From Glaciimonas sp. PAMC28666 (lineage in GTDB: Bacteria; Pseudomonadota; Gammaproteobacteria; Burkholderiales; Burkholderiaceae_D), in assembly GCF_016917355.1 (NCBI RefSeq), contig NZ_CP070304.1:3410001-3474000 (forward strand): 64,000 nt of DNA, in the 5' to 3' direction. Under the pieces are notes generated by a model. That model saw only the letters and a list, made by a program, of their open reading frames with translations, made no database searches and was not told where the DNA came from. The position numbers and the translations under genes were made by a program. How positions within the stretch are numbered: the stretch's first letter is position 1; each line of letters starts with the position of its first letter. Shown piece by piece: positions 1 to 64,000 of the stretch.

Positions 1-173
1 GCGAAGCGTGGGGCTTCAGCATTTAATTGCGCGAGTTCCCCAAAGCGCCAGACCCACTGCAACGCAAACAGAAAGACCATAAACAGGCTGAGTGCCACAA
101 CTGACTCGAACAACGCCTGCCCAGCTTCATGACGGGCTGCAGATCGATATGGCTTGCGGGTTTGCGGGAGCAT
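1..173 (-). CDS. TadE-like pseudopilin, 5' part only
   Basis: This is the first 57 codons or so of a gene that runs off the left edge. The protein has a basic N-terminus, then GQALFES followed by a long hydrophobic segment, then WVWRFGELAQLN. This matches the start of the TadE-like gene at 14049-15233 (GQALVES, WVWRFGELKQLN). The class III prepilin pattern, Gly then Glu at +5, is present. The ATG lies 5 bp after the stop codon of the TadG-like gene, so the two are almost certainly co-transcribed and probably translationally coupled. Minor pseudopilins of this kind assist Flp pilus assembly in the inner membrane. The C-terminal domain cannot be seen. Confidence 0.75.
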   Translation of the reverse strand, partial: MLPQTRKPYRSAARHEAGQALFESVVALSLFMVFLFALQWVWRFGELAQLNAEAPRF

Positions 174-178
174 GGAAT

Positions 179-2656
179 TCAGTCGATCAGGAAGAACAAA
201 GATTTTTCAGGATAGTTCAGACCTTCCAGCCGCGCATTCCAGTACGGCAGCATCAAATTCGCATGCGAGACGATTTGTGAGCGGGTAGTCCAGCGCTCAA
301 CCGGTGCACGATAATAGACGCGCGCTTTGCCGATAGCCTTCAGATAACTCTGTTTGGTTTCTGCGTCATAGTCATGCAATGGCGCGCGACCCATATTAAA
401 TTTGCTTTCCGAGCGTAGCGGCAGCTTGTCGGCAGTTTCTTGCAATGCCACCACGAACGTCGGCCCGAGATCTTTCATGGCTGAATCCTGGATTTCCTTG
501 CTGGCGACAAATATATTGCTGGTTGCCCGGTCACCCATCTGATAGTTGCCCATGTTGGCATCGCGCATTTCCCACAGTCCGAATCTTTCAGCGGGCAGTC
601 CCATGTCGGCAGCAACGGCACCGCCCAGACCTGGTTTTTGAAATAGCGTTTCGGTCCCTCGTGAGGTACGCATGCCGAGTACATCAATCAGATCGCCGAG
701 ACCCAAGGCCTTCAGAATAAACTGGGTGAACTTGTCGGGAGCGTCGACCGGGTCGTTGAACACTGTGGTCGCCATCGTAAAACCGCTGCCGAGCATATTT
801 GAGATTGAGCTGGCAACGTTGCCACCCAGATTAGACAAGTTTTGAAAATTTGCTGCTTGCTGTGCCAGCGCAGTTGCCATCTCAACGTCGGCATCGCCAC
901 TACCTGGAGTGGGCGCGTTAAGTGCCGCGCCCGAAGCCGGTGCCCCGGCAGGCGCTCCGCCCACGACACCGGTCAGATTGCCCGCATTGGCGTTAGGTAA
1001 ATTGACTGCTGACGAAGCGGAACTGCTGCCATTCACGCCGCTTCCCGCTGCGTCCAATACCGGGCCCAAGGCGGCCATCGCAGCGTTGTTGAGGGTTTCC
1101 GTAGCGGTGGCAATTTGCGGTTGGCCTTTCATTGCACGATCCGCTGAACTGCTGGCAATATTCATGACGCCACGTTCGTAATATTTTTTTGCGGCACCTG
1201 CCGCCAAAGATGCGCAAGCACCGCCGACACGGGGCGCATACACTTCGCCAGTCGGTAACGTAAAATACATGCAGTCATCAACCCCGGTTGCTTCGCCCCA
1301 AAAAGCTTTCTTCCAGGCTGGTGTTGCATTCACCACGTCCACAACCTTTGCCAAATCATCGGGAATAGTCTGGTTCTTATCCAGGCCCTGGCGGCCCACC
1401 TTGGACATCGTTACTGCCCCCGCCATGGGGATGTGAATATTGAACAGATGCGGATTGATTTCCATGATGTCGATGTTGCTCCAGGCATAAGTACCGTCCT
1501 GCATCTGAATCATGCGCGTGCCACCAGTGCGCTCATACAGACACATGATCGGACTCACGATCAGCCCTACCGTATTCATGAATCCTTCGATGACCGGTCC
1601 TATCACATCCGCAGCAACATTGCCGGCCAGCGCAGGGACAATTTGCTCCAGGCCATTGACCGAAAGACCCGTCAGAAGGCCATTTGCGGCGCTCAGATTA
1701 CATCCATCAACCGCCCACAAACCGACGGCATTAGGGAACAAGCGCCGTCCGCCCATGCCGCTGGTGAGTTTGAACATGTCGGCCATCATTAAACGATGTA
1801 CCAGATTAAATTCAGCGGTACCTTTATCGCCCGGCACTTTTGTTTTCATTTCGGTGCTACCCATAAACTTGCGCGGCGGCTGATGGAGCTTAATCATGCT
1901 GCCAAAGTCAACCAGACTTTTTCCAATCTGATACATCACCGTCTGCGGGATATATTCAGCCTGCGGCGCGTTCGCTGTCAGCAAATCTTTTTGCATCGAG
2001 ATCATGGCCGAAGCAGTGGTGGCCAGATGAACTTGTTGTGATGCAAAAATAGCGTAATTGGTCAGCGATGTTGTGGCGGTGCCCGCATTGGCGAGTACCT
2101 GACTAGTCACTCGAACGCCATTGACAATTTTTTCCCAATAGTCGCTAAAGGTTGACACCGCCTTAAGTACGCTCGACAAGCCAGTGCCGATATAGGGGAT
2201 GAACTTGGTGAGTGCTGCCGTCGCTTTCAGGACCGTAGCGTTGTTGCGCCAGTACTGATCGGACATTGTGACGTTCGACCACATCGCCGTCATTTGCCCG
2301 ACCGCCTGATAGTTGGCGATCATGGCACGATTGGTATAAGCCGTGTAATTAAGGCCTTCGGCGGCGACGCTGGCGGAGCTGTACGCAATGGCGTCGGCAG
2401 CATTGGTCAGGCGACGCTTTTCTGCGGTCATTTGCGCCATGTTGTAGATCGCAAATAATCCTATGCACAACACTGCAAGGAAGAAGATCGTAATCGGTAG
2501 CACCGCGCCACGCTGGTAGCGAAATTTTGGCGCCCGCGCACGAGGTGGAGAGTCATTTTTGTGCGCTTTGATTAAGACATTCTGGACATACAAGTCGCAA
2601 ATGTGTGAAAGAGGAGAGCGCGATTTTATGTGCGAGGCCTGGAAGCTGGCCGCCAT
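179..2656 (-). CDS. TadG-like Flp pilus assembly protein (copy 1)
   Basis: A large protein of about 825 residues with one N-terminal membrane segment (RGAVLPITIFFLAVLCIGLF) followed by MAQMTAEKRRLTNAADAIAY, the conserved start of Tad/TadG-like proteins. The rest is predicted to be periplasmic, rich in Ala/Gly/Ser/Asn, with a low-complexity Ala-Pro-Gly stretch near residues 600-650. I see no von Willebrand A motif, which classical TadG proteins carry. It is a close paralogue of the gene at 15238-17658; most of the body and the last 80 residues are nearly the same. The ATG at 2656 has an AAGG seven bases upstream; a GTG start at 2707 is possible but has no ribosome binding site. The two copies differ mainly in the N-terminal leader. 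It is followed after 5 bp by a TadE-like gene, as in the other copy. Confidence 0.75.
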   Translation of the reverse strand: MAASFQASHIKSRSPLSHICDLYVQNVLIKAHKNDSPPRARAPKFRYQRGAVLPITIFFLAVLCIGLFAIYNMAQMTAEKRRLTNAADAIAYSSASVAAEGLNYTAYTNRAMIANYQAVGQMTAMWSNVTMSDQYWRNNATVLKATAALTKFIPYIGTGLSSVLKAVSTFSDYWEKIVNGVRVTSQVLANAGTATTSLTNYAIFASQQVHLATTASAMISMQKDLLTANAPQAEYIPQTVMYQIGKSLVDFGSMIKLHQPPRKFMGSTEMKTKVPGDKGTAEFNLVHRLMMADMFKLTSGMGGRRLFPNAVGLWAVDGCNLSAANGLLTGLSVNGLEQIVPALAGNVAADVIGPVIEGFMNTVGLIVSPIMCLYERTGGTRMIQMQDGTYAWSNIDIMEINPHLFNIHIPMAGAVTMSKVGRQGLDKNQTIPDDLAKVVDVVNATPAWKKAFWGEATGVDDCMYFTLPTGEVYAPRVGGACASLAAGAAKKYYERGVMNIASSSADRAMKGQPQIATATETLNNAAMAALGPVLDAAGSGVNGSSSASSAVNLPNANAGNLTGVVGGAPAGAPASGAALNAPTPGSGDADVEMATALAQQAANFQNLSNLGGNVASSISNMLGSGFTMATTVFNDPVDAPDKFTQFILKALGLGDLIDVLGMRTSRGTETLFQKPGLGGAVAADMGLPAERFGLWEMRDANMGNYQMGDRATSNIFVASKEIQDSAMKDLGPTFVVALQETADKLPLRSESKFNMGRAPLHDYDAETKQSYLKAIGKARVYYRAPVERWTTRSQIVSHANLMLPYWNARLEGLNYPEKSLFFLID

Positions 2657-3012
2657 ATCGATACCTTGATTTGAAATTCGTTCAGCGCAGATGAAAAGCG
2701 ACGCCACGATTCTGAACTGAAAGGACTCGCGGAAAGTGATGCCTGATCATAATCAGGTTTTGTTACCGGCTGATGACGGTCAAAGGTGGGCTAGCAGAAT
2801 AAGGTTGTGTATTATTCTGAGTTGATTGGAAGGTCGAAAAAAATGCGAAGAGAATGCAGAAAAAAGGACGCGAACCAGGCATGGCTTTGCGACCAAGAGG
2901 ATGTCGACTTGAGAGGAGCTCGATAGAGCGGGGGCTTTATTGGAAGACCGTTTGAGTTATGTGAGCGCCTTAATCTGTCTAGTGTTTGTTGCGTCCGTTG
3001 CGTCCATTGTAA
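2657..3012. other. Intergenic stretch, no gene seen
   Basis: There is no convincing coding sequence between the TadG-like copy 1 and the DUF192 gene. A 6-bp inverted repeat (CCTGAT/ATCAGG, loop CATA) at 2742-2757 is followed by four T on the plus strand, but no plus-strand gene precedes it. The region probably holds the promoter of the left TadG/TadE pair; no clear -35/-10 was identified. Confidence 0.4.
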
Positions 3013-3438
3013 TCAGGCTTCGAGGGACGAGGGCGGCAACGGAAAGACCATCTGTATTACCTTGCTGGAAATTGGCAGTCCCAGTTCCGACAGGCAATCG
3101 CCTGCTTGCAAGCCGAGCCGTTCGGCATTACCGGCGCTGAGCTCCAGGCAGGATACGGCCTTTGCGGCAGCAAATTGCCATGGTCGTAAGTTTGCAGCAA
3201 TCCGCGTAATATTTCCGGTACCGTCAAGAAATATGGCGTCTATCGGAAATTGCATAAAACACATGTGGATACTGCTGCATGGTGAAATCAACAAGGCCTG
3301 GTGATCACTGAGTGCAGACTTCCCAAGCAAACCGACGGCGCGCTGCCAAAAGTTATGTGCGACCTGAATCTCAATTTGCATGGAATCGTCTGCTAGCTTA
3401 ATGGTTTGGTTGGCTATTACAGGAAAGGGCTTGTCCAT
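3013..3438 (-). CDS. DUF192 family protein
   Basis: A 141-residue protein of the DUF192 family, a small beta-rich family of unknown biochemical role often exported or near the envelope. Recognisable family features are QRAVGLLGKSAL, the central MCFMQFPIDAIFLD (normally MxFxxxPIDxxFLD) and the C-terminal CLELSAGNAERLGLQAGD. An ATG at 3438 is preferred because the residues before it are not conserved; a GTG at 3459 would add seven residues. Neither start has a strong ribosome binding site. DUF192 genes are frequent passengers near Tad/pilus loci, but no functional link is shown here. Confidence 0.8.
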   Translation of the reverse strand: MDKPFPVIANQTIKLADDSMQIEIQVAHNFWQRAVGLLGKSALSDHQALLISPCSSIHMCFMQFPIDAIFLDGTGNITRIAANLRPWQFAAAKAVSCLELSAGNAERLGLQAGDCLSELGLPISSKVIQMVFPLPPSSLEA

Positions 3439-3551
3439 AGTATTAGAGAATCTGATCACTAGCCAGGCGAAGGCGGCTCGACATATTGATTGATAGCGCG
3501 CAGCTTATCAGGACGGTATGGCGAAGCGCTATTCTAAGAATGGAAACCCAA

Positions 3552-4094
3552 TTACAGATCAAATGGTCGGACTTCCAGAAAACTGGCCATTTCAAGATTG
3601 GCCCGTGCGCTAAAAAGTAATCGCACCGTTTGCTCGACGCCGTTAGTCAGGCTGAAAAATTCCATTTCTGCATTCCCGTGTGCGTGAAGTGAGGGTAAAC
3701 ATTTTTCACCATTGCGTGCGGTCGACCTCTCCCATTGGTGTCCGAATAGCTTTTCCATATTACGATAACTGACGCGCTCATCCTCATTGCGCAACCACAA
3801 GTTGATCCGCCCCTCCACGTCGCCACCGAATTGTGCTTCCTTACGGCAAAGAATAGTCAGACCGGCTTCGTCACGTCGGCCATCCCACGAAGTTTTCACC
3901 ATCGCGCCAAAGCGTGTAATTTCAACCCGTTTTACGTTCTCTCTATTTTCACCGACGCGACTTATCTGTGTACCTCCTGTCACCCGCTTTAGGTTTTCAT
4001 CGGTATAAAATTCATCGGTCAGCAATAAATTCTTGCTTAGTGCGTGTTTAATATTTTCCAGAAGTGTGAGCGTCGTCGCTGGAACTTTTATCAT
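3552..4094 (-). CDS. Hypothetical protein, 180 aa
   Basis: I do not recognise this protein. The ATG at 4094 is preferred over the longer frame to 4202 because a purine-rich GAGAGAGG lies just upstream. The product is soluble, charged and mixed alpha/beta, with no signal peptide, membrane segment or cysteine cluster. It sits in the same orientation as the Tad genes between the small secreted protein and the DUF192 gene, so it could be part of the locus or an insertion within it. Confidence 0.55.
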   Translation of the reverse strand: MIKVPATTLTLLENIKHALSKNLLLTDEFYTDENLKRVTGGTQISRVGENRENVKRVEITRFGAMVKTSWDGRRDEAGLTILCRKEAQFGGDVEGRINLWLRNEDERVSYRNMEKLFGHQWERSTARNGEKCLPSLHAHGNAEMEFFSLTNGVEQTVRLLFSARANLEMASFLEVRPFDL

Positions 4095-4459
4095 CCTGAA
4101 TTCCTCTCTCCCAAGTCCAGGCCTATCTGGTGGGGCGCTGGTGTTGATGATTTTTTTAGCCTTGTCAGCGATAGAATTCGATAAAACGAGTTCGCAGATC
4201 ATGTCAGTGGGAGCCTAAAGAATTTTTCGGAAATGACTACTTAATCTGAATGAGGCACTTACACGCACCGGACACGCGCTCGCTATCCCTAAATTAACCC
4301 ACATGTCCAATTCAGACTTTTTGTCAGTAAATATGCACGTAATTTTATTGACTTTAATGCAATTAAAAAGCGATTTTTAAACGATGATCAGGAACGAACA
4401 GAAGGCTTTTTTAACGATAGCAAACGGCGACAACATTGAATTTTCAGAAGGAGCTAGTT

Positions 4460-4780
4460 TTACTCAACTTTCTTCAGGCAGCTTGCTTTTGCCACATTGA
4501 GACGTGTTTCCATGCTGGCTTCCAGTAGCGGCGATTTACCGCTTTTGACCAGCGTATCGTATTCTGCCTGAGGAACGCTGCTCCAATAGGTGTCGGAAAC
4601 ACAATTGCAGAACGCGGGAATTTTCGTCTTGTTCTTAGGAGTTCCCTGTGCGCTCGCGCCCATCTGAACGCAAACTTGTGTATTGGCCTGCTTCAGCTGG
4701 GGCAAGACTGTAGCCGCCCAGGCAGCGTTGAAGCAGAGGAGAGAAAGCGTCAGGAGTGGAATGATTATTTTATTTTTCAT
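4460..4780 (-). CDS. Small secreted cysteine-containing protein
   Basis: A 106-residue protein with a clear Sec signal peptide (KNKIIIPLLTLSLLCFNAAWA, cleavage after AWA). The mature part has four cysteines: one near the N-terminus, a CNC pair and one near the C-terminus. They could form two disulfides in the periplasm. The family is not recognised. It lies about 90 bp downstream of tadC in the same direction and probably belongs to the Tad transcription unit, but a role in the pilus is only inferred from position. The start codon has a weak upstream ribosome binding site. Confidence 0.6.
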   Translation of the reverse strand: MKNKIIIPLLTLSLLCFNAAWAATVLPQLKQANTQVCVQMGASAQGTPKNKTKIPAFCNCVSDTYWSSVPQAEYDTLVKSGKSPLLEASMETRLNVAKASCLKKVE

Positions 4781-4872
4781 TTGTTGTATTCGAGTTGTTG
4801 GCGTGAGAATGGTTCAGTGTGAATCTAAAAAAGTGCCAGCTTGTGGCGGATGCGATCACGAGAATGACGGGT

Positions 4873-5766
4873 TTATCTGAAATTCATCAGGATGGTCAGA
4901 ACAATCGGGAACGCAATGATGATGAAGGTAATGGGAAAAATGAACATGATGAGCGGGGCAATCATTTTCATCGGTGCTTCCATCGCCAGCTTTTCTGCAC
5001 GCTGAAAGCGTTCGGTACGCTTCTGTTCCGAGAATTTGCGCAAAGTCGGCCCGAGCGGAACACCCAGCTTGTCACACTGCAGGACGATACCGACGAAGCG
5101 CTTGATATCCAGATTCCCGGTGCGGCGGGCGAATTTTTCCAGGGCTTCGGCCCGTCCTGCACCGGTCTTCATATCACGCACGACCCGTTCTATTTCCTGG
5201 CGCAAGATGCAGGCTGGACCGCGTTCACAAAAATTAATGATGGCGGTGTTCAAAGTCAGACCACATTCGCAACACAGTGTGACGATATCAACGAAGGACG
5301 GAAAGTAGCGAGATATTTCAAGGTTGCGGCGCTTTTTTTGGTCCTTGATCCACATTAACGGATAGAACCATCCGACGACTCCAAGTACTGAAACTATGTA
5401 GATAACTTTGTAATCGATCCCGAAAGCCCCCAAGCTGACGAAAACACCAAAGAAGAGCGCAACCGCCAGCGAAAAGAACTGGACCGCAAAAGTCTCATTC
5501 GGCGTCATGAAATATTCCAGCCCTGCTGCATTGAGCATCTGCTTGCGCTTAAGCAGCGTAGCTGCGGACAAATAAGCGCCAAAATAAAAATCGAAAAACA
5601 TGACGCCGTTCCATACTTTTTTCAGGAGCGGTGGTAACGGGTCCATGTTTGGCCGAAACTTGTTAACTTTGGCGTTCGCTAATAGCTTAAAGATGTAAAA
5701 CAGAAATACGCTGAGACTGCCGAAGGCCAGTATGATTGCGCTGTATAGATAAATTGAACTGTTCAT
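4873..5766 (-). CDS. tadC: Flp pilus inner-membrane platform protein TadC
   Basis: A 297-residue GspF/T2SSF-family membrane protein. It has an N-terminal membrane segment (YLYSAIILAFGSLSVFLFYIF), two central ones, the conserved cytoplasmic four-helix region (SRYFPSFVDIVTLCCECGLTLNTAI, ERVVRDMKTGAGRAEALEKFARRTG), and a hydrophobic C-terminus (MFIFPITFIIIAFPIVLTIL). The usual partner TadB is immediately upstream, separated by 94 bp. TadB and TadC form the membrane platform on which the TadA ATPase acts. An AAGGGA ribosome binding site precedes the ATG. Confidence 0.92.
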   Translation of the reverse strand: MNSSIYLYSAIILAFGSLSVFLFYIFKLLANAKVNKFRPNMDPLPPLLKKVWNGVMFFDFYFGAYLSAATLLKRKQMLNAAGLEYFMTPNETFAVQFFSLAVALFFGVFVSLGAFGIDYKVIYIVSVLGVVGWFYPLMWIKDQKKRRNLEISRYFPSFVDIVTLCCECGLTLNTAIINFCERGPACILRQEIERVVRDMKTGAGRAEALEKFARRTGNLDIKRFVGIVLQCDKLGVPLGPTLRKFSEQKRTERFQRAEKLAMEAPMKMIAPLIMFIFPITFIIIAFPIVLTILMNFR

Positions 5767-5860
5767 ACCATTCGTCCCTTAGTGATGTTCGTGTTGAGTT
5801 TGTGTTTCATGCCAATTCAACGAATTCAAAAAAATGATATCGCGTGATATATCTGTGCGG

Positions 5861-6718
5861 TCAGACGTCTATGGCTAGAATTTTTTGTATGACCTTGTGA
5901 CCTATATAGGCCATCGTCAAACAGATGAACAGAACGATCTTGCCGTAAAAAGTAGTGACTAACTGACTCATCTCTTCCGGTTGAATAAAATACAAAGCTA
6001 CTCCCACCAGCCCGGGCAGGCAGATCATGACCCATCCTTGCATTTTCCCCTGTGCGGTTAAAGATCTGATCTTGCCTTCAATGGTGAGCTTTTGTTGAAT
6101 CGTATTAGACAAGCTCATCAGTGTTTCGGAAAGGTTGCCACCGACCGATTTGGAAATCCGAAACGTCATCACCAGCAGTTGAAAATCGACCAGATCAATA
6201 CGTTTACCCACCTCTTCGATGGCAGTTTCAAAATCGACGCCCACCTTTTGTAACCGAATCACATGCGCAAATTCGTTTGCCAGCGGTGAACTAATTTCCT
6301 TGGAGTACGATTGCAGCGCGATGCTCAGCGACACGCCAGCAGTCAGGCTCGACGCGATAACAGTGAGAGCCGTCGGCAATTCATACTCGATGCTATTGAT
6401 ACGCCGCTTACGTTTATGATCGCTGATCCATAACGGTGCTTTGAAGATAAAGTAACCGATCAGCAGGATCAATAGAATATTGCGCACGACAAAATAGATC
6501 ACCACCGTCAGTAGAATCGCTGCGGCGATCTGTGCAAATAGCACCAGATAGACGCGGCCATCATTTAGCCCGGTCCATTCCTTGATGCGCTCCAGGTAGC
6601 GCAGATGCATGTCGAACAGCACTTTAAGGAAGTAGCTCTTAGAGTTTAGTAACGACCACGCGATAAACACCACTAAAACAAACACGATCATGGAAAACAT
6701 GAAGATCCAACTATTCAT
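5861..6718 (-). CDS. tadB: Flp pilus inner-membrane platform protein TadB
   Basis: A 285-residue T2SSF-family protein with four hydrophobic segments, at the N-terminus, around residues 62-95 (two), and near the C-terminus. Its cytoplasmic domain contains YELPTALTVIASSLTAGVSL and SKSVGGNLSETLMSLSNTI, typical of TadB. Its start overlaps the end of the tadA gene by 8 bp, which indicates translational coupling. Together with TadC it anchors the assembly ATPase in the inner membrane. Confidence 0.92.
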   Translation of the reverse strand: MNSWIFMFSMIVFVLVVFIAWSLLNSKSYFLKVLFDMHLRYLERIKEWTGLNDGRVYLVLFAQIAAAILLTVVIYFVVRNILLILLIGYFIFKAPLWISDHKRKRRINSIEYELPTALTVIASSLTAGVSLSIALQSYSKEISSPLANEFAHVIRLQKVGVDFETAIEEVGKRIDLVDFQLLVMTFRISKSVGGNLSETLMSLSNTIQQKLTIEGKIRSLTAQGKMQGWVMICLPGLVGVALYFIQPEEMSQLVTTFYGKIVLFICLTMAYIGHKVIQKILAIDV

Positions 6719-8690
6719 TGTTCATCCTTTCGATGAATGCTGGCATCATTCCTGAATAACGGAATTCTCCGCAGGTTTTACCATTCTTGTCGAGACCTTC
6801 ACGATGGAATTTGAAGACATCCTGAAGTTGTACGGTTTCCGACTCAATGCCTACCACCTCGGTGATGGCCGTCACTTTGCGGGCGCCGCATGAATAGCGG
6901 GTGAGCTGAATGATCAGATGCACCGCTGACGATATTTGCTCTCGAATAGCCCGCACCGGCAAGTTCATCCCAGCCATCAGCACCAGTACTTCCATCCGTG
7001 CCAGCGCATCGCGCGGGGAGTTTGCATGCAAAGTAGTCATTGACCCATCATGCCCGGTATTCATCGCCTGCAACATATCCAGCGCTTCGCCGCCACGACA
7101 CTCGCCGACAATAATGCGGTCCGGTCGCATTCGCAACGAGTTACGAACCAGATCACGAATCGCAACATGCCCTTTACCCTCCACATTCGGTGGGCGGCTT
7201 TCAAGCGACACCAGATTGGGCTGTGATAGCTGTAATTCTGCCGCGTCTTCGATGGTGACAATTCTTTCGTCGTTTGGTACGAAAGCCGACATCATATTAA
7301 GAAACGTCGTTTTACCCGAACCGGTACCACCAGACACCACAATATTGAGACGCTGTTCGACCGCACTGCGCAGAATATGTAGCATTTCGTCTGTCATGGA
7401 GCCGTACTTGATCAGGTCTTCCGCGATCATTTTACGACGCGAAAATTTTCGAATGGTCAGGGTCGGTCCCCGCAGCGATAACGGCGGCACGATTGCATTC
7501 ACCCGCGAGCCGTCTTTCAGGCGGGCATCGACCATGGGAGAACTCTCATCAATCCGTCGCCCCAGCGGCGTGACGATCCGCTCAATGGCCCCCATTACCG
7601 CCAGATCGCTGGTGAAGGTGGCGGTCGATAGCTCTAGTCGGCCACCACGTTCAACCCAGATTTCATCGAACCGATTAACCATAATTTCGGTTACGCTCTC
7701 ATCGGCAATCAGCGGTTCTAGCGGTCCAAGACCGACCGCTTCATCAAGCACCTCTCGCGTCAGCTGTTCAGTATCAATATTATCGGGGACGCTGAAGGTG
7801 GAACCCAAAAGTTCTTTGATCAACGTTTTGACGTTGGCTTTGAGATCCTCTTCCGACATCTTGTTGGCGTCGATCCGACGCAGATCAATCTCATACAGAA
7901 CAGCTTCGTGCAGCGTCTTACGCCAGCGTGAAAATTCATGGTCGATCACGCGCGCCTGGACAGCCGCCGCCTGCGTTCCGGCACCGGTGGGACGCGGCGA
8001 TGGTGGATGGGCCGGACGTTCGGCAGGACCAGGCTGAGCCGCAGGCCGCGGGGAGGCTAATGGGCCTGTTGAACCGGCTGCTTGAGGCGCTTCTCGTCTC
8101 GTTGGCGGAGGGGGGGAGAACGAAGTCGCTGGTTGCTTTTTGGCGGCACTCCGCAATGCCGGAACAGGTTTTGTCGGTTCAACTGAAACATTCCGCAACT
8201 CTTCGGCTAATAGAATGTCGTCGTCGAAGCTGATTTCGTCGACAGTCGCGTGCGGGCTAATCGCATGAATCGGCGCCTTGTTGCCAAGGTCGATTGAGGC
8301 AGCACGGCGCGTATTTGCATTGCCTGCTTCGTTTGAGGCGTCGAGCTCGCGTCGTGCGACTGCGCCTTCACCTGGCGGTCGGTTGAAGTGCAAGGTCAGC
8401 GTATAGCTGCCGATGCGAATCTCCGTGCCGGTGTTGAGCGGCCCCAGCCGATTAATCCGCTCACCATCAATCCAGGTGCCGAAAATGCTGCCGCTATCTT
8501 CAAGAAAGATACTGCCCTCGTTGATCAGAAACGTCGCGTGTAATTTACTGACACTCCAACCCTTGAGGCGCAGATCAGACCCTTCGGCCTTACCGACGAT
8601 AAATTTGTCCTTATCGATGGCGACTTCATCAAGCAAGTCATAGCCGTCTGAAACCACCGTCAATAAAAAACTTCCAGAATTTTCTGCCAT
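6711..8690 (-). CDS. tadA: FHA-domain TadA/CpaF assembly ATPase
   Basis: A 659-residue fusion. Residues about 10-105 form a forkhead-associated domain with the family signature (GKAEGSDLRL, SVSKLHA, DSGSIFGTWIDGERI). A Pro/Ala-rich linker covers about 170-240. The rest is the CpaF-type secretion ATPase: Walker A SGGTGSGKTTFLN near residue 450, then Asp and His boxes, then RIIVGECRGGEALDMLQAMN and DGSMTTLHANSPRDAL. The ATPase powers Flp pilus assembly; FHA domains bind phosphothreonine peptides, so phospho-dependent control or localisation is a reasonable inference. The typical TadA is about 420-460 residues, so the extra length is the FHA and linker. AAGGT lies 6 bp before the ATG. Confidence 0.93.
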   Translation of the reverse strand: MAENSGSFLLTVVSDGYDLLDEVAIDKDKFIVGKAEGSDLRLKGWSVSKLHATFLINEGSIFLEDSGSIFGTWIDGERINRLGPLNTGTEIRIGSYTLTLHFNRPPGEGAVARRELDASNEAGNANTRRAASIDLGNKAPIHAISPHATVDEISFDDDILLAEELRNVSVEPTKPVPALRSAAKKQPATSFSPPPPTRREAPQAAGSTGPLASPRPAAQPGPAERPAHPPSPRPTGAGTQAAAVQARVIDHEFSRWRKTLHEAVLYEIDLRRIDANKMSEEDLKANVKTLIKELLGSTFSVPDNIDTEQLTREVLDEAVGLGPLEPLIADESVTEIMVNRFDEIWVERGGRLELSTATFTSDLAVMGAIERIVTPLGRRIDESSPMVDARLKDGSRVNAIVPPLSLRGPTLTIRKFSRRKMIAEDLIKYGSMTDEMLHILRSAVEQRLNIVVSGGTGSGKTTFLNMMSAFVPNDERIVTIEDAAELQLSQPNLVSLESRPPNVEGKGHVAIRDLVRNSLRMRPDRIIVGECRGGEALDMLQAMNTGHDGSMTTLHANSPRDALARMEVLVLMAGMNLPVRAIREQISSAVHLIIQLTRYSCGARKVTAITEVVGIESETVQLQDVFKFHREGLDKNGKTCGEFRYSGMMPAFIERMNNE

Positions 8691-8742
8691 GGACTACCTT
8701 CTTCATAAAATAGCGATGTCGTTTCACGCATGCTTCAGCGGC

Positions 8743-10521
8743 TCAATGCGTGCGATCCTCAGAATAGTTCACCGCGCCTGGGACCGGGCCGGGGACAGGG
8801 ACAGCTGGCATCGGACCTGGCTCTTCCATCGGTGGGTTCATCAAACTGCGCATCGTCGGCAAATCGCGCTCTTGCGGCATACCGGTTGCCTTACGCGCCG
8901 CATTGATACGATTGTTCAGGTTGCGCAGGGCATTCGAGGTCTCCGCTTGTTCACCTTCGTGAATGTGTGGAATGGCGACCAGAAATACCTCGGTCTGATT
9001 GCGCGTGGTACCGGTTGATTTAAATAGATTTCCCAGTACCGGCACATCGCCCAATCCCGGCACCTTCTGCACGTCGGTACTACCGTCCTGGCTATAGAGG
9101 CCGGACAAGATAATCGCATCACCGGTTTTGACAGAAAAATCAGTTTCGGTGCGGCGCGTGGTAAAGCCTGGAATGCCACCCACACTAACGCTTGGGTCAA
9201 TCTTGCTGACCTCGGCCTTAAGCAGTCCGGTCACGTTGCCAAATGGATCGAGCTTCGGTGCGATTTCGATCAAGATGCCGTAGGGCTTAAAAGTAACGTT
9301 GGTACCATTTTGACTAACCGTAGGAATCGGCACTTCACCGCCTGCCACGAACTTGGCCTGACCGCCGTTACGAGTCGCGATGCTGGGTGACGCTAATACG
9401 AATGCATTGCCGCTATCGACTGCCAACTGAATGATGGACGGGATCGCAATCGATGCATTCACGGCGGCACTCACCCCGCGCTGCTTCTGATCCGGCACAG
9501 TGAAGCTGGCACCGGTGCTGTCGGTACTTTGCGGCAGTGGTCGCAAATTGGTGCTGCCACGCGTTGCTTCGCCAAATATGCCGATATTGAAGCCGTTAAA
9601 GCTCTTGGCCCAGTTAACCCCAAGATTTTCCAGATAGCCTTTTTTGAATTCGACAAAATACAAGTCAAACACCAGCATCTGCGATTCTTGCTTGTATGCC
9701 GGCACAGTATCAATATCCAGTGTCGTGGAATTGATGAGGTTGGCATATTGTCCTGTTAGCGCCGTAATTTTTGCGAGATCTTCGCGCGTTGAAATATTTC
9801 CTTCAACATACAACCGTTCTCCTCGCCGCACCACATTTACGTTTGGTAGATCGGCGAGCGCGGCCTTAATGTCACGTTGCTGTTTGAGCACATTAAGTGC
9901 GGTGACCCGCAGGCGAACTTCGCGGGTTAAATTAGGTTTTTTCCACAGCAGGATATTGGTCAGGCCGACCTCTTGCGCAATGATCAGGAGCTTGGTTTTT
10001 TCGATCACCGCGGTCGAGGCGATCTTTCCGTTACCGACGGCGATGCGATTGACGGGACCAACTTCCAGGACCCTGGCTTCGCCCGCGTACATGAGGATTT
10101 CGTCATCAGGCGGGGGCAGGGGCCTGGCGGGGCCTTTCAATACTTTAGCAGCGGCGCTAATTTTTGCCGTGGCTGATTTTGCTTTACCCGAATCGCCTTC
10201 GGCTTGCGCGGTTTGCCCATCCTGATTTTCCTGACCGTTTACGATGACGCTGCCATTGGGGTCAAGCGTTTTCCCGTCTACATATTCGACGTCGGCACCA
10301 TCCTTGGAAGCGACTTTCTGGCTAGATACCGTTTTCCAGCCAGAATCTTGCGCCGCGGGCGCGGCAAAGGCTGGGTTGAGAATCAAGGCTGATAACAGCA
10401 GAAGTAGTTTGGCGATGCGGTTATTGGTGAATTTATTGGTGAATTTATTGGTAAATTTATTGGGGCGTTTATTGATATATTTATTGATCATGTCGTAGCG
10501 CGGTTTTTTTATCGTAATCAT
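8743..10521 (-). CDS. cpaC: Tad outer-membrane secretin (RcpA/CpaC)
   Basis: A 592-residue type II/III secretin-family protein forming the outer membrane channel for the Flp pilus. It has an unusual lysine/asparagine-rich extension with three NKFT repeats before the hydrophobic signal segment (LLLLLSALILNPAFA). A pilus-secretin N-terminal domain with ILLWKKP follows, then a BON-like region, and the secretin core with GGEVPIP, PFGNVTGLLKAEVSKIDPSVS, GFTTRRTETDFSVKTGDAIILSGL and VPGLGDVPVLGNLF. The C-terminus is Pro/Met-rich. Its ATG overlaps the TAA of cpaB by one base (TAATG), so the two are coupled. The true start may be the ATG at 10491. Confidence 0.92.
   Translation of the reverse strand: MITIKKPRYDMINKYINKRPNKFTNKFTNKFTNNRIAKLLLLLSALILNPAFAAPAAQDSGWKTVSSQKVASKDGADVEYVDGKTLDPNGSVIVNGQENQDGQTAQAEGDSGKAKSATAKISAAAKVLKGPARPLPPPDDEILMYAGEARVLEVGPVNRIAVGNGKIASTAVIEKTKLLIIAQEVGLTNILLWKKPNLTREVRLRVTALNVLKQQRDIKAALADLPNVNVVRRGERLYVEGNISTREDLAKITALTGQYANLINSTTLDIDTVPAYKQESQMLVFDLYFVEFKKGYLENLGVNWAKSFNGFNIGIFGEATRGSTNLRPLPQSTDSTGASFTVPDQKQRGVSAAVNASIAIPSIIQLAVDSGNAFVLASPSIATRNGGQAKFVAGGEVPIPTVSQNGTNVTFKPYGILIEIAPKLDPFGNVTGLLKAEVSKIDPSVSVGGIPGFTTRRTETDFSVKTGDAIILSGLYSQDGSTDVQKVPGLGDVPVLGNLFKSTGTTRNQTEVFLVAIPHIHEGEQAETSNALRNLNNRINAARKATGMPQERDLPTMRSLMNPPMEEPGPMPAVPVPGPVPGAVNYSEDRTH
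10428..10463 (-). repeat. 12-bp tandem repeat, three copies, in cpaC 5' end
   Basis: Three head-to-tail 12-bp units (TGAATTTATTGG, twice exact, once with one change) lie inside the cpaC reading frame and encode the repeated NKFT residues ahead of the signal segment. Related degenerate units continue to about 10490. The repeat length is a multiple of three, so copy-number change would not shift the frame. Confidence 0.85.
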
Positions 10522-11507
10522 TATGGAGTCCCTACGGTGCCGAGAAAGCGCTTAAGTGCTTCGATTTTTTTCGCCTGGTCGTCGCCACCATCGATGTATT
10601 CGCCGGTCTTGAAGCGACCGCCAATGATGTAGTCGACCTGTGGGCCTTGCGGCATCTTGAAGCGCTCTTTAGCGCCCGGATCAATCACGTCAGACAAAAA
10701 TAGTTTCTTTTGTACGCCGTCCTGGTCGTCTGGGCGACGCAGCACTGCAACGATGCGAGCGCCGGTCTGTATCAAAATAACTTTCTGGGCATCTGCAGCT
10801 GGAACGGAGATAGTCACCGTGCTGTAGGTCATGCGCCCCGGCTGGCCTTGACGGTCGCTAAAGCCGCTCTCTTTTGCGCGATCCGCAGCCAGCACTTCCC
10901 GTTCGGTGGTTTGACCGGTGGCGCGAATCTCGACATTTTCCAGCAGTGGCGCGAGCATAGTGTCTTCTTGCGCTGGACCCGGTGTCGGCATTTGTGGACC
11001 TTCGGGTGGCCGCTTCATCATGTAAAACAAGTCAATGTGATCGCCCGCCCGCAGCAGACCGGAAAAGGAATTAATTTCATCAACCGGAATTGTGATGGCC
11101 CGATCACCCGCATCGATCGACTTGGAAAAAGGGACCGACTCGTACAAGAGAAAATAGGACTCTAGCAGTGGGGTTCCCTTGCGTACCGGTCGTATAATTT
11201 TCTTACCTATATAAGCGTCGATCTGGTCCGGGGTAATCGCGTCGAAGTTCATATATTCTTTGGGAACTGTGCGCGAGGCCAGTTGGTCCATGGTCAGAAT
11301 ATCTCCGGGACTTAAATCCATACGCGGCACCGTGACTGTCGTGCGAACCTTGCTGGCCTCATCGCTGAGGCTTTTCTCTATTTCGCTGGAACGGCTTTTT
11401 AGATAACTATTAGCCAGAAAGACCGCTAGCGCTGCAATCAACAGAATCGCGATCAACGGAAGCGCTTTCTTAATCTTGTCGGGGTTGATGTAACGTTTTA
11501 TATTCAT
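10521..11507 (-). CDS. cpaB: Flp pilus assembly protein CpaB/RcpC
   Basis: A 328-residue protein with one N-terminal membrane anchor (IAILLIAALAVFLANSYL) and an SAF domain (MDLSPGDILTMDQLASRTVP, around residues 55-110) followed by the conserved RAITIPVDEINSFSGLLRAGDHIDLFY. CpaB/RcpC proteins are periplasmic and stabilise or modify the secretin complex. It ends in a one-base overlap with the secretin gene, the usual cpaB-cpaC order. Length is normal for the family. Confidence 0.92.
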   Translation of the reverse strand: MNIKRYINPDKIKKALPLIAILLIAALAVFLANSYLKSRSSEIEKSLSDEASKVRTTVTVPRMDLSPGDILTMDQLASRTVPKEYMNFDAITPDQIDAYIGKKIIRPVRKGTPLLESYFLLYESVPFSKSIDAGDRAITIPVDEINSFSGLLRAGDHIDLFYMMKRPPEGPQMPTPGPAQEDTMLAPLLENVEIRATGQTTEREVLAADRAKESGFSDRQGQPGRMTYSTVTISVPAADAQKVILIQTGARIVAVLRRPDDQDGVQKKLFLSDVIDPGAKERFKMPQGPQVDYIIGGRFKTGEYIDGGDDQAKKIEALKRFLGTVGTP

Positions 11508-11647
11508 AGTGATGGTCCGAAAGAGTGGTTTTATTACGTCTGAACAAGTCGTGTCTGCTTTAAAAAAACACCATGGACAGCAAATAAAATGTGGTGTGCG
11601 TTGGTCCGAACGTGTGTGATGCCTGCATGTCCTTAATGTCCGAGTCC

Positions 11648-12949
11648 TTAATCTTTATGTGAGCGATCGTAGCTCTCACCCCACCAATGTGTACTAACGT
11701 CATTAGGTTCACCCGACGCCCAGGCGCCCATGTCCATTGCGCCGAGGCAGAATCCGATCTGTGGCTCTGCCGGATCAAATTTCCCTTCCATTCTGCTAAC
11801 GATGCTGTTCCAAAGCAAAACGATCACGTCGAAGGCCTGGTAGCCGCCGCTGCCGCCGGGCGGCGGAGCCATACTCCCCAGTGGATAAAATGGATGCCAT
11901 GCCAGCGCATTTTGTGCGCGGTAACTGGCGGAGGATGAAAACGGATAGCGGCCGCGAGATAGCGCCTTGGCCTGAAATGCCGCAGTGAGGTTTGAGTCCG
12001 GGTTGAGCGCGCCCATCATCTCGGTGATGCCGATGATAATGCTGTTCGCAATCGGGACTTTGAGAGGATAACTCCATAAGATTTCAATCGACAGAATCGT
12101 GTTGTCCTGAATGGTTTTATTGGTTAGGCCTCCCTTGAGAACGTCGTTGCTAAGGTCGTCGCCTCCAGTGGCAGCGGTAACGCCAAGTGGCGTCCGAAAT
12201 CGCATGTAATCGGAAGGTAATTTAAGAATGCCGTAATCCAGTCCTTGCAACTCGATGGCGCCGGACTCTAGAAAAGCTGCCTGGGTTGGGTTGTGATACA
12301 GAATGCAGGAGTTGAACATGGCGTCTTTATAGGCGGCTACCTGCGCTTCGACCACGGCCAGTTTCCCGGTACCGCTTCCCATGTACATTGGGGTAATGCC
12401 GTTAATGAAACCCTGCAATACCGAGCTGTCGCCGTAGCGCATGAGGCCTTGGATGAACGCCCAGACTGCAGGAGTGACTTTGGTTTTTGCCGTTCCCAGA
12501 AAGGACGAAACGCCGCCCGGTTTGTTTGCTGCCTCGCTGCCGTCACCGCCCGAGGCACCGACGTCACTGTCGGCAGCGGGGCCGTCCATCACACCACCGG
12601 CCTGACTGGCCCCTGCCAGTTCACTACCGGGTGTTGTCACCGTGGAGATAACATCACGGCCGGAAGCGTCGGTGCTATGGACAATTTTTCCTACTGCTGC
12701 ATAGCCGAGGTTGCCAAGCTGGGCGGTGAGAGGATCGGTAACAAAGCGTGGGACAACTCTGCCGTTGCTCATAGCCCCTATGCGGGCAGCTTCCTGAACC
12801 GCAAAATTATGGGCTAGTTTGGCCCGATACATGAGCATCAGTTGAAGGCAAAGCAGGGCGAAAATCAGCACGACAGGAATCGCGATGACGAATTCTACGA
12901 GGCTGGCACCTCGGTGTAGTTTGGACTTACGTCTATTTTTTCTCAGCAT
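11648..12949 (-). CDS. TadE-like pseudopilin, long form
   Basis: A 433-residue protein. The N-terminus is basic, then a prepilin-like junction GASLVEF (Gly, Glu at +5, Phe at +6) and a hydrophobic helix (VIAIPVVLIFALLCLQLMLMY), then KLAHNFAVQEAARIGAM, the TadE-family continuation. The large C-terminal part is periplasmic and Gly/Ser-rich around residues 110-150, with no recognised domain. Typical TadE proteins are 150-200 residues, so this is unusually long. It lies between the small Flp-type gene and cpaB; probably a minor pseudopilin that helps initiate or modify the pilus. Confidence 0.75.
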   Translation of the reverse strand: MLRKNRRKSKLHRGASLVEFVIAIPVVLIFALLCLQLMLMYRAKLAHNFAVQEAARIGAMSNGRVVPRFVTDPLTAQLGNLGYAAVGKIVHSTDASGRDVISTVTTPGSELAGASQAGGVMDGPAADSDVGASGGDGSEAANKPGGVSSFLGTAKTKVTPAVWAFIQGLMRYGDSSVLQGFINGITPMYMGSGTGKLAVVEAQVAAYKDAMFNSCILYHNPTQAAFLESGAIELQGLDYGILKLPSDYMRFRTPLGVTAATGGDDLSNDVLKGGLTNKTIQDNTILSIEILWSYPLKVPIANSIIIGITEMMGALNPDSNLTAAFQAKALSRGRYPFSSSASYRAQNALAWHPFYPLGSMAPPPGGSGGYQAFDVIVLLWNSIVSRMEGKFDPAEPQIGFCLGAMDMGAWASGEPNDVSTHWWGESYDRSHKD

Positions 12950-12982
12950 GGGCGCTAGTCTTTGAAGATTTCAGGATGTTGA

Positions 12983-13177
12983 TTAAATAGGCGTGGAAAC
13001 AACACCAAGTCCCTGGATATAACTAAAATTCAAATGCCGAATGGCGTCTAACAGCACGCTTAAAACCGAGACACCGTCCACGGAAACAAATAGAACCAAG
13101 GCCACGAACACCAGCAATATGGAATATTCGACCGCAATTTGGCCTCGCTCGGTCCGGTGGAAACTGGTCTTATTCAT
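12983..13177 (-). CDS. Small Flp-type pilin-like protein
   Basis: A 64-residue protein with the Flp prepilin hallmark: a basic leader ending in Gly, then QIAVEY with Glu at +5 and Tyr at +6, then a hydrophobic helix (SILLVFVALVLFVSV). The ATG at 13177 has a strong GAGGAGGA ribosome binding site. It differs from the other Flp (17902-18201) and could be a minor pilin or pseudopilin. It is too short for any further domain. It is followed 33 bp later by the long TadE-like gene. Confidence 0.75.
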   Translation of the reverse strand: MNKTSFHRTERGQIAVEYSILLVFVALVLFVSVDGVSVLSVLLDAIRHLNFSYIQGLGVVSTPI

Positions 13178-13244
13178 CAAAATCCTCCTCGCAGAAAATG
13201 CTCGCCTGGCGGCTGATGCAGCCCGGTCGGGCCTAAACTTCGGC

Positions 13245-13964
13245 TCATCGGGTAATCCAGTTCACAACAATAAAAGTCTGTCCGGCCTTGCGGGTGAAGG
13301 TATAGGTTGCTTCGTGATTTTGGCCCGAGACGAACTTGATGACCGTTCCCTTGTTATCCTCCGCAACCCTTCTGTACGCGACTTTCCAGGCCTCCGCAGC
13401 GCGATCTTCCTCGTAGAAAGCGATGTTCTGTTCAAGGTCAAAATTGTTCGTCATCGTTGTCATAATCGATTCACCCGCCTTATCCACAGTCCGCACTTCG
13501 TTCAAAACGACTGTGCCGGAAGGTTTGCGCAAATGTTTCGCCAGCACCGGTGCCTTCGAGTCGATATCGGCTTTCATTCGGTTCGGAAGGTCTGACAAAC
13601 TGAGATAGCCTTCCGTCGTCTTGCTACTGCTACTGCTGAGATTGGCTTGCTTTATCCAACCGTCTCGAATGCCGATGATTTGTACTTCGTGACCAGCAGC
13701 TTTGGTGGTTACTTTCCAGTTCTCTTTGGCCCATGCTGCTGCGATTAGCACAGATCCCTCACGTAGATTTTGCGGACCCTCGACCTGAAATATGAGCATC
13801 GGTAGGCCGTTCACCTCGATTTCATCGGCCATCCGGGTCATACCCCAATTGTTGGGAATTCCCTCAAGAAGTAGCTGTTCGCCGCCTTTCCATCTGTCAA
13901 ATGCATGGGCGCTGGTAAATGCCAGAGCGCACAGCCAAAAGCACGTGACGATCAGATTCTTCAA
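13245..13964 (-). CDS. Secreted protein of unknown family in Tad locus
   Basis: A 239-residue protein with a signal peptide (KNLIVTCFWLCALAFTSAHA). The start appears to be TTG at 13964, with GAGGA ten bases upstream; no ATG is placed so that the signal peptide is kept. The mature part is predicted periplasmic, with a serine run near residue 110 and no cysteine outside the leader. I do not recognise the family. Its place between the TadE-like gene and the small Flp-type gene suggests an accessory role in pilus assembly. Confidence 0.65.
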   Translation of the reverse strand: MKNLIVTCFWLCALAFTSAHAFDRWKGGEQLLLEGIPNNWGMTRMADEIEVNGLPMLIFQVEGPQNLREGSVLIAAAWAKENWKVTTKAAGHEVQIIGIRDGWIKQANLSSSSSKTTEGYLSLSDLPNRMKADIDSKAPVLAKHLRKPSGTVVLNEVRTVDKAGESIMTTMTNNFDLEQNIAFYEEDRAAEAWKVAYRRVAEDNKGTVIKFVSGQNHEATYTFTRKAGQTFIVVNWITR

Positions 13965-14048
13965 TCGGCGTACGTCCTCTTGATGATATTTATCGTGGCT
14001 GTAAAATATTTTAATATTTGCATGCGGCCAGATCCTAATGTTTATGAA

Positions 14049-15233
14049 CTATGGTGAGACAAAACGTAGTGCCGGGTTGTCGAACATGGAAATCGTGCGA
14101 GCGCGCAATATTCCCGCAGGGCAGAGTTCATCCTGCGTATACTGATTTAGGCGGATCGAGCGCGGGACGTTGGGAGTACAGGCAACACCGACGTAATCGC
14201 CTTCAAATGGGGGGCCGCCCTTAAATTCGAAGGTTTCTTTGTAGTCATCAGTCGCTTTGAAGATTTTGAAAAGATCTGCTGGATTTTTTAGGCCATCGTA
14301 ATTAAAACTCATCCCTTGCGAGACCAGGGAGGAGATTTGCGCGGGATTAATCCCGACCTTATCAACGCGATAATTTGCGCCAAATCCGGATGCGCCGCCG
14401 ATCAGTTGCGACAAGTTGGCGTATTTCCCGTTGTTAAGCACCATGCCGACGTAGTTGTTTGGTCCCAACGGATTGAGTTCGTCAAACATGCGTTGACTAG
14501 CCACCGCCGGGGGGGCGGCCCAGGAATTGGTCACCATCGTCAAGCTGCCCAGACGCGTAGGCGTCGTGGTTCCGGTACTGGGCGAACCCGCGGGAGGGGT
14601 TACTCCAAATCGTTGTTGCATGAATGCAGTGATGAAATCGCTCAGCCCAATCGATCCCGAAACTTGAACTTGCTCATACGGTTGGTCATCCAGTTTGAGT
14701 TTGGTCAGGGTGTTGTGCGTAGGATCGAATCCCATCGGTCCGCCCGGGACTTTGTTGGCGTTGGTGGTGACGGTCAATGCGCTATTGGTCACAGCCCCAA
14801 AGGTCGCTGTCTCAAAGTTGTTCGAAAAGAAGCGCGCTGCGGTGTTCATCCAGTCCGGATGGTCGTGTAACAAATCGCCACCGCCGTCTGCCTGTGAAAG
14901 GCGGGCACCGCGTGGTGTCAGATAAACGTTACGAAAGACTTTGGGTGCCAGATCCGCATCGCCGCTATATAACGAGGCCGGGTCGGCATCGCCGTTGCTC
15001 TTGTACGCCGTACGCTCCCAGATCGCGAAGCGGGTGGCTTCTGTATTCAATTGTTTTAGTTCGCCAAAACGCCATACCCACATCAAGGCAAAAATGAGCA
15101 CCATGAATATACTGCAGGCCAGAATTGACTCAACCAGCGCTTGCCCATGCTGGCGGCGCGCCCGTATCAAAGACGAGCGGGGCGGTTGGGATGGTCGGGG
15201 CGGCATGGGCTGATGGTTAATTGGGTTACGCAT
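14049..15233 (-). CDS. TadE-like pseudopilin (copy 2 partner)
   Basis: A 394-residue protein starting with a Pro/Arg-rich basic leader, then GQALVES (Glu at +5) and a hydrophobic helix (ILACSIFMVLIFALMWVW). The rest is periplasmic without a recognised domain. The left-edge gene (1-173) is its paralogue. Its ATG follows the stop codon of the large TadG-like gene by 4 bp, matching the organisation of the left pair, so the two-gene module was duplicated as a unit. Confidence 0.8.
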   Translation of the reverse strand: MRNPINHQPMPPRPSQPPRSSLIRARRQHGQALVESILACSIFMVLIFALMWVWRFGELKQLNTEATRFAIWERTAYKSNGDADPASLYSGDADLAPKVFRNVYLTPRGARLSQADGGGDLLHDHPDWMNTAARFFSNNFETATFGAVTNSALTVTTNANKVPGGPMGFDPTHNTLTKLKLDDQPYEQVQVSGSIGLSDFITAFMQQRFGVTPPAGSPSTGTTTPTRLGSLTMVTNSWAAPPAVASQRMFDELNPLGPNNYVGMVLNNGKYANLSQLIGGASGFGANYRVDKVGINPAQISSLVSQGMSFNYDGLKNPADLFKIFKATDDYKETFEFKGGPPFEGDYVGVACTPNVPRSIRLNQYTQDELCPAGILRARTISMFDNPALRFVSP

Positions 15234-15237
15234 AAGC

Positions 15238-17658
15238 TCAATCGATCAGGAAGAAGAGGGATTTTTCCGGATAGTTCAACCCTTCCAGCCTTGCATTCCA
15301 GTACGGCAGTGTGAGGTTAGCGTGTGACACAACCTGCATACGGGAGGTCCAGCGCTCCAACGGTGCGCGGTAATAAACTCGGGCCTTGCCGATCGCTTTC
15401 AGGTAGCTCTGTTTGGTCTCAGCGTCATAATCGTTCAACGGCACGCGTCCAAGGTTGAATTTGCTTTCTGAGCGCAGCGGTAGTTTGTCTGCCGTTTCCT
15501 GCAACGCCACCACAAAGGATGGACCAATATCTTTTAGGGCATTGTTTTGAATTTCTTTACTCGCCAAAAATATATTGCTGCTGTCGCCGTTAGCCCGGTC
15601 TGCGTTTTGAACACGGTAGTTGCCCAGGTTCGCGTTACGCATTTCCCAGAAGCCGAAGCGTTCGGCCGGTAACCCCATATCCGCGGCAATCACGCCACCC
15701 ATACCCGGCTTTTGAAATAACGTTTCGGTGCCGCGTGAGGTCCGCATTCCCAGAACATCGATCAGGTCGCTCAAGCCCAATGCTTTTAGAATAAATTGCG
15801 TAAATGCGTCTGGTGCGTTGACGGGATCGGTAAACGACATATTGGGTAAAGTAAAGCCATTTCCGAGAACATTGGATATCGCAGACGAAACGTTGGTACC
15901 CTGGTGCGAAAGGTTCTCAAAATTGGCAGCCTGTTGCGCCAGGCCGCTCGCAATGCCCACCTCGGGATCGCCGCTGCCGGGGGTGGGCGCGTTCAGCGCC
16001 GAACCGGATGCCGGAAGGCCGGCGGGTGCACCACCCAATACGCCGGTAGTGTTGCCGGCATTGGCGTCCGGTAAATTGACTACGGATGACGCCGAGCTGG
16101 TCGAGTTGATGCTGCTGCCGACCGTCTCTATTACTGGCTCCAAAGTGGCGGTAGCGGCATCGCTGATGGCCTCGGTGGCATTCGCAATCTGGGGCTGGCC
16201 TTTCATTGCACGGTCAGCGGAAGCGCTGGCGATATTCATGACGCCGCGATCGTAATATTTTTTCGCCACACCGGCATTCAGTGATGCACAGGCACCGCCG
16301 AGACGGGGTGCGTACACGCCCCCCGTTGGTAGGGTGAAATACATGCAGTCGTCAATGGCGACCGCTTCGCCCCAAAAGGATTTTTTCCAGGCGTCGTTGC
16401 CATTCACCACATCCACAAATTTTTTCAAGTCATCAGGTATCTCCTGATTTTTGTCCAGCCCCTGACGACCAACTTTGGACAGCGTCACTGCGCCTGCCAT
16501 CGGAATATGAATGTTAAACAGATGCGGATTAATTTCCATGATATCGACGTTGCTCCATGCGTAGGTGCCGTCCTGCATCTGGATCACACGTGAGCCGCCG
16601 GTACGTTCATACAGACACATAATCGGACTAGCGATGATCCCGACTGTGTTCATGAAGGCCTCGATGACGGGGCCGATCACATCCGCAGCAGTATTGCCAG
16701 CCAGAGCAGGGATGATTTGTTCGAGGCCATTGGTCGACAACCCGGTCAATATTCCGTTGATGGCACTCAGGTTGCAGCCATCCACCGTCCAAAGCCCGAC
16801 CGCATTGGGAAACAGCCGACGCCCAGCCATATTGCTGGTATAGCCAAACATCTCGTCCATCATCAGGCTATGCACCATATTGTGCTTAATCCCGGTACTG
16901 TTCGGGACATCGGTCTTCATCGCGGTATCGCCTAAAAATTTACGCGGTGGTTGATGCAGTTTGATCATGCTGCCGAAGTCAACCATGCTTTTCCCAATCT
17001 GGTAGGCGATCGTCTGGGGTATGTATTCTGCCTGGGGTGCATTCGCGGCCAGCAAGTTACTCTGCATTGCGATCATGGCCGAGGCAGTGGTGGCGAGGTG
17101 TACCTGTTGCGATGCAAAAATCGCGTAATTGGTCAGCGAAGTGGTGGCGGTGCCAACGTTGGCCAATACCTGACTGGTCACGCGTACCCCATCAACAATT
17201 TTGTCCCAATAGGTAGAGAACTTACTGACCGCATTGAGAACGCCAGACAGGCCGGTGCCGATATACGGGATAAATTTCACCAGCGCGGCAACCGCTTTCA
17301 TCACCACTGAGTTGTTTTTCCAGTACTCGTCCGACATGGTCATATTCGACCACATCGCCGTCATTTGACCGACCGCCTGATAGTTGGCGATCATTGCGCG
17401 GTTGGTGTAAGAGGTGTAGTTGAGGCCTTCGGCGGCGACATTTGCGGTGCTATATGCAATCGCGTCGGCGGCGTTGGTAAGCTGGCGTTTTTCGCTGGTT
17501 ACTTGTGCCATGTTGTAGACCGCAAATAATCCGAGACACAATACGGCGGCAAAGAATATGGCAATTGGCAGGACCGCACCACGCTGACGCGCGACGGAGT
17601 AGAGGGAAGAGCGATATTGGTGCGCGGGTTTGCTAATGCGCCAAACGGCGCTCCCCAT
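15238..17658 (-). CDS. TadG-like Flp pilus assembly protein (copy 2)
   Basis: About 806 residues from an ATG at 17658 preceded by AAGGA four bases upstream; a TTG at 17745 would add 29 residues. It has the Tad N-terminal domain (RGAVLPIAIFFAAVLCLGLF then MAQVTSEKRQLTNAADAIAY) and a long periplasmic body. It is highly similar to the protein at 179-2656 across almost its whole length. One visible difference is a short insertion (VQNADRANGD region) near the C-terminus. Classical TadG is vWA-containing and these are not obviously so. It lies about 240 bp downstream of flp. Confidence 0.78.
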   Translation of the reverse strand: MGSAVWRISKPAHQYRSSLYSVARQRGAVLPIAIFFAAVLCLGLFAVYNMAQVTSEKRQLTNAADAIAYSTANVAAEGLNYTSYTNRAMIANYQAVGQMTAMWSNMTMSDEYWKNNSVVMKAVAALVKFIPYIGTGLSGVLNAVSKFSTYWDKIVDGVRVTSQVLANVGTATTSLTNYAIFASQQVHLATTASAMIAMQSNLLAANAPQAEYIPQTIAYQIGKSMVDFGSMIKLHQPPRKFLGDTAMKTDVPNSTGIKHNMVHSLMMDEMFGYTSNMAGRRLFPNAVGLWTVDGCNLSAINGILTGLSTNGLEQIIPALAGNTAADVIGPVIEAFMNTVGIIASPIMCLYERTGGSRVIQMQDGTYAWSNVDIMEINPHLFNIHIPMAGAVTLSKVGRQGLDKNQEIPDDLKKFVDVVNGNDAWKKSFWGEAVAIDDCMYFTLPTGGVYAPRLGGACASLNAGVAKKYYDRGVMNIASASADRAMKGQPQIANATEAISDAATATLEPVIETVGSSINSTSSASSVVNLPDANAGNTTGVLGGAPAGLPASGSALNAPTPGSGDPEVGIASGLAQQAANFENLSHQGTNVSSAISNVLGNGFTLPNMSFTDPVNAPDAFTQFILKALGLSDLIDVLGMRTSRGTETLFQKPGMGGVIAADMGLPAERFGFWEMRNANLGNYRVQNADRANGDSSNIFLASKEIQNNALKDIGPSFVVALQETADKLPLRSESKFNLGRVPLNDYDAETKQSYLKAIGKARVYYRAPLERWTSRMQVVSHANLTLPYWNARLEGLNYPEKSLFFLID

Positions 17659-17901
17659 CCTTTCCTTAGCGCATTGTGGTTCACGTCTCAATTTGCGCCC
17701 CGTCTTTGAACAAAATTTATAGATTATTGATTTTCGTATGGTCAAACACCCATGCGGTATTCCAGACCGCCTACCAGCCGGCCTGCCGCTAACAGGCGAT
17801 GTCGTTCAAAATTCGTTTTAAGTGGGACCCCCTCACGACGCCAAAGCCAGCGGCGCGAGGGTCAGGTGTAGCTACGCAACACAGTGACGACAGAAAATCG
17901 A

Positions 17902-18201
17902 TTAACGGTTATCCGACCCATAATCCTTCATGGTGCGCTGCTGAGCGGCTTTGGTGGCCGCTAGCGTTGCAGACGTGCCAGCTGCCGTAATCTCGGTCTG
18001 GCCGTCGTTTCCAGATAGTTCCGCTGCCATACCTGCAACCTGATGACGAATGGTGCTTCCGAAGGCCGCAAAAACGCCGATACTGACGACGGCAATCAAG
18101 GCCACGATAATGATGTACTCCGACATTCCTTGCCCACGTTGGCGCAATGCCGATTTAATATTTTTAATGTGTCGGAATTTGGATATTGAAAGGGCAGCCA
18201 T
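17902..18201 (-). CDS. flp: Flp family type IVb pilin (major pilin candidate)
   Basis: A 99-residue prepilin starting at ATG 18201, with AGGAG about nine bases upstream; a longer frame to 18264 has no such signal. A basic leader ends in RQRG, then QGMSEY (Glu +5, Tyr +6) and a hydrophobic helix (IIIVALIAVVSIGVFAAFG), the diagnostic Flp motif. Most Flp pilins are 50-80 residues; this one has a longer Ala/Thr-rich tail. It is the first gene of the Tad locus in transcription order, the usual position of the major pilin. Processing requires a TadV/CpaA prepilin peptidase, not encoded in this window. Confidence 0.88.
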   Translation of the reverse strand: MAALSISKFRHIKNIKSALRQRGQGMSEYIIIVALIAVVSIGVFAAFGSTIRHQVAGMAAELSGNDGQTEITAAGTSATLAATKAAQQRTMKDYGSDNR

Positions 18202-19022
18202 TTGAAATCTCCTAAAGACGCGTGGTTGTGGGACGATTCCCCGTTGCAAGCAAAACAGTCGCAAAAAAATTTCCGCAGTTACGCAGTGAGATAGCCGGCA
18301 TCAAAAAAACGGATGTTAAGGTTCTACAGTAATACGAGGGCTTCTTTTGGGATTGCTTTGCGGTGCTCATTGCCGGATTGATTCGGCAAATTCTGTCGAG
18401 ATTCACAACTGCTGAAGCGCCGGGCGGCATCAATTCAGGAGCATTTGTTTCGGTAGTTCATCGATTCAGTTCGAGAGCGGTCTTAGTCTTTTTTAGATAT
18501 TTCTCAAAATTATACGCGGCGCTTTTTTTATTTCTTTAACGCAATTGTTGTGCCATGGCATTTAAATCAAATAAATTTCGAGCACATTTATCTATGAAAT
18601 TCACGGTGTTTTTTGAAGGAAAAATTAATTCAAATAGTGTGAAATTAATGCTCGGAAACTGCATTTTTTTTGCATAAAAAATAGGTGAAACAGAATCTTT
18701 TTCTTTGCGCAAACTATACGTACGAGCGTACTTATTGGCTGTCGGCCTATTATTTTCTAACGTTTAAGATGTTTTTTCACGCGACTATGGCGCAGCATTT
18801 TCCGAGGTTTGATATTTCAATTTTGAATATCAGACGCTAGTGAAGATCATTTTTGTTATATGCAAGAAATAACTGGCGTTAGCTAAGATGGAAACTAGCC
18901 CTTTCGATGGTTTGATCGTCGTCATAATTGTCACAAAAAAATCGCGTTCCATGGCCGCTTCAGATGCTATCGTTAGGCTGTATTTGTTCAACGCTTCCCA
19001 CCATCATTTTCGTAAAGCGCCT
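18202..19022. other. AT-rich divergent intergenic region
   Basis: About 800 bp between flp (minus) and the hydrolase (plus), AT-rich from 18500 to 18880. It holds the sigma-54-like site listed separately, a near palindrome GTACGAGCGTAC around 18720, an imperfect inverted repeat at about 18811-18831, and CGTTAGCTAA at 18877-18886. A frame of about 70 codons upstream of flp has no ribosome binding site and is not counted as a gene. Confidence 0.5.
18540..18555 (-). promoter_or_regulatory. Sigma-54-type -24/-12 promoter candidate for flp
   Basis: Read on the minus strand the sequence is TGGCACAACAATTGCG: TGGCAC, five bases, TTGC. The invariant GG and GC are exactly ten bases apart, as in sigma-54 promoters. 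It points toward flp; the start site would fall near 18528, leaving a leader of about 325 nt. No enhancer-binding protein gene is in the window, so the assignment rests on the motif alone. Confidence 0.45.
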
Positions 19023-20054
19023 ATGTCCTGTTGCTCGTTTTTTTTCCCGCCTCATTTTTGGTCACGGTGTTTAATGGCGGGCCTTTTTGGTGCGATATCA
19101 CTAGGCGTGCATGCCGCGCCCGATTATGGGCAGGAGCTTCAAGGCTTTCCCAGCCCCTATCCTTTGCAGCATTACGCCTTTGCATCACAGGGAGCCAATT
19201 TGCAAATGGGCTATATGGATGTTGCGCCCGTCACCAAACCGAACGGCCGTACCGTTGTTTTAATGCATGGTAAAAATTTTTGTGGCGCAACTTGGGAAGC
19301 GACTATAAAGGCGCTGAGCGTTGCTGGGTATCGCGTCGTGGCACCTGATCAAATCGGTTTTTGTACGTCGACCAAGCCGGAGCATTATCAATACACCTTT
19401 CAGCAACTTGCCATTAATACTCATGGACTGCTGGATCAGTTAGGGATAACGCAGGCCACAATTGTCGGTCATTCCACGGGAGGCATGCTGGCTACCCGAT
19501 ACGCTTTAATGTATCCCGCGCAGGTCGATCAGTTGGTAATGGTGAATCCGATTGGCCTTGAGGATTGGAAAGCGCTAGGCGTTCCTTACCGAACCGTAGA
19601 TCAATGGAATGAGCGCGAACTCAGGATGACCGCGGATGGCATTCGACAGTATGAGTTGACTACGTATTACGTCGGGCGATGGAAGCCTGAGTACCAGCGC
19701 TGGGTAGATATGCTTTCCGGACTGAATCAAGGTCCTGGAAAAAAATTGGTAGCGTGGAACTCTGCGCTCATCTACGACATGATCTTTACGCAGCCAGTTG
19801 TGTATGAATTTAAAAATTTAAAAATGCCGACGCTGCTGATGATCGGGGAGGCCGATACGACTGCCATTGGTAGTGATATCGCCCCACCGGACGTAAAAGC
19901 TGTAATTGGTCATTATTCTGTGCTCGGAAAACAAGTCGCTAAATTGATACCAAACGCAACGTTGGTGGAATTTCCGGATTTCGGACACGCTCCGCAGATG
20001 GAAGACCCGAAAAATTTCCACAAAATCTTATTGCAATGGCTGGCAAGTAAATGA
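19023..20054 (+). CDS. Secreted alpha/beta hydrolase
   Basis: A 343-residue alpha/beta hydrolase fold protein with an N-terminal export signal (LMAGLFGAISLGVHA). Catalytic features are visible: oxyanion segment VVLMHGKNF, nucleophile elbow VGHSTGG (Ser), a later acidic residue in LLMIGEADTT, and the catalytic His in DFGHAPQ. The substrate cannot be told; similar proteins are annotated as esterases or proline-iminopeptidase-like hydrolases. The start is uncertain: in-frame ATGs at 18888, 19023 and 19071 all lack a strong ribosome binding site, and 19023 or 19071 gives a sensible signal peptide. Confidence 0.8.
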   Translation: MSCCSFFFPPHFWSRCLMAGLFGAISLGVHAAPDYGQELQGFPSPYPLQHYAFASQGANLQMGYMDVAPVTKPNGRTVVLMHGKNFCGATWEATIKALSVAGYRVVAPDQIGFCTSTKPEHYQYTFQQLAINTHGLLDQLGITQATIVGHSTGGMLATRYALMYPAQVDQLVMVNPIGLEDWKALGVPYRTVDQWNERELRMTADGIRQYELTTYYVGRWKPEYQRWVDMLSGLNQGPGKKLVAWNSALIYDMIFTQPVVYEFKNLKMPTLLMIGEADTTAIGSDIAPPDVKAVIGHYSVLGKQVAKLIPNATLVEFPDFGHAPQMEDPKNFHKILLQWLASK

Positions 20055-20360
20055 CTGATATCGTTAGTTTGGCGATTCTCGAAAAAGCGACCCCTATCAA
20101 ACCACATCTCTGGCAAGCTTATAAGATCGAAACGTAATTTTTGCCCGTGCGGGCGGCTATGCGGCTGTTAGGGCATAATTGTTGCGGTATTGTGATGTTA
20201 ATGCTGGTATTGCCGGACGTTCTATATTTATGGTCTTTTATTATTGCCAATAAAGCCCGGTTTTAATTATCATCGACGTTAGCTAACAAACATGGGATTT
20301 CTTCGGCTGTAAAATCGAAGTAAAGCAATCGCTGTAGTATTTTTTTCATCAAGGAACTCT
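20055..20360 (+). other. Intergenic region upstream of acetoacetate decarboxylase
   Basis: No gene seen. It contains a perfect 10-bp palindrome GTTAGCTAAC (20278-20287) and a -10-like TAAAAT (20310-20315), without a good -35. AAGGA before 20361 is the ribosome binding site of the next gene. Confidence 0.4.
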
Positions 20361-21107
20361 ATGACCGAAGACGATATACGCCGTAATGCATTTGCCATGC
20401 CTTTTCATAATCCTGCATTTCCTCCCGGGCCTTACCGTTTCGTTGATCGTGAATTTCTGATCATCACCTATCGCACCGACCCTGAAGCGCTGAAGAAAAT
20501 CATTCCGGCGCCGCTCCAGTTCGTTGAACCTATCGTTAAGTTTGAATTTATCAAAATGCCGGATTCAACCGGGTTTGGGCATTATTATGAATCAGGACAA
20601 GTGATTCCTGTGACGCTGGATGGCATCGCCGGAGGCTACGTTCACAGCATGTATCTGAATGACCAGCCACCGATTGCCGGTGGTCGGGAACTGTGGGGCT
20701 TTCCAAAAAAGATGGGGGAGCCGCAATTAAAAGTACACAAAGATACGATGGTCGGTACTTTGTCCTATAGCGACATACAAATTGCAGTCGGAACCATGGG
20801 GTACAAGCACCTCCCGCTCGACGCCGAAGTCATCAAAAAGTCGCTCGAAGCGCCAACCTTTTTACTAAAAATTATTCCTCATGTCGATGGGACCCCGCGT
20901 ATCTGCGAAATCGTCCAGTACAGTCTGACCGACGTCACCATCAAAGGCGCCTGGAGCGGCCCTGGCGCGCTTGATTTGCGCCCCCATGCATTGGCACCGA
21001 TAGCCGATTTGCCGGTGCTTGAGGTACTCTCTGCAGTCCATATTATGTCCGATCTCACGTTGCCGCATGGCACGGTTGTTTATGATTATCTCGCTACTTC
21101 AAAGTAA
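20361..21107 (+). CDS. adc: Acetoacetate decarboxylase
   Basis: A 248-residue member of the acetoacetate decarboxylase family, which converts acetoacetate to acetone and CO2 through a Schiff-base lysine. The catalytic motif [13 protein letters not shown] is present near residues 112-124, with the active-site and pKa-lowering lysines adjacent (KK). The N-terminal [24 protein letters not shown] and the C-terminal [18 protein letters not shown] fit the family. AAGGA precedes the ATG. It lies 9 bp upstream of a 3-hydroxybutyrate dehydrogenase gene, so the pair handles the ketone bodies of polyhydroxybutyrate turnover. Confidence 0.93.
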
Positions 21108-21116
21108 AGGAATGCC

Positions 21117-21899
21117 ATGTCACTGAAAGATAAAGTCGCCCTAATTACGGGCTCAGCCAGCGGTATCGGCAAAGAAATCGCCATCGAATACGCACGTGCG
21201 GGAGCTAAAGTTGTCATCGCCGATCTGGCACTGGACGCAGCAACCGCCACCGCCAACGAAATCAACCAGTCCGGTGGTATTGCAATGGCAGTCGCGATGA
21301 ACGTGACTGATGAGGCGCAAGTTGATAAAGGTATTGCCGATACGGTTGCCGCCTTTGGCAGCATTGACGTGCTAATCAGCAACGCTGGAATTCAGATCAT
21401 TGCCCCTATTGTCGATTCGACGCTGGATAACTGGAAAAAAATGCTGGCGATTCATCTTGATGGCGCTTTTCTCACCACGCGCGCAGCTATGCGAGAAATG
21501 ATTAAGGCGGGGACGGGCGGTTCGATCATTTATATGGGATCGGTGCACTCGCATGAAGCCTCGCCATTAAAAGCGCCTTACGTAACCGCCAAGCATGGAT
21601 TAATCGGATTGGCAAAAGTGGTGGCGAAAGAAGGGGCGAAGAATAAAATTCGTGCCAACGTCATTTGCCCCGGCTTTGTCCGCACACCGTTAGTGGAGAG
21701 ACAGATTCCAGAACAGGCCAGGGAATTGGGGATCACCGAAGATCAGGTCGTCAAGAACGTGATGTTGAAAGATACCGTCGATGGCGAATTCACCACGGTG
21801 CATGATGTCGCACAAACTGCGATATTTCTTGGCGGTTTCGAGTCAAATGCACTGACCGGACAGTCGATAGTCGTTAGTCATGGCTGGTTTATGCAGTAA
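21117..21899 (+). CDS. bdhA: 3-hydroxybutyrate dehydrogenase
   Basis: A 260-residue short-chain dehydrogenase. It has the cofactor motif [15 protein letters not shown] in ISNAGIQ, the catalytic Ser ([12 protein letters not shown]) and YVTAKHG (Tyr-x-x-x-Lys), and [21 protein letters not shown], which is characteristic of D-3-hydroxybutyrate dehydrogenases. It interconverts D-3-hydroxybutyrate and acetoacetate with NAD. It starts 9 bp after the decarboxylase gene and ends just before strong inverted repeats. Confidence 0.92.
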
Positions 21900-21996
21900 T
21901 GTTCCTGAAACGGTCCACGGAAGGCAGGCATTGCTTCAATTTTATTGTTAATGTTGCTTTCCTGGTTCGTACTACGTAGTCCGTCATATTAATCCG

Positions 21997-22029
21997 CATC
22001 AGGCGGCGTGCAGCGCTCGCCGCCTGATG
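21997..22029. terminator. Strong inverted repeat after bdhA
   Basis: A perfect 12-bp stem (CATCAGGCGGCG / CGCCGCCTGATG) with a 9-nt loop about 100 bp after bdhA. There is no T-tract, so it may act as an RNA 3' end stabiliser or factor-assisted terminator rather than an intrinsic one. Confidence 0.55.
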
Positions 22030-22120
22030 ACGCGAATCCGTAACACGCTCTTTCTGTAATCATTCCCTTTTTGCACCTCGTTCGTGCTCCACTGCGCGCG
22101 CCTCTTTTTTTCGTTCAAAA

Positions 22121-22155
22121 AAAGGAGCGATAAAAAGCTCCTTTCATTCAAATTA
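22121..22155 (+). terminator. Intrinsic terminator
   Basis: An 8-bp stem AAAGGAGC / GCTCCTTT with an A-rich loop, followed by a T-rich tract. It is preceded by an A/T-rich stretch, so it could work in both directions. It ends the adc-bdhA unit. Confidence 0.65.
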
Positions 22156-22246
22156 TTTTTTTGAAAAATAGCCAACCTCATGCGCGGGCGAAAAATCAGA
22201 AAAATCGTAACAGACTTATCTCGCTTTATACGATGTGAATCTTGCG

Positions 22247-23008
22247 ATGTCGCTTATAGTGAAGCGAAGCGAACAAAATCTCAGATCGGTCGTCGTGAAA
22301 AAAATCAGTGTCGAACAAGCAGAAACCATTCTGACGTTGCAGGATAATATCAATCGGAAGGTAGACGACCATTGGTTGAATTCGGGATACCCCTATTTGC
22401 GCGGAGTACTGGTTGAGGCCGTGGAAGCACTGGATCACTACGGATGGAAATGGTGGAGTTCCGCACCGAGAGACTTATCTCAGGTACAGATCGAGCTCAT
22501 TGATATTTTGCACTTTAGCCTGTCCGATCTGATCAGTGAATGTGGCGGCAATTTGATCACTGCCACAAGTGTTCTCTTAAGTCGCTCCGATCCTGAGCTG
22601 GATGAATGTTATTTCGATGGCAGAGCGTATGCAATTGCGGACTGTGACGTTCCAAAGCTTCTGGAGCTGATCGCCGGTGTTGCGGGTAGCGGTCGCAATG
22701 AACTACCTTTGCTTGAGGTCACGTTTCGTGCGTGTGGTCTGAACTGGGATCAGATCACGGTTCTTTACATTGCGAAACACGTTTTAAATGTGTTTCGCCA
22801 GAATCATGGCTACAAAGACGGCTGCTATACCAAAATATGGGGTGACAAAGAAGATAACATCCATCTGGTTGAAATTGTGTCCTATCTCGATCCCGCTGCA
22901 GCCAATTTTTCAATGCAAATCTACGGCCTCCTCAATGAACGTTATGCTTTTTATGCGTTAGCGCGGCAACCTATCATTTGTGTAAAAAGCGTGCATGCAG
23001 ACAATTGA
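22247..23008 (+). CDS. Dimeric-type dUTP diphosphatase
   Basis: A 253-residue all-alpha NTP pyrophosphatase of the dimeric dUTPase family (PF08761 type). It shows the family metal and substrate motifs: LQDNINRKVDDHWL near the start, EAVEALDHYGWKWW, and QIELIDILHFSLSDL, giving the ExxE...ExxD acidic set. It hydrolyses dUTP to dUMP and pyrophosphate. Most betaproteobacteria use the unrelated trimeric dut enzyme, so this gene may be an acquired or second enzyme. The ATG at 22247 is chosen, without a good ribosome binding site; GTG at 22235 is possible. The last 14 bp overlap the start of the P450 remnant. Confidence 0.8.
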   Translation: MSLIVKRSEQNLRSVVVKKISVEQAETILTLQDNINRKVDDHWLNSGYPYLRGVLVEAVEALDHYGWKWWSSAPRDLSQVQIELIDILHFSLSDLISECGGNLITATSVLLSRSDPELDECYFDGRAYAIADCDVPKLLELIAGVAGSGRNELPLLEVTFRACGLNWDQITVLYIAKHVLNVFRQNHGYKDGCYTKIWGDKEDNIHLVEIVSYLDPAAANFSMQIYGLLNERYAFYALARQPIICVKSVHADN

Positions 23009-23484
23009 AGATATCCCCGGTCCTCGCGGCCTTCCTGTGCTTAGTAACCTTCTGCAATTAAAGCCTTCCCTTACTTATCGGCTTCTTTGTGACTGGGCTG
23101 ATCACTACGGTTCCATTTACGCCTTCCGTATCGCCAGTCGGCGGAATGTAACCATTTCTGATGCTACGTTAATTGACGATTTTTTACGCGATCGCCCCGA
23201 GAAATTCAGACGCAGAAGCGCATATTTTTCATCCTGAACGCTGGCGTGGTAATTCATCTTCTGAATATAATTCCCATAATTCGAAAGCTTTTTTACCATT
23301 TGGAGCGGGCTTGCGCTATTGCCCGGGCCAGCGCTTGGCCATGTTGGAAATTATGATGGCGTTGGCGATGCTGGCTAAAAATTTTACGGTCAGATCTGTG
23401 CCCGGTCTATTGCCAACGCAAGAACATTGCGCGTTCACTTTGTGTCCGACCCATGTGGTCGTCGGCTTGCACCGGCGTCAGTGA
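22995..23484 (+). pseudogene. Cytochrome P450, internally deleted and frameshifted
   Basis: The first 70 or so codons encode a P450 N-terminus (IEDIPGPRGLPVLSNLLQL, then RDRPEKFR). At about 23205-23210 the sequence jumps, in another frame, to the C-terminal part: AEAHIFHPERW, then the haem-ligand motif FLPFGAGLRYCPGQ (FxxGxRxCxG). The roughly 280 residues between them, including the I-helix and the ExxR motif, are absent. Frame one stops at 23237. The protein cannot be functional. The start codon lies inside the end of the dUTPase gene. Confidence 0.9.
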
Positions 23485-23613
23485 CGCGACGGATATCCAT
23501 ATTGCTATTCCTGCATTGAAAAAAATTTATATGTACCTTAGCGGCATATAAAAATTCGTAATTTTTTACACAATTTTTCACTTACAAAACACGCGAAGTT
23601 GCGTCATAAACCT

Positions 23614-25629
23614 ATGCATTTATTTACCAAAAAAAATTCTATCGCCCGCCTGTTGCCTTTGGCGATAGGCCTGATCGCCCTGTCAAACCTTGCATGTGCC
23701 GTCGAGCCAAATGTGATTTGGGAGCACAAGCCAGATAACCGTCCACAATTTTACAGCCTGCTAGTGGATACGCAGGGCGATCTTTACGCTCGCCTGCTGA
23801 GCAATCCGATACCTCCTGCTGCTCCGGTCAATGGCGTACTCGCCTTTCGTAATGTCAATAATGCGTTTCAGGAAAAATGGCTGAAGCAATATGTTGAGCT
23901 TGAGGGATCTAAAAAGGCCGCCTACTTTAATCTACTCCTTAACGGTGATACGCTCGTCGCGACATCACAAGACAATGGCAATTTGCTTTTTGTTGAACGA
24001 GACAAGGGCACCCTTTTAAAAACCGTAGACACGGGATTGTCGGACCACCGACTGAGCGAGCGTGACGTTGCGGCATCCCAATGGTCTTTCAGCAAGCCAG
24101 ATGAAATGCTCTATTTCAATGGATGTTTTGCCGATTCAGCGGATCCGAAATTGTTACGCCCTACGCTGGTAGGAGTGGGGTTCGATGATAGTGAGATTAA
24201 GTGGAAAAAGCCGCTTGCTAAATACCGTCGTTGCGGAGAGTGGGGCGCGAGCAGCTATTTTCGACCTTTTCCTTCAACGATAGACTCTCATGGCGTATTG
24301 CACATGACGCAGCGAGGTACCGATACATCAAAAGTGCCGCAAGGATATATCTATTCCGCCGAATCCAATGGTGACGCATTAGCGAGCGCCACATTTTCTT
24401 TGGCGCCCCATCAGCCTGTGATGGGCTACGATGGCACTCTATATTTTCTTGCTTCCACAAACCGGGCGCAGGAAGGAACTGACTATACGTTATATGCATC
24501 AGATACTGATCAGCAACCACTGCGATCACTTCATACCTTTCAAATTAATGCGCCTGTTACCGATCCAATGCTGCCTGAGCCTATCATCTCAGGCTCCGCG
24601 ATTTATTTTGTTGATTCAGCGGACAAAAAGAGTTGGGCTATTACTAAGCTCATTCTCGACCCTTTGGAGACCTCCCCCGCTTGGACCTTTACCTTGCCAG
24701 AAGGGGATTCAATTACAAGCACGCCCGCTATCAGCGCCGCAGGCACTTTATATATGGGAACGGAAAAGACACTTTACGCAATCGACTCCAAAACGGGTCT
24801 CGAAAAATGGAGTACAAATAAGTATGGCGTAACGCGACAGTTGTCGATAGGCTTAAACGGAACGCTTTACGCAATTGCTTGTGGAAACAGCTGCATTGTT
24901 GCGATAGAAGGTGATGGAACACCTTTGTCTAATGGCCCCTGGCCGAAATTTCGTGGTGATCTGGGTAACACAGGGCAGGTCTCAAGCAACACTGAGGAAT
25001 ATCCCGCCAAGCTTCCAATCGAGGCCAAAATATTCGCCTCGCACGCGACGGTGAAAGGACTTCAAACGCTGACGTTAGACGGTAGCGGATCATACAGTGA
25101 TGCGGTGGGTGGACTGAAATACGGTTGGAGACAAACAAAAGGTCCGCTACTTAAGACACCCATCATTGGCGCTTCGCACACCCGCGCCATGATAGAAATT
25201 CCCCCCGTCTCACGTACCGCAATCTTTAGCTTTACGCTTGAGGTCAGTGATAGGGATCATCGTAAGGCTAGCAGCGCGGTTGAAGTGATAGCGCATCCTG
25301 CAGCCGAACTAACGCCCCCAAAGTTTGATGTCTTCACTTCAGCGCGCAAGTTAGCGGATTCTGAGGACTATATTGTTGTCGGAGGCAAGCGAGTCAGACT
25401 AACCGCGCATTTGTCACCTCTCAATACGCTGGGAGATCCTATGACATATCGCTGGATAGAAATTACCAAGGGCTACAAAGCCGGTCTCGCGAGGGACCGC
25501 CTGCGCGACGACGAAGTAAGGGCAACTATCCCACGCGTAAATGCTGATACGACTTTTACGTTTGAGTTCGTTGCAACTAACAGTGCTGGAACTAACCGCA
25601 AAATAGTGAACATCAGGGCCACACCCTGA
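23614..25629 (+). CDS. Exported PQQ-type beta-propeller protein 1
   Basis: A 671-residue exported protein. A signal peptide (RLLPLAIGLIALSNLACA) precedes a beta-propeller of PQQ-like repeats, clearest at TPAISAAGTLYMGTEKTLYAIDSKTGLEKW and IGLNGTLYAIACGNSC. A shared segment GDGTPLSNGPWPKFRGDLGNTGQ follows, then two Ig/PKD-like beta domains in the C-terminal third. It lacks the quinoprotein dehydrogenase active site, so a structural or binding role is more likely than catalysis. Start ATG 23614 is preferred; TTG 23599 adds five residues. A paralogue follows downstream. Confidence 0.75.
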   Translation: MHLFTKKNSIARLLPLAIGLIALSNLACAVEPNVIWEHKPDNRPQFYSLLVDTQGDLYARLLSNPIPPAAPVNGVLAFRNVNNAFQEKWLKQYVELEGSKKAAYFNLLLNGDTLVATSQDNGNLLFVERDKGTLLKTVDTGLSDHRLSERDVAASQWSFSKPDEMLYFNGCFADSADPKLLRPTLVGVGFDDSEIKWKKPLAKYRRCGEWGASSYFRPFPSTIDSHGVLHMTQRGTDTSKVPQGYIYSAESNGDALASATFSLAPHQPVMGYDGTLYFLASTNRAQEGTDYTLYASDTDQQPLRSLHTFQINAPVTDPMLPEPIISGSAIYFVDSADKKSWAITKLILDPLETSPAWTFTLPEGDSITSTPAISAAGTLYMGTEKTLYAIDSKTGLEKWSTNKYGVTRQLSIGLNGTLYAIACGNSCIVAIEGDGTPLSNGPWPKFRGDLGNTGQVSSNTEEYPAKLPIEAKIFASHATVKGLQTLTLDGSGSYSDAVGGLKYGWRQTKGPLLKTPIIGASHTRAMIEIPPVSRTAIFSFTLEVSDRDHRKASSAVEVIAHPAAELTPPKFDVFTSARKLADSEDYIVVGGKRVRLTAHLSPLNTLGDPMTYRWIEITKGYKAGLARDRLRDDEVRATIPRVNADTTFTFEFVATNSAGTNRKIVNIRATP

Positions 25630-25953
25630 CTCTTGATGAAATTGGTTTGCCTGGTAGATTTCCGCAACGGAGACATTCGCAAACACTTATATCCCGCACT
25701 GATCGTCGTTGGCATCACTACGTCTGCTCAAACCGAACGTTCGCCGTGGAAAAGTGATCGCGATGTGTCGTTATGGGATAGAGCATTGGATTTCGATACC
25801 TATAATTCTCAGACGGCTGCAATGGAGCAATGCAATTTTTTATCCAACTACAACGCATATCGGGCGGACTTCCCTGTTACTCCACACTCCCGTAACTAGT
25901 GCCCTTTAATGCACCACTGGTTCAACCACGCGAATTTGCAATAAAAGGAACGC
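25630..25953 (+). other. Spacer between the two propeller paralogues
   Basis: No convincing gene. Open frames here lack ribosome binding sites and family features. The end of the spacer carries AAAGGA before the next ATG. Confidence 0.4.
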
Positions 25954-27999
25954 ATGAGCTCATTAAATTTTTCAAAAGCACCAAAGCGACCGACAATCGG
26001 TTTGCTACCTCTGCTCGTGGCGATAGCGACGTGGTCAGGTTCGGCCCGGTCAGCATCCGGCGATTTGAAATGGAAATATGCCCCGTCACAGGGCCGGGTA
26101 ATCACGCTATTTCAAGGACTGGTCCTGGATAAAAAAGGTGATCTCTATGCGGGGGCAATGCGCTATCAGCAGAGCCCTACGCTTGATCTACAGAAAAGAG
26201 AGTATGGCCTGATCTCATTGATGGTCGGAGGTGCCCTTTCCGGAAGCGTGCCTCACATAAAATGGAATCAGACCTATATCCAGGAGCTGGGTGAATCTGC
26301 CGGTGGTCAGCCAAATCCATTTGCGAGCCTCATCATAAAAGATGACATATTGGTTGCGCAACAATACGAAAACACCGTGATAGTGGCTGTTAACAAAAAT
26401 TCTGGGCAGCTTCTGAAAAAAATCCCGCTCCCGGTGACTGCGGAAATGCGCCGGGGCCCGGGCGCATTGGGCAATGACGGAATGCTTTTTTTGAATCGTT
26501 GTGAAAATGATTCGAACGCGATCCGGCCAATTTTATATGGTGTCAGCGTTGCAGAGGGTAAGACGCAATGGAAAAAGCAGTTGGGACATCGTTCATCGAT
26601 CTGCAACCAACTCACTTTTGGAGAGTATCAGGCGTTTGCACCAGTGTTGGATGCGACTGGTATTGCCCACGTATCGACGCAACTAAATTTTTGGTCAGAA
26701 AGCATTCCCGCCGGAACGTTCCATGCGGTGACGAATGATGGCAGCATCACGGATGGGGCGGAACTCCCGATGCGTCCGCTCCAGTCGTCGATGGGAGAAG
26801 AGGGACGCGTCTACACGCTCGGATACAAAGACAGGCCTTCCGCGAAGACCGATTATGCGCTCTACGCCACTTCGCCGAACCAGCTTTCCGAGACGCTGCT
26901 TAGTTTTACCATGAATTTTGGGTACTTTGGTGATTGGTCCAGCGAGCCTGTAATTTCGGGATCCTCGCTCTATTCGATCGACTCATCGGGCGACGGATAT
27001 CGGTGGGCAATGTCTGCACTCGATTTGAGCGCGAAGCCCGTTTCACGGCGCTGGACATTTCCTTTAACGCTGGGCGATGGCGGCAGCTATGCTGAGCGTC
27101 CTACATCAACGCCAGCCGTCAGCGCAGGGAACACGCTTTATCTGGCGACCAATCAAGCCCTGTATGCTATCAATGCAGAGACCGGTGTCCCGAGGTGGAA
27201 AAAAACTGAGTATAAGGGGATTAAAGATTTGACCATCGGCCTGGACGGCACTCTTTATGCCGTGGCGTGTGGCGATGCTTCCTGTGTGATTGCCCTGGAA
27301 GGCGATGGAACACCTTTGGCAAAAGGCCCGTGGCCGAAGTTCAGAGGCAACCTGGCGAACACTGGGCAATTTTTAGACAGCACAGCGGAGGACCCTGTCG
27401 AACCACCTATCGCTGCTAACGTAACTACCTCGCACGATACGGTGGAAGGCCTGCAAACGGTAACGTTAGATGGGCGCGCTTCTCATACTGATTCAGAAGG
27501 TGGATTAAAGTATCGCTGGAAACAAGCCGGGGGTCCGCTGCTTAAAACCCGTATTATCGGTGAAACCCATTCTCAGGCGGCGATCGAAATTCCTCCGGTG
27601 AGCAGCGCCACAGCTTTTAATTTCAGGCTTGAAGTCACGGATGGGGAAGGGCGCACGGCTAGCAATAACACTGAGGTGCTTGCGAATCCGCCTGAAATAA
27701 TGCATCCGCCTCGGTTCACCGTCTCCCCTTCAGCCAAAAAGTCAGTGAAAGGTCCCAAGCGTATCAAGTTGACGGCCCTTTTGTCACCTCTCAATACGTT
27801 GGGCGACCCAGTGACTTCTGGCTGGAGCGAAACGACGACCGGTTACAAAGCCGGTATTGTCAGAGATCGTGTGCGTTCCGATCAGGTGATCGCAACCATT
27901 CCACACGTGACCGAGAAGACAACTTTTACATTCGAATTCACCGCGACCAATAGTGCCGGTACCAACAGCGAGATAGTGACTATTCACGTCATGCCTTAA
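25954..27999 (+). CDS. Exported PQQ-type beta-propeller protein 2
   Basis: A 681-residue paralogue of the preceding gene with the same layout: signal peptide (GLLPLLVAIATWSGSARSA), PQQ-like propeller repeats (TPAVSAGNTLYLATNQALYAINAETGVPRW, IGLDGTLYAVACGDASC), the shared EGDGTPLAKGPWPKFRGNLANTGQ, and two C-terminal Ig/PKD-like domains (DGRASHTDSEGGLKYRWKQAGGPLLKT; LLSPLNTLGDPVTSGW). An AAAGGA ribosome binding site lies before the ATG. The two genes form a tandem duplication with clear divergence in the N-terminal half. Function unknown; probably periplasmic or surface-exposed. Confidence 0.75.
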   Translation: MSSLNFSKAPKRPTIGLLPLLVAIATWSGSARSASGDLKWKYAPSQGRVITLFQGLVLDKKGDLYAGAMRYQQSPTLDLQKREYGLISLMVGGALSGSVPHIKWNQTYIQELGESAGGQPNPFASLIIKDDILVAQQYENTVIVAVNKNSGQLLKKIPLPVTAEMRRGPGALGNDGMLFLNRCENDSNAIRPILYGVSVAEGKTQWKKQLGHRSSICNQLTFGEYQAFAPVLDATGIAHVSTQLNFWSESIPAGTFHAVTNDGSITDGAELPMRPLQSSMGEEGRVYTLGYKDRPSAKTDYALYATSPNQLSETLLSFTMNFGYFGDWSSEPVISGSSLYSIDSSGDGYRWAMSALDLSAKPVSRRWTFPLTLGDGGSYAERPTSTPAVSAGNTLYLATNQALYAINAETGVPRWKKTEYKGIKDLTIGLDGTLYAVACGDASCVIALEGDGTPLAKGPWPKFRGNLANTGQFLDSTAEDPVEPPIAANVTTSHDTVEGLQTVTLDGRASHTDSEGGLKYRWKQAGGPLLKTRIIGETHSQAAIEIPPVSSATAFNFRLEVTDGEGRTASNNTEVLANPPEIMHPPRFTVSPSAKKSVKGPKRIKLTALLSPLNTLGDPVTSGWSETTTGYKAGIVRDRVRSDQVIATIPHVTEKTTFTFEFTATNSAGTNSEIVTIHVMP

Positions 28000-28310
28000 G
28001 AGCCTGCGAGGTTTGGTGTGCCGCGCTAATTTTTTTTTGCTTAGGTGTTTCAGGATGCGCGCCAAGCCCATCAGGTCAACGGCTAAAAGGTGCGATATCA
28101 GTCCAGAGAGATCACGAACAAAAAAATGCCATGCCACTTAATACTTCCTCGCTATTAAAAGATGCATGACCTTTAGAAAGGAGATTGCATTAAAAATAAT
28201 TCATCTCGATCATTGAAAAAAATTAGAAATTCTTTAGTAATAGATAGCAATGGCGGCATTAAAAAAAATAGAGCGAAGGCATTTTTTTTAAGGATGATAG
28301 AGATGCATAC
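28000..28310 (+). other. Intergenic stretch, nothing identified
   Basis: A-rich sequence between the second propeller gene and the GMC fragment. No gene, terminator or promoter could be supported. Confidence 0.35.
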
Positions 28311-28724
28311 ATGAGAATTGCAACGGAGAAATTTGATTATATTGTGGTGGGTGCGGGATCATCCGGATGCGCACTCGCGGGACGATTGGCCCGGCTTCTT
28401 CCGCAGGCAAACATCGCTCTGATCGAGTCGGGGCCGAATGATCATAGCGCGCTCGTCAAAATTCCAGCTGCTTTGATTCTACAGTTACCGGTTCGCTCGG
28501 GGCGCAACTATGCGTACCAGACCGTTCCGCAACAGGGGCGCAATGATCGGTGTGGCTATCAACCCCGGGGAAGAGGTCTGGGCGGTTGCAGCTCTATCAA
28601 CGCCATGGTGTATATACGCGGGCATCCCGGCGATTACGACAGCTGGGCGGACGGCGGATGCAATGGTTGGCGCTGGGAGAGGTCACGCATAGACGAATCC
28701 CTCACGTTACTTTTTTTGACTTAA
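28311..28724 (+). pseudogene. GMC oxidoreductase, N-terminal fragment
   Basis: The 137-residue frame starts like a choline-dehydrogenase-type GMC flavoprotein: FDYIVVGAGSSGCALAGRLA (FAD binding), ALIESGP, RGRGLGGCSSINAMVYIRGHPGDYDSWA and NGWRW. After that the homology ends abruptly and the frame stops. Full GMC enzymes have about 530-560 residues, so about three quarters of the gene, including the catalytic His region, is missing. The remnant is not expected to function. Confidence 0.88.
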
Positions 28725-29181
28725 TGCACAGGATCAGTCATGCAATTACGATACGGATGGTGAATGCCCATTGGGTGAAATGGATATTTTCAGCATGGCT
28801 CTTGAAGGTCATTGCAGATAGCATTACCGTCTGAAGTTTTTTGTACGGTTTCAGAGAATTATTTTCTACCGATGGCGACCGCATGCGTGTGACCTGGCCG
28901 CTTGCCTATCTCCAGTTAACAGTAAGTGGAGAAAAACACCCTACGCGGAGCCTCTTTGGCTTAACGCAGCACCACTGTGATGATATCGGTGGCGCAAAAA
29001 TCTGCTAAATCCGCCGGTGACATAGTTATCGCGTTGCAGTCGCGCGTTTGAATTTTAGCTGTACTACGTGATCGCAAGGATACCAACCCGGTCGTTATTC
29101 CTATTCTCCTTCTGGTGGTAGAGAACAGCCGTTCGACGATGACTTCATCGTTTTAATCTTCAACTAAAAAGACGCTAAATT
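28725..29181. other. Degenerate intergenic region
   Basis: No remaining GMC sequence could be recognised downstream of the fragment. On the minus strand, 28961-29152 is an uninterrupted 63-codon stretch ending in TAA with coding-like composition (it reads RDCNAITMSPADLADFCATD near its end) but no start. It may be the C-terminal remnant of another gene. The family was not recognised. Confidence 0.3.
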
Positions 29182-29988
29182 ATGACAAAAAATACGCCCT
29201 CTTATTTGCTGCAGGTCGGTGTTGCGGATCGTGAACGGCTGGAAATATTGGCGGAGCTCTATAACCCGGGAAGTCAGTCATTTTTGCAAGCGGAGTTAGA
29301 TAAATCGTCTCGATCTATTCTCGATATTGGTTGCGGCCCCGGTCAGATGGCTTGTTGGTTTGGAGAGAAATTTCTCGATAGCAAGGTCGTGGGAGTCGAT
29401 ATATCGGACGCACAATTAGCAATTTGTGAGAAAAGGAGGAATGATTTGGGCGTTCCTAATGTTCAGTTTTTCAATCACGACATTACCGTTGAAAAAATTG
29501 ATCATCCTTTATTCGATGCCGCGTACTGTCGCTTTTTATTGATGCACCTGGAGAAATGGGATGGCTTCTTTGAACAGACATTAGCGGCATGTAAGCCGGG
29601 CGGGTCAATTTTTATTGAAGAGCCGGCATTTCCATTTTTTTGTTATCCCGAGAGTGCCTCTTTGCATCGGGCGAACGTGTTGGGTAATCAATTAAGTACC
29701 ATGGCTGGTTTGAATTTTGACTGTATCGCACCACTTTGGCGATATATTAGACATCTTGATGTCGATGTTTGTGCGGTTAAGTTCAGTCAACCTGCATTGA
29801 CAACATCGCGTGAGAAAAGCCTTTTGTGGCGCTCTTTTCATCAAATCAAAGACGTCTTGCTCGTCAGCAAACTCGCGACGCTGGCTGATGTCAACGAGAT
29901 ATTGACCGACCTTGACGCGGTAGCGCGTGACCCTCGCAGTCTGGTCGGAGGCTTGCGTGTTATTCAATTACATCTGAAGAAACGTTAA
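29182..29988 (+). CDS. Class I SAM-dependent methyltransferase
   Basis: A 268-residue methyltransferase. Motif I SILDIGCGPGQMACWFGEKF binds S-adenosylmethionine; VVGVDISDAQL provides the ribose-binding acidic residue; DAAYCRFLLMHLEKWDGF and CKPGGSIFIEEP are the later class I motifs. The substrate is unknown. No neighbour indicates a pathway. A run of 12-bp repeats begins soon after the stop codon. Confidence 0.85.
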   Translation: MTKNTPSYLLQVGVADRERLEILAELYNPGSQSFLQAELDKSSRSILDIGCGPGQMACWFGEKFLDSKVVGVDISDAQLAICEKRRNDLGVPNVQFFNHDITVEKIDHPLFDAAYCRFLLMHLEKWDGFFEQTLAACKPGGSIFIEEPAFPFFCYPESASLHRANVLGNQLSTMAGLNFDCIAPLWRYIRHLDVDVCAVKFSQPALTTSREKSLLWRSFHQIKDVLLVSKLATLADVNEILTDLDAVARDPRSLVGGLRVIQLHLKKR

Positions 29989-30017
29989 AAAAGATTATTA
30001 AATATATTATTAATAAT

Positions 30018-30077
30018 ATTACTAAGAAGATTACTAAAAAGATTACTAAAAAGATTACTAAAAAGATTACTAAGACG
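30018..30077. repeat. 12-bp tandem repeat, five copies
   Basis: Five consecutive units of ATTACTAAAAAG (first and last with small changes) lie 29 bp after the methyltransferase stop. The flanking sequence 29989-30017 is a degenerate version of the same unit. No coding role is evident. Confidence 0.85.
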
Positions 30078-30284
30078 ATTAATGCGTCAGGATTTTCTAA
30101 CCATTTTCTGACCTTACCATAGGCCCTGTTACCTGCAAGCTCAAAGCTTGCCTGGAATATGTCCAACGCATTCTGGTCTGATTTCAATCAAATTTTATTG
30201 CGTTTTTTACCCGTTTACTGCAGTCGGCAATAGGATGCTCTACAATCGCTGGTAATCTGTCCACATTGCAAGGCACGAAACGAT

Positions 30285-31745
30285 ATGAAACCATTCGAAC
30301 CCAATCTTCATGCACTCGCCGTTGCGCGCGACGTTCTGCTCACGCCGTTTGGGCTGGACGAGTCCAGCCTGCAAAAAGCGTTGGCGACCATGTTCACGCA
30401 CAAGGTGGATTATGCTGATCTTTACTTCCAGTTCACCAAAAGTGAGGGCTGGAGTCTGGAAGAGGGCATTGTAAAAACCGGTAGCTTTTCCATTGATCAA
30501 GGTGTCGGCGTGCGTGCGGTCTCTGGCGACAAGACGGCGTTCTCTTATTCAGACGAGATTTCCGAACGGGCGCTTCGCGATGCGGCCATAGCCACTCGTA
30601 CAATTGCGCGTCAGGGAGCCGGTAAAGTAAAAATAGCCAGCGTCATGGAGCAAAAAGGCGGTCGTTCGCTGTATCTGCCCAACGACCCGTTGACCTCGCT
30701 GGACGCCACTGAGAAAGTAAAATTACTCGAACGTGTCGAACGTATCGCCCGCGCCAAAGATCCACGCGTGGTGCAGGTCATGGCGGGACTCGCCGGGGAA
30801 TATGACGTTGTGCTGGTGGCACGTAGCGATGGCGTTATCGCGGCTGATATTCGCCCACTGGTACGCTTGTCAGTGACCGTTATTGCCGAAAAAGATGGTC
30901 GCCGTGAAATGGGCAGCAGCGGCGGCGGCGGTCGTTATAGCTATAGTTATTTTACCGACGCATTGCTTGAAAAATATGCGGCTGAAGCTGTCGCCGCGGC
31001 ACTGGTGAATCTGGACGCTCGTCCGGCACCTGCGGGTCCGATGACCGTGGTGTTGGGTAACGGCTGGCCCGGTATCTTGTTGCACGAAGCGATTGGTCAC
31101 GGCCTTGAAGGCGACTTCAACCGCAAAGGATCCAGTACTTTCTCTGGCCGTATCGGTGAGCGGGTTGCGGCCAAGGGCGTGACGGTGGTTGATGATGGAA
31201 CGCTGGCGGATCGTCGTGGCTCGCTCAACATCGATGATGAAGGCAACCCGACCCAGTGCACCACGCTGATTGAAGACGGTATTCTCAAAGGCTATATCCA
31301 GGACACCATGAATGCGCGCTTGATGAAGATGCCAGTTACCGGCAATGCACGCCGCGAGTCGTTCGCCCATCTTCCTATGCCGCGGATGACTAATACCTAC
31401 ATGCTCGCCGGTGATAAAGACCCGGCTGAGATCTTGGCGTCGGTTAAAAATGGTTTGTATGCAGTCAATTTTGGCGGTGGTCAGGTCGATATCACTAACG
31501 GCAAGTTCGTGTTTTCCGCAAGCGAAGCCTACATGATTGAGAACGGCAAGGTCACTTATCCGGTGAAGGGAGCCACATTGATTGGGAATGGACCTGACGT
31601 GCTGCATCGTGTGTCGATGATTGGCAACGACATGCGTCTTGATCCAGGTGTGGGCGTCTGCGGCAAAGAAGGTCAAAGTGTGCCGGTCGGGGTGGGGCAG
31701 CCAACGCTTCGGATTGACGGCGTGACCGTTGGCGGCACTGCTTGA
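30285..31745 (+). CDS. tldD: Metalloprotease TldD
   Basis: A 486-residue TldD-family protease. The zinc-binding HExxxH motif is in [20 protein letters not shown] (about residues 260-280), and the C-terminal [35 protein letters not shown] is characteristic. With TldE/PmbA it forms a protease that processes modified peptides and CcdA-type antitoxins. Length is standard. The downstream acetyltransferase starts about 20 bp later. Confidence 0.95.
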
Positions 31746-31764
31746 GAGTAAAGGAAGTTTGGTG

Positions 31765-32259
31765 ATGAATGCGGTTGCCGGATCGGGTGCGCTGGAAAAT
31801 ACGTTATCGCTGCAATGGAGCTGGCTTCCGTTTGAGGCCCTAAGTTCGACGCAGATGTATGACCTGCTGGCGTTACGTCAGCAGGTTTTCGTGGTTGAGC
31901 AGGCCTGTGTTTTTCAGGACGCAGACGGTATTGATCGGCACTGCTGGCATGGACTTGGGTATCTAGCCGATGGACATCTGGGGGCTTACGCACGGATTGT
32001 GCCGCCGGGTCGTGTTTATCCTCAGGCATCCATTGGCAGAGTAGTGACAGCACCGACTTTGCGTGGTGTGAACGCCGGTCATGCACTGATGGAACAGGCC
32101 ATGGCGCAAGTCGCATTGCTGTTTCCCGGGCACGACATCAAGATTGGTGCGCAAGCGCATCTGCAGCGATTTTATGGTCGTTACGGCTTCGAGGTATGTG
32201 GTGATGTCTATGATGAGGATGGCATCGACCACGTTCATATGGTCGCCACTAAAGCATGA
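31765..32259 (+). CDS. elaA: ElaA-type GNAT acetyltransferase
   Basis: A 164-residue GNAT-fold protein of the ElaA family. Characteristic segments are LYDLLALRQQVFVVEQ-like (here YDLLALRQQVFVVEQACVFQDADGID), GAYARIVPPG, SIGRVVTAPTLRGVNAGHALMEQAM (acetyl-CoA loop), and AQAHLQRFYGRYGFEVCGDVYDEDGIDHVHM. The substrate is unknown. The ATG at 31765 has AAGGAAG eight bases upstream; a longer frame overlaps the end of tldD and is not preferred. Confidence 0.9.
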   Translation: MNAVAGSGALENTLSLQWSWLPFEALSSTQMYDLLALRQQVFVVEQACVFQDADGIDRHCWHGLGYLADGHLGAYARIVPPGRVYPQASIGRVVTAPTLRGVNAGHALMEQAMAQVALLFPGHDIKIGAQAHLQRFYGRYGFEVCGDVYDEDGIDHVHMVATKA

Positions 32260-32352
32260 CAAATGCGGCTGAATATTATTCTCGGCTTGCTTGGGTGTTA
32301 ATTTAATATTCATTTTTCAAGTAATTATTTTTTTAGGTTGAGTGATCAACGC

Positions 32353-32381
32353 TTGCTAAATTGTCGAAACTACTGCATTAT
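32353..32381 (+). promoter_or_regulatory. Sigma-70 promoter of the DAHP synthase leader
   Basis: TTGCTA (32353-32358) and CATTAT (32376-32381) are 17 bp apart. The expected start near 32388 lies 27 nt before the leader-peptide ATG. Confidence 0.55.
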
Positions 32382-32414
32382 CTGGCCCAGAGTTCTAACT
32401 AATTACCAGAAGAC

Positions 32415-32495
32415 ATGACTTTTTCAAACGCTTACTTTTATTTTTACTTTAGCTATTCGAGCCCTAAGGCGGTGAAAAGCGGTAAGCGTTCGTAA
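32415..32495 (+). CDS. Phe/Tyr leader peptide of the aroF/aroG attenuator
   Basis: A 26-codon reading frame, ATG to TAA, in the leader of the DAHP synthase gene. Residues 6-14 read AYFYFYFSY; in all four Phe and four Tyr occur in the first 14 codons. Such runs are typical of attenuation leader peptides whose translation senses charged tRNA. A weak AGAAG precedes the ATG. The frame ends 23 nt before the terminator hairpin, and its coding sequence overlaps the competing RNA segments. No longer protein could be encoded here. Confidence 0.8.
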   Translation: MTFSNAYFYFYFSYSSPKAVKSGKRS

Positions 32496-32546
32496 TTAAA
32501 GAACAAACCGAAATTCAAAAAAACCGCCCCTGATGGCGGTTTTTTT
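32427..32546 (+). promoter_or_regulatory. Transcription attenuator controlling DAHP synthase
   Basis: Segment 1 (AACGCTTAC, 32427-32435, at the Phe/Tyr codons) is perfectly complementary to segment 2 (GTAAGCGTT, 32482-32490). Segment 2 also contains GGCGGT (32468-32473) and GCGGT (32479-32483), either of which can pair with ACCGCC (32523-32528), the 5' arm of the terminator. A ribosome stalled on Phe/Tyr codons would mask segment 1 and let the antiterminator form. A ribosome reaching the stop would cover segment 2 and allow termination. Confidence 0.75.
32519..32546 (+). terminator. Attenuator terminator hairpin
   Basis: Stem AAAAACCGCC (32519-32528) / GGCGGTTTTT (32535-32544), loop CCTGAT, with the T-run to 32546. 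It lies between the leader peptide and the DAHP synthase start, only 32 nt upstream of the latter, so it is regulatory rather than the end of the acetyltransferase gene. Confidence 0.9.
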
Positions 32547-32578
32547 ATTCCCAGTCACTTTTTAGCCAGGAGAGAAAA

Positions 32579-33643
32579 ATGCCACGCACCGACGACTTGC
32601 GCATACGAGAAATGAAAGAATTAACGCCACCATCCCATTTGATTCGCGAATTTGGTTGTACCGAAAAAGGTGCCACCACTGCAGCTGATTCGCGCATTGC
32701 GTTGCATCGGATTTTGCACGGACAAGATGACCGTTTGATGGTTGTGATCGGACCTTGTTCGATTCATGACACGAAAGCGGCAATGGAATATGCCCGTCTT
32801 TTGCTTGTCGCACGCGATCGCCTGAAGGGCGAGCTGGAAATTGTCATGCGCGTGTATTTCGAAAAGCCTCGCACCACCGTCGGCTGGAAAGGTTTGATCA
32901 ACGATCCTTACATGGATAACAGTTTCCGCATCAATGACGGTTTGCGCATGGCGCGCGAATTGCTGTTGAATATCAATGAGCTAGGCTTGCCAGCGGGTAC
33001 CGAGTTCCTCGATGTCATCAGCCCGCAATACATTGCGGACCTGATCAGCTGGGGTGCGATTGGTGCTCGTACCACTGAGTCCCAGGTCCATCGTGAGTTG
33101 GCATCCGGTTTGTCGTGCCCGGTCGGCTTCAAGAACGGCACCGATGGTAACGTTAAAATTGCAGTCGATGCGATGAAAGCTGCATCGCAGCCACATCACT
33201 TTCTATCGGTCACCAAGGGCGGCCACTCAGCGATTGTGTCGACCAATGGAAACGAGGATTGCCACATCATTCTGCGCGGTGGTAAAGCGCCGAATTATGA
33301 TGCGGTCAGCGTTGATGCGGCTTGCAAGGACATCGCAGCGAACGGTTTGGCGCAGCGTCTGATGATCGATGCTTCGCATGCGAACAGCTCGAAGAAGCCG
33401 GAGAATCAAATTCCTGTATGTGCCGATATCGCACGTCAGATTGCCGCTGGGGATGATCGTATTGTCGGCGTCATGGTGGAGTCTCATCTGGTCGCAGGAC
33501 GTCAGGATCTGGTCCCGGGCAAGGAATTGACTTACGGTCAATCGGTCACGGACGGTTGCATCAGTTGGGACGAGAGCATTGCCGTGCTGGATGGATTGGC
33601 TGCGGCGGTCAAGCAGCGCCGATTGATAAAAAGCGCGGCGTAA
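32579..33643 (+). CDS. aroG: 3-deoxy-7-phosphoheptulonate synthase (DAHP synthase)
   Basis: A 354-residue type I-alpha DAHP synthase, the first enzyme of aromatic amino acid synthesis (PEP plus erythrose 4-phosphate). Recognised motifs are VVIGPCSIHD, MRVYFEKPRTTVGWKGLINDPYMDNSF, GARTTESQVHRELASG, PVGFKNGTDGN, DASHANSSKKPENQ and VMVESHLVAGRQDL, including the metal-binding Cys, His, Glu and Asp. Which amino acid inhibits it cannot be read safely; the leader peptide suggests expression is tuned by Phe and Tyr. AGGAG precedes the ATG. Confidence 0.95.
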   Translation: MPRTDDLRIREMKELTPPSHLIREFGCTEKGATTAADSRIALHRILHGQDDRLMVVIGPCSIHDTKAAMEYARLLLVARDRLKGELEIVMRVYFEKPRTTVGWKGLINDPYMDNSFRINDGLRMARELLLNINELGLPAGTEFLDVISPQYIADLISWGAIGARTTESQVHRELASGLSCPVGFKNGTDGNVKIAVDAMKAASQPHHFLSVTKGGHSAIVSTNGNEDCHIILRGGKAPNYDAVSVDAACKDIAANGLAQRLMIDASHANSSKKPENQIPVCADIARQIAAGDDRIVGVMVESHLVAGRQDLVPGKELTYGQSVTDGCISWDESIAVLDGLAAAVKQRRLIKSAA

Positions 33644-33683
33644 TTCGAGCCATCGGCGATAAAATAATCGCTCTTACAAAGCA

Positions 33684-33720
33684 AAAAAAGCCCGTTCAGT
33701 CATCTGAATGGGCTTTTTTA
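33684..33720. terminator. Bidirectional intrinsic terminator
   Basis: A 12-bp stem AAGCCCGTTCAG / CTGAATGGGCTT (one G-U) with a TCAT loop, flanked by A-run and T-run. It serves the DAHP synthase gene (plus) and the aspartic protease gene (minus). Confidence 0.85.
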
Positions 33721-33767
33721 TTAGCATTGCAGTGATGCCTGAAAGCCGGCCCAGTGGTGCATTTTCA

Positions 33768-34400
33768 TCAAAAGCGCTTGGTCAATACCATCATATCTCC
33801 CTCGCGCTGCATGTCGGTCCGGTTAAGGAAAGACATGCCGAGCAATGCAAATGACAAACCAGATTCCAATACCGCTGCATCGACTTGCGTCAGTTCGATA
33901 TCACCAACTTTGACAGTATCGAGCCGCACCCGATAAGCGGGCGTCAAACCATTAGCGGTGCTCATCATTGTTTTCGGGCCTTGCTTATAGTTGATACCAA
34001 GTCTGATGGCATCTGCCGCAGGCAGAGCGATGACGGTCGCGCCAGTGTCCACCAACATGGACATTGATCCGCCATTGATCTGGCTTTGCGCCATGAAATG
34101 GCCCGCGCTATTGACCTTCAAGGTGACACTAGCGCTAGCACTGGGGGAACTGCGGCTAACAAACTGGCCGATACCGATGGTCTCCAGTTTGCCTTTTACG
34201 TTCACCGTCGCAGTTGATCCGGTCACCGACTTCAAGCGTATGTCTGCGCGGACGTTATCACCGACAGAATAGGTTTTCGGGGCTGCGCCATCAATCACCA
34301 ATACCGCTTTCCCGGGAAACAGACCGGCCACCCCGATATCGGTTGCCTGGGCCGATAACACCATCGCTGTTAGCAAAATACCCGCCGTCAGTTGATGCAT
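33768..34400 (-). CDS. Periplasmic retropepsin-like aspartic protease
   Basis: A 210-residue protein with a signal peptide (HQLTAGILLTAMVLSAQA), an N-terminal beta domain, and a clan AA protease domain with the catalytic motif MLVDTGATVIALP near residues 115-130 and a C-terminal LLGMSFLNR. This is the TIGR02281-type family of small exported single-domain aspartic proteases, presumably acting as a dimer. No partner gene is adjacent; it ends against the aroG terminator. Confidence 0.85.
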   Translation of the reverse strand: MHQLTAGILLTAMVLSAQATDIGVAGLFPGKAVLVIDGAAPKTYSVGDNVRADIRLKSVTGSTATVNVKGKLETIGIGQFVSRSSPSASASVTLKVNSAGHFMAQSQINGGSMSMLVDTGATVIALPAADAIRLGINYKQGPKTMMSTANGLTPAYRVRLDTVKVGDIELTQVDAAVLESGLSFALLGMSFLNRTDMQREGDMMVLTKRF

Positions 34401-34512
34401 ACGCGTGGGCTCTCGATTTTTCGATAGGGAAATGGTGCTATAAGAGGACGGAACGCGAACGCGCTATTCCGCTGTCAAAAGATTACGTTCGAGGGCAGGT
34501 AAATAAGGTTGC

Positions 34513-34998
34513 TTAATCCCGGAAGTTATTAAACTCCAGCGGCAAGTCCGGCACTTCCTTACGTAGCATCGCCATCGCAGCTTGCAGATCGTCGCGCTTG
34601 GCACCAGTGATGCGGACGGCGTCGCCCTGGATGCTAGCTTGAACTTTCATCTTGCTGTCTTTGACGACACGCACGATTTTCTTGGCATCGTCGGATTCGA
34701 TACCATTCTTGATCTTGATGACTTGCTTAACCCTGTCACCGCCGGTTTTTTCAATCTTTCCCATGTCTAAAAACCGTACGTCGACGCTGCGTTTCACCAG
34801 CTTGCCGGTGAGGACGTCGCGGACCTGGGCTAATTGAAATTCGGAGTCAGCGTAAGCGGTCAGATCGCGCTCTTTCAGTTCAACGCGAGCATCGCTGCCC
34901 TTAAAATCGAAGCGCGTGGCAATCTCTTTGCTGGCTTGCTCGACAGCATTTTTAACCTCGGCAAGATTGGCTTCGGAAACGGTATCAAATGATGGCAT
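34513..34998 (-). CDS. yajQ: YajQ family nucleotide-binding protein
   Basis: A 161-residue protein of the YajQ/UPF0234 family, with the typical N-terminus [35 protein letters not shown] and C-terminal [23 protein letters not shown] and [10 protein letters not shown]. Members bind cyclic di-GMP or nucleotides and affect virulence and RNA-linked regulation in other bacteria; the role here is not shown. Confidence 0.95.
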
Positions 34999-35284
34999 TT
35001 TGGTAATTCCTTAATGTTTTCTAATGGTGCGGTACCTAATAATCCCTGCTTCTCGGGATACTCCTGAGTAGCTATCGGATCTGGCTCCATAAGCGAAAGA
35101 AATATTTCGCGGTAACTAAGCACGTGGCAGACGGCATCTTTATGGGGAAATTCGTTCACCCTCTATTCTATCGTGTCTATCGAACAAAAAACCGGGCGGC
35201 CACGGCTTCCCTCATTCTTTGCATCATGTCGCCTGCTTTAACGGAATTTTTGTTGCAGATTTCGTTGGATAAGTGTGACTTACG

Positions 35285-35290
35285 TATAAT
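35285..35290 (+). promoter_or_regulatory. -10 box immediately before murB
   Basis: A perfect TATAAT lies only five bases before the murB ATG, and no ribosome binding site is seen. Transcription would begin at or next to the ATG, implying a leaderless message. A -35 is weak (TTCGTT, 18 bp upstream). Confidence 0.45.
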
Positions 35291-35295
35291 CTTGT

Positions 35296-36354
35296 ATGTC
35301 TTCAAACTACCAAACCGACGCGGCTTCCATAGCGAAACTAGCGGTGCAGTCCGACTTCCCCATGCGTACATTCAATACACTAGGTATTGAGGCGATAGCG
35401 CATGCCTATTTTTCTGTTGGTTCGGTAGCCGACTTGCAACTGATCCGCTTAGATCCAACGTGGTCCGCGTTGCCGCGTTTGATACTGGGCGGTGGCAGCA
35501 ATGTGGTGCTAACACAGGATTTCTCCGGCCTGGTACTGCATATCCGCAATCAGGGTATTCAGATCGTCGGTGAAGATAGCGACGCGATTTATGTGCGCGC
35601 AGCAGCGGGTCAAAGCTGGCACACACTAGTGGAATGGACCCTGGCGAACGGATTGGGTGGTCTGGAAAATCTATCGTTAATACCCGGTAACGTCGGCGCT
35701 GCGCCGATTCAGAATATTGGCGCTTACGGGGTTGAGATGCAGGACCGTTTTCATGCGCTCACCGCATTCGATTTTCTAACGGGTGAAATCCTGACCTTAC
35801 GTCACGAAGATTGTGCTTTTGGCTATCGCGACAGCATCTTTAAGCACGCCTTATGCGACCGCGCCGTCGTGATGGACGTGACATTTTCGTTGCCTAGGCG
35901 CTGGCAAGCAGAGGTGCGTTACGGCGACATCGCTGACGAACTGGCGGCACGTAGCATCCTCCGGCCCGACGCGCGTGACATCAGCAATGCCGTAATCGCT
36001 ATTCGGACGCGCAAGCTGCCCGATCCTGCAGTAATAGGCAACGCGGGCAGTTTTTTTAAAAATCCGATCATTCCCGCTGCACAACGAGATGCATTACTCA
36101 GTCATTATCCGGCGCTGGTCAGCTATCAACAAACAGACGGGGGGTATAAGCTTGCCGCTGGTTGGTTGATCGATCAATGCGGCTGGAAAGGCAAGGCGTT
36201 GGGACCGGTTGCAATGTACCAAAAGCAGGCGCTGGTTCTGGTCAACTTAGGCGGAGCAAGTGGGCAGGACGTTGTGCGACTATCGAAAGCCGTTCAGAGT
36301 GATGTGATGACCCGCTTCGGTGTAACGCTGGAACCCGAGCCAATATTTGTGTGA
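35296..36354 (+). CDS. murB: UDP-N-acetylenolpyruvoylglucosamine reductase
   Basis: A 352-residue MurB, the FAD enzyme that completes UDP-N-acetylmuramic acid. Visible features are MRTFNTLGIEA, LILGGGSNVVL (FAD), LENLSLIPGNVGAAPIQNIGAYGVE, YRDSIFK, GNAGSFFKNP (catalytic Ser) and WLIDQCGWKG, with a C-terminal catalytic Glu near VTLEPEPIFV. The length and the inserted loop fit the E. coli (type I) form. The start at 35296 lacks a ribosome binding site and lies next to a TATAAT. Confidence 0.95.
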   Translation: MSSNYQTDAASIAKLAVQSDFPMRTFNTLGIEAIAHAYFSVGSVADLQLIRLDPTWSALPRLILGGGSNVVLTQDFSGLVLHIRNQGIQIVGEDSDAIYVRAAAGQSWHTLVEWTLANGLGGLENLSLIPGNVGAAPIQNIGAYGVEMQDRFHALTAFDFLTGEILTLRHEDCAFGYRDSIFKHALCDRAVVMDVTFSLPRRWQAEVRYGDIADELAARSILRPDARDISNAVIAIRTRKLPDPAVIGNAGSFFKNPIIPAAQRDALLSHYPALVSYQQTDGGYKLAAGWLIDQCGWKGKALGPVAMYQKQALVLVNLGGASGQDVVRLSKAVQSDVMTRFGVTLEPEPIFV

Positions 36355-36516
36355 GTGGGGGCGACGAGCAAGTCGCCGAAAATTCAAACCCGATCGTGAC
36401 CTGATGCTTGAAATCGGGCAAGTTCAAGCTCCGCGCATAGACACGCCTGCTGCATCAGGCTGCGCAGGCGCTTTTCGTTGATGCTAATGCCCTGTATTGG
36501 CCAGCTTAACGCTGGA

Positions 36517-36831
36517 TCACGCGTAATGACAAACGTAATTTAGCGTCTCAACGGTTTCGATATCAAAGCTCGAATTCGCAGGAATATCAAAGCTGTCGCC
36601 AGCTGCATATTTCGTCCAAAGCGGCTGGTCTTTTTGACGTACCTGGCAGATGCCGCTAGTGACGTCCATGATTTCGGCTACACCAGTATTGAAGGTCAGT
36701 GTCGAGGGCAGAATTACACCAAGGGTTTTTTTTATTCCGCCTTCCAGGATGATGGTGTGCGAAACACATTTTCCATCGAAATAGACGCTGGCTTGGGTCA
36801 GGACAGATACGTTATCGAATTGCGTGCTCAT
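36517..36831 (-). CDS. ppnP: Pyrimidine/purine nucleoside phosphorylase
   Basis: A 104-residue cupin-like protein of the PpnP (YaiE/DUF1255) family. It matches across its length: FDNVSVLTQASVYFDGKCVSHTI, GVILPSTLTFNTGVAEIMDVTSG, and a C-terminal FDIETVETLNYVCHY. PpnP cleaves nucleosides with phosphate to free bases. It is monocistronic, facing away from murB's 3' end. Confidence 0.93.
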   Translation of the reverse strand: MSTQFDNVSVLTQASVYFDGKCVSHTIILEGGIKKTLGVILPSTLTFNTGVAEIMDVTSGICQVRQKDQPLWTKYAAGDSFDIPANSSFDIETVETLNYVCHYA

Positions 36832-36912
36832 AATGAAAGCCTTGTAGTTGGATAGATGAAAGTTGGTTCAGTTAGGTCTGCGCTCAAAGCACCTGAACAT
36901 GTTTTGTACGAT

Positions 36913-36957
36913 AAAAAGTCCCTGTTGATCAACGCATCAATAGGGACTCTTTATTTT
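36913..36957. terminator. Terminator after argG
   Basis: A 13-bp stem AGTCCCTGTTGAT / ATCAATAGGGACT (one G-U), loop CAACGC. A T-run follows in the minus-strand direction, so it ends argG. Confidence 0.85.
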
Positions 36958-37007
36958 GTCGTTACGGCTAATTGCTGCCTGTTTATCTCTCGCTCATGCC
37001 TTGTGGA

Positions 37008-38237
37008 TTAACCGCGCTGATTGCGCGCATTCGCAGCGATCCGCAAACGTAACGCATTAAGCTTGATAAAGCCACCTGCATCGGCCTGATTGTAAGCACC
37101 GCCATCTTCATCAAACGTAGCGATCTTCATGTCGAAAAGAGAATCGGTTTTCGAATCACGGGCCACGACGATCACGTTACCTTTGTATAGCTTGATGCGA
37201 ACCCAACCGTTGACGCTTAGTTGGGTTTGATCGATCAGCGTTTGCAGCGCAACGCGTTCAGGCGCCCACCAGAAACCGTTATAAATCATCGATGCATAGC
37301 GTGGCATCAGATCATCTTTCAAATGCGCGACTTCGCGATCCAGCGTGATGGATTCGATGGCGCGATGTGCGCGCAGCATGATGGTGCCGCCCGGCGTTTC
37401 GTAGCAACCGCGTGATTTCATCCCGACGAAACGGTTTTCGACCAGATCCAGACGACCGATACCGTGTTTGCCACCCAGGCGGTTGAGTTCGGTCAGCACG
37501 GTTGCTGGTGACATGCGGGTGCCGTTAAGGGCGACGATGTCGCCTTTTTCGTATTCGATGTCAAGATATTCGGCCTGGTCCGGTGCCGCTTCCGGGCTGA
37601 CGGTCCAGCGCCACATGCTTTCTTCGGCTTCAGCACTTGGGTTTTCCAAATGACGACCTTCAAAGCTGATGTGCAGCAGGTTGGCATCCATTGAATAAGG
37701 TGCGCCGCCATTTTTGTGTTTCATGTCGATTTCGATACCGGCATCGGCTGCGTACTGAAGCAATTTTTCACGCGACAACAGATCCCATTCACGCCATGGT
37801 GCAATGACTTTAACGTTAGGCATCAACGCATAAGCACCGAGTTCAAAACGCACCTGATCGTTACCTTTGCCGGTTGCGCCGTGCGAAATCGTGTCTGCGC
37901 CGGTTTCGCGGGCAATCTCGATCAGACGTTTGGCGATCAGCGGCCGCGCAATTGATGTGCCCAACAGATATTCACCTTCATAGACCGTATTGGCGCGGAA
38001 CATAGGGAACACGAAGTCCCGCACAAATTCCTCACGGACGTCGTCGATATAGATGTTCTCTGGCTTGATGCCGAATTTCAATGCTTTCTGGCGCGCCGGT
38101 TCCAGCTCTTCGCCTTGACCGAGATCGGCCGTGAACGTGACGATTTCGCACTGATAGTTATCTTGTAACCACTTCAGAATGACTGAAGTATCGAGGCCGC
38201 CAGAATAGGCGAGAACTACTTTTTTTACGTCGCTCAT
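37008..38237 (-). CDS. argG: Argininosuccinate synthase
   Basis: A 409-residue enzyme joining citrulline and aspartate with ATP in arginine synthesis. The family motif [18 protein letters not shown] (PP-loop) starts the protein; [35 protein letters not shown] and the C-terminal region fit the family. argF lies upstream in the same direction, separated by 164 bp that include a strong inverted repeat, so they may be separate units. GGAAAG precedes the ATG. Confidence 0.96.
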
Positions 38238-38274
38238 GATTCGCTTTCCAATATTTCTATGTTAGTTTAAGTTG

Positions 38275-38299
38275 TTACCTTAACTACTTATTAAGGTAA
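38275..38299. promoter_or_regulatory. Inverted repeat upstream of argG
   Basis: A perfect 9-bp inverted repeat TTACCTTAA / TTAAGGTAA with a 7-nt spacer, 37 bp before the argG ATG. No T-tract follows on the minus strand, so it is better read as an operator or RNA element than a terminator. It is not an obvious ARG box. Confidence 0.4.
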
Positions 38300-38401
38300 T
38301 CACTAAGTTGCTGGCTGATGCTGCAGGTTGCCATAGGTAAAGTGATGACCGTTCAGATAAACCAGCAATCACCTCTGATAATGAAAATGGCAACGTGGTT
38401 T

Positions 38402-39319
38402 TCAGGTATCGAGTTTTCCTACTACCAGATATTCCAGGAGTGCCTTCTGTACGTGCAATCGATTTTCAGCCTCATCCCAAACGACCGATTGCGGGCCGTC
38501 AATCACCTCGGCAGACACCTCTTCACCCCGATGCGCAGGAAGACAATGCATGAAGAGGGCATTCGGCTGCGCACGTGACATTTTGGCCTGATCCACGATC
38601 CAGCCATCGAACGCCTTCAGGCGCGCATTGTTTTCGGCTTCGTACCCCATACTGGTCCAGACGTCCGTCGTCACCAAATGGGCACCTACGCAGGCATCCG
38701 ATGGATTGTCGAACACGGTGTACTGGGCGCTGTCAGCGGTGACCAGCGTCGGATCGAGTTCGTAGCCTTTGGGGGTTGAGATATTGACGTGGAAACCAAA
38801 TACCTGCGCCGCTTGTAGCCATGAATACAGCATGTTGTTCGCATCGCCGATCCAGGTCACCGTTTTGCCAGTGATGGAACCACGTTGTTCAACATAGGTG
38901 AAAACGTCGGCCAGAACCTGACACGGATGATATTCGTTCGTCAGGCCGTTAATCACAGGCACGCGTGAATTGGCAGCAAAACGCTCAATGATGTCCTGGC
39001 CGAAGGTGCGGATCATGATCACATCGCACATGCGCGACATGACCTGACCAGCGTCTTCGACCGGCTCACCGCGTCCGAGCTGACTGTCACGTGTATTGAG
39101 ATAAATCGCAGCGCCGCCGAGCTGATGCATGCCTGCTTCGAACGACAAACGGGTGCGGGTCGAGTTTTTCTCGAACACCATAACCAGCGTGCGGTCCAGA
39201 AGAGGATGATGCGGCTCATAGTTCTTGAACTTACGCTTGATGATGCGAGTACGTTCAATGATGTACTCGTATTCTTCCAGCGTAAAGTCGGAAAACTGCA
39301 GGTAGTGTTTGATTGCCAT
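38402..39319 (-). CDS. argF: Ornithine carbamoyltransferase
   Basis: A 305-residue enzyme that makes citrulline from ornithine and carbamoyl phosphate. The carbamoyl phosphate motif FEKNSTRTRLSFE, the LGRGEPVEDAGQVMSRM region, HPCQVLAD and HCLPAHRGEEV (ornithine loop) are present. Length is typical. argG follows. Confidence 0.96.
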   Translation of the reverse strand: MAIKHYLQFSDFTLEEYEYIIERTRIIKRKFKNYEPHHPLLDRTLVMVFEKNSTRTRLSFEAGMHQLGGAAIYLNTRDSQLGRGEPVEDAGQVMSRMCDVIMIRTFGQDIIERFAANSRVPVINGLTNEYHPCQVLADVFTYVEQRGSITGKTVTWIGDANNMLYSWLQAAQVFGFHVNISTPKGYELDPTLVTADSAQYTVFDNPSDACVGAHLVTTDVWTSMGYEAENNARLKAFDGWIVDQAKMSRAQPNALFMHCLPAHRGEEVSAEVIDGPQSVVWDEAENRLHVQKALLEYLVVGKLDT

Positions 39320-39449
39320 AAATGAAAATGGCGGCCAGTGGTTGAACTGCCGCCCAAGTTTCTAACCCGTTCAATTATAAGGGATTTTGCTTAAAAAGAT
39401 ACCTACGGAAAAGGTCTAAACATGCGTAAACAAGGCTTAATAACGGGAT

Positions 39450-40412
39450 TCAATACAGCGTTTGCGATGATTCATGCAACAACTGTTTGTAGAGCTGATG
39501 CCGCATCGGTGCAATTTTTCCCTCCTGCACCGCTTCCAGCACTGCGCAATTCGGCTCTATCAGATGATGGCAGTTATAAAACTTACACTTTCCAAGGAAC
39601 GGTTCGAACTCCCGAAATGCCCGCTCCAGCATCCCTTCGCTGAGTTGGTAGAGGCCAAACTCCTGAAATCCCGGCGAATCGATAATATACGTTTCGTCGT
39701 GCTTCGCTGGATTGACTTCATATAACCGCGTGAAGGTGGTCGTGTGCTTGCCGGTATCCAGTGCGGCCGATATTTCCCGTGTGGCAATATCAGCATCAGG
39801 CACAATCAGATTAATGATTGAAGACTTTCCCATTCCCGACTGCCCGATCAGGATCGTCGACTGGTTTTCCAGCAGCGGCATTAAAGTGGCACAGGTCTGC
39901 TCTGGCGCACCCATCGCAGATACTTCATGTATCGGATAGCCTAGCTTGGCATAAGGTTGCAGCCGCTCACGCGTCCTCGGCAAGGAGGCGGCAATGTCGG
40001 TTTTGTTCAAAATAATGTGGGCCGCGACGCCAGCGGCCTCAGCTGCCACCAGTGCACGCGAAATCAAATCATCGGTAAACCCCGGTTCGGTTGCCACCAC
40101 AATGAATAGTTGTGAAACGTTGGCGGCCAGCAACTTTGATTTGTACTGATCCGAACGATATAACAGGCTACGGCGTTCGCCGAGGGATTCGATCACGGCC
40201 TGATTTTTGGAGGTCATGTTCAGATTGACCTTGTCGCCGACAGCAACGTCGCTCTTCTTGCCGCGTGTCACGCAGTGCAGCTTTAGCGACTCTCCATCCA
40301 CGAGCGCCTGCACCAGATAATGGCGACCGTGGGCGGCGATGACCACGCCGACCGCATTGGCGATCCCGATTTTTGCTGCTTTACCCGGCTTGGGTTTGTA
40401 ATGATCAACCAT
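39450..40412 (-). CDS. rsgA: Ribosome small subunit GTPase RsgA
   Basis: A 320-residue circularly permuted GTPase that helps mature 30S ribosomal subunits. An N-terminal OB fold is followed by ILNKTDI (G4), the P-loop [27 protein letters not shown] and [11 protein letters not shown] (G3), and a C-terminal zinc finger ([14 protein letters not shown]). The start overlaps the end of the M48 protease gene by 8 bp, so the two are coupled. Confidence 0.95.
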
Positions 40413-41697
40413 TAAATGTCACCGGTTCTAATTTAGTGGCAAGTAATCGGTTGATCCGGACCGTGGCTGGCGGATGTGAATCGTAAAACGCGGAATGCAA
40501 TGGATCGGGGGTAAGCGTCGAAGCGTTGTCTTCGTACAATTTCACTAGCGCCGCGACCAGATCGTCCGCATTGGTATATTTAGCGGCAAATGCATCGGCC
40601 TCAAATTCGTGCTTGCGCGATGTGATCGACGACAGGGGTGACAGCATGAACGTAAAAATGGGCAGCGCCAGCATGAACAAAATCAAAGCCATGGCGTTAT
40701 TGTTCGATAGATCGGTGAGCAACAGTGGAATCACGCCAAGCCCGGTAAAAAACCATAATTGCTGTTTCAAATACCCGAGCAACGCCAGAAAGACCAGGGA
40801 AACTGCAAAAATCACGACGATTCGCTTAACGATGTGTTTGAGTTTGAAATGTCCCAGTTCATGCGCCAGCACCGCTTCGATTTCATGTGGTGCCAGACGC
40901 GCCAATAGCGTATCGAAAAAAACGATGCGCTTGCTGGCGCCAAAGCCAGAGAAATAAGCATTGCCGTGCGCACTGCGCTTGGAACCATCCATGACGAACA
41001 GTCCTTTGGAAGCAAAGCCGACGCGCTGCATCAAGCCTTCGATCCGCGAGCGCAAGCTGTCGTCGGTCAATGGCGTAAACTTATTGAACAACGGTGCGAT
41101 GACCGTGGGAAACAGAATCAACATCAATAATTGAAAGCCACTCCAGACCAGCCACGCGTAAAACCACCAGATGTCGCCGGATTTTTCCATCAGTAACAGA
41201 ATCACCCAGATTAACGGTAGACCAATCGCAGCGCCAAGCAGGGTGCTTTTTAGCAAATCGGCAAAGAACAACTTGTGCGTCATTTTGTTGAAACCGTAGC
41301 GCGCTTCGAGGACAAATTGCTTATAGTAAGCAATTGGCAGGTCGATTGCGCCGGAAATCAGGGCGAAAGCGACCACTAAGCCCATTTGGTACAGCATGCC
41401 AGAGCCGGTCCAGCCAAACACCGTGGCCGATATCCATTGCAAACCGCCTAACAGCGTGAAGCAGATCAACAGGACTGCACTCACCAATAAAGTAAAAAGA
41501 CTGAATTTGGTCTTGGCGACGGTATAGTCCGCTGCCTTTTGATGCGCTGAAAGTTGAATTTTTTCAACGAATTCAGCTGGCACTGCGCTACGATGCGCAA
41601 TGACGTGACGAATCTGCCGCGAACCGAGCCAAAAGCGCACAGATAAGCTTGTTGCTAAAAAAACTATAAATAATACTGAAAATGCAAATGAAGACAT
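40405..41697 (-). CDS. M48 family membrane zinc protease (Ste24-like)
   Basis: A 430-residue integral membrane protease of the CAAX prenyl protease/Ste24 type. Several hydrophobic segments are followed by the zinc motif [13 protein letters not shown] (HExxH) near residue 280 and the third ligand Glu in [16 protein letters not shown]. The extended N-terminal membrane half distinguishes it from HtpX. It probably processes membrane proteins. An AGGGA ribosome binding site precedes the ATG; it is 77 bp from divergently transcribed orn. Confidence 0.92.
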
Positions 41698-41774
41698 GTT
41701 GTCCCTATGTGAGAAAATACGCGGCTGATGACAAACTTAATCGCGTTTCCCAATAAATCGTAAAGAGAACAATT

Positions 41775-42371
41775 ATGTCACAAGCTATCGATTCATCGAC
41801 ACCATCCGCGCCCGTTGAGGCACCATTACGTCCGAATGAATTCAATCTGATCTGGGTTGATATGGAAATGACCGGTCTTGACCCTGATGCAGAACGCATT
41901 ATTGAGGTAGCGGTGGTCGTCACCGACCCGCAACTAAATATTTTGGCCGAAGGGCCGGTTTTCGCTATTCATCAGTCGGACGCTTTTCTGGATGGCATGG
42001 ATGCATGGAACAAAGGAACCCACGGGCGCTCGGGCTTGATTGAACGCGTAAAAACGTCCACCGTGACCGAAGCGGAAGCCGAAACCGAGCTGATCGCCTT
42101 CTTGCGCAAATATGTCCCAAACGGTAAATCGCCGATGTGCGGCAACACCATTTGTCAGGATCGCCGCTTCATGGCGCGCGGTATGCCGAAGCTGGAGGCG
42201 TTCTTCCACTATCGTAATCTGGATGTATCGACATTAAAAGAATTGTGCAAACGCTGGAAGCCTGAGTTGGCCAGTGGCTTTAAGAAACATCAAAAGCACA
42301 CCGCGCTAGCCGATATTCTTGAGTCGATTGAAGAGTTGAAATACTACCGTGAACATTTCATCAAGGAGTAA
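41775..42371 (+). CDS. orn: Oligoribonuclease
   Basis: A 198-residue DEDDh exonuclease that degrades 2-5-nt RNAs and pGpG. Motifs: [27 protein letters not shown] (first DE), [36 protein letters not shown] (second D), [14 protein letters not shown] (H and D). It carries an N-terminal extension of about 20 residues compared with the E. coli enzyme. AGAGAA precedes the ATG. Confidence 0.96.
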
Positions 42372-42459
42372 GCAGGCTTATCTGCGACGGCTTGCGGTGA
42401 TTTTTGCGCCGATCTTTGTTATAACGGCAGTCTCTAATAAAAGATTATCGCTTTAATAA

Positions 42460-42499
42460 AAAACGTCACCTTTTCCGCTATCGGAAGGTGACGTTTTAT
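42460..42499. terminator. Bidirectional terminator between orn and the yecA-type gene
   Basis: AACGTCACCTT...CCG / CGG...AAGGTGACGTT stem with a small T-T bulge, flanked by A-run and T-run. It serves orn (plus) and the convergent yecA-type gene (minus). Confidence 0.8.
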
Positions 42500-42533
42500 T
42501 ATCTGGCGCCTACGCAATCGATGCTCAAGATGC

Positions 42534-43232
42534 TTATTCTTCCGCCAGCCCAGCGCCGCAGCATTTCTTGAATTTTTTGCCACTGCCACAGCCGCACAGG
42601 TCGTTGCGTCCAACTTTAGGCGTTTCGCGCTGGATCGTTTTGACTGCAGATTTACGGTTTGGCAGCCAATAACGATAAATTTCCAGAATTGCAGCTTCGA
42701 CCTCAACGGTTAATTTATGCCGCTTGACCGGATCTTCGCGCAGCAGCATTTCCTCTTCTTCCAGCTCGTCGGCACCCAACAAATAAATCGGCCGTACGAC
42801 CGTAGAAAGATTTGACGTCCAGATCGGCTCCCATGCCTGGGGCCGTAAGTTGATACCTTCCCAAAACCCCCACGTCCACGCTTCGCCATCGAGCAACGGC
42901 TTACCTTCATGCTCAAATTCGCAGAATAACGGTTCGTATTCTTTTGGCGCCACTTCAAGTGTTACCGCGATCTCGTTCATATAGCGCGCGATCAGACCGA
43001 CGGTGCGCTCGAATTCTTTGTCGGATTTGAACTTTGGCGCGTCGTTCAGCGACGGTCCCCAGACATGCGGCAACCATTCACCCAGCAAAATTTGCTCGGG
43101 CCCAATCACCAGCGCCGTCAAATACCCGTGCAGCGTGTCCATCGTCATGCTTTCTTCGCCGCAACGGTCGGAAAGCAAAAAGTCGTCTAATTCATCAAAT
43201 TCTTTATCTGATAGCGGTTCGTCTAGTTCCAT
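42534..43232 (-). CDS. UPF0149/YecA family protein with SEC-C metal-binding tail
   Basis: A 232-residue protein. Its N-terminal two thirds match UPF0149 ([43 protein letters not shown]). The C-terminus is a SEC-C zinc motif ([19 protein letters not shown], Cys-x-Cys...Cys-Cys). SEC-C tails bind ribosomes or SecB/zinc in SecA and YecA. No neighbour suggests a specific role. Confidence 0.9.
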
Positions 43233-43382
43233 CGTGATGCCTATAAAATGTATGTGTAAAGTGCGCGATGGCGGATTTTACGATTGAAATGGGTTAAATC
43301 TGCAAAAAGCGTCAAAAACAATCAAATGCGCCGCCTGCCTTGATTTGCTCAAGCGCAAGCGGAGATTGCCGTAGATAGTGCT

Positions 43383-43841
43383 TTAGCTAGTCTCTTCTTC
43401 AAAATTAAGCTCAATACCGTTACCTGCGGGATCTTTTAAGAAAATCTGGGTTTGTCGCGTTAACGGTACCACCACAATTTTGTGCGGAATTTGACGGGTG
43501 GCCAGTCGGGCAATCATCTCTGCCTGATTCACGCAGGTGAATGCAGCATGGTCAAACGTGGTGGGTCTTGTATTTTTTGCATCTGCCAACAGGTCGTCGG
43601 TGGCTACTTCGCTGAGTACCTCACTCAAGCCCTCACTCACTTCTCCGCTTGCGACCGCAGCCATCGCCTGACTCAAGTGCAAAATCGGACGACCGCCAGC
43701 GTAAAGCCAAAATCCCACACTACTAAAAGCCGGACGCGGCCCTACGTCCAGGCCCACCACGTCGCAATAAAAATCCCTGAGTATAATCATCAGGTCGTGG
43801 GGCGCGCGAAGGTTGTAATGATTTAGGCCGATAACTGGCAT
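43383..43841 (-). CDS. VOC (glyoxalase fold) family protein
   Basis: A 152-residue single-domain VOC protein beginning PVIGLNHYNLRAPHDLMIILRDFYCDVVGLDVGPRP and ending IFLKDPAGNGIELNF, which supplies the metal-ligand Glu. The start is ATG 43841 with CAGGAA upstream. A Glu/Ser/Leu-rich insertion of short repeats (GEVSEGLSEVLSEVATD) interrupts the middle, where family members have a plain loop. The reaction is unknown. It faces srkA across a shared promoter region. Confidence 0.82.
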   Translation of the reverse strand: MPVIGLNHYNLRAPHDLMIILRDFYCDVVGLDVGPRPAFSSVGFWLYAGGRPILHLSQAMAAVASGEVSEGLSEVLSEVATDDLLADAKNTRPTTFDHAAFTCVNQAEMIARLATRQIPHKIVVVPLTRQTQIFLKDPAGNGIELNFEEETS

Positions 43842-44058
43842 GGAAAAATTCCTGTGGGTTTTGCTTCGTAGACAACGGTCATGCTTTCTCCGTAGCCAAA
43901 TTTTACGCCGGTTCAAGACTGCCGTTATGGTTTCTCGCATCGTGCAGAAATGTTGGTCAACAAGTTGTGTCAGCTGCCAGAAAAAAATAAACAAATATCT
44001 GAAATATTTGAACGTGACGAAGCAGGGCGGGATGAGATTGCAGCTTACAATAGTCACC

Positions 44059-45051
44059 ATGAACCTACTCACACCCGCATCATTTTCTACTTTGACCCCG
44101 GACACCGTGCTCGACGCGCTCGACAGCATTGGCTTGCATGGGGACGGTCGACTGTTGGCACTTAATAGCTATGAAAACCGGGTATATCAGATCGGGATGG
44201 ACGACGGCCCTCCGCTGGTAGCAAAATTTTATCGACCGCAGCGCTGGAGTGACGCCGCTATTCTGGAAGAGCATGCGTTTGTGGAAGAACTGGTAGAACG
44301 AGAAATTCCGGTGGTGCCAGCTTCTGCTAGCAAAGATGGCAATACTTTACATCAATTCCATGGCTTTAGATTCGCTGTCTTTCCACGTCACGGCGGTCGT
44401 TCGCCGGAGTTGGAGGACAGCGCGACGCTGGAATGGCTCGGGCGCTTTTTAGGGCGTATCCATTCTGTCGGTCAGCTAAAAACTTTCCAGCACCGACCTA
44501 CGCTCAACATCACCACATTCGGGATCGAACCAAGCACTTATTTATTGAGTAGCGGCTTTGTGCCGGAAGATTTGCTGGCCGCGTATCGCAGCATCGTGGC
44601 GCAGGCACTGGAAGGCGTGCAACGTTGCTTTGATCGCGCCGGTGATGTTGGCACGCTGCGGTTGCATGGCGATTGCCATGGCAGTAACGTTCTGTGGACC
44701 GATGCAGGGCCGCACTTTGTCGATTTTGATGATAGCCGCATGGGTCCGGCTGTGCAGGACTTATGGATGCTATTGTCCGGTGAGCGGCACGATATGGTGC
44801 GGCAGTTATCCGATCTATTAGCCGGGTACGAGGATTTTTGCGATTTCGATCCGCGTGAACTACATTTGATCGAAGCATTGCGGACCTTGCGGCTGATTCA
44901 CTATTCGGCATGGATTGCGAGACGTTGGGATGATCCTGCATTTGCGGTGGCATTCCCCTGGTTTAACACGCAGCGCTATTGGCAGGATCGGGTGCTGGAA
45001 CTGCGCGAGCAGATTGCTTTGATGGATGAGCAACCGTTGTGGCCCGCGTAA
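44059..45051 (+). CDS. srkA: Stress response kinase A family protein
   Basis: A 330-residue SrkA/YihE-type kinase of the APH-like fold. It has ALNSYENRVYQIGMDDGPPLVAKFYRP (ATP and Lys), LEEHAFVEELVEREIPVVP, the catalytic loop LRLHGDCHGSNVLW and VDFDDSRMGPAVQDLWML (metal-binding Asp). It phosphorylates Ser/Thr and counters stress-induced death in E. coli. The start is ATG 44059 or 44032; the longer frame upstream is not conserved. Confidence 0.9.
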   Translation: MNLLTPASFSTLTPDTVLDALDSIGLHGDGRLLALNSYENRVYQIGMDDGPPLVAKFYRPQRWSDAAILEEHAFVEELVEREIPVVPASASKDGNTLHQFHGFRFAVFPRHGGRSPELEDSATLEWLGRFLGRIHSVGQLKTFQHRPTLNITTFGIEPSTYLLSSGFVPEDLLAAYRSIVAQALEGVQRCFDRAGDVGTLRLHGDCHGSNVLWTDAGPHFVDFDDSRMGPAVQDLWMLLSGERHDMVRQLSDLLAGYEDFCDFDPRELHLIEALRTLRLIHYSAWIARRWDDPAFAVAFPWFNTQRYWQDRVLELREQIALMDEQPLWPA

Positions 45052-45105
45052 GTTAAAGCCGGGTTATTTCCAGCGATGATTTAGAAGATTAATTGCAGAT
45101 AAATA

Positions 45106-46125
45106 ATGACAGCAAACAGACAAGTACTCACCCCCGCATTGGCATCTCAATTTGCCAAAATGGTCCTCGGCCATCTGACGCAGGAATACCCAAATAAGTT
45201 AACACATGCACTGGATAATGCCGAAGATGTAAAAAGTCCGCGTGCTCTCTATCCGATTTTTTACGGTAGTTATGACTGGCATTCTTGCGTGCATGGCTAC
45301 TGGTTGCTGGTGCGATTATTGACACGTTATCCGACGTTACCGGAAGCCTCAACCATCCGCGCAGTATTCGATCAACAGCTGACTGACGAGAATGTAAAGG
45401 GTGAACTGGCCTATCTGACGTCTCCGTCACGTGCTGGATTTGAACGTCCCTATGGATGGGGGTGGTTGTTGGCATTGCAGTCCGCACTTAACAAACTTGA
45501 TACAGCAGAAGGCAAACGTTGGGCGCAAACGCTCGCCCCCTTGGCAGATGCGTTTGTTGAACGCTTTCTCAATTTTTTACCAAAAGCAACCTATCCGGTG
45601 CGCGTCGGCACGCATTTTAATACCGCCTTTGCGATGACCCTGGCATTGGAATATGCGCGCTCAGCGGGAAACCAACAGTTGGAAGCCTTGATAGACGAAA
45701 CGGCACGGCGTTGGCATGCAAAAGATATAGCCTGTCAGGCCTGGGAGCCTAGCGGCGATGAGTTTTTATCCCCGGCACTGATGGAAGCCGAATTGATGCA
45801 CCAGGTATTGCCCGCTGCCGAGTTTGCTATCTGGTTCAGCGCATTTTTGCCCCATCTGGCGCAGCGTGAACCGGCCACCTTATTTGTGCCAGCGACCGTG
45901 ACCGACCGCAGTGACGGCAAGATTGCGCATCTCGACGGGCTTAATTTTAGTCGTGCCTGGTGCCAGCGTTCTCTGGCAGGTGCGTTGCCGGTTGACGATG
46001 CGCGAAAATCGGTCCTGTTGGATGCAGCAGATTGCCATTTCGAAAGCGCCATTGCGCATGTTTCGGGAGATTACATGGGCGAGCATTGGTTAGGTACTTT
46101 CGCTCTGTTGGCGTTGGAAGCTTGA
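45106..46125 (+). CDS. DUF2891 domain protein
   Basis: A 339-residue protein of the DUF2891 family (YPIFYGSYDWHSCVHGYWLLVRLLTRYP; YGWGWLLAL; RVGTHFNTAFAM; WEPSGDEFLSPALMEAELM; VSGDYMGEHWLGTFA). The repeated helical pairs and conserved aromatic and acidic residues suggest an alpha/alpha-barrel like glycoside-processing enzymes, but no reaction is known. It lies 54 bp after srkA. Repeats follow its stop. Confidence 0.88.
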   Translation: MTANRQVLTPALASQFAKMVLGHLTQEYPNKLTHALDNAEDVKSPRALYPIFYGSYDWHSCVHGYWLLVRLLTRYPTLPEASTIRAVFDQQLTDENVKGELAYLTSPSRAGFERPYGWGWLLALQSALNKLDTAEGKRWAQTLAPLADAFVERFLNFLPKATYPVRVGTHFNTAFAMTLALEYARSAGNQQLEALIDETARRWHAKDIACQAWEPSGDEFLSPALMEAELMHQVLPAAEFAIWFSAFLPHLAQREPATLFVPATVTDRSDGKIAHLDGLNFSRAWCQRSLAGALPVDDARKSVLLDAADCHFESAIAHVSGDYMGEHWLGTFALLALEA

Positions 46126-46128
46126 CAG

Positions 46129-46238
46129 TTGATGATTCAGTTGATGATTGAGTTGATGAGTGAGTCGATAAATGAGCTCAATAAATGAGCTCAATAAATG
46201 AACTCAATAAATGAACTCAATAAATGAGCCAATAAATG
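46129..46238. repeat. Degenerate 12-14-bp tandem repeats after DUF2891 gene
   Basis: Starting 4 bp after the stop codon, TTGATGATTCAG-like units pass gradually into several CTCAATAAATGA units. The array spans about 110 bp up to the region before the convergent SMR gene. The gradual change of the unit suggests repeated slippage. Confidence 0.85.
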
Positions 46239-46295
46239 CGCAGGTCTAAGTCGGTGCACCTGGTCACACCGACTCAACCCGAATGACATCTAGTA

Positions 46296-46625
46296 TCAAT
46301 GCGCGACCGACTTAGAAAAGACATTTAGCACCACTACCCCCGCCACAATCAAGCCAATGCCAATCAATGCCGCGGTGTCCAGCGTTTGCTTAAACACTAA
46401 CCAGCCAATCAACGCAATCAGCGCAATACCGACGCCCGACCACATCGCGTAGACAATAGCGACTGGCAACGAGCGTAGCGTCAGTGATAAAAAATAAAAC
46501 GCGATAAGATAGCCGGTGATGACAACGATTGAAGGCATCAAGCGCGTGAACTCTGCGCTCGCTTTTAGCGCACTGGTGGCGATCACCTCGGCGACGATAG
46601 CGATTCCTAAATAGAGCCAGTGCAT
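46296..46625 (-). CDS. emrE: SMR family multidrug efflux protein (EmrE-like)
   Basis: A 109-residue four-helix small multidrug resistance protein. It closely follows Emr[20 protein letters not shown] with the essential membrane Glu at residue 13, then GFTRL-like [29 protein letters not shown], and [19 protein letters not shown] precedes the ATG at 46625. It exchanges protons for lipophilic cations as an antiparallel dimer. Confidence 0.93.
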
Positions 46626-46916
46626 TTTTTCCTTTAATGCCAGCGTTGGCATGATGGCGCATCGGTCGAATAAAAATAGGTAAATTGGACGATTTCTACT
46701 TTGTCGGGATAACGGTTCGGATACCAAATGGTGACACCCAATTTTCAAAACGTACGCACGTAAAAAAAGAGTTAAGTCCCGTCATTCATCGCTTGCAGCT
46801 TGTTGATCATAGCGGAAAAAATGCTGAACCGCCCCAGTCGAACGACGCATTCTTGTGAAAATACGGCAAGCGAACAGGTCAAGATGGTTATCGTATCCAT
46901 GCAGTCGGCCCCCAAT

Positions 46917-47810
46917 TTACTCCTCTGAAAGTGCAGCAATGATTGCGTCGAATACGAGCCTGATCCTCGCGGAGACCGGACCACGCTGCGGTCGATAGAC
47001 AAACAGTCCCCAAGGATCGGGAGCGAGCTTTTCCATCACTGCTACCAGTTGCCCGGTAGCGATCAGCTTTTCCACCAAAAATCCCGGTATCTGACCATAT
47101 GCAAGGCCAGATAACACCGCGGCCAGTTCGGCTTCAGCATCGTCGCAGATGAAGCGTGCGCTGGTCGGATTAGCTTGTTGACCACCGGCGAACAGCCATG
47201 GCCATAGTCGCCCTGTATCCCGATCGAACATCGCCGTAGTGGGAAGTGCGTTCAAGTCTTCGACGTGTCTGGGATCGCCGTGGCGGGCGAAAAGCTCGGG
47301 CGTAGCAACCACATGAAATCGGACTTTGGCGACCTGCCGCGCAACGAAACGGCTATCACGCAAAAAGCCCATTCGTACCCCGATATCGATTTTTTCGCTG
47401 ACCACATCTGCATGCCGGTCATTTAGGCGAAGATCAAAGCGCAGTTGCGGATGTTGGTTGGCAATACGGGTAAGCGCGGGTAGCAATAGCTGACGCCCTA
47501 ACACGCTGGGTGCGGTCAAGGTTACCAGTCCTTCCAAATCCGATTCGCTGGTTTCATCGGCACTGGTAAACAAACCGTCCAATTGCGCCACGCTCTGACG
47601 GGCACGCGTCGCCAGCATTTCGCCGTAAGCTGTGATTTGAATATTGCGGGTATTCCGATGGAAAAGTAGTTCGCCTTGTAGCCGTTCCAATTCGCGCACC
47701 GCTCGTGTCACCGCCTGAGGTGAAATGCCGAGTTTGATTGCCGCTTCTTTAAAACTGACCGCGTCCGCCGCAATGCAGAAGATGCGCAACATTTCGAGTC
47801 GATTTAACAT
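46917..47810 (-). CDS. LysR family regulator divergent to the SDR gene
   Basis: A 297-residue LysR regulator with an N-terminal winged helix (MLRIFCIAADAVSFKEAAIKLGISPQAVTRAVRELERLQG) and a C-terminal substrate-binding domain from about residue 90. It is divergent from the SDR gene at 47945 and separated by 134 bp containing a LysR-type operator. It probably controls the SDR gene and itself. The inducer is unknown. Confidence 0.92.
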   Translation of the reverse strand: MLNRLEMLRIFCIAADAVSFKEAAIKLGISPQAVTRAVRELERLQGELLFHRNTRNIQITAYGEMLATRARQSVAQLDGLFTSADETSESDLEGLVTLTAPSVLGRQLLLPALTRIANQHPQLRFDLRLNDRHADVVSEKIDIGVRMGFLRDSRFVARQVAKVRFHVVATPELFARHGDPRHVEDLNALPTTAMFDRDTGRLWPWLFAGGQQANPTSARFICDDAEAELAAVLSGLAYGQIPGFLVEKLIATGQLVAVMEKLAPDPWGLFVYRPQRGPVSARIRLVFDAIIAALSEE

Positions 47811-47821
47811 CTGCCCTAACT

Positions 47822-47838
47822 ATTCCAGAGAATGGAAT
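47822..47838. promoter_or_regulatory. LysR-type operator (T-N11-A) between LysR and SDR
   Basis: ATTCCAGAGAATGGAAT is a perfect inverted repeat (ATTCCA / TGGAAT) containing T-N11-A. It lies 12 bp before the LysR start, in the divergent promoter region, the usual place for the regulator's own site. Confidence 0.65.
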
Positions 47839-47944
47839 TATGAAGTGAGGTATTAATCATTTACTGGCAGATTGTATCCCAGGATACTTGATGCAATGCA
47901 ATAGCCTGACTTTTCAATGACCTTTGACTTAAGGAGTATCAAAA

Positions 47945-48688
47945 ATGAATCAAAATATCCAAGGTAAAGTAGTGGTGATCACAGGGGCAAGCAGTGGTTT
48001 AGGGGAAGCAACCGCCCGCCACCTTGCAGCGCTGGGAGCCTCCGTGGTGCTCGGTGCAAGACGGCTGGATAAGCTGACACAGATTGCTGCAGAAATTCGC
48101 ACCGCGGGTGGAAAAGTGGAGATGGCGGCCACAGACGTTACGCGCGCGCTCGAAGTACAGGCTTTGATCGACCTCGCAGTGCGTAGTTACGGACGGGTAG
48201 ACGTGCTAGTCAACAATGCCGGTTTAATGGCTATTGCGCCGATGAGCGAGATCAAGGTCGATGAATGGGATCGGATGATCGACATTAATATCAAAGGCGT
48301 GCTCTATGGCATTGCCGCGGTATTACCGATCTTTCAAAAGCAGCAAAGCGGCCATTTCATCAACATTGCATCGGTGGCAGGAATTAAAGTGTTCAGTCCC
48401 GGCGGCACTGTGTACAGCGGCACCAAGTTTGCAGTACACGCTATTTCCGAAGGTTTGCGGCATGAGGTCGGTGGCGCGATTCGCACCACAACCATTTCGC
48501 CAGGAGCAGTTGATACAGAACTCAAATCAGGTAGTTCGCACGCTGCCAGCGCCGCAGCGGTCAATGATTTTTATCAGATAGCGATTCCGGCAGATTCCGT
48601 TGCGCGGGCTATTGCGTACGCGATTGAACAACCCCCTGGCGTCGACATCAATGAAATAGTCCTGCGTCCGACAACGCAAGACTTTTAA
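47945..48688 (+). CDS. Short-chain dehydrogenase/reductase
   Basis: A 247-residue classical SDR. TGASSGLGEATARHL is the cofactor motif, NNAG is in VLVNNAGLMA, the catalytic Ser is in NIASVAGI, and YSGTKFAVHAISEGLR supplies Tyr and Lys. The substrate is unknown. TAAGGAG precedes the ATG. The Ala-Arg-Arg after the second strand suggests NADP. It ends with a strong terminator. Confidence 0.92.
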   Translation: MNQNIQGKVVVITGASSGLGEATARHLAALGASVVLGARRLDKLTQIAAEIRTAGGKVEMAATDVTRALEVQALIDLAVRSYGRVDVLVNNAGLMAIAPMSEIKVDEWDRMIDINIKGVLYGIAAVLPIFQKQQSGHFINIASVAGIKVFSPGGTVYSGTKFAVHAISEGLRHEVGGAIRTTTISPGAVDTELKSGSSHAASAAAVNDFYQIAIPADSVARAIAYAIEQPPGVDINEIVLRPTTQDF

Positions 48689-48812
48689 TTTAAGCTTGGA
48701 ACAATACACTGATCGAAAAATCATTTTTTATGGGATATTTGCTGTGATGAATAGGCTCCTGGAAATCAAATGATCCGCGCGTAAATAATTACCGGAAAAT
48801 TATAATTCACAA

Positions 48813-48847
48813 AAATAGTGGCGCGAAAGCGCCGCTATTTTTTTTTC
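48813..48847 (+). terminator. Terminator after SDR gene
   Basis: AAATAGTGGCGC / GCGCCGCTATTT stem (one G-U) closed by a GAAA tetraloop, then a run of nine T. Confidence 0.9.
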
Positions 48848-48995
48848 ATCACCAACGTCTGCTTCACCGGCGAAGGGAAAATTGCAAAAATTGGCATGCC
48901 AAAATAAAACAAAAAATCAATCATGCTGGTCTCCGTCAGGCCTTGCCATGTGATCAATATTTATCTAATAATCAATCAGATTGAAGCGGTAAGTA

Positions 48996-49024
48996 TTGCC
49001 ATATGCCAATTTTATATTGAGAAT
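48996..49024 (+). promoter_or_regulatory. Promoter of the ECF sigma gene
   Basis: TTGCCA (48996-49001) and GAGAAT (49019-49024) are 17 bp apart. The -10 overlaps the Fur box, as expected for an iron-repressed promoter. Confidence 0.55.
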
Positions 49025-49037
49025 GATTCGCATTTGC
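49019..49037. promoter_or_regulatory. Fur box upstream of the ECF sigma gene
   Basis: GAGAATGATTCGCATTTGC matches the 19-bp Fur consensus (GATAATGATAATCATTATC) at 13 positions, with the central AATGAT...CATT intact. It lies 42 bp before the sigma gene start and over its -10. Confidence 0.75.
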
Positions 49038-49079
49038 TTTATAGTCTCCATTCCAGCCATTGCAGAACGGAGCAAGAAC

Positions 49080-49649
49080 ATGGGGTCGAAAAAGCAGTCG
49101 GAAGCAATTACCGGCGATGCAGGAGTAGCTACAGTGTTGATTGCTAACCGACATCTGCTGGTGAATATTGCCACAGGAATAACCGGCTGCCGCTGTCGCG
49201 CCGAAGATGTGGTGCAGGATGTTTATATTAAAGTGAGCGAGGGCGTAGCCCTCCCTGTCATGCGCCAGCCGTTAGCCTATTTGATGCGGATGGTGCGTAA
49301 TCTGGCGATAGATCATTACCGCCGCAGAACCTTTGAACGTCGCCTCACCACCAACGAGGAAGAGGGCTATGACGTGCCATCGCCGCACGCAGGACCAGAG
49401 GCAAATGTCATTCTTCGCGATATGTTGCAACATGTCTCTGATGCGCTATCTACCTTACCCAAGCGCACGCGTACCGCATTCGAAATGGTGCGCATCGGTG
49501 ATTTCACCCTGCAAGAAACGGCGCGCGAACTCAAGGTGTCGCAAACTCTGGTCCATTTCATGGTGCGTGATGCAACTACGCATTGCTTGAATTGCGTGCA
49601 AGGTGCCCGTGCGCTATTGCGGGAGCCGTCTTTGGCATGCAGAGGCTAA
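49080..49649 (+). CDS. Iron-starvation ECF sigma factor
   Basis: A 189-residue ECF sigma factor of the FecI/PvdS/OrbS class. Region 2 is AEDVVQDVYIKVSE and PLAYLMRMVRNLAIDHYRRR; region 4 is SDALSTLPKRTRTAFEMVRIGDFTLQETARELKVSQTLVHFMVRDA. ATG 49080 follows GGAG. It lies behind a Fur box and directly upstream of the TAAA-N17-CGTC promoter of the siderophore genes. It is the likely activator of that promoter. No anti-sigma gene is adjacent, as for OrbS and PvdS-type systems controlled only by iron. Confidence 0.9.
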   Translation: MGSKKQSEAITGDAGVATVLIANRHLLVNIATGITGCRCRAEDVVQDVYIKVSEGVALPVMRQPLAYLMRMVRNLAIDHYRRRTFERRLTTNEEEGYDVPSPHAGPEANVILRDMLQHVSDALSTLPKRTRTAFEMVRIGDFTLQETARELKVSQTLVHFMVRDATTHCLNCVQGARALLREPSLACRG

Positions 49650-49694
49650 TCTGACCCGGCACCTTGGCGTAAGCGAGATTTCAATTTCAAGGTA

Positions 49695-49719
49695 AATAAA
49701 AATCCCGCTCATTCGTCTA
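49695..49719 (+). promoter_or_regulatory. ECF-sigma promoter TAAA-N17-CGTC
   Basis: TAAA at 49695-49698 and CGTC at 49716-49719 are exactly 17 bases apart, the pattern known for OrbS-type ornibactin promoters and close to the PvdS TAAAT-N16-CGT box. It lies 48 bp before the mbtH start. Confidence 0.75.
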
Positions 49720-49766
49720 TAAGAAAATGGCCGGCTATTTGCCGCGTTGGTTTAAGGAGAGTTGAG

Positions 49767-50027
49767 ATGAGTTTTGACAGCGCAGACACACATTTTCGGG
49801 TTGTGGCGAATCACGAAGAGCAATATTCGATCTGGCCCGATTACAAGGAAATGCCATTGGGTTGGCGCGAAACCGGTTTTAGCGGCAACAAGCAAGCATG
49901 CCTGACGCATATCGAAGAAGTCTGGATCGATCTGCGCCCGCTAAGTTTGCGCCAGCATCTGGCGGCGCAATCAGCCCAATCAGCTCAATCGGCGCAATCG
50001 CCACAATCGCCACCAGCGACTAATTGA
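49767..50027 (+). CDS. mbtH: MbtH family protein
   Basis: An 86-residue MbtH-like protein, a partner that activates NRPS adenylation domains. The signature is present: [45 protein letters not shown]. The C-terminal 20 residues are a QSA/QSP repeat not found in the family. AAGGAGAG precedes the ATG. The gene heads the operon, but its NRPS partner is not in the window. Confidence 0.93.
49967..50010 (+). repeat. 9-bp tandem repeat in the mbtH 3' end
   Basis: Five units related to CAATCAGCC, in frame, encoding [15 protein letters not shown] at the C-terminus of MbtH. In-frame length changes leave the conserved core intact. Confidence 0.85.
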
Positions 50028-50033
50028 CGATAA

Positions 50034-50774
50034 ATGAAATCAATTGCACCCATCACGCTGTTCTGTTTTCCGCATGCCGGCGCCAGCGCGCATGTGTATG
50101 CGCAATGGCAACGGTTATTGCCGCAGTGGGTGACGGTGCGACCGATTGAGTTGCCCGGGCGCGGCGAGCGCTCGCGTGAGTCACTGATTGAAGATTTCAG
50201 CGTGTTGACAAAAAAACTGACTGATGAACTTTTCGAAGCAGCATGCGCTACGCGACGTTACGCTTTATTTGGGCATAGTCTGGGCGGTTTGATCGCTTTT
50301 GAATTGGCCTATGCGCTAACTGAACGCGGTGCACCTGCACCAGCGGCGCTGTTTGTTTCAGGCGTGTCGGGTCCTATAGAAAAAGATCAGCGTGAAGCAA
50401 AGGAATTTCCTGAGCCGCCAACTGACGCACAATTGATGGAGCGGCTACGCCGCCTGAATGGCATGCCGACAGCGCTTCTGGAAAACGCTGAACTGATCGA
50501 AATGGTCTTGCCGGTGCTTAGTGCTGACTATCATTTGTATGCGAGTTATCGGCGACCTCAGCGCGCACCACTGAATTGTCCGATTTATGCATTTGGCGGA
50601 ACGCATGACCCGATTGTTTCGAGCGCGGCCTTACAAACCTGGGAGTGCGAAACGACGGCGCAATTCAGCACCGAGATGTTTGATGGCGATCACTTTTTTA
50701 TCCGTGATCACGAAACCGTTTTGCTGCAGCGTCTGGAATTCTTTTCAGCGCTCTGTGCGATGGAAGCCGCTTGA
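50034..50774 (+). CDS. Type II thioesterase
   Basis: A 246-residue alpha/beta hydrolase of the TEII family that removes wrong acyl groups from NRPS carrier domains. Motifs: CFPHAGASAHVYAQW, ELPGRGERSRE, ALFGHSLGGLIAFELAY (catalytic Ser), and GDHFFIRDHE with the catalytic His. It follows mbtH by 6 bp and its stop overlaps the next start. Confidence 0.93.
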   Translation: MKSIAPITLFCFPHAGASAHVYAQWQRLLPQWVTVRPIELPGRGERSRESLIEDFSVLTKKLTDELFEAACATRRYALFGHSLGGLIAFELAYALTERGAPAPAALFVSGVSGPIEKDQREAKEFPEPPTDAQLMERLRRLNGMPTALLENAELIEMVLPVLSADYHLYASYRRPQRAPLNCPIYAFGGTHDPIVSSAALQTWECETTAQFSTEMFDGDHFFIRDHETVLLQRLEFFSALCAMEAA

Positions 50775-51535
50775 CGCAGGAACAGACGCGCTGTTTCGAA
50801 CTGACATCAGCCACAGAGTTGTTTGGCGGAAAAGTCCGATATTGGCAAGTGCGGTTGAACCTGATGCAAGAACCCGACAGCGCTACGCTACAGGCGTTGT
50901 CGCCCAACGAACGAAGCGAAATGATGCGTTTCCGTCAACGCGAAGATCGTGTGCGGTTTGCCGGGGTACGCGCCGCGTTGTGGAAAGTTTTGCAGATCGG
51001 GTACAGGATAAACAGAGACCCAAACCGAGACCAGCTTGCAGGGATACAACGTGACCAGTTTGGTAAGCCCCGGTTGGTTACCTCTTCGGGGCAGGCACTT
51101 ATCGTCAGCCTTACGTTTAATGTTTCTCACTCCGGTTCATATGGGCTGATTGCTGTGTCCCAGTGTGGGCAGGTAGGGGTGGATATCGAAAGAACCTCCC
51201 AGATCAATGTGACGGATTTAGCACCGCTCATCTGTACATCGTCCGAATGTGACCGGCTAGCCGCGCTGGAACAGAGTGAAGCGGGAGCAGCGTTTTATCG
51301 TTTATGGGTCGGCAAGGAAGCCGCCCTCAAGGCGGTCGGTGTGGGCATTGGTGACGATCACATGCGGATGATTTCTATTGGCAAAGAGGGACGGATAAGC
51401 GTGACGGAAGAGGGGGCTGAAAACGGTATTTTTTCGTTTGATCCAGCGATGCTGACGGTGCAATCGATAGCCGTCAATGACGGTTATCACGCAGCCATCG
51501 CCATGTTAATCAATCCTTCGCACCCCCCTCTTTAG
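50771..51535 (+). CDS. 4'-phosphopantetheinyl transferase (Sfp type)
   Basis: A 254-residue enzyme that arms NRPS carrier domains from coenzyme A. Motifs: VGVDIERTSQ (metal) and FYRLWVGKEAALKAVGVGI. The start is probably TTG at 50771, overlapping the thioesterase stop; the next ATG would cut off the conserved VRYWQVRLN strand. A short NRDPNRDQ near-repeat lies after residue 76. Confidence 0.88.
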   Translation: MTQEQTRCFELTSATELFGGKVRYWQVRLNLMQEPDSATLQALSPNERSEMMRFRQREDRVRFAGVRAALWKVLQIGYRINRDPNRDQLAGIQRDQFGKPRLVTSSGQALIVSLTFNVSHSGSYGLIAVSQCGQVGVDIERTSQINVTDLAPLICTSSECDRLAALEQSEAGAAFYRLWVGKEAALKAVGVGIGDDHMRMISIGKEGRISVTEEGAENGIFSFDPAMLTVQSIAVNDGYHAAIAMLINPSHPPL

Positions 51536-51564
51536 CGATTTATCTAGTCCGTAATCTGGAGTTT

Positions 51565-52542
51565 ATGAGCATGCAAATACAACCTATTAACACCAGCGAC
51601 CTTTGTGTAGAAGATGGCTTTCCGCTTAAGGTAAGCCCCCTCGTTCACGGCACAAGCGTGCAAGATATGTTGCCGCAGTTGCATGCGCTGGTGACGGCGC
51701 GCTTGCCCGAAGTGGGCGCCATTTTATTTAGCGGATTTTCCGTTGGCGGAGCCGAAGCATTTCAACAATTTGCCGCCTCGTTCGGACATCCGCTCCTGAA
51801 CTACGAATTTGGCTCGACCCCTCGCAGCAAGGTAAGCGGTGGTATCTATACTTCGACCGAATACCCTGCACATCAACATATTCCCCTGCATAACGAGCAA
51901 GCCTATACCAGCGAATGGCCGATGAAAATCTGGTTCTATTGCGATATCGCCGCAGAGAGTGGCGGCGAAACCCCGATTGCCGACAGTCGTGCGGTATATC
52001 GCGATATCGCGCCAGAAATACGCCAGCGCTTTATCGACAAAGGTTTAATGTACGTGCGCAATTATGGCAATGGACTGGACTTGCCGTGGCAGCGGGTTTT
52101 CAATACAGAGAGCACGTCGGAAGTCGAGGCTTATTGTCACCAGCACGCCATTGCATTTGAATGGTCTGATGATGGCGATTTGCGCACCAGTCAACGCTGT
52201 CAAGGCGTAGGACTGCATCCGACCACGGGCGATGCAGTATGGTTCAACCAGGCCCACCTGTTTCATATTTCGACATTGGCACCCGATATGCGGGAAATAT
52301 TGTTGGATAGTGTGGGTGAAGAAAATCTCCCGCGCAATGTGTACTACGGCGACGGCACTCCTATCACGGAGGAAGAACTGGATCACGTACGTGCTGTATT
52401 GGAGAGGCACAAAGTAGCATTTCCATGGAAACAAGGTGACGTCCTCATGCTCGACAATATGTTGGCAGCGCATGCACGCGCCCCTTTCAAAGGGCCGCGC
52501 AAAGTGATGGTGGCGATGGCCGAAGGGCATGGCGCTCGCTGA
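51565..52542 (+). CDS. TauD/TfdA-type dioxygenase (SyrP/OrbG-like)
   Basis: A 325-residue Fe(II)/2-oxoglutarate dioxygenase. The iron site is HNE (in IPLHNEQAY) rather than the HxD of many relatives; the distal His is in LMLDNMLAAHARAPFKGPRKVMVAM. SyrP-type enzymes use HxE and hydroxylate aspartate on the NRPS, and OrbG of the ornibactin cluster is of this kind, so a beta-hydroxyaspartate-containing siderophore is a reasonable inference. CTGGAG precedes the ATG. Confidence 0.85.
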   Translation: MSMQIQPINTSDLCVEDGFPLKVSPLVHGTSVQDMLPQLHALVTARLPEVGAILFSGFSVGGAEAFQQFAASFGHPLLNYEFGSTPRSKVSGGIYTSTEYPAHQHIPLHNEQAYTSEWPMKIWFYCDIAAESGGETPIADSRAVYRDIAPEIRQRFIDKGLMYVRNYGNGLDLPWQRVFNTESTSEVEAYCHQHAIAFEWSDDGDLRTSQRCQGVGLHPTTGDAVWFNQAHLFHISTLAPDMREILLDSVGEENLPRNVYYGDGTPITEEELDHVRAVLERHKVAFPWKQGDVLMLDNMLAAHARAPFKGPRKVMVAMAEGHGAR

Positions 52543-52618
52543 ACGGCCTTTTTAAACTGCGCATGACGGCGCTCGAGATATCTCAGATTGACCATTAATT
52601 AGTATCAATAGGAACGGC

Positions 52619-53575
52619 ATGACCTCCCCATTCACCTCTTCGTCTGTCGATCCGACCAAAACCCTGGCATTATCAGCGCACAATATTTCCGTCTCGTATC
52701 AAAATCATGTTGTATTCAAGGCCTTGAATCTGAATATCGCACCGGGAAAAATTACCGCGTTATGCGGGCCGAACGGTTGTGGGAAAAGCACTTTGCTGCG
52801 CAGTCTCGCTGGCTTGCAACCGGTAACCGAGGGAGATATCAACCTTAAGGGTCGTCCTTTAGCATCTTACAAGCGTCGTGAACTGGCGCAAACGCTGACC
52901 ATGCTGGCCCAGTTCAATCAGATTCCCGAGGGACTGACGGTGGCCGAACTGGTTGCCTATGGCCGCTACGCATTCGGCTCTATTTTTTCCGGCCCCTCGA
53001 ACGCTGATCGTGCTGCGGTGCTGGACGCATTAACTGCGACCGGTCTGCAGGATTATGCCGATCGGCAGGTGACCGCGCTATCGGGTGGCGAACGACAACG
53101 TGCCTGGATCGCCATGGCGCTGGCGCAAGAATGCGAAATACTCCTTCTCGACGAACCGACGACTTATCTGGATATTCACCATCAGATTGATGTATTACGT
53201 GCGTTGCGGCACCTTAACCGGGAGCGTGGTTTAACCATCGTCTGGGTCTTGCATGAGCTCAATCAAGCCGCTGCCTTTAGCGACCATATCGTGCTGATGC
53301 GCGCAGGACAAATTTTGCATCAGGGTTCGCCCGACGCCATGATCGATCCGATCTGCCTTTCAGAAACATTCGGTCTGCCGATGATGCGTCTCAATCATCC
53401 CGAAAGCGGCGAACCAGTGTGCTTGCCATCCTATCGCTCGCCTGGGGAAGCCGCCGATGCAGTTTGCGTCGCCGAAAACCTCAACGAAGATGCCAATGAA
53501 GACGTCAATGAAGACGCCAATAAGGTTCACATCCAGCAAGACAATAAAGACAGCATTTCAGCTTACGCAGCATGA
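52619..53575 (+). CDS. Ferric-siderophore ABC transporter ATPase
   Basis: A 318-residue FecE/FhuC-type ATPase. Walker A GPNGCGKSTLLRSLAG, Q-loop AQFNQIPEGLTV, signature LSGGERQRAWIAMALAQ, Walker B ILLLDEPTTYLDI and an H-loop (VLHELNQA) are present. The last 25 residues include three NEDA/NEDV repeats, an unusual acidic tail. AGGAA precedes the ATG; the stop overlaps the permease start by 4 bp. Confidence 0.93.
   Translation: MTSPFTSSSVDPTKTLALSAHNISVSYQNHVVFKALNLNIAPGKITALCGPNGCGKSTLLRSLAGLQPVTEGDINLKGRPLASYKRRELAQTLTMLAQFNQIPEGLTVAELVAYGRYAFGSIFSGPSNADRAAVLDALTATGLQDYADRQVTALSGGERQRAWIAMALAQECEILLLDEPTTYLDIHHQIDVLRALRHLNRERGLTIVWVLHELNQAAAFSDHIVLMRAGQILHQGSPDAMIDPICLSETFGLPMMRLNHPESGEPVCLPSYRSPGEAADAVCVAENLNEDANEDVNEDANKVHIQQDNKDSISAYAA
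53483..53518 (+). repeat. 12-bp tandem repeat in the ATPase gene 3' end
   Basis: Three in-frame 12-bp units (AACGAAGATGCC, AATGAAGACGTC, AATGAAGACGCC) encode NEDA-NEDV-NEDA in the C-terminal tail of the ATPase, outside its conserved domain. Confidence 0.85.
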
Positions 53576-55620
53576 ATAGTCTGACCGCCAACACGTCGCT
53601 ATGCTGGTCTTTTAGTTTTAGAGGCGCAAGGGCAATTCGGCTGACGGTGGTCGGCTTACTTTGTGTCCTGATGTTGGCCGCACTCCGTTTGTGGCCTGAC
53701 ATCAATGCGGTATTGCAATCGGATATCACCACACCTGATGGTCAGGTCGCGCGTCTGCTTTTATATGAATTGCGCTTGCCGCGGGTTTTGGCAGCGCTGG
53801 TCGCTGGCGCTGCACTCGGCTTATCCGGCACGCTATTTCAGGCGCTCACCCGCAATCCGTTAGCTGCGCCAGATTTATTAGGTGTCAACGGTGGGGCGCA
53901 ACTCGGCGTTTTCGCCGCGATCATGGTGCCTGCGTTGGGCGGTGTGGCGAACGTGCCGTTGTTGTTTGGCTGCGGCTTGTTGGCGGCGCTATTGGCGATG
54001 GTAGCGGCGGGCGGTTGGCGGGTATCTGCGTTACAACTGATTATTGCCGGCACCGCCTGTTCACTCCTTTTTTCAGCCATCACCATGATGCTGTTGACAA
54101 TGTTTGAAGACGATATCGCCAGTGTCGCGCTGTGGAGCAACGGTGTATTGTATCAACCCGGTGCCGGAGGACTTATCACGGTCATCAAATGGCTGATAGT
54201 TCCATTGGTCGTTTTGCCGTGGTTGTTGCGTCCGTTAGAAGTCAGCACGCTCGGCGATGATGGTGCGCGTATGCTCGGCGTACCGTTGCGACCGATGCGT
54301 TTCGTAACGATGATCACCGCAACCATGTTCGCCGCCGCTGCAGTCAGCGTAGCGGGGCCGATGGGCTTTGTCGGATTGATCGCGCCCAATCTGATACGCG
54401 CCGCAGGCGTGCACAGACTCCGTTCGCTGGTACCGCTTGCCGCAATATGGGGCGGCTGCATTCTGCTCGCGGCCGACAGTTTGGTGCTGGCGTTGAAGTT
54501 GGACGCAACCGTTTCCACCGGCGTGATGATCGCCGTCATCGGCACGCCGTTGTTGTTGCTATTGATTCATCGCAAACGCATGCTGGCAGGCGCGCAGGCG
54601 GAAGGGAAGGCCACCCTGCGCGTCAATGTATCGTTTCGGACTTGCCTGTTGTTAGGTGCGGCCGTGTTGCTTGCGTTGGCCGCCTTTGCCGTTGCCTACG
54701 GCAATGCGTGGCTTGGTCCGCTACATTGGTGGAATGCAGCAGCCGGTAACGATCCTGTCGCCCGGCTATTAATTGACTTACGCTTGTCACGCGTGCTGAC
54801 CGCCATGCTGGCTGGCGCATTGTTGGCTGGCAGTGGAACGCTATTACAAAGCGTCGTCCGTAATCCGCTTGCGGGGCCGGAAGTGCTGGGGATTACCCAA
54901 GGTGCCGGTCTGGCGGTGTTGCTGGCGTTGGTAGCATCGCCGATGATCTCGCGTCCCGCAATGTTCGCTGCATCATTAGTCGGTGGTGCCACCGTTTTGC
55001 TGGTTATACTCTTGCTTAACCGTCGCCACCACCTCGCTCCATTGCCGGTAGCACTGACCGGCATTGCTCTAGGGGCCATGTGCGCGGCGCTCTCGCAATG
55101 GCTGATCGTTGAAAACAGTGTCCAGCAAGCGCGCTTCCTGGTGTGGCTGGTGGGCGGCACGTATGGCCGCAGCGCTACCGATGCTACGTCATTATTGCCA
55201 TGGCTATTACTGACCATTCCAATGATCTACTGGCTGGCACGTCCACTGGATTTACTGGCTTTGGGCGAGCAAAGCGCCGCTGCCCTCGGCGTGCCGGTCA
55301 CCGCATTACGACTAGTGGCGCTCGGACTGGCCACTTTGCTAGCCTGCGCCGCAGTTGCCGTGGTGGGGCCGGTCGCCTTTGTGGGTTTAATGACGCCCCA
55401 TCTGGCCCGTATGTTAGGTTTTCATCCACATCGGCGGCGGCTACCGATTGCCATGCTACTTGGCGCTATCCTGCTCGGATCGGCCGATGTGTTGGGCCGC
55501 AGCCTGCTCGCGCCGATTGAAATACCGGCTGGCGTGATGACGGCATTGATTGGTGCGCCCTACCTGCTTGGCATGCTCACATTCAGCCGTCGCAAGCGCT
55601 CAGCGCGAGGCAGACCATGA
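53572..55620 (+). CDS. fhuB: Fused ferric-siderophore permease (FhuB type)
   Basis: A 682-residue protein made of two FecCD-type permease halves in tandem (about residues 1-335 and 340-680). Both repeat the family motifs: LRLPRVLAALVAGAALGLSGTLFQALTRNPLAAPDLLG versus LRLSRVLTAMLAGALLAGSGTLLQSVVRNPLAGPEVLG, and GPMGFVGLIAPNLIR versus GPVAFVGLMTPHLARM. This is the FhuB architecture. The stop overlaps the FhuF-like gene by 4 bp. Confidence 0.95.
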   Translation: MNSLTANTSLCWSFSFRGARAIRLTVVGLLCVLMLAALRLWPDINAVLQSDITTPDGQVARLLLYELRLPRVLAALVAGAALGLSGTLFQALTRNPLAAPDLLGVNGGAQLGVFAAIMVPALGGVANVPLLFGCGLLAALLAMVAAGGWRVSALQLIIAGTACSLLFSAITMMLLTMFEDDIASVALWSNGVLYQPGAGGLITVIKWLIVPLVVLPWLLRPLEVSTLGDDGARMLGVPLRPMRFVTMITATMFAAAAVSVAGPMGFVGLIAPNLIRAAGVHRLRSLVPLAAIWGGCILLAADSLVLALKLDATVSTGVMIAVIGTPLLLLLIHRKRMLAGAQAEGKATLRVNVSFRTCLLLGAAVLLALAAFAVAYGNAWLGPLHWWNAAAGNDPVARLLIDLRLSRVLTAMLAGALLAGSGTLLQSVVRNPLAGPEVLGITQGAGLAVLLALVASPMISRPAMFAASLVGGATVLLVILLLNRRHHLAPLPVALTGIALGAMCAALSQWLIVENSVQQARFLVWLVGGTYGRSATDATSLLPWLLLTIPMIYWLARPLDLLALGEQSAAALGVPVTALRLVALGLATLLACAAVAVVGPVAFVGLMTPHLARMLGFHPHRRRLPIAMLLGAILLGSADVLGRSLLAPIEIPAGVMTALIGAPYLLGMLTFSRRKRSARGRP

Positions 55621-56450
55621 ACGCCGCCTTCGACGATCTTGTTGGAGCAACTGGTGGATCCAACCCAGCACCAACCTGTTTAGCCAAATCGGTACCGATC
55701 GCGTTCGCTCCCCACTGCCGTAGCGTCTGGTTTGGTTGCCATCCAGTCGTTAAAGGGACCAGCATGCTGGTCCCCGCTAACCGGCTCACTGAACATTTGG
55801 TATTGCTCATCAACGCGATGCAGCAGCATTACGCGGGTGACGACGTACGCGCACTGATATCGCAATGGAGCAAATATTATTTCAGCTTGATTATTCCGGC
55901 CGCAGTGGTTGCTGCGCGGGTGTTGCGCCGTCCGCTGCATATGGCGCTGGAGGCCAGTATGCTGGTATTGCGCAATGGCATGCCGCATACGCTGTGGCTG
56001 CCGGCCGATGCGCTTGGCGTCATTAATGATGATCCGCTGGTGCGATATCGCTCGCTATGCGTAGAACATCTCGCGCCGCAAATTGCCGCGATTTCGGCTG
56101 CCGCAAAAATTCCCGCGCGCGTGTTGTGGAGTAACGTTGGCAACTCACTGGAATATGCCTTGTCTACGCTGGCGGTTGACGACAATACCGCGCCAGATAT
56201 TGCCTTTCTGTTTGAACGTCAGGCATTTTTTGATACCAGTCATCCCAACCCGTTATACCGTGCGATTCGCTATGTGCGACCGGTGTCAGCGCAACTGCCC
56301 GATCCGATGCGCGTTCGGCGCATTTGCTGCTTACGCAATCAATTACCGGGAGAGCAAATGCTGTGTTCAAGTTGCCCCTTACTCCTCAACCTCAAAGCGC
56401 CATTGCTCGCTGAGCAAATACAATTGATGAAACAAGGTGACGACGCGTGA
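55617..56450 (+). CDS. FhuF-like siderophore-iron reductase
   Basis: A 277-residue protein ending with the FhuF-type [2Fe-2S] ligands CC-x10-C-x2-C (ICCLRNQLPGEQMLCSSCPLL). It also has an N-terminal ferric iron reductase region. It would release iron from the siderophore in the cytoplasm. Its position, coupled between permease and binding-protein genes, fits this. The N-terminal 40 residues are weakly conserved; the start overlaps the permease stop. Confidence 0.87.
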   Translation: MNAAFDDLVGATGGSNPAPTCLAKSVPIAFAPHCRSVWFGCHPVVKGTSMLVPANRLTEHLVLLINAMQQHYAGDDVRALISQWSKYYFSLIIPAAVVAARVLRRPLHMALEASMLVLRNGMPHTLWLPADALGVINDDPLVRYRSLCVEHLAPQIAAISAAAKIPARVLWSNVGNSLEYALSTLAVDDNTAPDIAFLFERQAFFDTSHPNPLYRAIRYVRPVSAQLPDPMRVRRICCLRNQLPGEQMLCSSCPLLLNLKAPLLAEQIQLMKQGDDA

Positions 56451-57403
56451 TGCAGTTTCTTCGAAAAGTTTTCCTTCTATTCAGTAGTTGCCTAATTTTG
56501 GCGTCGGCGCAGGCCGTTGCATCGGACCAGATCGGCATGCGCAGCGCCGTCTTACCTGATCACCCAAAGCGCATAGTCGTCCTTGAATTCTTATTTGCCG
56601 AGTCTCTCGCCGCGCTCGACCTCACGCCGGTTGGCATGGTCGATCCCGATCGCTATCGTGAATGGATCGGCTACGATAATCCGCGCTTTAGTCAGGTCGT
56701 CGATATCGGCACGCGGCAGCAGCCAAGCCTGGAAGCCATTGCCCGACTCAAGCCCGACCTGATCGTCGGCGTCACGTTTCGACACGCGGCATTATTCGAT
56801 GCCTTCGAACGTATCGCCCCGACTGTCCTGTTCAACTTCAACGCAACCGACCACCATGTCAATCAGCTCGATCACGCACTCAAACTTTTTGACACGTTTG
56901 CCATTATTACGGGTCGCGCTGCTGCAGGTAAGAAAGTAGAGCAGAATGTACAAACGGCTTTAGCCTCCGACCGCGCCCGTCTGGTCGCAGCCGGGCTGGC
57001 CGGTAAGCGTCTGGCGGTATTACAGGAACTGGGTCTGCAAGATATGTATTGGGCCTACGCCTCCAACAGTATGGCTGGTGGCATTGCCCTAAAGCTAGGG
57101 TTGTCGCTTTGGCCCAACTGGCCCACAAAAGAAGGAACAACGTTTGTCTCGTCGGAAGACCTTCTCAAGCAAAGTGACATGCACGTGTTGATGATCAGCG
57201 CCACCGGCCCGGAGGTCGGCTTAGCTCAAAAGCTCAACTCGCCAATCTGGCGCTACGTCCCGGCACGTCGCGCCGGGCATGTAGCGCTTGTGGCGCGCAA
57301 TATATGGGGATTCGGCGGCCCGATGTCAGCGATTAAGTTGTCACATCAACTGACAGAGGCGATGCTGGCGGCTGGGCGGGGCGACGCGCCGTCGATCAGA
57401 TAG
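56450..57403 (+). CDS. Siderophore ABC transporter binding protein
   Basis: A 317-residue FhuD/FecB-type periplasmic binding protein. It has a signal peptide (LLFSSCLILASAQAVA), the PKRIVVLEF start of the binding domain, ARLKPDLIVGVTFRH, and a C-terminal NIWGFGGPMSAIKL. The ATG at 56450 overlaps the preceding stop by one base. With the ATPase and fused permease it completes the importer; the outer membrane receptor is not in the window. Confidence 0.9.
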   Translation: MQFLRKVFLLFSSCLILASAQAVASDQIGMRSAVLPDHPKRIVVLEFLFAESLAALDLTPVGMVDPDRYREWIGYDNPRFSQVVDIGTRQQPSLEAIARLKPDLIVGVTFRHAALFDAFERIAPTVLFNFNATDHHVNQLDHALKLFDTFAIITGRAAAGKKVEQNVQTALASDRARLVAAGLAGKRLAVLQELGLQDMYWAYASNSMAGGIALKLGLSLWPNWPTKEGTTFVSSEDLLKQSDMHVLMISATGPEVGLAQKLNSPIWRYVPARRAGHVALVARNIWGFGGPMSAIKLSHQLTEAMLAAGRGDAPSIR

Positions 57404-57455
57404 TGGTCGTAAACCATTTTGCGGGACTGGGTGCAGGTAACAAAACGAAGCTGAA

Positions 57456-58388
57456 TCAATGCACCAGATTCCTGTCCCGCAATAGCTGAATAAACTGGTC
57501 GGCGGCAGGCGAAAGGGTTCCGCCTTTTCTAGTGACGATGCCGAAAGTCTGGTATTTCGATTGCAACTTCAGCGGCAAAATACGCACCATTTGATGTGCG
57601 ACAAATAACTTCGCCACATCCGTCGGCAATAAAGCGACCAGGTCTGTACTTCGCTGCAGGATCGTCACTGTCACGAAGGTAGAGGCGGTCGCAATCTGAT
57701 TTGACGGCATGCTAATGCCAGCCAGATCCATTTCCCTTTGCAGCAGCGAGTGCAGCGGCATGTGACCTGGATAAACCAGCCATCGATGATCCTTTAGGTC
57801 CTTAAGTGTCAACTCCTCCTCGAATGGCGGGTGCGCATAACCAACTACCACCGAAATCGACTCATCTCCCAAGGGCTGATAGTGATATTTGGATGGCTGA
57901 TCGCTTACGCTTGCCCGACCTATCACCAGATCCAGTCGCCCGTCGTCCAGCATCGAAAGCATACGCAAACTAGTATCTTCTACAACTTCGATAGAAAGAT
58001 TGGGCTGTCTGGTATGTAGCCAGTTGAGAATAGGCACGAGCACTTCCGGGACCGCCCCCATGATCGTGCCCACCGCTAGCCGCCCACCTCTGCCAGATCT
58101 TATTTCGGCAATATCGTGGCACAAAGAAGTCAGGTCAGACGCCATCAGCCGCGCATAGCGAATGATGCAATGCCCAAACTGGTTAGGAAGCATGCCGGTT
58201 TTGGAACGTTCAAACAGTGGCGCTTCAAACATCGATTCGAGCTCGTGGAGCACCTTGCTCGCCGCCGACTGCGTCATCGACAGAACGCCCGCCGCTTTAT
58301 GTAGCGACTTATGGTCATCGAGCGCAATCAACAGGTGAAGTTGCTTCATGCGCAAGCGGGACATCAGCACATCAATAGTATTTTTCAT
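57456..58388 (-). CDS. LysR family regulator of the sugar-acid operon
   Basis: A LysR protein of about 310 residues from ATG 58388. The helix-turn-helix is MKQLHLLIALDDHKSLHKAAGVLSMTQSAASKVLHELESMF, of the GbpR-like subgroup that controls sugar or uronate uptake genes. The C-terminal ligand domain follows. It is divergent from the AraD1/GguC operon and separated by 114 bp, so it is the likely regulator. An in-frame ATG at 58364 is an alternative start. Confidence 0.9.
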   Translation of the reverse strand: MKNTIDVLMSRLRMKQLHLLIALDDHKSLHKAAGVLSMTQSAASKVLHELESMFEAPLFERSKTGMLPNQFGHCIIRYARLMASDLTSLCHDIAEIRSGRGGRLAVGTIMGAVPEVLVPILNWLHTRQPNLSIEVVEDTSLRMLSMLDDGRLDLVIGRASVSDQPSKYHYQPLGDESISVVVGYAHPPFEEELTLKDLKDHRWLVYPGHMPLHSLLQREMDLAGISMPSNQIATASTFVTVTILQRSTDLVALLPTDVAKLFVAHQMVRILPLKLQSKYQTFGIVTRKGGTLSPAADQFIQLLRDRNLVH

Positions 58389-58428
58389 GTGAGTCGTAAA
58401 AGTTATCACGAGATGGAAACAATTCAAT

Positions 58429-58441
58429 ATACATCAAGTAT
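58429..58441. promoter_or_regulatory. Candidate LysR operator
   Basis: ATACATCAAGTAT is a short inverted repeat (ATAC / GTAT); with the preceding base it fits T-N11-A. It sits between the divergent LysR and AraD1 genes. Confidence 0.4.
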
Positions 58442-58502
58442 GCCGTCCCCTATAGTCGCTGCACAAACAAAAAAATAGACAACGGCTGCTGGAGACAACA
58501 AT

Positions 58503-59504
58503 ATGAGACTGATCCAATTTCTGGACAATGAAGAGCGTCGTCGCGTCGGTATCGTGCACACCGGTTCCGACCTGGTGCACATTGTCAATAACGTTCACGC
58601 AACCCGGCAGCTCGCTCTGGCCGCTATTTCCGACGGCGTCAGCCTTGAAGCAAAAATCGCCGCCCTTGGTCATACGCCTGGTGGATCTTATAAGGCCGTT
58701 CTCGCGGAATCTCGTATTCTGGTCCCGCTCGACCATGAAGCTGATCCCGCACACTGCCTGATCAGCGGCACCGGGCTGACCCATCTGGGTAGCGCTTCCC
58801 TGCGCGACGCCATGCACCACGATCAGGTGCCCCATGAAGCAATGACCGACTCGATGCGGGTTTTTAAATGGGGCCTGGAAGGTGGGCGGCCGCGCTCGGG
58901 AACTCCCGGAGTGCAGCCAGAATGGTTCTACAAGGGCGACGGCGCCACACTCGTTCATCCTGGCCGCACGATTCCGGTTCCCGATTTTGCGGAAGACGCA
59001 GGCGAAGAACCCGAACTGACCGGGTTGTATGTCATCGGTGCCGACTGCAAGCCTTACCGGCTTGGTTTCGCAATCGGTAACGAGTTTTCCGATCACATCA
59101 TGGAACGGCGCAATTACCTTTACCTCGCACATTCCAAATTACGCTACTGCTCCTTTGGTCCGGAACTGAACGTCGGCACTTTGCCGAGCGATCTATCCGG
59201 ATTCAGCCGCATTCATCGCGACGGGAAATTGCTGTGGGAGAAGCGTTTTCTGACTGGTGAAAAGAATATGAGTCACACCATAGAAAACCTTGAATATCAT
59301 CATTTCAAATATGCGCAATTCTTACGCCCAGGCGATGTACACGTCCACTTCTTCGGGTCCGCCACCATTTCTTTTGCAGACGGCATAGCGACGCGAGAGG
59401 GCGATACCTTTGAAATTAGTTTGCCCGCATTCGGCGCGCCTTTGTGCAATTCCTTCGAACGTACCAGCGGGCATGTCAGTGCAGGCGGCGTTTTACAGCT
59501 CTAA
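58503..59504 (+). CDS. gguC: AraD1/GguC family protein (FAH fold)
   Basis: A 333-residue member of the fumarylacetoacetate hydrolase superfamily, AraD1/GguC branch. It shows MRLIQFLDNEERRRVGIV, GTGLTHLGSASLRDAMH, MRVFKWGLEGGRPRSG, GVQPEWFYKGDG and GFAIGNEFSDHIMERRNYLYLAHSKLR. Members act on sugar-acid derivatives such as 2-keto-3-deoxy acids. It heads an operon with an ABC importer and a UxaA-family dehydratase, consistent with aldarate or aldonate use. GGAG precedes the ATG. Confidence 0.9.
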   Translation: MRLIQFLDNEERRRVGIVHTGSDLVHIVNNVHATRQLALAAISDGVSLEAKIAALGHTPGGSYKAVLAESRILVPLDHEADPAHCLISGTGLTHLGSASLRDAMHHDQVPHEAMTDSMRVFKWGLEGGRPRSGTPGVQPEWFYKGDGATLVHPGRTIPVPDFAEDAGEEPELTGLYVIGADCKPYRLGFAIGNEFSDHIMERRNYLYLAHSKLRYCSFGPELNVGTLPSDLSGFSRIHRDGKLLWEKRFLTGEKNMSHTIENLEYHHFKYAQFLRPGDVHVHFFGSATISFADGIATREGDTFEISLPAFGAPLCNSFERTSGHVSAGGVLQL

Positions 59505-59546
59505 TACAGCTCTAATTTATAGCTCTAGTTAATAGCTCTAACTTAC
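59495..59546. repeat. 11-15-bp tandem repeat spanning the gguC stop
   Basis: The last coding bases and stop codon (ACAGCTCTAAT) are repeated once exactly and then in two shortened copies (AGCTCTAGTTAAT, AGCTCTAACTTAC) just after the gene. The array includes the original stop codon. Confidence 0.85.
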
Positions 59547-59611
59547 AGCGCGAATAAAAAAAGGTGCTGCCTATCCAGCATAGTGGACAGCGCCAGACAG
59601 GAGATAACACC

Positions 59612-60295
59612 ATGGATTACCAGTTCGACTTTAGTTTTTTGCTCAATAACTGGCGCGACATACTTGACGGCGTCTGGCTCACCGTGCGCATGTCCGCCGT
59701 CAGTATTGTACTGGGCGTCATGTTCGGCGCTGCCTTTGCGGTGGTCCGTGTGTATGGCCCACGATGGGCTGCGAAGACGGTTGCCTGGTATGTCGACATC
59801 ATCAGGAACACGCCATTGGTGATCCAGGCGTTCTGGATTTTCTTCGGGCTAGCCGCTTTACAGTTTCGTGTTCCCGCGTTGACAGCGGCTATTTTTGCTT
59901 TGGTCGTCAATGTTGTGGCGTACACCACAGAAATAATTCGCGCTGGCATTGAGTCGATTCCAAAAGGCCAACTTGAAGCTGCCGAGTGTCTGGGACTGCC
60001 GCGCTGGCGCGTCATTTTGCACGTCATTCTTCCGCAAGCGATTGAGAAGATGTATCCGTCTCTGATTAGCCAGTGCGTATTGATGATGTTAGCGACCTCG
60101 ATCATGTCGCAGATTTCTGCCGAGGAATTGACGGCGATTGGCTATCGGATTCAGTCCGAGACTTTCCGAGGCTTCGAAATATATATCGTGCTCGCCGTAG
60201 TTTATCTGGCGTTGTCGTGGCTGTTACGTTTGATCATGGAACAAGGGGCCTATTATGCATTCCCCAGACGCCGTCGTCTTAACGCTAATCGTTAA
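59612..60295 (+). CDS. Polar amino-acid-type ABC permease 1
   Basis: A 227-residue HisM/GlnP-type permease with five membrane segments and the conserved EAA loop (EIIRAGIESIPKGQLEAAECLGLPRWRVILHVILPQA). The ATG follows CAGGAG. Despite the amino-acid family, the neighbours point to an organic or sugar acid substrate. Confidence 0.92.
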   Translation: MDYQFDFSFLLNNWRDILDGVWLTVRMSAVSIVLGVMFGAAFAVVRVYGPRWAAKTVAWYVDIIRNTPLVIQAFWIFFGLAALQFRVPALTAAIFALVVNVVAYTTEIIRAGIESIPKGQLEAAECLGLPRWRVILHVILPQAIEKMYPSLISQCVLMMLATSIMSQISAEELTAIGYRIQSETFRGFEIYIVLAVVYLALSWLLRLIMEQGAYYAFPRRRRLNANR

Positions 60296-60319
60296 TCTGA
60301 ACTGCCTGAGGAAAACAAA

Positions 60320-60964
60320 ATGCAAGGACTGACGATCGACCATATTTTTTTCATCTTCAAAGGCGCGGGGTGGACAATCATTTTGTCTGCAATGGGCTTT
60401 ATCGGCGGCACGATTCTTGGCCTGCCTATTGCGCTGGCGCGCAGCAGCCGCAATAAATGGATACGCCGGATTAGCGGGTTCGTGGTGCAAGTGGTACAAG
60501 GAATTCCATTGCCCGTCATTATGTTTGTTGTTTATTTCGGCATCAGCGTGGCCGGCTTTGACCTGCCCGCCATCGTTGCCGCCGGACTCGCCTTGACCGC
60601 CTATGCCGGCGCCTACCTGGGGGAGATCTGGAAAGGCTGCATTCAAGCCGTACCGCGGACCCAATGGGAAGCCGCCGACTGCCTTGCGCTCACACCTTTG
60701 CAGACCGCTGCTTTCGTGATTCTGCCCCAGGCCGCCCGAATTGCCGTCCCGCCCACGGTCGGGTTTCTGGTGCAGATTGTAAAAAATTCATCCTACGCGG
60801 TGGTGATTGGCGTCTTCGACCTGACCTACTCATCAAGAGTCGTTAACAATTCCACGTTTGAACCGTTTCTAGTATTCACCATTGCCGCCATCATTTACTT
60901 CGCAATGTGTTATCCGCTTTCCAGCCTCGCCTCCAGGCTTGAGCGGAAATTCAAAAAAAGCTAA
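60320..60964 (+). CDS. Polar amino-acid-type ABC permease 2
   Basis: A 214-residue HisM/GlnP-type permease, the second subunit. It has FIFKGAGWTIILSAMGFIGG at the N-terminus and the EAA loop (YLGEIWKGCIQAVPRTQWEAADCLALTPLQTAAFVILPQA). It starts 24 bp after permease 1 with a GAGG upstream. Confidence 0.92.
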   Translation: MQGLTIDHIFFIFKGAGWTIILSAMGFIGGTILGLPIALARSSRNKWIRRISGFVVQVVQGIPLPVIMFVVYFGISVAGFDLPAIVAAGLALTAYAGAYLGEIWKGCIQAVPRTQWEAADCLALTPLQTAAFVILPQAARIAVPPTVGFLVQIVKNSSYAVVIGVFDLTYSSRVVNNSTFEPFLVFTIAAIIYFAMCYPLSSLASRLERKFKKS

Positions 60965-60979
60965 TAGGGAGACAGGCAA

Positions 60980-61708
60980 ATGAACAGCATCGTCCATTTC
61001 GACAAAGTGCGTAAATCGTTTGGCAGCACCGAAATATTAAAAGGCGTCAGCTTTGACGTTCAAAAGGGCCAGGTCGTTGCGCTGATCGGCCGCAGCGGAT
61101 CTGGAAAAAGTACAGCACTGCGCTGCATTAACGGACTGGAAAATATCAACGAGGGTACGCTCAAGGTATGCGGCCGCGATATGCACCAGGGCAAGATCGA
61201 CTTGCATACCCTGCGCAAGGATGTCGGTATCGTGTTCCAAAGCTATAACCTGTTCCCGCACCTGACGGTAGAAGAAAACATTACATTGGCCCCACGTAAA
61301 GTGAACCGTCTGAGTAGCGTCGAAGCACGGGATATTGCCAGGGACGTTTTGCGCAAAGTAGGTCTCGAAGACAAGGCTGGTGCGTATCCGGAACAACTAT
61401 CCGGCGGTCAACAACAGCGCGTCGCCATTGCGCGCTCACTTGCCATGAAACCAAAACTGATGCTTTTTGACGAGGTCACATCGGCGTTGGACCCGGAGCT
61501 TACCGGCGAGGTATTGAAGGTGATTGAAAATCTGGCTGCCGACGGCATGACGATGGTGTTGGTAACGCATGAAATGCATTTCGCCCGCAACGTTGCAGAC
61601 CAAATTCTTTTTATGCATGACGGCGTTGTCTGGGAACGCGGAAACGGCGACATGCTCAAGCAACCCGAGACAGCAGAACTGACCCAATTTGTAGGTAGTG
61701 GATTTTAA
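60980..61708 (+). CDS. Polar amino-acid-type ABC ATPase
   Basis: A 242-residue GlnQ-type ATPase. Walker A LIGRSGSGKSTALRCINGLE, Q-loop VFQSYNLFPHLTV, signature LSGGQQQRVAIARSLAM, Walker B LMLFDEVTSALDPEL and H-loop LVTHEMHFA are all present. It starts 15 bp after permease 2. Confidence 0.94.
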   Translation: MNSIVHFDKVRKSFGSTEILKGVSFDVQKGQVVALIGRSGSGKSTALRCINGLENINEGTLKVCGRDMHQGKIDLHTLRKDVGIVFQSYNLFPHLTVEENITLAPRKVNRLSSVEARDIARDVLRKVGLEDKAGAYPEQLSGGQQQRVAIARSLAMKPKLMLFDEVTSALDPELTGEVLKVIENLAADGMTMVLVTHEMHFARNVADQILFMHDGVVWERGNGDMLKQPETAELTQFVGSGF

Positions 61709-61745
61709 TAAAACGGCCGTGAGACCGATAACAAGGAGTGAGACC

Positions 61746-62543
61746 ATGAAGAAACGTAGTGTTGTATCCGCCAGCCTGTTGGCGCTTTGCCTGTTGACTC
61801 TTTCGTCATTTTCTACAGCCGATACGCTAGAAAATATTCATCAGCGCAAGAAAATCCTGATTGCCGTCGATATCGGCGCGCCGCCCTACGGGATGCTGGA
61901 CGGCAAAGCCAGGCAAAGCGGTTCCGACATTGAAACCGCCCAGCTTCTCGCCAAAGATCTCGGGGTAGAACTTGAAGTTGTCCCGGTCTCCGGACCTAAC
62001 CGTGTTCCTTTTCTTCTGACCAAAAAAGCCGACTTGGTGATCGCCTCTTTTTCCATCACCGATGCGCGTAAGAAGGTCATTGATTTTTCTAATCCGTACG
62101 GCGTAATTCAAGTTGTGGTTGGCGGCCCGGTCAAACAAAAAATTGGCGCGTTCACTGACCTGATCGGGAAAACTGTGGCTGTCACCCGAGGAACCACCAG
62201 CGACATGGAGCTAACTCTTGGCGTGAAAGAAATCTCTGGCGTGAACATTGTCCGTTATGAAGATGACGCGACCACCAACACTGCGGTGTCGACCGGACAG
62301 CAAGACTATATCGCCGCAGCGATGAGTGTGATTCCGGCAGTCAAAAAAGCCAATCCGTCGCGCGATGTCGAAACGAAATTTATCATGAAGACTTTCCCAC
62401 TCGGTATCGGTATCCGAAAGAACGATCCTGAATTGAGAGCGTATCTGGATAAATGGGTCCAGATCAATCTTAAAAACGGCAAGCTGAACGACATTTACAA
62501 AAAATATTTTGGCGTCTCGCTTCCTGCCGACATGCTTAACTAA
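61746..62543 (+). CDS. Periplasmic binding protein of the ABC importer
   Basis: A 265-residue SBP_bac_3-type protein with a signal peptide (VVSASLLALCLLTLSSFSTA). The fold is recognisable: KILIAVDIGAPPYGMLDGKARQSGSDIETAQLLAKDLGVELEVVPVSGPNRVPFLLTKKADLVIASFSITDARKKVIDFSNPY. The ATG at 61746 follows CAAGGAGTG. The residue set around the ligand site could not be matched to a known ligand; context favours an aldarate or similar acid. Confidence 0.9.
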   Translation: MKKRSVVSASLLALCLLTLSSFSTADTLENIHQRKKILIAVDIGAPPYGMLDGKARQSGSDIETAQLLAKDLGVELEVVPVSGPNRVPFLLTKKADLVIASFSITDARKKVIDFSNPYGVIQVVVGGPVKQKIGAFTDLIGKTVAVTRGTTSDMELTLGVKEISGVNIVRYEDDATTNTAVSTGQQDYIAAAMSVIPAVKKANPSRDVETKFIMKTFPLGIGIRKNDPELRAYLDKWVQINLKNGKLNDIYKKYFGVSLPADMLN

Positions 62544-62574
62544 ACTGGATTAACTAGACTGGACTTATTCTGAC

Positions 62575-64000
62575 ATGCCTGATATAAAAAATTTGATAAG
62601 CCCTGCTGCTGCAACGTCGGCTGCAGCACCAGCGAATGCAGCCCATGCGGTGAGACTGCACGCGGAAGATGACGTTGTAATCGCACGCAGCCAGCTGGTG
62701 GGTGGCACGGTCCTGGCCGGCGAAGATGTTCGCGTCTCCGGCTTGATACCCTCTGGCCATAAAGTAGCGGTTCGGCAGATTGAACAAGGCCAGGCAGTCA
62801 GACGTTACGGGCAAATTATCGGCTTTGCCAGCCGTACGATTCTGCCCGGCGAGCATGTGCATACCCATAATCTGGTCATGGGTGAATTTGTCCGTGATTA
62901 TGCATTCTGCGTCGATGCAAAACCCACTGTGTTGAAAGAGACACCGGCGACGTTTGACGGCATCGTTCGCGCCAACGGTCGGGTTGCCACCCGCAACTAT
63001 ATTGGGATACTGACGTCCGTTAATTGCTCCGCCACTGTGGCAAGGGCGATCGCGGATCGCTTTCGCAGGGATATTTTTCCAGAAGCGTTGCGCGCATTTC
63101 CGAATGTCGATGGCGTGGTGGCGCTGACCCACGGTGCTGGTTGCGCCGTTGACCCGGAGGGCGAAGGACTGGCCATGCTCCAGCGCACTTTGGGCGGCTA
63201 TGCAAACCATCCAAATTTTGCCGGCGTGTTAGTCATCGGCCTTGGCTGCGAAACTAACCAGATCTCCAGAATCATGGAAACCCAAGGTCTGGTCGAAGCC
63301 GATTTTCTTAAAACGTTCAATATTCAGGAAACCGGCGGAACCGCCAAAACCATTGCGCATGGTGTCGACCTCATCAATCAGATGCTGGCTGAAGCCAACC
63401 GGGTTCACCGCCAACCGGTGCCCGCAAGCCATCTGGTGGTCGGTTTGCAATGCGGCGGCTCGGATGGCTATTCGGGCATCTCGGCCAATCCATCCCTGGG
63501 CGCTGCCGTCGATCTGCTGGTCCAGAACGGCGGGACCGCAATCCTGTCCGAAACACCAGAAATCTATGGAGCTGAACATCTGTTGACACGCCGTGCCGTC
63601 AGTCGCGAGATTGGTGAAAAGCTGGTCAGCCGGATTCACTGGTGGGAAGAATACTGTGCCAGGAACAACGCTGCGATGAACAACAATCCCTCGGCTGGAA
63701 ACAAGGCAGGTGGACTAACCACGGTGCTGGAAAAATCTCTGGGCGGGATTGCCAAAGGCGGCAATACCAATCTGGTCGAGGTCTACGAATACGCTGAACC
63801 GGTGAAGGCCCGCGGCCTGGTTTTTATGGACACTCCGGGTTATGACCCGATATCCGCTACCGGTCAGGTAGCCGGCGGGGCAAATCTCATCTGCTTCACC
63901 ACGGGACGCGGCTCCGCTTACGGTTGCGCACCTACCCCATCCCTGAAAATTGCGACCAACAATGCGCTCTGGAAGCGCCAGCAAGAAGACATGGATCTGA
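62575..64000 (+). CDS. UxaA/GarD-family sugar-acid dehydratase, 3' end cut off
   Basis: An open frame of 475 codons reaching the right edge. It begins with a short Ala-rich extension, then a SAF-like domain (about residues 20-95, ...VRLHAEDDVVIARSQL, HNLVMGEF). From about residue 125 comes the altronate/galactarate dehydratase core (DGIVRANGRVATRNYIGILTSVNCSATVARAIADRF; THGAGCAVDPEGEG; VIGLGCETNQI; LQCGGSDGYSGISANPSLGAAVDLL; GNTNLVEVYEYAEPVKARGLVFMDTPGYDP). It would dehydrate an aldonate or aldarate to a 2-keto-3-deoxy acid. The stop codon lies beyond the window. Confidence 0.88.
   Translation, partial: MPDIKNLISPAAATSAAAPANAAHAVRLHAEDDVVIARSQLVGGTVLAGEDVRVSGLIPSGHKVAVRQIEQGQAVRRYGQIIGFASRTILPGEHVHTHNLVMGEFVRDYAFCVDAKPTVLKETPATFDGIVRANGRVATRNYIGILTSVNCSATVARAIADRFRRDIFPEALRAFPNVDGVVALTHGAGCAVDPEGEGLAMLQRTLGGYANHPNFAGVLVIGLGCETNQISRIMETQGLVEADFLKTFNIQETGGTAKTIAHGVDLINQMLAEANRVHRQPVPASHLVVGLQCGGSDGYSGISANPSLGAAVDLLVQNGGTAILSETPEIYGAEHLLTRRAVSREIGEKLVSRIHWWEEYCARNNAAMNNNPSAGNKAGGLTTVLEKSLGGIAKGGNTNLVEVYEYAEPVKARGLVFMDTPGYDPISATGQVAGGANLICFTTGRGSAYGCAPTPSLKIATNNALWKRQQEDMDL

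Follow-up and report, generated by a model that had tools for sequence, protein, structure and literature searches.

DAHP synthase (3-deoxy-7-phosphoheptulonate synthase) sets the flow of carbon into Phe, Tyr, Trp and other chorismate products. The enterobacterial ilvGMEDA and thr leaders are multivalent, with several end products read per leader. For aromatic amino acids, the attenuators of E. coli pheA, pheST and trp are classical (PMC11802643), and attenuation has also been reported or proposed for DAHP synthase. In C. glutamicum, aroR, with its Phe-Tyr-Phe run, reportedly governs the aroF operon when Phe is limiting (PMC11802643, PMC4046766). The uORFC-13-1 motif before Acholeplasma aroF is a predicted Phe-dependent upstream ORF with a terminator (PMC8632094), attenuators have been predicted for Vibrio aroAIalphaY-tyrA (PMC1173090) and Shewanella aroF (PMC2659441), and an older attenuator proposal for E. 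coli aroF is cited by both PMC2659441 and PMC8632094. For betaproteobacteria, no report of a DAHP-synthase attenuator was recognised among the matches listed in the literature searched, and the accessible portions of PMC2965389 and PMC3766115 name no such element. A set of 82 short 5' UTRs is given for B. cenocepacia (PMC5688073 supplement), and a betaproteobacterial leader may be listed unnamed among them.

Here we analyse a 64-kb stretch of Glaciimonas sp. PAMC28666 DNA (hereafter the window, to which the attenuator coordinates refer), in which a Phe/Tyr-rich leader stands before an aroG-type DAHP synthase gene. A search of Rfam, proposed as a check in the original prediction of an attenuator at this site, gave no hit in the window that reached a gathering score; most of the sub-threshold hits look to us like chance matches to the terminator.

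The aroG leader and its control codons

Along the window the order is tldD, a GNAT acetyltransferase gene, a promoter-like pair, the leader ORF, a terminator and the DAHP synthase gene, with the following features:

30285..31745, tldD, upstream of the leader
31729..32259, GNAT acetyltransferase gene, on the same strand as the leader terminator
32353..32381, + strand, sigma-70-type leader promoter, TTGCTA / 17 nt / CATTAT (sequence and motif conservation)
32415..32495, + strand, leader peptide ORF of 26 codons plus TAA, MTFSNAYFYFYFSYSSPKAVKSGKRS (sequence; homologous leaders in relatives)
32427..32435, + strand, 5' arm of the outer protector stem, AACGCTTAC, nine perfect pairs with 32482-32490
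32433..32456, + strand, control codons YFYFYFSY (Tyr, Phe), the densest Phe/Tyr run of the window
32452..32480, + strand, inner protector hairpin, holding the GGC of the antiterminator word (minimum-energy fold)
32468..32476, + strand, antiterminator 5' strand (region 2), GGCGGTGAA (GGCGG conservation; computed pairing)
32482..32490, + strand, 3' arm of the outer protector stem, GTAAGCGTT, exact complement of AACGCTTAC
32514..32528, + strand, antiterminator 3' strand, TTC...ACCGCC, of which 32517-32528 is the terminator 5' arm (region 3)
32517..32546, + strand, intrinsic terminator, 12-bp stem plus T-run (regions 3 and 4; sequence and fold)
32579..33643, + strand, aroG-type DAHP synthase, the gene proposed to be regulated
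33684..33719, + strand, likely terminator 3' of aroG (inverted repeat plus T-run, read by eye, no score)

The original prediction had described a promoter, a 26-codon peptide with four Phe and four Tyr in its first 14 codons, a protector stem, alternative pairing segments and a terminator whose T-run ends 32 nt before the gene, all in the order required for ribosome-mediated attenuation. Each of these parts was read in the sequence where it had been placed; the peptide lies at 32415-32495, and the T-run of the terminator, which separates leader from structural gene, ends 32 nt before the aroG ATG (32579). The product of 32579..33643 passes the NCBIfam AroG equivalog model (587.7 bits, cut-off 568), and the solved structures closest to it are chains of Phe-regulated DAHP synthase. 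Given the likely terminator at 33684..33719, the attenuator probably serves aroG alone.

The four Phe and four Tyr of the leader fall inside codons 3-14, and in six frames of the 64 kb only four stop-free 10-codon windows reach seven Phe/Tyr, each of them within the leader. The peptide had no Pfam or NCBIfam match, and its Shine-Dalgarno sequence is weak by eye. For a codon alignment, 79 sequences (the window and 78 others) were anchored on GGCGGT; 14 were set aside because they lacked the word or had it in a different frame, as were another 4 among the remaining 65, which were anchored on the terminator. In the resulting 61 leaders, the three positions that close the FYF run hold, in turn, Phe in 60, Tyr in 53 (Trp in 7, His in 1) and Phe in 61.

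The Phe codons of this run (32442-32444 and 32448-32450 in the window) are TTT in 60/61 and 61/61 aligned leaders; that is, TTT is used at both positions wherever they encode Phe, and the Tyr codon alternates between TAC and TAT. The preference includes Massilia, whose genomes are GC-rich; slow decoding and low structure are candidate explanations.

Across 48 diverse leaders, collected by a finder that required at least four aromatic residues per 10 codons (all 20 model-derived loci passed it), Phe codons occur in 48/48, Tyr codons in 44/48 and Trp codons in 26/48. The leaders therefore carry a codon run for the end products of the DAHP synthase pathway, and their composition suggests that a single leader may sense Phe, Tyr and Trp alike. 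Trp codons stand mostly in or next to the Phe/Tyr run, as in FYFW and FFW, and are also seen in Paraburkholderia and Massilia leaders.

Pairing between the leader and the terminator

As a whole, the 175-nt leader and terminator fold better than shuffled sequences (z -3.9; 0/200 shuffles as good). Most of this signal is contributed by the terminator (z -4.2, 1/200), and the leader cut before the terminator 3' arm shows no advantage over shuffled sequences (z -0.5, 57/200). RNAalifold on 43 sequences likewise recovers the terminator only, we think because the protector differs between lineages.

Two segments that could pair alternatively with the terminator 5' arm had been predicted, and they are found as GGCGGT at 32468-32473 and GCGGT at 32479-32483. 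When the RNA that would be free under a stall (32457-32528) was folded, GGCGGUGAA (32468-32476) paired with UUC at 32514-32516 and ACCGCC at 32523-32528 (-16.7 kcal/mol, z -2.2, 4/200 shuffles as good). With the whole window leader free, the computed pairing of the GGCGG word with the terminator arm was only 0.03. With a ribosome modelled on the final control codon, computed antiterminator pairing was 0.96-1.0 in 22/22 evaluable leaders; the footprint assumed at that codon overlaps GGCGG in 5/27. Within these pairing computations, release of the antiterminator by a stall is thus predicted to be general. For untranslated RNA, computed pairing was at least 0.5 in 12/27 leaders and below 0.5 in 15/27, so that either lineages differ in how their untranslated RNA behaves or equilibrium folding does not capture this.

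The GGCGG word is conserved to a degree that the encoded peptide does not account for. It lies between leader start and terminator in 79/79 aligned sequences (frame 2 in 74, frame 0 in 4, frame 1 in 1), near the leader stop in 46/48 diverse leaders (frame 2 in 34, frame 1 in 5, frame 0 in 7), and in 26/28 leaders that were found without the covariance model described below. As its frame varies, the encoded residues differ (AVE, LAEG, GGR, RRR). When the leaders were recoded synonymously, using codons sampled from their own pool, the word survived in about 0.34 of draws (mean over 27 representatives) against 27/29 observed. The flank changes together with the terminator. In 31/46 leaders the base 5' of GGCGG pairs with the base 3' of the terminator CCGCC (T-A 19, C-G 11, T-G 1), and the contiguous antiterminator extension averages 1.67 against 1.16 when permuted (0/5000 permutations as high). 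When each of the 15 families was represented by a single member, p averaged 0.013; in the window antiterminator the loop-side extension is 0. Compensatory changes, which the original prediction had named as a check on the stems, are thus found in the antiterminator, between families. That GGCGG persists in all three frames, with covariation between its flank and the terminator arm, places the constraint on RNA pairing. Conservation, covariation and the fold of 32457-32528 all point to antiterminator pairing with the terminator 5' arm, and this pairing of the leader GGCGG is the essential conserved part of the device.

A further helix is only suggestive. The purine run 3' of GGCGG often complements a pyrimidine run right before the terminator, and the duplex of a leader with its own spacer reaches -7.84 against -6.23 with spacers of other families (permutation fractions 0.023 for energy and 0.10 for helix score). 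Between leader stop and terminator, the spacer (32496-32516) holds a AACCGAATTCC-like motif that is kept in many relatives and may extend the antiterminator.

The protector hairpins are the least supported part of the attenuator. In the window fold with the whole leader free, the inner hairpin nests inside the outer 9-bp stem. The perfect protector stem of the original prediction is exact in the window and is otherwise lineage-specific: over 43 sequences, 8-9 of its 9 pairs form in 5 and at least 7 in 10, and 58.1% of its cells are paired, little above the 55.9% of one slid control. Judged on the same 43 sequences, the inner hairpin at about 32452-32480 is better kept than the outer stem, with 87.6% of cells paired against at most 66.0% in slid controls, 7-8 of its 8 pairs kept in 36, and both partners of one pair replaced in 6 sequences. 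Against synonymous recoding, the protector gave a mean z of -0.39, with z below -1 in 5/29 leaders.

Taken as a ribosome-mediated transcription attenuator of the classical trp/phe/his type, the device would very probably tune aroG to how much charged tRNA-Phe and tRNA-Tyr is available. Transcription would start at about 32388, with a ribosome following RNA polymerase on the leader. With ample Phe and Tyr, the ribosome would reach the stop codon at 32493-32495 and cover or block GGCGGT (32468-32473), the terminator (32517-32546) would form, and transcription would end. If Phe or Tyr were short, the ribosome would stall in the YFYFYFSY run, so that the protector hairpins open and GGCGGT is free; the free word would pair with ACCGCC (32523-32528), no terminator would form, and aroG would be transcribed.

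The leader RNA or peptide might instead act mainly in trans, as described for peTrpL of Sinorhizobium, with attenuation secondary. An attenuator leader peptide can indeed act in trans (PMC7298713), and short 5' UTR RNAs are reported as abundant in Burkholderia cenocepacia (PMC5688073). However, outside the aromatic run and the GGCGG codons the peptides diverge between families, and the frame of GGCGG shifts, which makes a main role in trans very improbable in our view; the leader may still have some role in trans alongside attenuation.

Distribution, gene linkage and promoter conservation

As close relatives we took the best 80 among the DAHP-synthase loci listed from GTDB genomes, a set headed by Collimonas (91% protein identity) in which most loci belong to Oxalobacteraceae genera, which places the window in that family. 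A leader with at least five Phe/Tyr per 10 codons stands in 78 of these 80 loci and the matching terminator in the same 78, one of them differing by a G-U pair; the leader stop precedes the terminator in 77/78. The conserved Phe/Tyr run that the original prediction called for is therefore borne out, in close relatives as well as in the wider Burkholderiales set. In Candidatus Burkholderia humilis (L065), the leader frame reads FYFYFLLASQ and, unlike its relatives, continues through the terminator; attenuation may be altered or lost there. The only two of the best 80 loci without the device (L024 and L061) have the gene directly behind a tldD-like end.

The tldD gene often neighbours DAHP synthase. 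In these two leaderless loci and in four more (L101, L103, L104 and L107), a TldD-like frame ends shortly before the gene. With the gene directly behind tldD-like frames in all six, the attenuator may have been lost there.

Within Burkholderiales, DAHP synthase was found in 91/120 genomes (1e-60), and 110 upstream regions were examined out of 118 listed DAHP-synthase places. The finder identified leader plus terminator in 28/110, from 13 families, and 82/110 were without; two looser matches were also listed (L171 and L181). A covariance model of 39 sequences was then run on 200 Burkholderiales genomes. Matches of at least 49 bits were obtained in 46/200, one per genome and from 14 families, by a model that was trained on such leaders and on GGCGG and so favours both. 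Gene linkage was not part of the model, and 46/46 strong matches precede a DAHP synthase gene on its own strand, within about 150 nt of it (41 linked by tblastn, 4 from the DAHP-synthase and upstream survey, and 1 being the window). Nine genomes had matches of at most 41 bits only; four were inspected and none was near DAHP synthase. The large genome searches used stricter filters, with which weak matches are lost. Among 274 genomes drawn from the class there were five matches at 1e-5, namely the window, two more Burkholderiales genomes and two genomes from elsewhere in the class. The latter two come from one family (f63), are also upstream of DAHP synthase, and have leaders reading FYFWYYF and FYRWYYF. 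These sequence searches place the attenuator device in 14 families of the Burkholderiales and in one family of another order.

In its own genome the window site scores 93.6 bits and the next match 34.7 bits. There are 19 such weaker matches, and the four that were viewed (L194, L195, L196 and L198) look like terminators near other genes, with no DAHP synthase in the stretch; a weak match in the window at 5561-5611 lies inside a 297-codon ORF. Of the four FYFYF runs in this genome, one is this leader, one is in a 328-codon frame and two are in short frames (L251 and L252). The short frames were rejected as further sites, as no such terminator was seen by eye. One of them (L251, 1715350-1715364 of the genome, minus strand) is a short RFYFYF frame directly before a gene whose product starts MIVVIGSINMDLVMRVPRMPHPGETLSGGQFQ.

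The leader promoter is a weak match when taken alone. Its -35-like TTGCTA (32353-32358) and -10-like CATTAT (32376-32381), 17 nt apart, agree with the consensus at 8/12 positions, and a generic promoter scan of the window left it below threshold. Position and motif are kept in relatives, as befits the promoter predicted before the leader: TTGCCA occurs in 56/78 and TATAGT in 44/78 sequences (the window and 77 relatives), and the mean best-site score is 8.9, against 5.9 in 212 stretches lying 300-580 nt farther upstream, whose composition was unmatched. Two Paraburkholderia loci (L060 and L070) are without the motif. The leader is thus a short ORF that has its own promoter and precedes a structural gene, the promoter being judged by sequence conservation alone.

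Control of aroG could also be exerted at this promoter by a TyrR- or TrpR-like repressor, with a small effect of the leader. E. coli pathway genes, including DAHP synthase genes, are under TyrR and TrpR, yet the same source states, at survey level, that both regulators are absent outside gammaproteobacteria (PMC5343134). Promoter control would, moreover, need no Phe/Tyr/Trp leader matched to a terminator, and we consider a repressor in the main role slightly less probable again than action in trans, though some promoter control may operate in addition. The least probable reading, which we all but discard, is that the terminator merely ends upstream tldD-GNAT transcription and the small ORF is a chance frame: the hairpin does sit behind the same-strand GNAT gene, and four leaderless upstream regions elsewhere (L125, L128, L133 and L139) have terminators that by eye resemble the ends of upstream genes, but a conserved promoter separates the GNAT gene from the leader, leader and terminator co-occur before DAHP synthase in 14 families at variable distance to the gene, and the GGCGG complementarity is kept.

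Comparison with described attenuators

Ribosome-mediated attenuation of aroG had been put forward as possibly new. This holds in part: attenuation of DAHP synthase is known from C. glutamicum aroR, and it is the family in this lineage that appears undescribed in the literature searched. Whether the leaders form one old, undescribed family of DAHP-synthase attenuators, found in no fewer than 14 families of Burkholderiales and in another order and integrating Phe and Tyr, with Trp in about half, seems to us evenly balanced. If they do, one leader would control the entry enzyme of the pathway by reading each of its end products, Phe, Tyr and Trp, and how one ribosome-sensing leader weighs three amino acids would become directly testable in the Phe/Tyr/Trp leaders. 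Such leaders would then belong to a lineage in which a survey reports TyrR and TrpR to be absent (PMC5343134), and the family would be a main candidate for aromatic control without these regulators in Burkholderiales. It would also be a further RNA family, one that goes undetected by Rfam in the window, and offer a simple target for the engineering of aromatic production.

Among Rfam families the top resemblance is to Phe_leader (RF01859), which we take to be the pheA leader; at 31.6 bits against a gathering score of 55, the threshold is not reached. Phe leader, stem and terminator come in the same order in both, and the leaders described here differ in also having Tyr and Trp codons. The multivalent ilvGMEDA and thr leaders concern other amino acids and other genes. 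The remaining systems were likened to the window leader by description, in aroR by description alone. C. glutamicum aroR shares a Phe-Tyr-Phe leader peptide before DAHP synthase, with transcription reported to rise under Phe limitation (PMC11802643, PMC4046766); it differs in coming from an actinobacterium, in having FYF where the window leader has eight Phe/Tyr, and in that Tyr is reported to be without effect there. The uORFC-13-1 motif shares a predicted upstream ORF and terminator before DAHP synthase, but is described for Acholeplasma and environmental sequences only, with at least one Phe codon in its consensus (PMC8632094). In Vibrio (PMC1173090) and Shewanella (PMC2659441), attenuation has likewise been proposed for proteobacterial DAHP-synthase operons; these cases are predictions from other lineages and concern a Tyr-type enzyme, together with tyrA in Vibrio, whereas the window leader precedes an aroG-type gene and reads, as proposed here, both Phe and Tyr.
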